26,684 nucleotides of DNA from a virus. The stretch lies in IMG/VR virus record IMGVR_UViG_3300048589_000722, positions 1 through 26,684 of that record; one strand, written 5' to 3'. The notes below the pieces were generated by a model. That model was not told where the DNA came from, ran no database searches, and was given only the letters and a program-made list of their open reading frames with translations. Below, in pieces: positions 1-26,684 of the stretch (positions within the stretch are counted from its first letter, which is position 1; each line of letters starts with the position of its first letter). A program made the translations under genes and the position numbers.

Positions 1-78
1 CTTCGCCAGAGCCTGGGCGCACGTCTGTGCCTGCGGCATCAGGAAGAGCTGGAGCAGGCGCAGCGGAGGCGCCGTTGA
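1..78 (+). CDS. C-terminal end of an unidentified protein (partial)
   Basis: Frame 1 is open from the first base and stops with TGA at 76-78, giving 25 residues rich in Gln, Glu and Arg that look like a helical, basic C-terminus (ending in four arginines). The next ORF begins with GTG directly after this stop, which fits a compact phage operon. The start lies outside the window, so the function cannot be read. Codons favour G or C in the third position, supporting real coding. Confidence 0.45.
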   Translation, partial: LRQSLGARLCLRHQEELEQAQRRRR

Positions 79-306
79 GTGGGCAGGGTTCGCGCCAGCC
101 ACGGCTCGCGCGACCTCCGACGGCGCCGCTCGCTGGCGCACGTGACGGCGCTGCTGCAGCAGCTGCATCAGCCGCGCCCATCGGCCGAGCCGTTGAGTCC
201 GGAGCAGTTGCTGGCAATGCGCGAGCAGTGTCGCCTGGACGCTGCTGCGACGAAGCAGAAGAGCCTGCCGCTCCCACCACCGACAGCGAAGGATTCCCCG
301 TCTTGA
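79..306 (+). CDS. Small hypothetical phage protein
   Basis: This 75-residue ORF starts with GTG immediately after the upstream TGA and is in the same frame. The middle part (about residues 20-55) reads as a helical protein with Leu/Gln-rich stretches, and the C-terminus is Pro/Ser-rich. Third codon positions are strongly G/C, as in the neighbouring real genes. No ribosome binding site is visible at the GTG, so it would depend on translational coupling. I do not recognise a family. An overlapping frame-3 ORF (27-392) competes with it but has the Ala/Arg/Gly-rich composition of a shadow frame for most of its length. Confidence 0.4.
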   Translation: MGRVRASHGSRDLRRRRSLAHVTALLQQLHQPRPSAEPLSPEQLLAMREQCRLDAAATKQKSLPLPPPTAKDSPS

Positions 307-489
307 GTGGCCACGCCCTCGAACACGTGGCGCGCTGGTACCGCGCCGCGGGAGTCCCCGACACCGCGCCGAAGAGGCCGCCCGGTCGATGATCCACGTC
401 TTGCCTGCTTCGATGAGCGCCTCGCCGACCCCAGCTCCCCTGGTTGGGAGTGGATCCGACGCGCGGTCGATCAATTTCGCGACGCCTGA
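303..489 (+). CDS. Small hypothetical protein, reading frame uncertain
   Basis: Two frames share this segment. Frame 1 runs from GTG 307 to TGA 489 (60 residues) and its second half, after the basic Gly-Arg-Pro stretch, looks like genuine protein ending in an amphipathic helix. Frame 3 from TTG 303 looks more natural in its first 25 codons (an ALEHVARWY-type helix and higher third-position GC) but stops at 392. Both frames meet in a Lys/Arg-Pro-rich stretch near 372-385, so a single gene split by a one-base frameshift is a reasonable reading. No function can be assigned. Confidence 0.35.
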
Positions 490-511
490 GGCCCGCGCGG
501 CGGGTCGTTCA

Positions 512-563
512 GGTTCCGGGCTTGGGTCCTCCCCGGGGGTCCCCCATGCGGGTAAGAGGAACC
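512..563. other. GC-rich imperfect dyad, possible cos-like site
   Basis: The gap between 490 and 606 holds no gene. At 523-546 lies a 24-base sequence with imperfect rotational symmetry: a CCCCGGGG core at 531-538 and outer TGGG/CCCA arms, so 16 of 24 bases are symmetric. It is bracketed by GGTTCC (512-517) and GGAACC (558-563). Cohesive-end nicking sites of lambda-type phages have imperfect twofold symmetry and lie near packaging genes, so a cosN-like role is possible. It lies upstream of the primase rather than directly before the terminase genes, and the call is inference only. Confidence 0.25.
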
Positions 564-588
564 GCAATAGGCCGGTAGATAGTGGGCT

Positions 589-609
589 GGGGAGTTACTG
601 AACTCCATG
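589..609 (+). promoter_or_regulatory. Hairpin sequestering the primase ribosome binding site
   Basis: GGAGTT (591-596) and AACTCC (601-606) form a perfect 6-bp stem with a 4-base ACTG loop, and the ATG of the primase/helicase follows at 607. The only Shine-Dalgarno-like sequence, GGGGAG at 589-594, lies in the left arm, so the folded RNA would hide it. The same 16 bases could be a dyad protein-binding site. Either would allow control of primase translation or transcription. Confidence 0.45.
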
Positions 610-3015
610 GCAGCCAACTACCAGGACGTCCTTGACCAGCTGCACGCCGCCGGGCTGATCGTCACCTCGCTCGAGATCGGCGGCATGAAGCGCTGCCGCG
701 TCGAGGGCGATCGCGAGAAGCGCGGTTGGTACTCGCTGCACGAGCTGCAGCTGCCGAGCGGCGACGTGCTCATCGTCGGCAGCTACGGCATCTGGCGCGG
801 CAACGACCACCAGGCCACCAAGATCGAGCTGCGCAAGGTCGAGCTCTCGGTCGACCAGCGCGCCGCGCTCAAGCGCAGCTTGGCCGAAGACCGCAAGCGC
901 GCTGAAGAGGTCCGCGCCACCGCGCATCGCCGCGCGGCCGCCCGCGCCAGCGCGGCCTGGACAAAGCTGCTGCCCGAGGGCGAATCCGACTACCTGGCGC
1001 GCAAGAGCGTCGGCGCCTACGGCCTGAAGTTCACCAAGAACGGATCCGCGGTGCTGCCGATGCTGGACACCGCCGGCCGGATCCACGGCCTGCAGTTCCT
1101 GCGCACGCCGGCGGCTGCCGAGAAGGCGCGTCGACCCGCCAAGGAATTCTGGCCTGCGGGCCTGGCCAAGAAGGGCCACTTCCACCTGATCGGGCCGACG
1201 CCCACCTGGTTGATCCTGGTCGCGGAGGGCTACGCCACCGCCGCCTCGCTGCACATGGCCACCGGCTATCCGGTGGCCGTCGCGTTCGATGCCGGCAACC
1301 TGATGGCGGTGAGCGAGGCATTGCGCTGGCGGTACAAACACGCCCGCATCCTGATCTGCGCCGACGACGACACGCTGGGCAAATGCCACCACCGTGAACA
1401 AGGTGGCGATCCGTGCCGCGCCCGGATCTCGCTCTCGCTGCACCCGAAAGACTGCCCGACGTGCGGGCACCCGCACCGGTACGAGAACGCCGGCGTCGCC
1501 GGCGCCAGCGCCGCGGCCCTTGCGGTCAACGGCGCCTGGGTCGTGCCCTTGTTCGCGGATCCGGCGGCGCGATCGCAGGCGTGGATCGACGGCAAGGGCA
1601 AGGCGACCGACTTCAACGACCTGCACCTGGGCGAAGGCCTGCACGTGGTGCGCGTCCAGGTCGAAGCCCGCCTCACGGCATTGGCCTGGAACCCCCGGGT
1701 TTCCAGCGCGCCTACATCACCACCCAGCGGGGCGGGGGACGGCCGACTGTCGCCGTTCCAGACGGTCGAGCAGCTGATCGCCCGCTTCCCGCTGGTGTAC
1801 GCGCACAGCAGCGCGGTGTTCGATCGCGAAGAGCACGTGCTGATGTCGGTCAGCGACATGCGCGATGCGTGCGTGAACAAGTACATCCACCGAGCCTGGC
1901 AGGAATCGCCGGCGCGACAGATCATGCGCATACGCGAAGTGGGCTTCGACCCCACCGGGCGTGACGGCGAGATCACCTGCAACCTCTACGGGGGCTGGCC
2001 CACTGAGCCGAAGGCGGGCTGCTGTGACCGGCTGCTCGAGCTACTGCGCATCATGTGCAGCCTCGATCGCAACCCTGAGGCCTTGTACCGCTGGGTGCTC
2101 AACTGGATCGCCTATCCGATCCAGCACCCGGGCGCGAAGATGAAGTCGACGCTGGTCGTGCACGGTCCCCAAGGCACCGGCAAGAACCTGCTGTTCGAAA
2201 CCGTGATGGCGATCTATGGCCAGTACGGCGACGTGCTCGACCAGTCCGCCGTCGAAGACAAGTTCAACGACTGGGCCAGCCGCAAGCTCTTCATGATCGC
2301 CGACGAAGTGGTGGCCAGGTCGGACGTCTACCACATCAAGAACAAGCTCAAGTCGCTGATCACCGGCGATCGGATCCGCATCAACCCGAAGAACCTGCCG
2401 GCCCACTGGGAGCGCAACCACGTCAACCTGGTGTTCCTGAGCAACGAGGCGATGCCTGTGGTGCTCGAGGAAGACGATCGGCGGCACTGCGTGATCTGGA
2501 CCCCGGAGAAGAAGTCGGCCGAGTTCTATCACGCGGTGCTCGAGGAGATCCGCGCCGGCGGCGCTGCGGCGCTGCACGACTACCTCCTGCACCTGGACCT
2601 GGGTGACTTCGGGCCGGGCACGCTCCCGCCCATCACCGACGCGAAGAGCCTGCTGATCGCGCTGGGTCTGGACAGCCCGATCCGATTCCACGACGACCTG
2701 GTAACCGGCGACATCCCTGGCCTCGAGGCAACGCCTGGCCTCTCTTCGGACTGGTACCGGGCCTATGTGATCTGGTGCGGCCGCCATGGCTATCGGCCGG
2801 CCCCGCAGTCGAAGTTCGTCGTGGCCCTGACCCGGCAGCGCGACGTGGCCCAGGCGCGCAAACGCTACCAGCCCGGCAGCAAGGTGCTGGGCCCCCACAG
2901 TTTCCTGCTCCTCGGGCAGCAGGCGCCGCCGGAGGGCAAGTCGGAGCTGTTCTGGCTAGGCGGGTGCCATGCCGACTTCCGCGAAATGCTCGAAGCCTTC
3001 AAGGAGGACAAGTGA
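607..3015 (+). CDS. Phage DNA primase/helicase (Toprim plus D5/DUF5906-like ATPase)
   Basis: An 802-residue protein that probably primes and unwinds phage DNA. After an N-terminal region and a basic helical stretch (about 75-120), the Toprim fold shows the VAEG motif at 205-208 (catalytic Glu 207) and the acidic ADDD motif at 252-255. Immediately after this a Cys/His-rich insert (about 260-290, including C260, H261, H262, C283, C286, H290) resembles a zinc ribbon. The Toprim part ends near the DFNDL motif. The C-terminal helicase has Walker A GPQGTGKN starting at residue 520 (Lys 526) and a Walker B with Asp 566/Glu 567, as in D5-like viral helicases. The ATG at 607 follows a hairpin-embedded ribosome site. 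No separate replication initiator is visible here, so origin recognition may be elsewhere. Confidence 0.85.
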   Translation: MAANYQDVLDQLHAAGLIVTSLEIGGMKRCRVEGDREKRGWYSLHELQLPSGDVLIVGSYGIWRGNDHQATKIELRKVELSVDQRAALKRSLAEDRKRAEEVRATAHRRAAARASAAWTKLLPEGESDYLARKSVGAYGLKFTKNGSAVLPMLDTAGRIHGLQFLRTPAAAEKARRPAKEFWPAGLAKKGHFHLIGPTPTWLILVAEGYATAASLHMATGYPVAVAFDAGNLMAVSEALRWRYKHARILICADDDTLGKCHHREQGGDPCRARISLSLHPKDCPTCGHPHRYENAGVAGASAAALAVNGAWVVPLFADPAARSQAWIDGKGKATDFNDLHLGEGLHVVRVQVEARLTALAWNPRVSSAPTSPPSGAGDGRLSPFQTVEQLIARFPLVYAHSSAVFDREEHVLMSVSDMRDACVNKYIHRAWQESPARQIMRIREVGFDPTGRDGEITCNLYGGWPTEPKAGCCDRLLELLRIMCSLDRNPEALYRWVLNWIAYPIQHPGAKMKSTLVVHGPQGTGKNLLFETVMAIYGQYGDVLDQSAVEDKFNDWASRKLFMIADEVVARSDVYHIKNKLKSLITGDRIRINPKNLPAHWERNHVNLVFLSNEAMPVVLEEDDRRHCVIWTPEKKSAEFYHAVLEEIRAGGAAALHDYLLHLDLGDFGPGTLPPITDAKSLLIALGLDSPIRFHDDLVTGDIPGLEATPGLSSDWYRAYVIWCGRHGYRPAPQSKFVVALTRQRDVAQARKRYQPGSKVLGPHSFLLLGQQAPPEGKSELFWLGGCHADFREMLEAFKEDK

Positions 3016-3091
3016 TGCCCGTCGCTGTGCGGGACGTGCGGAGGCTGTGCCGGGTCCCGTGCGGGGCTGAAACCCGCGACAGGGAAGGCTT

Positions 3092-3203
3092 GTGCGGGGT
3101 GTGCGGGGTCCGTCCTAACGTGCGCGTACACATGAAGCGCGTCATTCCCCGTCACATTGAAACGGGAATCACGCGCACGTACCTACCCCCGCACACCCCG
3201 CAC
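3092..3203. repeat. 112-bp interrupted inverted repeat (large dyad)
   Basis: Three nested, collinear arms share a centre near 3147. A perfect 17-base arm GTGCGGGGTGTGCGGGG (3092-3108) pairs with 3187-3203. A perfect 10-base arm ACGTGCGCGT (3118-3127) pairs with 3171-3180. The inner arm ATTCCCCGT (3144-3152) pairs with ACGGGAAT (3162-3169) with one bulged base. As RNA this would be a long interrupted hairpin; as DNA, a cruciform or a symmetric array of protein sites. Confidence 0.8.
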
Positions 3204-3213
3204 GCCCCGCACA

Positions 3214-3278
3214 ACGCAGGCGGGGCGCGGGTGTCCTGCGTGTGGGGGTCTGTGCGGGGCACGATGCACCCCGCACAG
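3214..3278. repeat. Two further hairpins upstream of the terminase genes
   Basis: ACGCAGG (3214-3220) pairs with CCTGCGT (3235-3241). CTGTGCGGGG (3250-3259) pairs perfectly with CCCCGCACAG (3269-3278) over a 9-base loop. The second hairpin is built from one direct and one inverted copy of the octamer. Neither is followed by a T-run, so they do not look like standard terminators. Confidence 0.6.
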
Positions 3279-3349
3279 GCCTGCTCGCGCGGGCGCGCCA
3301 CTTCTCACTCCCCGTCGCTACGAAAAAAGGGAAGAGGAGGCCTGACTCA

Positions 3350-3952
3350 ATGACGGCGCCCGAAACTGGCACGGCGACCTTCAAGGCCTTCGCTCGGATC
3401 CTGGGCGAGCGGTCGCCCAGCTACGTCACCCAGCTCAAGGAACAGGGGCGCCTGGTCCTCACCGACGACGGGAAGCGGGTGCGGGTCAAGGAATCCCTGG
3501 CGTTGATCCGCGAGACGGCCGATCCCTCGAAGGCCGGCGTCGCGGCACGTCACGCTGCCCAGCGCGACATCGCGCCGGAGCCGGGGGAAGGGGAGGGGGG
3601 CGACGACGGCGAGGGCCTGGACGCGCCGCTGGCCGCCCAGGACGGCCACGCCAGCCGCCGCAGCCGCGCCCTGGCCGACAAGGCCGAGTGGGATGCCAAG
3701 GCGGCCGAGCGCGACTACCTGGTGTCCATGAAGCAGCTGCTCAACGCCGACCAGGTGGCGGCGGCGGTGGCGGCGGCGGTGAGCGCCCTGCGCGGCCGGC
3801 TCGAGACGCTGCCGTATGACCTGGCGCCGCAGCTGGCGCCGCTCGCCGATGAAGGCCAGATCCGCACGCTGCTCTCCGACGAAGTCGAAGCGGCCCTGGG
3901 CGAGTGCGCCCGGCAGCTGACGGCGCTGGCCCGCGCCGAGGCGGCGGCATGA
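3350..3952 (+). CDS. Terminase small subunit (Nu1-like)
   Basis: A 200-residue protein directly upstream of the large terminase. The N-terminus (about residues 8-50) reads as a helix-turn-helix of the Nu1 type: a helix, then a recognition-like segment (SPSYVTQLKEQG), then a Lys/Arg-rich wing, which in this family binds the packaging site. A charged linker rich in Gly, Glu and Asp (about 78-90) leads to a helical C-terminal half expected to contact the large subunit. The frame is open further upstream, but ATG 3350 is preferred because a strong GAGGAGG lies at 3334-3340 and the upstream part is octamer-repeat DNA. The stop overlaps the next start (ATGA). Lambda Nu1 is 181 residues. Confidence 0.75.
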   Translation: MTAPETGTATFKAFARILGERSPSYVTQLKEQGRLVLTDDGKRVRVKESLALIRETADPSKAGVAARHAAQRDIAPEPGEGEGGDDGEGLDAPLAAQDGHASRRSRALADKAEWDAKAAERDYLVSMKQLLNADQVAAAVAAAVSALRGRLETLPYDLAPQLAPLADEGQIRTLLSDEVEAALGECARQLTALARAEAAA

Positions 3953-5880
3953 CGGTCGCGGCACGCATCCACCAGGCCGCGGCGCGGGCGATCGCGCCGC
4001 GCCGGCCGTTGACGGTGTCTGAGTGGGCCGACGAAGAGCGCTACCTGAGCCAGAAGGGCAGCGCCAAGCCAGGCAAGTGGAAGACTGAGACCAACCCGCC
4101 GCTGCGCGAGCCCATGGATTGCATGAGCCTGCGCAGCGCGATCCACGACATCGTGTGCATGTTTCCGATTCAGCTGGGCAAGACCGAGATCGCGATCAAC
4201 GCCGTGGGCTACACCATGGACCACGCGCCGGGGCCGGTGATGGTGGCGCTGCCCGGCGAAGTGTCAATGAACAAGTGGATCAACCAGAAGCTCAATCCAG
4301 CGCTGGAGGAAACGCCGGCGATGCGCCAGGCGCTCACCAGCGTGGCGTCGCGCGAGTCTGCCAACCAGCGATCGTTCAAGGACTTCGCCGGCGGCCAGCT
4401 CTACATCGAGCACGGCGGTAGCCCGCAGCGGCTCAAGTCCACCACCGTCAAGATCATGATCGTCGACGAGCTCGACGAGTTCGCTGCCAACCTCAAGGGT
4501 GGCGACGACCCGATCAAGATGCTCGATGGCCGCACCTCGGCCTTCCCCTCGACGTACAAGCGGCTCTACATCAGCACGCCCTCGATCAAGGGCGTGAGCC
4601 GGATCGAAGAGCTGTACGAGAAGTCCGACCAGCGCAAGTACTACGTGCCGTGTCCGCACTGCGCTCATATGCAGCCGCTGGTCTGGAGCGGCCTGCACTG
4701 GAACGACGCCGTGACCGAATGCTGGTACGCCTGCAGCGACTGCGGCGCCTGCATCGAAGAGCATCACAAGACGCAGATGATCCGCTTCGGCCGCTGGGTG
4801 GCGGAGAACCCTGGGGTCACCACCCGGGGCTACCACCTCAACGCGCTGTACTACCAGTTCGGTCTGGGGCCGCGGTGGCTCACGCTGGCGCGGGAATGGC
4901 TCGACGCCCAGGGCGACGTGGCCAAGCTCAAGACCTTCATCAACGATCGCCTGGCCGAGACGTTCGAGGACCCGGCGATGCGGGCGGTGAAGCACAACGT
5001 GATCCGCGACCGCGTCGAGCCGCTGCCGCTGCGCATCGCGCCGCCGTGGATCCTCGCCGTCACCGCCGGCATCGACACCCAGGACAACCGCCTGCCGGTG
5101 CAGCTGGTCGGGTGGGGCCGCGGCATGCGCTGCTTCCCGCTGGACTACGTGGAGCTACCCGGCGACCCGAACGATGACGAAGTCTGGAACGCGTTGACCC
5201 AGCTGCTGAACCAGCCGATCCAGTCCGCTCTGGGCGGCTTGCTTCGCGTCGAGGCCTCGCTGCAGGATGCCGCGGGCCACCGCACCGAGGCGGTGAAGGC
5301 CTTCTCCCGAAAAAAGCTGCTGCGCCGGCACATGGTCGGATTCGGCGCCGTGCCGAACAACGCGCCCGTCCTGAGCAAGGGCAAGCTGCAGGACATCAAC
5401 TGGCGCGGGCAGCTGGACAAGCGCGGCGTGACGATCCACCACGTCGGTACGGTCGCCATCAAGCACCGGCTCTACAGCTGGATCTCAGCCGACGCCGACA
5501 AGCCGCCCGACGCCCGGATGGTCCGGTTCAGCGACGAACTGCCGCCGGAGTACTTCGGCGGCCTGGTCAGCGAGACCTACAACCCGACCAAGAACCGGTT
5601 CGAGAAACGCCGGGGCGGGCCACGCAACGAGCCGCTGGACACCTGGGTCTACGCCTACGCTGCCACGCATCACCCGGAGCTGCGCCTGCAGAAGGCTACG
5701 AAGGCGGACTGGGATGCCCGCGAGGCCCGGCTCATGAAGGCGGCCGAAACAGATGTTTCACGGGAAGCGCGGGGCGCCGGTGGCCCGGGGCGTATCCCAG
5801 CCCGCACCGACGGCGACGCCGACTTGCCCGCCACTCGACCACCCGCCCGCCGCCGCAGCGGCTGGGTGGATAGCAAATAG
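3949..5880 (+). CDS. Terminase large subunit (lambda GpA family)
   Basis: A 643-residue packaging motor and nuclease, close to lambda gpA (641). The ATPase part shows a QLGKT P-loop variant with Lys 78 and a hydrophobic Walker B with Asp 173/Glu 174. It is followed by the zinc-binding cysteines typical of GpA (C235 and C238, then C262, C265 and C268). The C-terminal nuclease half begins around the GIDTQDNRL motif (Asp 376), the first acidic metal ligand. The last ~45 residues are Arg/Pro/Gly-rich and low in complexity. The start is the ATG in the ATGA overlap with the small subunit; an upstream GTG in the same frame is less likely. A GpA-type enzyme implies cos-type packaging by family precedent. 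Confidence 0.93.
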   Translation: MTVAARIHQAAARAIAPRRPLTVSEWADEERYLSQKGSAKPGKWKTETNPPLREPMDCMSLRSAIHDIVCMFPIQLGKTEIAINAVGYTMDHAPGPVMVALPGEVSMNKWINQKLNPALEETPAMRQALTSVASRESANQRSFKDFAGGQLYIEHGGSPQRLKSTTVKIMIVDELDEFAANLKGGDDPIKMLDGRTSAFPSTYKRLYISTPSIKGVSRIEELYEKSDQRKYYVPCPHCAHMQPLVWSGLHWNDAVTECWYACSDCGACIEEHHKTQMIRFGRWVAENPGVTTRGYHLNALYYQFGLGPRWLTLAREWLDAQGDVAKLKTFINDRLAETFEDPAMRAVKHNVIRDRVEPLPLRIAPPWILAVTAGIDTQDNRLPVQLVGWGRGMRCFPLDYVELPGDPNDDEVWNALTQLLNQPIQSALGGLLRVEASLQDAAGHRTEAVKAFSRKKLLRRHMVGFGAVPNNAPVLSKGKLQDINWRGQLDKRGVTIHHVGTVAIKHRLYSWISADADKPPDARMVRFSDELPPEYFGGLVSETYNPTKNRFEKRRGGPRNEPLDTWVYAYAATHHPELRLQKATKADWDAREARLMKAAETDVSREARGAGGPGRIPARTDGDADLPATRPPARRRSGWVDSK

Positions 5881-5894
5881 TCCTGGAGGATCCC

Positions 5895-6215
5895 ATGCGA
5901 GACGATGCCAAAGCCGAAGACCTGATCGAACCCCTGCGCAAGGCGTTCGCCGAGAACATCCGTCAGGCCGTCCAGGACCTCCCGCCGCACCAGGCGCTGC
6001 AGATGGCGGATGCGCTCTGCACGGTGCAAATGGACGTGCTGGCCGGCATGCGCGTGACCTACCGCGCCACGACACCCCTCGATGTCGCCGCGATTACAGA
6101 GGACTGGCGGAAGGGGATGTCGTTGCAGGAAATCACGTCCAAGCACCGGATCAGTCGATCTGCGGCGTACAAGCACCATCCCAACCGATCGGCCAAGCGA
6201 GCCAAGTCCGGTTGA
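5895..6215 (+). CDS. Small helix-turn-helix protein (Mor-like C-terminus)
   Basis: A 106-residue protein with GGAGGA at about 5884-5889 just before its ATG. The N-terminal two thirds are helical without a recognised fold. Residues about 72-95 (DWRKGMSLQEITSKHRISRS) form a clear helix-turn-helix of the resolvase/Mor type, with a basic C-terminal tail. It is probably a DNA-binding regulator of late genes, but sitting between terminase and connector it could also be a packaging accessory protein. The gene is flanked by a 9-base direct repeat AAATAGTCC (5875-5883 and 6216-6224). Confidence 0.65.
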   Translation: MRDDAKAEDLIEPLRKAFAENIRQAVQDLPPHQALQMADALCTVQMDVLAGMRVTYRATTPLDVAAITEDWRKGMSLQEITSKHRISRSAAYKHHPNRSAKRAKSG

Positions 6216-6271
6216 AAATAGTCCACGGTTGCCCCTGACTGTGGACAGAAGGAGCTATATGTTCCTTGTCC

Positions 6272-6493
6272 ATGTCGGACACTCAGCAGCGCCTGGACAA
6301 CTACCTCGCCGCGGAAGCGCGCATTCTCACGCGTGGCTTCAGCGTGCAGTTCGACCAGCGCCGCCGGCAGGAAGCGGAACTCATCGAGATCCGCAAAGCC
6401 ATCAAGGAACTGAAGGCCGAGCTGGCCGCTGAGAACGGCGTGCCGCCCAGCCGCGGCAGCCTGCGCTACCGGACCGCGGTGTTCTCGAAGTGA
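6272..6493 (+). CDS. Head-tail joining protein, gpW-like
   Basis: A 73-residue protein in the position of lambda W, between terminase and portal. The N-terminal helix (QQRLDNYLAAEARIL), a short strand region, a second helix with a Leu/Lys-rich IKELKAEL stretch, and an Arg-rich tail match the gpW plan (lambda gpW is 68 residues). ATG 6272 is chosen; TTG 6266, two codons upstream and nearer the AGAAGGAG at 6247-6254, is an equal alternative. The stop overlaps the portal GTG start by four bases (GTGA). gpW plugs the portal after packaging and prepares it for tail attachment. Confidence 0.7.
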   Translation: MSDTQQRLDNYLAAEARILTRGFSVQFDQRRRQEAELIEIRKAIKELKAELAAENGVPPSRGSLRYRTAVFSK

Positions 6494-8109
6494 ACGGTCC
6501 GACCAAGCCGACGCCGCACCTGCGCATGAACCTGCTCGATCGCGGCCTGGCCGTACTCGCGCCGCGCTACGCTGCCAAGCGCATGCTGGCTCGCAGCGTG
6601 CTGGCCCTCTACGAGGGCGGCCGGTCCACCCGGCGCCGCAAGAAGTCCCGCGACAACAGCACCGGCGAGCGCCAGGTCGCTCGCGACGCCGCAACTGTCC
6701 GAGCCACGATCCGGGACCTGGAGCGCAACTACGACCTGGTCGATGGCGCCCTGTCCACGCTGGTGCGCAACATCATCGGCCCGAACGGCATCAGCATCGA
6801 GCCCACGCCCCGCGTCGGCACGTCCGGCGACAGGTTCGATGACATCGACGACGACTTCGCCCGTTCGCTGCTCAACCTCTGGCGCGAATTCAGCAAGTCG
6901 CCTGAGGTCACCCGGACAATGAACTGGGTGCAGGCCCAGGAGCTGGCGTGCCGCTCCTGGCTGCGTGACGGCGAGGTATTCGCGCAGCTGGTCGAAGGCG
7001 GCACACTGATCAAGCACGGCAGCGCCGTCCCGCTGTCGATCGAGCTGCTCGAGGCCGACGTGGTGCCGCTCGACTACGAGCGCATCGAACCCAACGTTCA
7101 GGCCGGCATCGAGCGCGATGCCTGGGGCGCGCCTCGCGCCTACTACGTCCACAAGACCCATCCCGGCGCCGGCGCCTGGTTCAACAACCAGGACATCAAG
7201 CGCGTGCCGGCCGAGCGTTTCTTGCACGTAGCCGTACGCCGGCGCCTGTCCGGCCTGCGCGGCATCAGTCTGTTCGCCAGCGCCATTGACCGACTGCTCG
7301 ATATCAAGGACTACGAAGAGTCCGAGCGCACGGCAGCGCGCATCGCGGCGCGCATTGCCGCCTATATCAAGCGCGATGTGAACATGGAAGGCTGGGTGGC
7401 GGCGGTCGGTGAAGATGGCCAGCCGGCCGATCGCGACTTCCTGCTCGAGGCGGGTGCGCTGTTCACCGACTGCGCCCCGGGCGAGTCAATCGAGATGGTG
7501 GACCCGAAGCGGCCCAACACCATCCTCGAGCAGTTCCGCACCGCCATGCTGCGCGCCGTGTCCCGCGGCATCGGCCTGAGCCACTCGAGCCTGACTGGCG
7601 ACTACGACGGCACTTACTCGGCGCAACGCCAGGAGCTGGTCGAAGCCTACGACGGCTACCGAATGATGACGCAGACCTTCGTTTCTCGCTTCGTCCAGCC
7701 GATCTGGGAGCGCTTTGTCGAGACGGCGATCCTCGCGGGCCAACTCAACGTGCCTGCGCACATCCGCCGCGACTCGGTCGCGCAGGCCTCGTTCCGAGGT
7801 CCGAAGATGCCCTGGATCGATCCGCTCAAGGAAGCCAACGGCATCCGCGTGCTCGCGCGAACCGGCGTGCAATCGCTCACGCAGACCATCGCTGAGCGCG
7901 GCGGTCGCCTCCAGGACGTGTTCGAGGAAATCGCCCGCGAGCGTGAACTGGCCGCCGAGCTTGGCATCAAGTTCGACAGCGACATCGCCAACGACAAGTC
8001 CGCCAGCGCCAGCGTCACCAAAGACGACGACGACACCGACGAAGCGCCGAAACGCATTCCGCGCCAGCGCCTTGCGCGCATGCGCCTGGTCAGCACCGGA
8101 GACAACTGA
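6490..8109 (+). CDS. Portal protein (lambda gpB family)
   Basis: A 539-residue protein, matching lambda gpB (533). It forms the dodecameric vertex through which DNA enters the capsid. Family hallmarks include the N-terminal DRGLAVLAPRYAAKR segment, the WLRDGEVFAQLV region, the YYVHKTHPG segment and the C-terminal region running from the PKRPNTILEQFR segment through IGLSHSSLTGDYDGTYSAQR, where the portal contacts assembly partners. The GTG start overlaps the gpW stop. The C-terminus is acidic then basic (Asp-rich run followed by an Arg-rich tail). The stop overlaps the ATG of the next gene in TGATG, so the two are translationally coupled. Confidence 0.93.
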   Translation: MNGPTKPTPHLRMNLLDRGLAVLAPRYAAKRMLARSVLALYEGGRSTRRRKKSRDNSTGERQVARDAATVRATIRDLERNYDLVDGALSTLVRNIIGPNGISIEPTPRVGTSGDRFDDIDDDFARSLLNLWREFSKSPEVTRTMNWVQAQELACRSWLRDGEVFAQLVEGGTLIKHGSAVPLSIELLEADVVPLDYERIEPNVQAGIERDAWGAPRAYYVHKTHPGAGAWFNNQDIKRVPAERFLHVAVRRRLSGLRGISLFASAIDRLLDIKDYEESERTAARIAARIAAYIKRDVNMEGWVAAVGEDGQPADRDFLLEAGALFTDCAPGESIEMVDPKRPNTILEQFRTAMLRAVSRGIGLSHSSLTGDYDGTYSAQRQELVEAYDGYRMMTQTFVSRFVQPIWERFVETAILAGQLNVPAHIRRDSVAQASFRGPKMPWIDPLKEANGIRVLARTGVQSLTQTIAERGGRLQDVFEEIARERELAAELGIKFDSDIANDKSASASVTKDDDDTDEAPKRIPRQRLARMRLVSTGDN

Positions 8110-10376
8110 TGAAAAAGCATGCTCTGCACGTCGCCCTGCTCGCAGGCCTCTACGCCACCGCCGTCATGGGCGCGCCGCGCACCTCGCGTGATCGCCCGGC
8201 CATCGATCCGTGCATGTCCCTGCGGCCGGTCGCCAACCAGGCCGACGCCTACGAGCTGATGATCTACGGCGACATCGGCGACAGCTGGTGGGGCGAGTCG
8301 GTCACGGCCCAATCGGTGGCAGAGCAGCTCAACGCCCTCGATGACTCCGTGGCCACCATCAATGTCCGGATCAACAGCTATGGCGGCAGCGTCGCCGATG
8401 GCATGGCGATCTACAACGCGCTCAAGCGCCACCCGGCGACCAAGGCCGTCACCGTCGACGGTGTCGCGATGTCCGCCGCCTCGCTGATCGCCATGGCGGG
8501 CGACACCGTGACCATGCCGCCGGCGTCGCTGCTGATGATCCATGCGCCCTGGGGCGGGATCATGGGCAACGCCAAGGAGCTGCGGAAGTACGCGGACATC
8601 CTGGACAAGTTCAGCGAGTCGATGGCGGCTGCCTACGTGGCGAAGTCTGGCAAGACCACCGAGGCCATCCTCGCGCTGCTCCAGGACGGCGAAGACCACT
8701 ACTACACCGGCGATGAAGCGGTGGCCGAGGGCTTTGCCGACGCCGTTGCCGAGCCGCAGGAAGAGTCCGCCGAGCCCGACGAGTCCGCGCGCCAGTTCGC
8801 CAGCCAGCTGCTCGAGCGGATCAGCGCCCGCGGCGCCCCCGCCCGCTATGCCGGCCTGGCCGTGGCCGCTGCCCTGCGCATGGCCCCGGCGCCTGCTGCT
8901 ACCCCTTCCGCGCCGCGCGTCACCGCGCCCGCCCCCGCAACTCCGGCCGCATCGGCTGGAAACACCACGCCGGCGCCCGCCGGTAACGACCCCGGAGAAA
9001 CCGTCATGACCGAAGAAGAGAAGAAGGCGCAGGCCAAGGCCGTCCTGGCGGCCGACAAGGCCCGCCGTGAAGCCATCCGCGCCAAGTTCAGCCCGTTCCT
9101 GTCCCGCCAGGACCTCGACGGCGCCGCGCTGAAGGCGCTGCAGACCGCCTGCGAGGACAACCAGGAAACCACGCCGGAGGCCGCCAGCACCCAGCTGCTC
9201 GACTTCCTTGGCAAGGACACCACGCCGATCGCCGGCAACCACCGCACCGAGATCACCCGCGACGAGACCGCGACGTATCGCGAAGGCGCGATCCTGGCGA
9301 CGCTCAACCGCAAGGACCCGCAGGCGTTCAAGCACGACGAGCGGTCGACGCAGTTCCGTGGGTTCACGCTCATGGACCTGGCTCGCGACTGCGTCGAGCG
9401 CGCCGGCCAGCGCACCCGTGGCATGTCCCGCGGCGAAGTGGCGATCAAGGCCCTGCAGTCCACCAGCGACTTCCCGAACATCCTCGAGGCGGTGATCACC
9501 AAGACCCTGCGCCGCGGCTACGAGGGCACGTCGCGGACCTTCGTTCCCTGGACCCGCCAGGCCACGCTGCCCGACTTCAAGGAAGTCAGCCGCGTGCAGC
9601 TGTCCGGTGCACCCAACCTCAAGCGCGTGCTCGAGGGCGCCGAGTACGAGTTCGGCACCTTCACCGATGGCGCCGAGAAGTACCGGGTGCAGAAGTACGG
9701 CCGCATCGTGGCCATCACCTGGGAAACCATCATCAACGACGACCTCAACGCGCTGACCAGCATCCCGATGGCGTTCGGTGCCTCGGCTGGCGACCTCGAG
9801 AGCGACATCGTCTACGGCGTGCTCACCGCCAACGCGGTGATGTCGGACAACATCGCCCTGTTCGACGGCGCCCACGGCAACCTGGGCACCGCCGCGGCGC
9901 TGATCGACGCCGTGCATCCCGACCCGGCGGTGGCGAGCCCGCTGGCCGAAGCCCGCAAGATGATGCTGCTGCAGAAGGGCCTCGAGGGCCGCTACATCAC
10001 GGTCCGTCCGCGCTTCCTGATCGTGCCGCCGGATCTGTACGAGGCGGCGCTCAAGGTCACCGGTGCCGGCTTCGCCGCGGCGCGTGCCCAGGACAAGAAC
10101 GTCATCGGTCCGTCGCTGACGCCGATCGAGGAGCCGCGCCTGCACGATTCCAGCCAGACCGCCTACTTCCTGGCGGCCGATCCGGCGGGCGTGGACACCA
10201 TCGAGTACGCCTACCTCGAAGGCCACGAGGGTGTGTTTACCGAGTCGAAGGCGGGCTTCGAGGTGGACGGCCTGCAGGTCAAGTGCCGCCACGTGTTCGG
10301 CGCCAAGGCGATTGACCATCGCGGCCTGTTCAAGAACGCCGGCGCCGCGCCGACGGCCTGGCCGCAGCCGGAGTGA
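8109..10376 (+). CDS. ClpP-like prohead protease / major capsid protein fusion
   Basis: A 755-residue ORF with two modules. Residues about 45-220 are a ClpP-like serine protease: the INSYGGSVADG motif, the nucleophile Ser 122 in GVAMSAAS, and His 145 in LLMIHAPWG. A Pro/Ala-rich linker (about 258-299) follows. From Met 300 a charged helical segment (about 300-390, likely scaffold-like) leads to the HK97-fold capsid protein. That domain includes a long YEFGTFTDGAEKYRVQKYGRIV strand region and a C-terminal VDTIEYAYLEG segment. Protease and capsid genes are separate in many phages; protease-capsid fusions are known. The N-terminus unexpectedly resembles a signal peptide (MKKHALHVALLAGLYATAV). 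A second ribosome site precedes Met 300. Confidence 0.9.
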   Translation: MKKHALHVALLAGLYATAVMGAPRTSRDRPAIDPCMSLRPVANQADAYELMIYGDIGDSWWGESVTAQSVAEQLNALDDSVATINVRINSYGGSVADGMAIYNALKRHPATKAVTVDGVAMSAASLIAMAGDTVTMPPASLLMIHAPWGGIMGNAKELRKYADILDKFSESMAAAYVAKSGKTTEAILALLQDGEDHYYTGDEAVAEGFADAVAEPQEESAEPDESARQFASQLLERISARGAPARYAGLAVAAALRMAPAPAATPSAPRVTAPAPATPAASAGNTTPAPAGNDPGETVMTEEEKKAQAKAVLAADKARREAIRAKFSPFLSRQDLDGAALKALQTACEDNQETTPEAASTQLLDFLGKDTTPIAGNHRTEITRDETATYREGAILATLNRKDPQAFKHDERSTQFRGFTLMDLARDCVERAGQRTRGMSRGEVAIKALQSTSDFPNILEAVITKTLRRGYEGTSRTFVPWTRQATLPDFKEVSRVQLSGAPNLKRVLEGAEYEFGTFTDGAEKYRVQKYGRIVAITWETIINDDLNALTSIPMAFGASAGDLESDIVYGVLTANAVMSDNIALFDGAHGNLGTAAALIDAVHPDPAVASPLAEARKMMLLQKGLEGRYITVRPRFLIVPPDLYEAALKVTGAGFAAARAQDKNVIGPSLTPIEEPRLHDSSQTAYFLAADPAGVDTIEYAYLEGHEGVFTESKAGFEVDGLQVKCRHVFGAKAIDHRGLFKNAGAAPTAWPQPE
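8994..9008 (+). promoter_or_regulatory. Internal ribosome binding site and in-frame start for the capsid part
   Basis: GGAGA at 8994-8998 lies eight bases upstream of an in-frame ATG at 9006, exactly where the Pro/Ala linker ends and the scaffold/capsid half begins. Initiation here would give a 456-residue capsid precursor without the protease. That would solve the stoichiometry problem, since hundreds of capsid subunits but few proteases are needed. The nested C/Nu3 start in lambda is the precedent. Confidence 0.5.
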
Positions 10377-10382
10377 CCTGAG

Positions 10383-10410
10383 CTGGCGGCGCCCGTCCGG
10401 GCGCCGCCAG
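10383..10410 (+). terminator. Strong stem-loop after the capsid gene
   Basis: CTGGCGGCGCCC (10383-10394) and GGGCGCCGCCAG (10399-10410) form a perfect 12-bp GC-rich stem with a GTCC loop, six bases after the capsid stop. There is no following T-run, so it is more likely an mRNA-stabilising or partial terminator hairpin than a full intrinsic terminator. It separates the abundant capsid message from downstream genes. The same gap holds a near-perfect direct repeat, GGTCACTTCG (10443-10452) and GGTCATTTCG (10456-10465). Confidence 0.55.
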
Positions 10411-10474
10411 ATCCGGGCCTGCTTCACCCCACCTTTCCAACTGGTCACTTCGACCGGTCATTTCGGAGAACGAC

Positions 10475-10858
10475 ATGAAGAACGCAGTCGACAACGGCAG
10501 CACCATCAACTACACCAACGGCGGCGGCACGACCATCCCGTCCGGTCGGCTCTTCGCCGCTGGCCACATCCTCGCCGTCGCGATCGCCGACATCGCCCCC
10601 GGCGCCACCGGCGCCTGCCAGGTCACCGGCAAGGTCACCGCGCCCAAGGTGTCGGGCGCCGTCTTCGGCGTCGGCGAGAAGCTCGTCTTCGACGTCAGCG
10701 CCGGCAGCGGCGTGGGCGCGTTCGACGACTCGGCGGCCACCCCGGCGGCGGGTGACCTGACCGGGGCCGCGGTGGCCGCGGAGGCGGGCACGGACGGCCA
10801 GACCAGCTGCGTGGTCATCCTGACCCCGGGCAACGCCACCCTGACCGCCGGCGGCTGA
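10475..10858 (+). CDS. Capsid decoration (cement) protein, DUF2190-like
   Basis: A 127-residue protein right after the capsid gene, rich in Gly, Ala, Val and Thr with a beta-strand pattern and almost no Lys/Arg-rich helices. An early Asn/Gly/Thr-rich loop, then IPSGRLFAAGHILAVAIADIAPGATG-like strands and a Val-rich GEKLVFDVSAG segment match small capsid-associated proteins annotated DUF2190 that stabilise the shell. GGAG at 10465-10468 is six bases before the ATG, a strong ribosome site fitting high expression. The family call rests on position and composition more than on a unique motif. Confidence 0.65.
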   Translation: MKNAVDNGSTINYTNGGGTTIPSGRLFAAGHILAVAIADIAPGATGACQVTGKVTAPKVSGAVFGVGEKLVFDVSAGSGVGAFDDSAATPAAGDLTGAAVAAEAGTDGQTSCVVILTPGNATLTAGG

Positions 10859-10875
10859 CCGGACGCCCTGACGCC

Positions 10876-11349
10876 ATGCGCCTGATCAAGACCCTCGTCG
10901 TGCACTGCAGCGCCACTCCGCCCGGCCGCGACATCGGCCGGGCGGAGATTGACCGCTGGCATCGCGACAAGGGCTGGGCCGGGATCGGCTACCACTACGT
11001 GATCCGGCTCAACGGCACGGTCGAGAAGGGCCGTCAGGACCGTGTCGCCGGAGCGCACGTGGCCAACCACAACGCGCTCTCGATCGGGATCTGCGTGGTG
11101 GGCGGCGTCGGCACGGACGGCCGCGCCAGGGACACCGTCACGGCCCAGCAGGCGGTCGCGCTCGAGCAGCTGCTGGTGCGGCTGCGTTCGGAGTACCCCG
11201 GCACCCGCATCTGCGGGCACCGGGACCTGAGTCCGGATCGCAACCGTGACGGCGTGGTCACTCGCGACGAGTGGCTCAAGGAATGCCCCAGCTTCGACGT
11301 TGCGGCCTGGTGCCGCGCCCGTGGAATCAACCCGGAGGCCAGCGCGTGA
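10876..11349 (+). CDS. Endolysin: N-acetylmuramoyl-L-alanine amidase (T7 lysozyme-like) with EF-hand-type loop
   Basis: A 157-residue amidase_2 enzyme that cuts the amide bond between muramic acid and the peptide in peptidoglycan. By comparison with T7 lysozyme, the zinc ligands are His 10 (VVHCSAT), His 115 (CGHRDL) and Cys 137 (KECPSFD). The catalytic Tyr is Tyr 39 (GIGYHYVI) and the Lys is Lys 135. Between His 115 and Cys 137 lies an extra loop whose residues 121-132 match the EF-hand calcium consensus (D121, N123, D125, G126, E132). In T7 these two ligands are eight residues apart. There is no signal peptide, so release depends on the holin. The stop overlaps the next GTG (GTGA). Confidence 0.92.
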   Translation: MRLIKTLVVHCSATPPGRDIGRAEIDRWHRDKGWAGIGYHYVIRLNGTVEKGRQDRVAGAHVANHNALSIGICVVGGVGTDGRARDTVTAQQAVALEQLLVRLRSEYPGTRICGHRDLSPDRNRDGVVTRDEWLKECPSFDVAAWCRARGINPEASA

Positions 11350-11561
11350 ACGTGTTCGAACGCATGCTCGATGGCTACGCCCGGCTCTGGCGCCGTTCGC
11401 GCCAGGCCATTCTCGCGCTGGTGCTGATGGGCGTCCTGCTGGTGCTGCTTGGCTGCCTGAGCCAGTCCGCCCTGTCGGTCAGCCTCGGGCTGGCCATCCT
11501 GATCTGCCTGTCGTCGTTCGCCTGGTTGATCGGCGAGACCGACCGCTGGCCGGGAGAGTAA
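11346..11561 (+). CDS. Small membrane protein of the lysis cassette
   Basis: A 71-residue protein starting at the GTG in the GTGA overlap with the amidase. It has an N-terminal basic amphipathic segment (ending RLWRRSRQ) followed by two hydrophobic helices separated by a short Ser-rich turn, and a charged C-terminus (GETDRWPGE). The form fits a small holin, antiholin or other lysis regulator. The next gene is also a holin candidate, so the division of labour cannot be read. The frame is open upstream inside the amidase, but the overlap start is the natural one. Confidence 0.6.
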   Translation: MNVFERMLDGYARLWRRSRQAILALVLMGVLLVLLGCLSQSALSVSLGLAILICLSSFAWLIGETDRWPGE

Positions 11562-11566
11562 ACACC

Positions 11567-11992
11567 ATGCCCTACCGGCACGCAGCCAACGAGATGCTTC
11601 AGCTCAAGACCACGGCCGGTCTTGCCTGGCTTGGGGCCTTGCTCAGCTGGGACTCGACGACCGCCTTCATCGGCGTGCCGCTCAACGTGCTGCTGGCCGG
11701 CCTCACCGGCGCGCTGCTCGGCATTGCCTACGGCGAGCCGATCACTCCGCGTCGGCGCCTGCTGGTCACCACCGTGGTGAACGCGTTCCTGGCGGCCGGC
11801 ATCAGCGCGCTGCTCCCGCACTTGCCGATGTTCGGCTGGCTGGGCAACGCGCCGGCCGCGGCCCTGGCGTTGGTGCTGGGCTTCACGCTTCGGTGGGCCG
11901 TGCCCGCCGCCGTCGAGAAGCTTCCTGAGCTGGTGCGTGCTTTGGCCGCCCGGCTGGGCGCCCGCGAGTCTCCCGGGGGTAAAGACCCATGA
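11567..11992 (+). CDS. Putative holin
   Basis: A 141-residue protein with at least three hydrophobic segments (about residues 17-55, 65-85 and 90-112) and a charged C-terminus (LVRALAARLGARESPGGKDP). Short size, several membrane spans, a hydrophilic tail and position after the endolysin fit a phage holin that opens the inner membrane. The ATG at 11567 follows CGGGAGAG at 11551-11558. The frame is open upstream, but that part overlaps the amidase and reads as shadow sequence. The stop overlaps the next ATG (ATGA). Confidence 0.6.
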   Translation: MPYRHAANEMLQLKTTAGLAWLGALLSWDSTTAFIGVPLNVLLAGLTGALLGIAYGEPITPRRRLLVTTVVNAFLAAGISALLPHLPMFGWLGNAPAAALALVLGFTLRWAVPAAVEKLPELVRALAARLGARESPGGKDP

Positions 11993-12333
11993 CCTGGCTG
12001 CTGATCACGTTTGCGGTACTGGCCTCGGCCCTGCTGCTCTACGCGGTGGTGGTCGAGCTCAATGACATGCCGCGCTGCGAGCGCGGCCAGTGCTGGGCGA
12101 CTTGCCTGCGCCACCACGTTCGGGCGCTTGGCCTGGTGCTCGTCGGCGCCGGCGCCGGCATGCATGCGTTCCGGCTGTTGGCCGGCCTTCCAGTGGATCT
12201 GCTGAGTCTAGCCATGGTGCTGGGCGTCACCTTGATCTACCTCAGCCGCAGCGCGGAGTGGTTGAGCTACCTGCTGCGCGGCGATCGCCGCCGCCCCGAC
12301 ACGGTGCCCGGCGCCGACAGGCGGGCGCGATGA
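11989..12333 (+). CDS. Small membrane protein of the lysis cassette
   Basis: A 114-residue protein with an N-terminal hydrophobic helix (about 3-24), a short cysteine-containing loop (about 28-40: two or three Cys plus His-His), two further hydrophobic stretches (about 44-85), and an Arg/Pro-rich C-terminus. It starts in the ATGA overlap with the holin candidate and ends in an ATGA overlap with the Rz-like gene. It may be a second holin, antiholin or lysis inhibitor. I recognise no specific family. Confidence 0.6.
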   Translation: MTWLLITFAVLASALLLYAVVVELNDMPRCERGQCWATCLRHHVRALGLVLVGAGAGMHAFRLLAGLPVDLLSLAMVLGVTLIYLSRSAEWLSYLLRGDRRRPDTVPGADRRAR

Positions 12334-12704
12334 TCGTCGGCGCCAAGCTGCTCGCGGGCCTCGGGCTCGCCCTGGCACTGAGCCTGGGCGGCAACGCGCT
12401 GCAGCTGTTCCGCGCCGGCGTGGCCAGCGGCGAGGCCAAGAACACTAGCAAGCTCGAGCAGCTGCAGCGCGAGAACGCGGGCCTCGCCAAGGCACACGCG
12501 ATAAACGAGACCCTGGCCGGCCAGCGCAACATCGAGCGCACCGAGATCCTCGGCGAGCTCGAGCTGATCGCCGAGCGCGCCCGCCCGGTCAAGTTTGTCT
12601 ACCGCGAAGCCGCCGCGGCTGCACCGCTGGCCTTGGGCTGCGCACCGGGGCAGGGTCGCATGGACGCCGTCAACCGCGGCCTGGCCGGTGAGGTGTCGCC
12701 GTGA
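12330..12704 (+). CDS. Inner-membrane spanin subunit, Rz-like
   Basis: A 124-residue protein with a single N-terminal membrane helix (about 5-22) and no lipobox, then a long periplasmic helical region (about 38-85) rich in Glu, Leu, Gln and Arg that looks like a coiled coil, and a C-terminal Ala/Gly/Pro region with one Cys. This is the plan of the lambda Rz i-spanin, which joins an outer-membrane lipoprotein to fuse the two membranes at lysis. The start is the ATGA overlap ATG at 12330; upstream in-frame sequence is shadow. The stop overlaps the Rz1-like GTG (GTGA). Confidence 0.7.
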   Translation: MIVGAKLLAGLGLALALSLGGNALQLFRAGVASGEAKNTSKLEQLQRENAGLAKAHAINETLAGQRNIERTEILGELELIAERARPVKFVYREAAAAAPLALGCAPGQGRMDAVNRGLAGEVSP

Positions 12705-13002
12705 TTCGGCTGCTGCTGATCGCCCTGGCGCTGGTGCTGCTCACCGGCTGCCAGCGTGAGGTGCCCGAGACGCGGCCGGTGCAGGCGCAGTGCGCTGACC
12801 TCTGCTACGAGCCCTGTGTCGACAAGACGGGCGACACCGGCGTGCGCTGGGAGGGTGACGCGCCGATCCCGATGCTTGGGACGACCTGGCCGACAACACC
12901 GTCGCCGCGTTGAGCGGCAAGCTGCGCCGCTGCGAAGTGAAGCGCACCGCGTGCACCCGCTGCCTGGACCGCCTTGAGGCGCAGGGAGTGATCATCCAGT
13001 GA
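12701..13002 (+). pseudogene. Outer-membrane spanin lipoprotein, Rz1-like, with a frame break
   Basis: From GTG 12701 a signal peptide with lipobox LLTGC (lipidated Cys 17) leads to a Cys-rich segment (CADLCYEPC) and VRWEGDA. That frame stops at 12911-12913. In the -1 frame, from about 12865, the sequence continues as DPDAWDDLADNTVAAL, then a segment with three cysteines, ending GVIIQ at TGA 13000-13002. That is what the C-terminus of Xanthomonas/Pseudomonas-type Rz1 proteins looks like. The end also overlaps the next gene's GTG by four bases, like the other junctions. The -1 frame has a TGA at 12856-12858, so the switch must be after 12858. A one-base deletion, a base-calling error or programmed -1 slippage are all possible; no classical slippery heptamer is visible. 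Confidence 0.7.
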
Positions 13003-13289
13003 CCGACTTTGACGACATGCACTCGGCCCTGTTCGAGACCTTCGGTGTCGACGGCAGCGTGATGCGCGGCGCCGGCCCGGCCGTGCCCGTCCTGGTCGTG
13101 ATCGACGAAGGCCAGGAAATGCTTGGCGACCACGGCCAGTCGGTCGGCCAGGTCACGGTCGCGAAGTTCCGGGTGGCGCAGTTCCGTCCCCGGTCCAGCG
13201 ATCTGCTGACGGTGGGCACCGAAACCCGGACGGTTCAGAAGGTAATCCGCGACGACGGCTACGTCGCCGAGGCGGTGCTGTATGGCTGA
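12999..13289 (+). CDS. Head-tail joining protein (gpFII/Phage_attach-like)
   Basis: A 96-residue protein starting with the GTG of a GTGA overlap. The N-terminal helix (DDMHSALFETFG) followed by a compact beta-rich domain (VPVLVVIDEG, VAKFRVAQFRP, TETRTVQKVIRDDGYVAEAVLYG) fits the FII-like attachment proteins that cap the connector and receive the tail. The size agrees (lambda FII is 117 residues). Position before the tail genes supports this. Overlap with the next ORF is eight bases. Confidence 0.6.
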   Translation: MTDFDDMHSALFETFGVDGSVMRGAGPAVPVLVVIDEGQEMLGDHGQSVGQVTVAKFRVAQFRPRSSDLLTVGTETRTVQKVIRDDGYVAEAVLYG

Positions 13290-13698
13290 GCCCATCATCA
13301 GCCGCCAGATTCTCCTGGGCCTGCAGGCGCGCCTGCAGACCGTGCTGGTCGCCAATGGGTACCACACCGACGCCGGCCTCGACGTGCGCGTCGAGGAAAG
13401 CCAGGGCGTGTGCACAGCCCCATTCCTCTCCTTGTGGAATGCCAACATCGTCCGCGCCGGGATCCCGAGCGAACGCGAGCTCACAGTGATCATCGAAGGG
13501 CAACTGCCGGTGTCGCTGGCCAACGCGCACGGGCTCATCGAGGCGCTCGCCGATGACATCGAACGCAGCCTCGACGGGTTCAAGCCCCCGGCAGCGGCGC
13601 TGCCGATGAAGTTCAGCGAGACCGTGTTCCTGGAAAAGCCCGACGGTCTGCCGGTGATGGCGTGCCAGTCCATGTTCGAGACAGGGTTCCGCCGATGA
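13282..13698 (+). CDS. Tail completion/terminator-like protein (gpU-like position)
   Basis: A 138-residue protein between the FII-like and Z-like proteins, the slot held by the tail terminator in lambda-type gene orders. An N-terminal helix (RQILLGLQARLQTVLVANG) is followed by alternating strands and an Ala/Leu-rich helix (GLIEALADDIERSLDG), the alpha/beta pattern of tail terminators. No diagnostic motif is visible, so the call depends mainly on position. The ATG at 13282 lies inside the upstream gene and the stop overlaps the next ATG (ATGA). Confidence 0.45.
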   Translation: MAEPIISRQILLGLQARLQTVLVANGYHTDAGLDVRVEESQGVCTAPFLSLWNANIVRAGIPSERELTVIIEGQLPVSLANAHGLIEALADDIERSLDGFKPPAAALPMKFSETVFLEKPDGLPVMACQSMFETGFRR

Positions 13699-14282
13699 GC
13701 CGCAACCGCAACTTCGAGCTGCAGGGTGCACTGGCGGCCTCGCGAAACCTCAAAGGCATCACGACTCAGCTGCCCTTCCTGCAAAAGCGCGCCATCCAGA
13801 CGCTGGCGCGGCGCCTGCTCGTGCAGGCGCGCCGCGACATCCAGGCCGAGTACAACATCCGCGCCGATCGCGTTCGCAAAGACCTGAGCCTCAGCCTCAA
13901 TCGCGACCGCGTGCGCGTGACCGGCCACTGGCGCGGCGTCGGCCTGAGCCAGTTCGGGGCCCGCCAGACGCGCAAGGGCGTCACCGCCGCCATCTTCCGC
14001 GGCCGGCGTTCGCTGTACCCGGGCGCGTTCATGGCCAGGCTGCTCAGCGGCAACGTCCAAGCCGTCTCGCGCGAGGGCGAAAAGCGCTTGATGACCAAGG
14101 GCCGCTACGAAGGAAAGCGTCGCCAGCCGCTGGTGACGCACTACGGCGCGACCGTCGCCCAGATGCTGGCCAAGGGCCGCCGCCCGGAACGCCTGGCTGA
14201 CTTTGCCGCCGGCGTGCTCGGCGACGAAATCGACCGCCTGCTCACCTCGTTCTACCAACGCCCGGCCCGTCCGGGTTCCTGA
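13695..14282 (+). CDS. Minor tail protein Z-like (tail completion)
   Basis: A 195-residue, very basic protein beginning at the ATG of the ATGA overlap. The region AIQTLARRLLVQARRDI, then IRADRVRKDLSL and the short strand pair VRVTGHWRGVGLSQFGARQTRKGV, matches the GPZ minor tail protein family (lambda Z, 192 residues) that helps finish and connect the tail. The C-terminus includes a helical KGRRPERLADFAAGVLGDEI segment. The frame is open 11 codons upstream, but the overlap start is preferred. Confidence 0.75.
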   Translation: MSRNRNFELQGALAASRNLKGITTQLPFLQKRAIQTLARRLLVQARRDIQAEYNIRADRVRKDLSLSLNRDRVRVTGHWRGVGLSQFGARQTRKGVTAAIFRGRRSLYPGAFMARLLSGNVQAVSREGEKRLMTKGRYEGKRRQPLVTHYGATVAQMLAKGRRPERLADFAAGVLGDEIDRLLTSFYQRPARPGS

Positions 14283-14311
14283 CCCATCGCCCCACCACCG
14301 GAGAAATCGCG

Positions 14312-15067
14312 ATGAAAGACTTCAGCTTCCAGGGCCGGATCGAACTCGGCACCCGCCTCGCCGGCGGCAAGCCCGGCAACCTGCGCTGGGTGGGTGATGC
14401 CACCAGCTGCAACCTTGCCTTCGCCACCGAGAACGAGGATCGGACCGAGACCTTCTCGGGCCAGCGCCTGCAGTCGGCACGCATGCGCACGTCGACCTCG
14501 GTCAACCTGAGCCTGGTGCTGCGCTACGCCACGCCGGCGAACCTGCAGCTGGGGCTGTTCGCCACGGCCAACAACGTCGCCGGCGCCGCCGTCGTGGACG
14601 AGCCGCTGCCCGCGGGCCTGGTGCCCGGCGATCGCCTGGTGCTGGGCAAGCCGTCCGGCATCACGCTGCTCTCGCTCAAGGACAGCGAGGACCCGGCCGC
14701 CACGGTCGACCCGGACGACTACACGCTCGAGAACGCCGCCGGCGGCATCGTGGCCATCAACTCGGTGGCGGGCTACGTGCAGCCGCTGCTGGCCAGCTAC
14801 ACGCACGAGCAGTTCACGCGCATGCCGATGTTCAGTGCACAGCCGCCGGAGCGCTACTTCTACCTGCACGGCGTCGACACCATCTCCGGCAAGCCGGTGC
14901 GGGTGGCGCTGTACCGGGTGCAGTTCAACCCGATCAGCGAGCTGGCCCTGCTCAACGATACCTTCGGCGAGATCACCCTCGAGGGCACGGCGCTCTACGA
15001 CGCCGAGGCCGCGCTGGATGCGACGTTCGGCGGGTTCGGCTACATGGACCTGGCGCCCGAAAGCTGA
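14312..15067 (+). CDS. Major tail tube protein
   Basis: A 251-residue beta-rich protein with a strong ribosome site (GGAGAA at about 14300-14305) and no overlap with the upstream gene, as expected for an abundant structural protein. It reads as strands and turns throughout (for example LRWVGDATSCNLAFATENED near the start and VRVALYRVQFNPISELALL near the end). It lies immediately upstream of the chaperone and tape measure genes, the slot of lambda V and other tube proteins. The identity is from position, size and composition. The stop and the next start share TGATG. Confidence 0.75.
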   Translation: MKDFSFQGRIELGTRLAGGKPGNLRWVGDATSCNLAFATENEDRTETFSGQRLQSARMRTSTSVNLSLVLRYATPANLQLGLFATANNVAGAAVVDEPLPAGLVPGDRLVLGKPSGITLLSLKDSEDPAATVDPDDYTLENAAGGIVAINSVAGYVQPLLASYTHEQFTRMPMFSAQPPERYFYLHGVDTISGKPVRVALYRVQFNPISELALLNDTFGEITLEGTALYDAEAALDATFGGFGYMDLAPES

Positions 15068-15588
15068 TGGCCAGGAAGCTCCCTCCGGCCGGCAAGGAGC
15101 CGGTCGGCTCTTCCGCGGTCGCCGCCTCCGAGGCGGCGGCCGAGTTGGCGGTCATGCAGCCGGACATCGAGCTGCCGATCGACGGCCGTCAGGTGCGGAT
15201 CCGCGAGTACGGGTTCTTCGAGGGCCTCGAGGTCGCGCACCGGCTGACGGGGTTCATCGACGACATGGCGAAGACCATCGGCAAAGACCTGCGCTACGAC
15301 CGCGTGCGCCGGCTGTTCGGTGTTCACCGTGACCAGGTGATCCCGGCGGCGGCGCTGTCGGCCGACGTCGAGCCGGAGTGGGTGGCGGGCCTGAAGGGCA
15401 ACTCGGCCGAGCTGTTCATGTCCACCTGGTTCGGAGTGAACGCGGGTTTTTTCGTGCGCGAGGCGGTGGTGTCGATGCGGGAGGCAAGGCTGGCGACAGC
15501 GTCAAGTGGTCCGACGTCTTCGTCTGCCTCGCCCGCGCCGGATTCGGCGACGCAGACCGCCTCGGACGGTGCACCGAGCGGCAACTGA
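15067..15588 (+). CDS. Tail assembly chaperone, gpG-like
   Basis: A 173-residue zero-frame product. After a Lys/Ala-rich start, residues about 35-130 form the chaperone domain (IELPIDGRQVRIREYG, FFEGLEVAHRLTGF, helices up to FMSTWFGVNAGFF). The last ~40 residues, after the slippery site at codons 127-129, are a Ser/Thr/Ala/Pro-rich tail of low complexity. In lambda, gpG and the frameshifted gpGT coat the tape measure during tail tube assembly and are lost from the mature tail. Lambda gpG is 140 residues. Translation is coupled to the tail tube gene through TGATG. Confidence 0.85.
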   Translation: MARKLPPAGKEPVGSSAVAASEAAAELAVMQPDIELPIDGRQVRIREYGFFEGLEVAHRLTGFIDDMAKTIGKDLRYDRVRRLFGVHRDQVIPAAALSADVEPEWVAGLKGNSAELFMSTWFGVNAGFFVREAVVSMREARLATASSGPTSSSASPAPDSATQTASDGAPSGN

Positions 15589-15716
15589 ACCTGTGGTACG
15601 CGGCTGCGGTCCGGGCCGAGAACAAGCGTCAGGCGGCCAGCATTGAAGCGGTAATGCATGGGTTCACCGGCAGCAAGGAAGCGATCGCGTTCATGAAGAA
15701 ACTCCGGGAGAATTGA
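15067..15716 (+). CDS. Tail assembly chaperone, gpGT-like, made by -1 frameshift
   Basis: A -1 shift at the slippery site 15444-15453 continues the G-like protein into frame 3 and stops with TGA at 15714-15716, giving about 216 residues. After a Gly/Arg-rich linker, the T-like part shows KWSDVFVCLARAGFG, then a helical region including RQLNLWYAAAVRAENKRQAASIEA, and FTGSKEAIAFMKKL. It has high third-position GC and reads as real protein, but lacks its own good start. Lambda GT is the model: a small fraction of ribosomes shift, and the T domain binds the tube protein. Confidence 0.82.
15444..15453 (+). promoter_or_regulatory. Programmed -1 frameshift slippery site (GGGTTTTTTC)
   Basis: Two X XXY YYZ heptamers overlap in the zero frame: G GGT TTT (15444-15450) and T TTT TTC (15447-15453). 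Both allow tRNAs to re-pair after slipping one base back. A Shine-Dalgarno-like GGAG at 15433-15436 lies seven bases upstream and could stimulate slippage, as in bacterial dnaX. Lambda uses the related G GGA AAG. Confidence 0.88.
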
Positions 15717-15717
15717 G

Positions 15718-18700
15718 GTGAGCAACCGCGACTTCCAGATCGAAATGCGCATGCGCGCCGAGTTCGCTTCGGCGCAGAAAGGTCTGGAACAGATCCAGGG
15801 CAACCTCGAAAAGATCGAGGACGCCGCCGCCGGCGCCTCCAGCGAACTGGCCAAGGTCGGAACCTCCAGCGAGAGCACCGGCAGCCAGGCCTACGCCCAG
15901 ACCAGCCGACTCACGCAGCAGGCGATCGCCGCCGAGATCGGGCTGATCCGCGAGCTGCAGGAGCGTCTGCAGTCGGGCGCCGCATCCTGGGATGACCTGG
16001 CGGACACCGAGGCCCGGCTCGACGCGGCCATGTCCAAGGGCCTGATCACGGCCGAGGAGTACGACGAAGCGCTTGGCCAGCTCGACAAGAGCCACAAGCA
16101 GCTGACCGCCAGCACGGACCGTCAGCAGAAGTCGATCGACGGCGCCCTGTCCCGATATGACCGGGCCGGTGCGCAGCTGCAGCGCCTGGCGTCGGACGAA
16201 GTCAAGCTCAAGCGCGCCGTCGACGAAGGCCGCATCAGCCGCGAGCAGTACAACAAGGCGATGGCTGGCATTGCCGCGCAGCGCGCCTCCGTGCAGGGCA
16301 TCAACAACCAGGCGCGGGCGCTGCGTGGCTTGAACCTCGAGACCGCCGGCGTCCAGCGCAACCTCACGCAGCTGCTGACCTACTCGGCCAGCGGCCAGTG
16401 GGGCATGGCGGGACGGCAGATCGTGCAGCTCGGCAACGGGGCAGGGCTGGCACGGATTGCACTCTCGGGAGTCGGTGCTGCGGCGCTTGGCGCGGCTGCT
16501 GGCATTGGTGTGGTGACGGTCGCGGCCGTGAAGGGCTACCTGGAGTTTCGTGCCTTCGAGCGGGCGCTGATCGCCACCGGCAAGGCGGCGGGCGTGACCG
16601 CCGGCCAGCTGGTCGAGATCAGCTCCAGCGTCGGCAGCGAGACCGGCCAATTCGCGGACGCCAACAAGGCGCTGCAGGCGCTGGTGGCGTCCGGAAGGAT
16701 CGCCGGGGATTCGCTCAACAGCGCAACTTCGGCTGCGGTCAACCTTGCGACCCTGACCGGCCGGAGCATCGACGACACCACCAAGGACATCATCCGGCTT
16801 GCCAAGGAACCGACGAAGTTCCTGGTGGAGATGAACGAGCAGTACAACTTCCTCACGACCGAAGTGTACGAGCACGTGCGTTCCCTCGAGGACCAGGGCC
16901 GCAAGACAGACGCGGTTCGCGTCGCACTGGGTGAACTGGCTCGCGTCCATGAAGACCGGGTCAGAGAGATGCGTGAATCGGCCGGTCTTCTGGAGCGCAC
17001 GTGGCTCGCCGTTAGCACGGCGGTCAGTGGCGCGTTCAACGAGTTCAAGTTGTTGGTGGCCGGAATCGGGAGCACGGATCCCAGCGCGGAGATCCGTCGC
17101 ATCGAAGCCGAGCTCGCCGCCAGGCGGAGCACGACGTTCAATGCGCTGCAGAATTCGCTTCCCGGGCTCAATCTCGTCGTCGGCGCGCTCCGCGACGATC
17201 GCAGCGAGGAGGCCCTGCGCGCCAGACTGGAGGTGCTGCGGGAAGAGAAGGCGGTCACGGAGGAGCTGACCGCGGAGGAAGCCAAGCGCCGCAAGCTGGA
17301 ATCGGATGCGGTCGCAGTTCGTGCCAGGTGGGACGACGAGACGGCCCGGGCAGACAAGGGGATTGCCCGGCAGAGGGAACTGAACGCCCTGCTCGAGGAG
17401 TTCGAGACGATCCAGGCTGATGCGCGTGCGCGTGGCGTTGAAGACCCGCGCCTGACCGATGGCTCGTACCAGCGCCGCTTCGACGCGATCATCAAGAAAT
17501 ACGAAGAGAAGGGGGAGAAGGCCACCAAGGCGGGCAAGGACGTCGAGGCCGCCGGGAAGCGCGAGATCGAGAACCTGTGGCGCCAGATCGGCATGCTGGA
17601 CCTGATGGACGAAGCGACCGGCCGTGTTTCGGAAAGCGCCCGGATCTACTACGAGATCACGAAGGGCGGCTACAAGGACTACAGCGCCGGCGTGAAGCAG
17701 CAGCTGATCGACGCCGCGCAGCTGCTCGACAGCGAGCGCAACAAGATCGAGCTGGCCAAGGAGTTTGCCAACGCGCAGCTCGAGATCCTCGCCCTGCAGG
17801 GAAAGGCCTCGGACGCCGAGTTCCTGCGCGCCCAGCAGCGCATCACGCAGCTGCAGCAGCAGGCGCTGAATGCCGGCCGCGCTGACCAGGCTGCCGGCTT
17901 CAGCCAGTTGCTGGGCCTGAAGCAGGCCGAGAACGATCTAAAGCAGCTCGAGGCCACCTGGCAGCAGGTGATGGGGGAGATCCAGCGGCGCCAGCAGGCC
18001 ATCCAGGTGCAACAGCAGGCGGGCCTGCTGACCGCTGGTGGGGCCCAGCGCGAAATCGTCGCGCTCTACCGCGAACAGTCCGTGCTGCTCAACGAGCTGC
18101 TGCCAAAAATGGAAGCCGCAGCGATCGCGCTGGGCAACCCCGAAGCGCTGGCCAACGTCCAGCGCATGCGGCTCGAGCTGCAGTCCATGGCGGCCACCAC
18201 GGACCTGCTGCGAACGACCATCGCCAACACTTTCGAGAGTTCGTTCTCCAATTCGCTGGTCAGCTTGGTGACTGCGACCAACAGCCTGCGCGAGGCCGGC
18301 GAGCAGTTCTTCCTGTCGATGGCGCGTGGCGTGGCGGAGTTCATCGCCCAGGAATGGTCGCAGCAGCTGGCCGGGAAGCTGTCTGGCTTGCTCGGCATGC
18401 TCGGTGGTGGCGGACAGGGCGGGGAGCAGCAGGCGGCCGCGGCGACGTCCGCCGCTGCCGCAAGCCTGCAGATCGCATCTTCGACACTCAGCACCGGTGC
18501 GACCGCGCTGGCGGCCCCGGCAACGCAGCTGGGCGTAGCCGCCGGCGCTATGATCCCCGGTGCGACCGCGATCGCCACCGCAGCTGGCCAACTGCTGTTC
18601 GCCGCCCAGTCGCTAGCGGCTGCGAACGCGGCCGGCTCGATCGGCGGCTTTGACGCTGGCGGCTTCACCGGCTACGGCGGCAAGTACCAGGTCGCCGGCG

Positions 18701-19032
18701 TCGTCCACCGTGGCGAGTACGTGATGCCGCAGGAGACGGTCGCCAAGTACGGCCTCGACTACATGCGCGCCCTGCACGCGGGCCAGATCCCCCGCGCCCG
18801 GTTCGCCCGGGCGCTGCCGCCCGCGCCAGTGCGCTCGCCCAAGTTCAGCTACGCCAGCGGCGGCCTGGTGGGCGGTGGCATGCCGGCGCCGAGCCTGACG
18901 CTGCGCAACTACACCCTGTTCGACATCAACGAGCTCGCCCAGCGCCTGGCTGAAGTGCCGGCATTCGAGAAGGCCGTGGTCAACAAGGTGCTCGACAACA
19001 GCAGCGCCGTGCGGGAGGGCCTGCAGTCGTGA
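15718..19032 (+). CDS. Tail length tape measure protein (gpH/TMP_2 type)
   Basis: A 1104-residue protein, longest in the window. GGGAG at 15706-15710 precedes the GTG at 15718. The first ~200 residues are helical with Glu/Gln/Lys-rich segments. A hydrophobic Ala/Gly-rich span lies at about 240-275 (IALSGVGAAALGAAAGIGVVTVAAVKGY). It is followed by the conserved TMP_2 domain (FRAFERALIATGKAAGVTAGQL to about 450), then a long coiled-coil region. Near the C-terminus are an Ala-rich segment and the GGFDAGGFTGYGGKY...VHRGEYVMPQ motif seen in many tape measures. At about 1.5 angstroms per residue the tail would be roughly 165 nm. Stop and next start share GTGA. Confidence 0.93.
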   Translation: MSNRDFQIEMRMRAEFASAQKGLEQIQGNLEKIEDAAAGASSELAKVGTSSESTGSQAYAQTSRLTQQAIAAEIGLIRELQERLQSGAASWDDLADTEARLDAAMSKGLITAEEYDEALGQLDKSHKQLTASTDRQQKSIDGALSRYDRAGAQLQRLASDEVKLKRAVDEGRISREQYNKAMAGIAAQRASVQGINNQARALRGLNLETAGVQRNLTQLLTYSASGQWGMAGRQIVQLGNGAGLARIALSGVGAAALGAAAGIGVVTVAAVKGYLEFRAFERALIATGKAAGVTAGQLVEISSSVGSETGQFADANKALQALVASGRIAGDSLNSATSAAVNLATLTGRSIDDTTKDIIRLAKEPTKFLVEMNEQYNFLTTEVYEHVRSLEDQGRKTDAVRVALGELARVHEDRVREMRESAGLLERTWLAVSTAVSGAFNEFKLLVAGIGSTDPSAEIRRIEAELAARRSTTFNALQNSLPGLNLVVGALRDDRSEEALRARLEVLREEKAVTEELTAEEAKRRKLESDAVAVRARWDDETARADKGIARQRELNALLEEFETIQADARARGVEDPRLTDGSYQRRFDAIIKKYEEKGEKATKAGKDVEAAGKREIENLWRQIGMLDLMDEATGRVSESARIYYEITKGGYKDYSAGVKQQLIDAAQLLDSERNKIELAKEFANAQLEILALQGKASDAEFLRAQQRITQLQQQALNAGRADQAAGFSQLLGLKQAENDLKQLEATWQQVMGEIQRRQQAIQVQQQAGLLTAGGAQREIVALYREQSVLLNELLPKMEAAAIALGNPEALANVQRMRLELQSMAATTDLLRTTIANTFESSFSNSLVSLVTATNSLREAGEQFFLSMARGVAEFIAQEWSQQLAGKLSGLLGMLGGGGQGGEQQAAAATSAAAASLQIASSTLSTGATALAAPATQLGVAAGAMIPGATAIATAAGQLLFAAQSLAAANAAGSIGGFDAGGFTGYGGKYQVAGVVHRGEYVMPQETVAKYGLDYMRALHAGQIPRARFARALPPAPVRSPKFSYASGGLVGGGMPAPSLTLRNYTLFDINELAQRLAEVPAFEKAVVNKVLDNSSAVREGLQS

Positions 19033-20228
19033 GCTTCGCCTCTGGCCAGCCGGTGATCTGGCCGTTTCCCGCCGACTGGGGCAAGCCCGTGCGCGAGACG
19101 CTGGCCTGGCTCACCGATGCGATGGTCGCGCCCACGAGCGGGATCGGCCCGAAGCGCCAGCTGCGTACCGCGCCGCGGCGGTCGTTCGCCTTCGACGTGA
19201 TCGGCGACAAGCGCGATCGCCGGGTGATCGACAACCTGCGCTTCGACCGCGGCGCCCAGCCCTGGCAGCTGCCGATCTGGCACGACGGCCAGGTGCTGGC
19301 TGAAGCCGTGGCCATGGACGGCGAGTTCATTCCCTGTCGCACGACCGGCTTTGATTTCGTCGCCGGCGGTCAAGCGGTGCTGTGGTCGGCCGTGGATGTC
19401 TGGGAGCTGGTCACGATCAACGCCGTTGAGGCCGAAGGCTTGGCGCTGGCCGACGGCCTGCAGGCGGCCTGGTCCGCCGGCGCCCGGCTCTGGCCCGTGC
19501 GCCGGGCGTTCCTGCCGGACGCCTCGGAGGAATCCGCCTGGCACGACGACGCCAGCCGGATCCCGCTGCAGTTCCGGGTGGACGAGCCCTGCGACTGGCC
19601 GGCCGTGATGCCGGCGGCGACGTACCGCGACCTGCCGCTGCTGGACATCCGCCCCGACATGGACGGCACCGTGGCCAGCCGCTACGGGCGCGACCTGCAG
19701 CTCGTGGACGAAGAGACCGGCACCATCGCCACCTTCGACCTGCCAGGGCTTCCCCAGCGCTCGCAGGCGCACGCCTGGAAGCTGTTCGGGCGGGAGGAGC
19801 ACTCCGCGTTCCGATCGCTCGCCTACGGCCTGCGTGGGCGCATGGGTGAGCTCTGGGTGCCCAGCTGGAACGCCGACCTGAAGGTGGTCTCCACGATCGG
19901 CGCGGCCTCGACGTCGCTGACCGTGGAGTGGTGCGGCTACTCCCTCTACGGCCGACAGCAGCTCGGCCGCCGCGACATCCGCATCGAGGTCGCCGGCGGC
20001 GGGGTCTACTGCCGGCGCATCACCAACTCAGTCACCGCAGGCGCCACCGAGGTCCTGACGCTGAACGCGGCCCTGGGCGTCGAGGTGCCTGCCGCGGCGA
20101 TCCGTGCCGTGAGCTTCATGGCCCTGTCGCAGCAGGCGAGCGACCAGGTCGAAATCGACCACGTGACCGACGCCGATGGCCTGGGTCTGTGCTCGATGCG
20201 CTGGGAGGCCGTCCGTGCCGATCTCTGA
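19029..20228 (+). CDS. Tail tip protein downstream of tape measure (distal tail-like)
   Basis: A 399-residue protein starting at the GTG of the GTGA overlap with the tape measure. It is rich in Trp, Asp and beta-strand-like segments: an N-terminal WPFPADWGKPVRETLAWLTD, the RRSFAFDVIGDKRDRRVIDN region, and a C-terminal domain with ITNSVTAGATEVLTLNAALG. Its place between tape measure and the DUF2163 protein corresponds to lambda M/L or distal tail proteins that start tail tip assembly. I recognise no single catalytic motif; a structural role is inferred. Confidence 0.7.
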   Translation: MSFASGQPVIWPFPADWGKPVRETLAWLTDAMVAPTSGIGPKRQLRTAPRRSFAFDVIGDKRDRRVIDNLRFDRGAQPWQLPIWHDGQVLAEAVAMDGEFIPCRTTGFDFVAGGQAVLWSAVDVWELVTINAVEAEGLALADGLQAAWSAGARLWPVRRAFLPDASEESAWHDDASRIPLQFRVDEPCDWPAVMPAATYRDLPLLDIRPDMDGTVASRYGRDLQLVDEETGTIATFDLPGLPQRSQAHAWKLFGREEHSAFRSLAYGLRGRMGELWVPSWNADLKVVSTIGAASTSLTVEWCGYSLYGRQQLGRRDIRIEVAGGGVYCRRITNSVTAGATEVLTLNAALGVEVPAAAIRAVSFMALSQQASDQVEIDHVTDADGLGLCSMRWEAVRADL

Positions 20229-20251
20229 CGCCATCGCCGGAGGCACCCGCC

Positions 20252-21070
20252 GTGACCTTTAACCTGCTCGAGCTGAGCCGGAACATGGGACGGCCCATCG
20301 GGCTGCTGCGCTTGGCCCGCGGCAACGTGGTGGCCCGGTTCACCGATGCCGACCGCGAGATCCCCGTCGACGACGAGGACTACCTGCCGCTGGCCGTGTC
20401 GCGCTCGGAGATCCGCGACAGCAGCGAGCGCCGGAAGAACCTGGTCAAGCTGACACTGCCGATCAACGCCAGCGTCACGTCCTGGTGGCGGCCGTACCCG
20501 CCGAGCGGCCCGGTGTTCGTGACCTGGCTGGCCAAGCACTACGGCGACGACGAGGTCGTCGTGGAGTGGACGGGGCGCGTGATCGGTGCGCGCTTCACCG
20601 ACACCGTCATGGAGCTCAACTGCGAGCCCACCCGGTCCAACGGCGGCAGCCGCGGCCTGAACCTGCGGTGGCAGCGCGGCTGCCCGCTGGCGGTGTATTC
20701 CCAGGGCATCGGCATGTGCAACCTCGACAAGGCGGACTTCGCCGTGCCGGGCGTGCTGACGGCTGCGGAGGGCATCGCGCTCGAGGCGGATGCGTTCGCC
20801 GCATTGCCCAGCGGCCGCCTCGCCGGCGGCTTCGTCGAGTACGTGCGTGCGGACGGCGAGGTCGAGACCCGCAGCATCATGGCCCACGCCGGCAACCAGA
20901 TCATCCTGAACTACGGCACCGATCAGCTCGAGGAAGACTCGGAGGTCACCGCGTACTGGGGCTGCCCGCACAACTTCGCTGCCTGCCGCGACATTTTCGA
21001 GAACGAAGAGAACTACGGCGGTGCGGTGTACGCGCCCATCAAGAGCCCCATGGACGGATCGCCGCTATGA
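20252..21070 (+). CDS. Tail protein, DUF2163 / phage BR0599 family
   Basis: A 272-residue protein. GTG 20252 is chosen because GGAGG lies at 20239-20243, eight bases upstream, and the longer in-frame extension is shadow sequence. The C-terminal half shows the family's Cys and aromatic pattern: GCPLAVYSQGIGMCNLDKADFAV, a beta-rich stretch, then GCPHNFAACRDIFENEENYGG near the end. Family members sit in the tail tip of many siphophages and gene transfer agents between the distal tail protein and the central fibre. The conserved Cys may bind a metal or form the core of a hub. The stop overlaps the next ATG (ATGA). Confidence 0.8.
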   Translation: MTFNLLELSRNMGRPIGLLRLARGNVVARFTDADREIPVDDEDYLPLAVSRSEIRDSSERRKNLVKLTLPINASVTSWWRPYPPSGPVFVTWLAKHYGDDEVVVEWTGRVIGARFTDTVMELNCEPTRSNGGSRGLNLRWQRGCPLAVYSQGIGMCNLDKADFAVPGVLTAAEGIALEADAFAALPSGRLAGGFVEYVRADGEVETRSIMAHAGNQIILNYGTDQLEEDSEVTAYWGCPHNFAACRDIFENEENYGGAVYAPIKSPMDGSPL

Positions 21071-21522
21071 CCCCGCGCCTGCCTCTCTCCCGTCGCATTC
21101 CCAGCCTGCGCTGGTGCCTGGCCAAGGCGCGGCTGCACGTCGCCTACGCGTTGGCCCTGCCGACCCGTGAGCTGGTCTCGCGCGGCTCCGCGCTGGTGGC
21201 CGCCGTGATGCTGGTGGTCGCGTGCGTAACCTACGTCGGCCTGCAGGCGCCGCCGCCGGCGGCCGAGGGCGAGATCGAAGTGGTGCGGGCGTGGGTCAAC
21301 TTCCTGATCCAGCTGGCCATCATGCTGGTGGCGGCGCTGGTGTCTTACGCGATGCGCCCGAAGCCCAAGGATCCCGAGGTGGCCAAGGCCAGCGTGCCGG
21401 TGACCGAAGACGGCAAGAGCATCCGGCGCATCTACGGCGAGGTCTGGATCCCGGACTCGATCATCCTGGGCTTCAAGCAGACCGGTACGACGAAGATCAA
21501 GGCCAAGGGCGGCAAGAAATGA
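21067..21522 (+). CDS. Tail-module membrane protein with hub-protein-like C-terminus
   Basis: A 151-residue protein from the ATGA overlap start. It has a basic N-terminus, two hydrophobic helices (about 40-59 and 75-96), a Pro/Lys linker, and a C-terminal segment (VPVTEDGKSIRRIYGEVWIPDSIILGF) resembling the beginning of central tail fibre proteins, where strands meet the hub. The size and slot fit lambda I (tail assembly), which precedes J. It may guide the hub to, or through, the membrane. The exact function is unknown. Confidence 0.65.
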   Translation: MTPRLPLSRRIPSLRWCLAKARLHVAYALALPTRELVSRGSALVAAVMLVVACVTYVGLQAPPPAAEGEIEVVRAWVNFLIQLAIMLVAALVSYAMRPKPKDPEVAKASVPVTEDGKSIRRIYGEVWIPDSIILGFKQTGTTKIKAKGGKK

Positions 21523-21737
21523 AGGTGACCATCGCCCACCTGCGATCCGTGCCCGGCTTCACCGCTCGCCGGGGCTTCTGCGCCAGCGGTGCACGGGCCT
21601 GGTTCCAACGGCATGGTCTGGATTGGTCGGAGTTCGTGCGTCACGGCATCGACGCCGAGCAGCTGGTCGCCACCGGCGACGGCATGGCCCTGAAGCTGGT
21701 CGAGCACGCCCGTCAGGAGGACGAGCATGGGCAGTAA
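21519..21737 (+). CDS. Small conserved tail-module protein
   Basis: A 72-residue protein starting in an ATGA overlap and ending inside the next gene. It is mostly helical, with conserved-looking aromatic and Arg/Gly motifs (SVPGFTARRGFCASGARAW, then FQRHGLDWSEFVRHGID) and an acidic-basic C-terminus. Small proteins of this type are common directly upstream of the central fibre gene in Gammaproteobacterial and Burkholderia prophages, as I recall them. I know of no assigned function; an assembly or accessory role is inferred from position. Confidence 0.7.
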   Translation: MKVTIAHLRSVPGFTARRGFCASGARAWFQRHGLDWSEFVRHGIDAEQLVATGDGMALKLVEHARQEDEHGQ

Positions 21738-24591
21738 GAGCAAGCCGACCATCGGCTATTGGTACTCGATGCTGATCCATTTCGGTCTCGGCCGCGGCCC
21801 GCTGGACGCCTTGCTCGAGTTCCGAGGCGGCGACAAGACCGCGTGGGCTGGCGAACAGACCACCAACGGCGTGATCGAGGTGAACGCCGAGAACCTGTGG
21901 GGAGGAGAAAAGGCCGAAGGCGGCATCAAGGGACAGCTGCACGTGATGATGGGTGCGCAGGACCAGATGCCCAGCGCGCTGCTGGCGGACGTTCTAGGCC
22001 CGGATCAGTCGGCCTACCGGGGCAGGGCCACCGTCATTTACAACGGGCGGTATGGTGCGTTCAATCCCTATCCGAAGCCAGCGGCGTTCAAGGTGCGCCG
22101 CATCCTGAAGGGCTGGGACGGCGATGTCTGCTGGTATGAGGAGAAGGCCGCGATTGGCATGGGTGGAGAAGGCCTACTCAGCGCCGAATCGTTTGCGGAA
22201 ACCTTCTCGGCGGGCCTGGACCCTTACGACGCTACGCAAGGTGGCCCCAGCTTGGCTGGCTTCACCGTGGTTTCAGCGATGGGGGGACCGGCGCTCCAGA
22301 TCGACGGCGCCGCCGCAGGCGCAGCCCGCACTATTCGCCGATTCGGACCCACCGGCGAGTGGGTCGGCTTCTCGGCAGAGGTGACGCTGGAGGAAGCGAC
22401 CAGCGACGACAACGCGGTCATGTACTTCTGGGGGCCCAGCAGCAGCGATTCCCAAGTCATCAAGGGCATTTTGAATTTCAGCCGGCAGTCCATCTACGCA
22501 CCTGGCGGCATTCGCCGCGCCACCTTCTGGGTGCAGGGCGCGGCAATAGACTCGGGAACCGGAATCGCCCTTACGGACGGAACGCTGGACCTCGGCGTTG
22601 TCTACAAGTTCGAAGGCGACTACCTGCCCGCAGAGGATCGTTGGTCGGTGCGCGTCTACAGAGCCGGCGTGCTAATTAACACCTTGAGCATCCCGGTCAG
22701 TGTGGCGCCCGGGCGGGTCAATGAAATCCGTTTTCAGACCGAGATCGCAGCAGGGCTGGCGCGAATTCGTCTGCCGGGCTACCGCTACATCCCCACGGAC
22801 CCTCCCTTCTATGGGATGAACCCAGCGCACATTCTTTATGACAGCCTGACGAGCCAAGACATGCAGGGTGAGCCGGTCGATCTGATCAACGAGGCCAGCT
22901 TCACTGTGGCCGCCGATCGTCTGTTTGCCGAAGGATTTGGACTGTGCACGGAATACGACGCCGGTTCGGAAACCGTCGAGCAATTCCAGCAGCGAATCTG
23001 CAACGTCATCGGCGCAACGCTGAGCCAGAGCCGCACCAATGGGCAGTACTACCTCATGCTGGTGCGCGGGGACTACGACGTGGGAAGCCTGCCCATCCTG
23101 GGAGACGACGACATCCTTGAGTACGCCGAGGAAACGACGGATCCCCTCGAATCGGTTAACCAGGTCGGCATCGAGTGGTTCGACCCGATCAAGAAGGAAA
23201 AGCGCACGACGACGCCCCTGCAGGCCCTTGGCGCCATTCAGGCCGCCGGCGGCGTGATGGCCGAAACCATCGCTTACCCGGAGATCCCCAGTGAGAGCCT
23301 GGCACTGCGTGTGGGGGCTCGCGACTTGCGTCAGAAATCCCTCCCGCTCAAGCGCTTTACCCTGACCACGACCCGCAAGCCTTACAACTGGCGTGCGGGA
23401 CGCATTTTTCGACTGCAGGCGCCGCGCCGGGGTATAGCCGACATGGTGTGCGTCCTGGGCGAGATCGGCGCCGGTGTCCGCCGGTCAGGCGCGATGAGCG
23501 TGCGTGCCCTTCAGGATGTTTCAGGCCTGCCCAGCACGACCTACGTGGTCGCCGAGCCGGGTGTGGATACGTCGCCTTCACCCGTGCCCACTGTCCCCGA
23601 TATCCAGGCGGCGTTCGAGGCGAGCTTTATTGATCTGGTCGGCCGCTTGACGGCCGGAGAGCGCGCGGCGCTGAGCGACGACGCCGGCTTCCTCCTGACC
23701 GCCGCTGCCCGCCCTGGCAACGGCGTGAACTACGACCTCTGGACTCGCGCAAGCGGTGAGGAATTTGCCGATGGCGGCAGCGGCGATTGGAGCCCCGCGG
23801 CGATCGTCGTCGAGGGCGCCAGCCAGACCGACACCGACTTCACCGTGACGCAGGCCAATGGCCTTGAGGCCGTCGCCGTTGGCGAAGCCGCGTTATGGGG
23901 TCAGGAGGTCTGCCGCGTCGAAGCGATCAACCCGGGCGACGGCACGCTGACTCTGGCGCGCGGCTGCGCAGACACGGTCCCGCAGATCCACCCGGCTGGC
24001 CAGCCCATCCTGTTCTACGAAGGTGACGCCTCCAGCGATACGCGCGAATACAGCGACGGCGAGATCGTAGAGGCCAAGGTACGAACGCGGACTGCCAGCC
24101 AGCTGCTCGAGCTGGAGTTGGCGCCGACGCTGACCTTGGAAATGGCTGGTCGTTTCGCAAGACCCTACCCGCCAGGCCTGCTGCGGCTCAGCGACGGTAT
24201 CGGCGCCGACCGGGCTTATCCGACAACCGTGCGTGGCGAAATCACCGTCACTTGGGCGCACCGAGACCGGCTGCTGCAGGCGGATCAGGTCATTTCCGAG
24301 AGCGAGGCCAGCATCGGTCCCGAAGCAGGAACGACCTATACCGTCACCTACTACCTTGACGAAGACATCGAGCACACCGAGAGCGGAATCACCGGCACCA
24401 GTGCGACACCCCAATTGCTGTCCGGCATCGGCGTTGGCCGCATCGAAGTCGTAGCGATCCGCGACGGGCTGGTTTCCTGGCAGGCGGCCACCGCAGAGTT
24501 CACCTACGACCCCGCCCCTCTTAGCCGCCGGATCACCGACTCGGGTGATTACCGCATCATCGACAGCGGCGAAGGCCGCCTCTTGGAGTAA
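21727..24591 (+). CDS. Central tail fibre / host specificity protein (gpJ-like) with lectin-like insertion
   Basis: A 954-residue protein that would form the tip of the tail and contact the host. GGAGG at 21716-21720 is six bases upstream of the ATG. Residues 1-143 and the part from about 362 onwards match the conserved hub framework. WYEEKAAI at 136-143 normally runs close to the MNPAHILY motif, which here begins at 364. Between them an extra ~218 residues look like a jelly-roll, concanavalin A-like fold (Ser/Thr/Gly-rich strands, TFSAG...GPALQIDGAA... and SVRVYRAGVLINTLS). The C-terminal part has repeated beta domains, including a likely fibronectin type III-like domain. GC content looks lower in the insertion, suggesting exchange. 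Confidence 0.85.
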   Translation: MGSKSKPTIGYWYSMLIHFGLGRGPLDALLEFRGGDKTAWAGEQTTNGVIEVNAENLWGGEKAEGGIKGQLHVMMGAQDQMPSALLADVLGPDQSAYRGRATVIYNGRYGAFNPYPKPAAFKVRRILKGWDGDVCWYEEKAAIGMGGEGLLSAESFAETFSAGLDPYDATQGGPSLAGFTVVSAMGGPALQIDGAAAGAARTIRRFGPTGEWVGFSAEVTLEEATSDDNAVMYFWGPSSSDSQVIKGILNFSRQSIYAPGGIRRATFWVQGAAIDSGTGIALTDGTLDLGVVYKFEGDYLPAEDRWSVRVYRAGVLINTLSIPVSVAPGRVNEIRFQTEIAAGLARIRLPGYRYIPTDPPFYGMNPAHILYDSLTSQDMQGEPVDLINEASFTVAADRLFAEGFGLCTEYDAGSETVEQFQQRICNVIGATLSQSRTNGQYYLMLVRGDYDVGSLPILGDDDILEYAEETTDPLESVNQVGIEWFDPIKKEKRTTTPLQALGAIQAAGGVMAETIAYPEIPSESLALRVGARDLRQKSLPLKRFTLTTTRKPYNWRAGRIFRLQAPRRGIADMVCVLGEIGAGVRRSGAMSVRALQDVSGLPSTTYVVAEPGVDTSPSPVPTVPDIQAAFEASFIDLVGRLTAGERAALSDDAGFLLTAAARPGNGVNYDLWTRASGEEFADGGSGDWSPAAIVVEGASQTDTDFTVTQANGLEAVAVGEAALWGQEVCRVEAINPGDGTLTLARGCADTVPQIHPAGQPILFYEGDASSDTREYSDGEIVEAKVRTRTASQLLELELAPTLTLEMAGRFARPYPPGLLRLSDGIGADRAYPTTVRGEITVTWAHRDRLLQADQVISESEASIGPEAGTTYTVTYYLDEDIEHTESGITGTSATPQLLSGIGVGRIEVVAIRDGLVSWQAATAEFTYDPAPLSRRITDSGDYRIIDSGEGRLLE

Positions 24592-24594
24592 CCC

Positions 24595-25050
24595 ATGGCC
24601 GACCTGAAGATCAGCGACCTCGACGCGGCAGCGCCGCTTACCGACGCCGACCTGGCCGAGCTTGAACAGCCCGGCGAGAGCGCCGGAGACCGCAGCCGAA
24701 AAGTGACCCTGGCGGACCTTCGGCTCTATGCCTTGCGCAGCCCGGAGAACGTGCAGACCGGCACCAGTTACACGTTGGTGCTGGCCGACGCTTTCAAGCT
24801 GGTAACCATGAACAACGCCTCGGCAAATACCTGCACCGTGCCGCCGAACAGCGGCGTGGCTTTCCCGGTCGGAACGCGCATCGACCTGGGGCAAGACGAC
24901 GTCGGGCAGACCACCGTTGTGGCCGACACCGGCGTGACCATCCGCACGCCCGAGACCCTGAAGCTGAGGAAACGCTGGGCGAAGGCTTCCCTCATAAAGC
25001 GGGGCACCGACACCTGGGATCTGGAGGGCAACCTGGAGGCCGCGCCGTGA
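24595..25050 (+). CDS. Small tail fibre protein with ISDL-type N-terminal anchor
   Basis: A 151-residue protein. GGAG at 24585-24588 is six bases before the ATG. The N-terminus (KISDLDAAAPLTDADLAELEQPGES...RKVTLADL) is the motif found at the start of many tail fibre proteins, thought to attach them to the tail or each other. The C-terminal ~90 residues are Thr/Val/Asn-rich beta strands (VQTGTSYTLVLADAFKLVTMNN, TVPPNSGVAFPVGTRIDLGQDD), the pattern of a trimeric beta fibre cap. The stop overlaps the next GTG (GTGA). Confidence 0.75.
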   Translation: MADLKISDLDAAAPLTDADLAELEQPGESAGDRSRKVTLADLRLYALRSPENVQTGTSYTLVLADAFKLVTMNNASANTCTVPPNSGVAFPVGTRIDLGQDDVGQTTVVADTGVTIRTPETLKLRKRWAKASLIKRGTDTWDLEGNLEAAP

Positions 25051-26213
25051 TTCCGCTTGGCTTGTTGGGATCGGCTACACCTCGAGGGGCGGGACCGGGC
25101 CCTGGACCAGGTGGCGGGATATTCCTGAATCCGTCGGACATGGCCAGCAACCTCGCTCTGAGTCTTGGCGACCTGCGCGTCACAAAGAATTCAGGTGGCT
25201 CGTCGCATCGCGTAATACGAGCAACGGAATCCAAGGCTGCTGGCAAATGGTATTGGGAGATCCGCTTGGTCGCCGGTAGTGTGGATAGCCGCTCGTTTGC
25301 CGCTATTCTCAAGGCCGCCGGCAGCCTGACGAACAACCCTGGGTTCACCAGCAACGGCTACGAATACAACGGCATCAACGGCCTGATTTACCACAACAAC
25401 AGCTCCATCCGCAGCGCCTCATCCTACGCCGTCGATGTGACCGTCGGCATCGCACTAAACCTCGACGACGGCGAGCTTCGCTTCTACCGAGAGAACACTG
25501 CGCAAACGACTGTCATCACCGGCCTTTCGGCGACCGATTGGTTCGCCTGCGTCGGCCTGTACGACCAAGGCACCGTCGTCGACTTTATGCCGGCAGCGAA
25601 CTTGCAGAAGTATGCGCCGCCAGCTGGCTTCTCGCCGCTTAGCGATGATATTGACGTTGGCGTTTTTTGGAACCCCGCCGACAAGCACGCAAACATCGAG
25701 ATTATTGGTCTTCTCAAGACAGCGTTGTGCACCAGTTCCTCGGCCTTCCGCCTTGTGCGCGCGACCTTGGCCCGGAGCTCAGGCAAATACTACTTCGAGG
25801 TAAGGATGGTGGGTTCTGGTGCGGGCGACACCATGATCGGCGTGGCAACCTCGGCGCTTGGCACATCCAATTATCCCGGCTCAAGCTCGACAAGCTGGGG
25901 TTTCTATCAGCTAAACGGGAACAAGTACCACAACGGCTCCGGCGCAAGCTATGGCACCGGCTGGTCGACGGCGGGCGAGGTCATCGGCGTGGCCGTTGAC
26001 TTCACAGCCGGAAAAATTTGGTTTTCCAAGAATGGCACCTTCCAAGCCTCCGGAAACCCGGCTGCCGGGACTGGTGAGGCGTTCACAAGCGTCGCGGGAA
26101 CGCTTTTTCCCGCCTTGGCAGCCTATGACAACGGACGAAAATTCGAGGGGCGATTCAAGGCGTCGGAATTGGCCTACAGCCCTCCCTCGGGTTTCAGCGC
26201 CTGGGACAGCTGA
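25047..26213 (+). CDS. Tail fibre protein with two tandem SPRY-like domains
   Basis: A 388-residue protein from the GTG of a GTGA overlap. A short Gly/Pro-rich start (about 1-25, collagen-like hinge) is followed by two repeats of about 180 residues. Repeat 1 covers about 28-199, with GKWYWEIRL at 66-74. Repeat 2 covers about 206-388, with GKYYFEV at 246-252 and GEVIGVAVDFTAGKIWFSKNGTF. This matches the SPRY fold: GKWYxEV strand, GVA, a GxGFxF-type turn, DxxxGxIxFxKNG, and an end in PPSGF. SPRY domains are protein-binding jelly rolls, so host receptor binding is likely. The repeats have diverged. The region has lower GC and more AT-ending codons than the tail tube genes. Confidence 0.85.
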   Translation: MIPLGLLGSATPRGAGPGPGPGGGIFLNPSDMASNLALSLGDLRVTKNSGGSSHRVIRATESKAAGKWYWEIRLVAGSVDSRSFAAILKAAGSLTNNPGFTSNGYEYNGINGLIYHNNSSIRSASSYAVDVTVGIALNLDDGELRFYRENTAQTTVITGLSATDWFACVGLYDQGTVVDFMPAANLQKYAPPAGFSPLSDDIDVGVFWNPADKHANIEIIGLLKTALCTSSSAFRLVRATLARSSGKYYFEVRMVGSGAGDTMIGVATSALGTSNYPGSSSTSWGFYQLNGNKYHNGSGASYGTGWSTAGEVIGVAVDFTAGKIWFSKNGTFQASGNPAAGTGEAFTSVAGTLFPALAAYDNGRKFEGRFKASELAYSPPSGFSAWDS

Positions 26214-26280
26214 CAGCAGATGTCCGCACGGCAGAGAGACCCATAGCTCGGATGACCTACTCACATGGCCGGAGATCGAG

Positions 26281-26523
26281 ATGAAGAGAGTTCGGTGGAC
26301 CATCAGCTTCCACAAGCGCAACGGGCGCTGGTTTGCATCGGTGAACGGCCGAAAGCACCTGGAGTACTTGAGCCAGGCCGCAGCCCTTTCGACCACCGCC
26401 CGGCATTGCCGGGCGCGCTGGCGCGAGCACCGTGATCCGCACGAGCTGATCATCAAGGGTCGCAATGGCCGGATCCGGGACAACCGGACCTACGGCCTCG
26501 ACACTCGAGGCACGAAGGGCTAG
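26281..26523 (+). CDS. Small DUF2188-like protein
   Basis: An 80-residue basic protein. It begins with RVRWTISFHKRNGRWFASVNG, then a helix with scattered Ala and Arg, and ends with the family signature: a hydrophobic-Ile strand, GRNGRIRDNRTYG and a Gly-Thr-Lys-Gly tail. DUF2188 proteins have this strand-helix-strand form, with a HGxxGxIxxxxSYGxDP C-terminus. They occur in phages and plasmids with unknown function. ATG 26281 lies after GGAGA at about 26266-26270; the frame extends further upstream into the fibre gene but that part reads as shadow sequence. The 66 bases between 26214 and 26280 hold no clear signal. Confidence 0.75.
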   Translation: MKRVRWTISFHKRNGRWFASVNGRKHLEYLSQAAALSTTARHCRARWREHRDPHELIIKGRNGRIRDNRTYGLDTRGTKG

Positions 26524-26645
26524 CCGCCCCGCAAGACAGGGCGGCCGCCGCGGTGCTGGAACACCACGACGGCCGCCAGAACGCACGCGATAACCCGCGT
26601 GATCCAAGCCAAGGCCCTGCCGCCTCCGCGGAGGTGGGGCAAGGC
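26523..26645 (+). terminator. Array of hairpins after the DUF2188 gene, possible terminator or structured RNA
   Basis: Hairpin A pairs GCCGCCC (26523-26529) with GGGCGGC (26539-26545). Hairpin B pairs GGCGGCCG (26540-26547) with CGGCCGCC (26570-26577), with an inner GGTG/CACC stem (26552-26555/26562-26565). Hairpin C pairs CACGCG (26584-26589) with CGCGTG (26596-26601). Palindrome D is CCTCCGCGGAGG (26623-26634). A and B share bases 26540-26545, so they exclude each other. There is no T-run, so termination is only one option. An ATG at 26675 could start another gene, but only ten bases of it are visible. Confidence 0.5.
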
Positions 26646-26684
26646 TCCAGTATCCGGATCGCAAAGGTTGAGACATGCCCAATC

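Follow-up and report, generated by a model that had tools for sequence, protein, structure and literature searches.

The element at about positions 3026-3277 of the viral DNA analysed here is most probably a replication origin that is bound by the phage-encoded primase-helicase, with six subunits on each half. We assign this reading, for which the evidence is comparative as a whole, a probability of about 0.82. The window, i.e. the whole stretch of DNA analysed, is a viral contig of 26.7 kb (26,684 nucleotides), in which Pfam and PHROGs matches define the gene order primase-helicase, a gap of about 335 bp, terminase small subunit (TerS), GpA-type TerL, and portal. The primase-helicase (607-3015, plus strand; PHROG 2249), the candidate initiator, is composed of a Toprim part and a DUF5906/SF3 helicase part, the latter of which matches the sequence of PDB entries 6k9c and 6k9e (‘Primase’); a search of solved structures reached the helicase core only. 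TerS (3350-3952, plus strand; PHROG 57) is the neighbour on the other side and lies outside the element. With TerS, TerL, and portal genes of its own, the window differs from PICI satellites, which have no virion genes of their own, and Stenotrophomonas phage S1, a relative of the window phage, is a complete phage.

The array in the window consists of iterons of about 9 bp with the core TGTGCGG. Six of them, located on the plus strand, face inward from the left: L1 (TGTGCGGGA, 3026-3034), L2 (CGTGCGGAG, 3035-3043), L3 (TGTGCCGGG, 3046-3054, with one core mismatch), and L4 (CGTGCGGGG, 3058-3066), which occupy the grid positions 74, 65, 54, and 42 when counted from the centre outward, followed by L5 (3091-3099) and L6 (3100-3108), both of which read TGTGCGGGG. 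A centre of 78 bp (3109-3186), which is variable between phages and represents a possible melting region, separates them from the right half, in which four iterons on the minus strand face back, namely R1 (3187-3195), R3 (3205-3213), and R6 (3269-3277), each reading CCCCGCACA on the plus strand, and R2 (3196-3204; CCCCGCACG on the plus strand). The right half is partly degenerate: R1 to R3 and R6 are kept, R4 and R5 are lost, and in the region where they have degenerated in the window’s subgroup an inverted, misoriented extra copy (TGTGCGGGG, 3251-3259, plus strand) is found. This degeneracy in the window itself counts against the origin model. In the same subgroup, the misoriented copy forms a strong local hairpin with 3269-3277 (region 3248-3268). 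Between the array and TerS (3278-3349), the relatives from the Xanthomonadaceae have in common a (GC)n tract with a T-run behind it and then, ahead of the TerS start, a stretch rich in purines; this last stretch may pair with upstream pyrimidines and thereby hide the ribosome-binding site.

The original prediction had described a 112-bp nested dyad at 3092-3203. This dyad was confirmed, but it makes up only the visible portion of a larger element, as further copies of the repeat are located outside the interval at 3026, 3035, 3046, and 3058 (forward), at 3205 and 3269 (reverse), and at 3251 (forward). Both the 17-bp perfect arm (3092-3108/3187-3203, centre 3147.5), the outer half of which corresponds to L5, and the 10-bp perfect arm (3118-3127/3171-3180, centre 3149) were recovered. 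The third arm is also present (ATTCCC-CGT at 3144-3152 with ACGGGAAT at 3162-3169), but its centre lies at about 3157, so that a single centre near 3147 shared by all three arms had to be given up, and the outer arm is made of two tandem nonamers TGTGCGGGG with a period of 9 rather than of two tandem octamers. A perfect inverted repeat of at least 17 bp was obtained in 7 of 1000 dinucleotide shuffles of the region 3016-3349, while none of the 1000 contained a single 7-mer in nine exact copies (both strands counted) as the 334 nt do, the maximum being 7.

Relatives were collected by primase-based scans, which gave 80 loci from IMG/VR and 51 from GTDB genomes in addition to Stenotrophomonas phage S1; a nucleotide search of the phage collection gave no match. 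The geometry was fitted locus by locus, and after removal of duplicates 97 well-resolved arrays remained. In nearly all relatives, the stretch behind the primase gene is built to this design, but the repeat itself is a different one. Six forward sites on the left and six reverse sites on the right are present in the 97 well-resolved loci, wrong-orientation copies being nearly absent, and thus two iteron sets (6+6 sites) of element-specific sequence surround a central region as in PICI origins. A strict scan for such an array in 20 random resamples of the window detected none. Depending on the locus, the iteron core is TGTGCGG, TGTGCAG, TGTGAGG, TGTCGRS, TGCAACG, TATACGG, or yet another one; besides TGTGCGG and TGTGAGG, the differing arrays include the core TGTATACGG. 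The core differs between phages, and the copies within one phage agree with each other, all of them changing together. This combination of agreement within and difference between phages is the behaviour of iterons subject to concerted change.

The spacing of the sites is equally regular. In the commonest layout, the distances are 9, 12, 12, 32, and 9 on the left of the centre and 9, 9, 43, 12, and 9 on its right, and the sites fall on a grid with the positions 0, 9, 41, 53, 65, 74, and 83 (left) and -9, 0, 9, 52, 64, and 73 (right). Among periods from 6 to 16 bp, this grid is fitted best by one of 10.5-10.6 bp, with P values of 0.007 (left) and 0.024 (right); the helical repeat of B-DNA is 10.5 bp. 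On the left, the long spacer mostly measures either 30-33 or 43-45 bp, and on the right either 29-32 or 42-43 bp, the two sizes being one helical turn apart. A helically phased grid with one-turn spacer variants is the mark of a protein-DNA assembly.

Within the loci, the array is associated with the primase gene. The left array begins 0-61 bp past the primase stop codon in 93 loci, i.e. downstream of the presumed initiator gene, and in 24 loci it is located 0-31 bp past this stop although TerS follows 235-2941 bp further on. When loci of at least 7 kb that had been recruited via TerL or TerS were subjected to the strict scan, which misses degenerate arrays (30 primase loci failed it, several of them truncated contigs), arrays were detected in 19 of the 30 loci whose primase match reaches the C-terminal domain, in none of the 35 loci whose primase match lacks this domain, and in none of the 9 loci without primase. 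Many of the 35 array-less loci share a Toprim part of about 31% identity. Among the loci obtained with TerS as query (L185-L258), about 55 have a similar TerS and the approximately 31% identical Toprim part, without a matching C-terminal domain or an array of this geometry; these loci may use another origin type.

Presence of the array is accompanied by covariation in sequence. With overall divergence removed, iteron distance covaries with primase residues ~741-795 (partial r 0.35; maximum of 500 label permutations 0.26), the permutation figures overstating independence because the loci share phylogeny, for which reason the set was thinned to 52-57 non-redundant loci where possible. Covariation of iteron distance with TerS, as expected for a packaging site, was not found (-0.13). 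In a sliding profile, the highest value was obtained for residues 751-790 (0.41), and residue R751 is present in 46 of 46 non-redundant loci with a GTGC core and lost in 9 of the 11 others. A second peak at residues 256-295 (0.36; window ~1372-1491) coincides with a zinc-ribbon-like Cys segment beside the Toprim part, which is present or absent between phages and covaries with the iterons as strongly as the C-terminal domain does, and the covariation signal is therefore not unique to the C-terminus. The C-terminal winged-helix-like domain (residues ~710-800; 2734-3006, plus strand) is, on account of the covariation and of its AlphaFold2 model, the candidate iteron reader. The model (mean pLDDT 90) has the order helix-helix-two-strand-helix and is a predicted winged helix whose first wing strand contains R751; in a fold search it gave weak matches (best Z 5.6), mostly to winged helices, including Orc1/Cdc6, RFX, and AsfvPrimPol. 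Synteny, presence/absence, and covariation all point to the primase as the protein that reads the iterons, and of the functions offered by the original prediction a replication origin is well supported by this linkage and covariation.

In the model derived from these data, the primase-helicase would use its C-terminal winged-helix-like domain to bind directly to the iterons. The six inward-facing iterons on each side would lie on one face of the helix, and each half could seat one hexameric SF3 ring. The two helicase rings would then melt the variable centre, and two replication forks would start, i.e. initiation would be bidirectional. Against this model, a switch of GC skew at the array was not seen in phage S1, in which the skew rises steadily across the record, and in the window its minimum is located elsewhere.

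Several other functions were considered for the array. A transcription control region, at which the primase or another regulator would bind to an array of operators or to a late promoter, is highly unlikely: its location between replication and head genes would be suitable, and origins and operators can coincide, but neither a promoter of the sigma-70 type, the type covered by the search, nor a terminator-like site is present in the gap, and the specificity of the iterons follows the primase.

A structured regulatory RNA transcribed between the primase gene and TerS, which had originally been proposed as one of the options, has a similarly slight chance of being correct. On both strands, the fold of the 334-nt stretch surpasses that of every one of 100 shuffled sequences (z -5.0 and -5.3), and its arms are complementary within each phage. 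However, a z of about -5 is expected of any set of inverted repeats, and the complementarity of the outer arms results from identical iterons in inverted order, which is the sole reason why the outer arm persists across phages. No Rfam family was recognised, the two chance miRNA matches being far below threshold. In the arms of the centre, locus-specific compensation was absent in 52 non-redundant loci (own partner versus the partner of other phages, z -0.06), and thus the inner arms vary without the compensatory, stem-keeping changes of a structured RNA, an outcome which the original prediction itself had named as evidence against its dyad; the outer arms cannot separate RNA from iterons. Deviating iterons match copies of their own arm (mean z 0.15) and of the opposite arm (mean z -0.11) equally often, and the spacing fits B-DNA phasing with one-turn variants. 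Co-deviation of left and right sites was also considered as a sign of RNA pairing and was dropped, since a few left-right pairs, L4-R4 (z 4.5) among them, lie above the null, but the same holds for the same-arm pairs R4-R5 (4.5) and L3-L4 (3.6), and the deviation rates of the sites are unequal. Tracts in which purines and pyrimidines alternate are over-represented in the centre (mean z 3.1) and give rise to near-palindromic stems in individual phages such as the 10-bp arm of the window. An AT-rich melting centre of the PICI type was sought in 92 loci and not found, which counts against the origin model, the mean AT content being 0.34 in the centre versus 0.35 in the arms; in the window itself the values are 0.44 and 0.25.

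Still less probable is a packaging (cos or pac) site, at which TerS would bind the repeats and mark the start of packaging. cosB and pac sites often hold repeats, and TerS is the direct neighbour of the array in 69 loci as well as in the window. Against this assignment, which was likewise among those originally suggested, the array follows the primase and not TerS: it keeps to the primase gene when TerS is 0.2-2.9 kb away (24 loci), it is absent from the TerL/TerS loci without the primase C-terminal domain, and its iterons do not covary with TerS. A description of the packaged ends of phage S1 was not found in the open-access literature.

The gap had been regarded as non-coding, but it is spanned by an open frame on the plus strand (3015-3353), which extends from the primase stop (TGATG, 3013-3017) to the TerS start (ATGA) and is homologous to gp2 of phage S1 (L004 2454-2804). 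That this annotated ORF encodes a small protein, the repeats being its codons, is the least probable of all explanations. In its favour, 84 of 97 loci have this frame open, its start overlaps the primase stop in 89 of 97, and in most near loci its end coincides with the TerS start or lies no more than 16 nt from it. Against it, the dN/dS of 0.77 is similar in the other frames and contrasts with 0.10 in the primase, GC is flat over the codon positions, spacings of 31-33 and 43-45 bp put the repeats out of frame, and iterons with an unchanged core run on along the opposite strand.

Of the 52 non-redundant loci, 42 have no stop codon within the array in the frame that overlaps the primase stop, whereas shuffling of the linker and centre bases around intact iterons leads one to expect 12; the corresponding numbers for the other two frames are 8 and 16. 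The overlapping frame thus stays open yet is not conserved as a protein, and in relatives with TerS about 1 kb away it mostly runs well beyond the array. The simplest reading is a selection for ribosome passage or translational coupling without a selected peptide, which accounts for the annotation of gp2 in phage S1. We tentatively propose, at somewhat less than even odds, that the origin is a translated one, with a selected open frame from the primase stop to the start of the next gene, in which ribosomes would cross the 12-site array and be coupled to the downstream gene while the amino acids are unselected. Open-frame coupling through an origin was not found described in the open-access literature. 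In some loci (L074, L075, L078-L080, L098, L100-L102, L110, L111, L113, and L130) a small gene is present between array and TerS, whose product (xxRCTEENxxEFxxxVxxWPELxxLVxxLxxxxLFPGLRxxxITLTG) is encoded in the open frame of the array.

As a replication origin, the array resembles several known systems. The C-terminal domain of SaPI Rep recognises an iteron origin directly downstream of its own gene, apparently as two hexamers, and that of SCCmec Cch2 binds intergenic repeats directly after the helicase gene (PMC7581432). As in the pri-rep-ori arrangement of SaPI/PICI, the array described here is located directly 3' of the initiator gene and has two element-specific iteron sets flanking a centre, and the role of the initiator C-terminal domain in reading the iterons, established there, is proposed here from covariation. 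Unlike in SaPI/PICI, the primase is of the Toprim (DnaG) type and fused to the SF3 helicase, the layout is a fixed, inverted, and helically phased one of 6+6 sites, and an open frame crosses the array; furthermore, the centre is not AT-rich as in PICI origins, and the array occurs in phages with head, tail, and terminase genes of their own. In our view, the array functions in the manner of a PICI origin and represents a novel variant rather than a PICI origin itself, because its genome type, the type of its primase, its strictly inverted 6+6 layout, and its non-AT-rich centre set it apart. The putative origin at SCCmec cch2 has three iterons only, in direct repeat, and a different primase. In phage P4, the alpha primase-helicase binds ori and crr, and short iterons are thus read by a Toprim-type primase-SF3 helicase fusion; P4 is a satellite, and its ori and crr are separate loci. 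SV40 large T antigen and papillomavirus E1 are SF3 helicases that assemble as double hexamers on inverted sets of sites. In these eukaryotic viruses, the origin-binding domain is N-terminal, and there are four core sites versus six per half in the array. Origin recognition by these two proteins has been noted (PMC7581432). In the crenarchaeal plasmid pRN1, an essential sequence of 166 bp follows downstream of the primase-helicase replication gene (PMC4234260), and the likeness of this archaeal plasmid is one of origin position.

If the origin reading is correct, it would give a recognisable origin to many temperate phages of Xanthomonadaceae, Comamonadaceae, and Methylococcaceae and would connect this origin with a specific domain and residue (R751) of the initiator. 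The pri-rep-ori arrangement, which has been described as unique to satellite islands, would extend to helper-independent phages. With the fixed 6+6 geometry, a simple stoichiometry, one SF3 hexamer per half-origin, could be tested directly, and the wealth of natural iteron variants would represent a ready-made specificity code. If true, a translated origin combined with the strict, phased 6+6 layout would be a type of phage origin that has not been described before.
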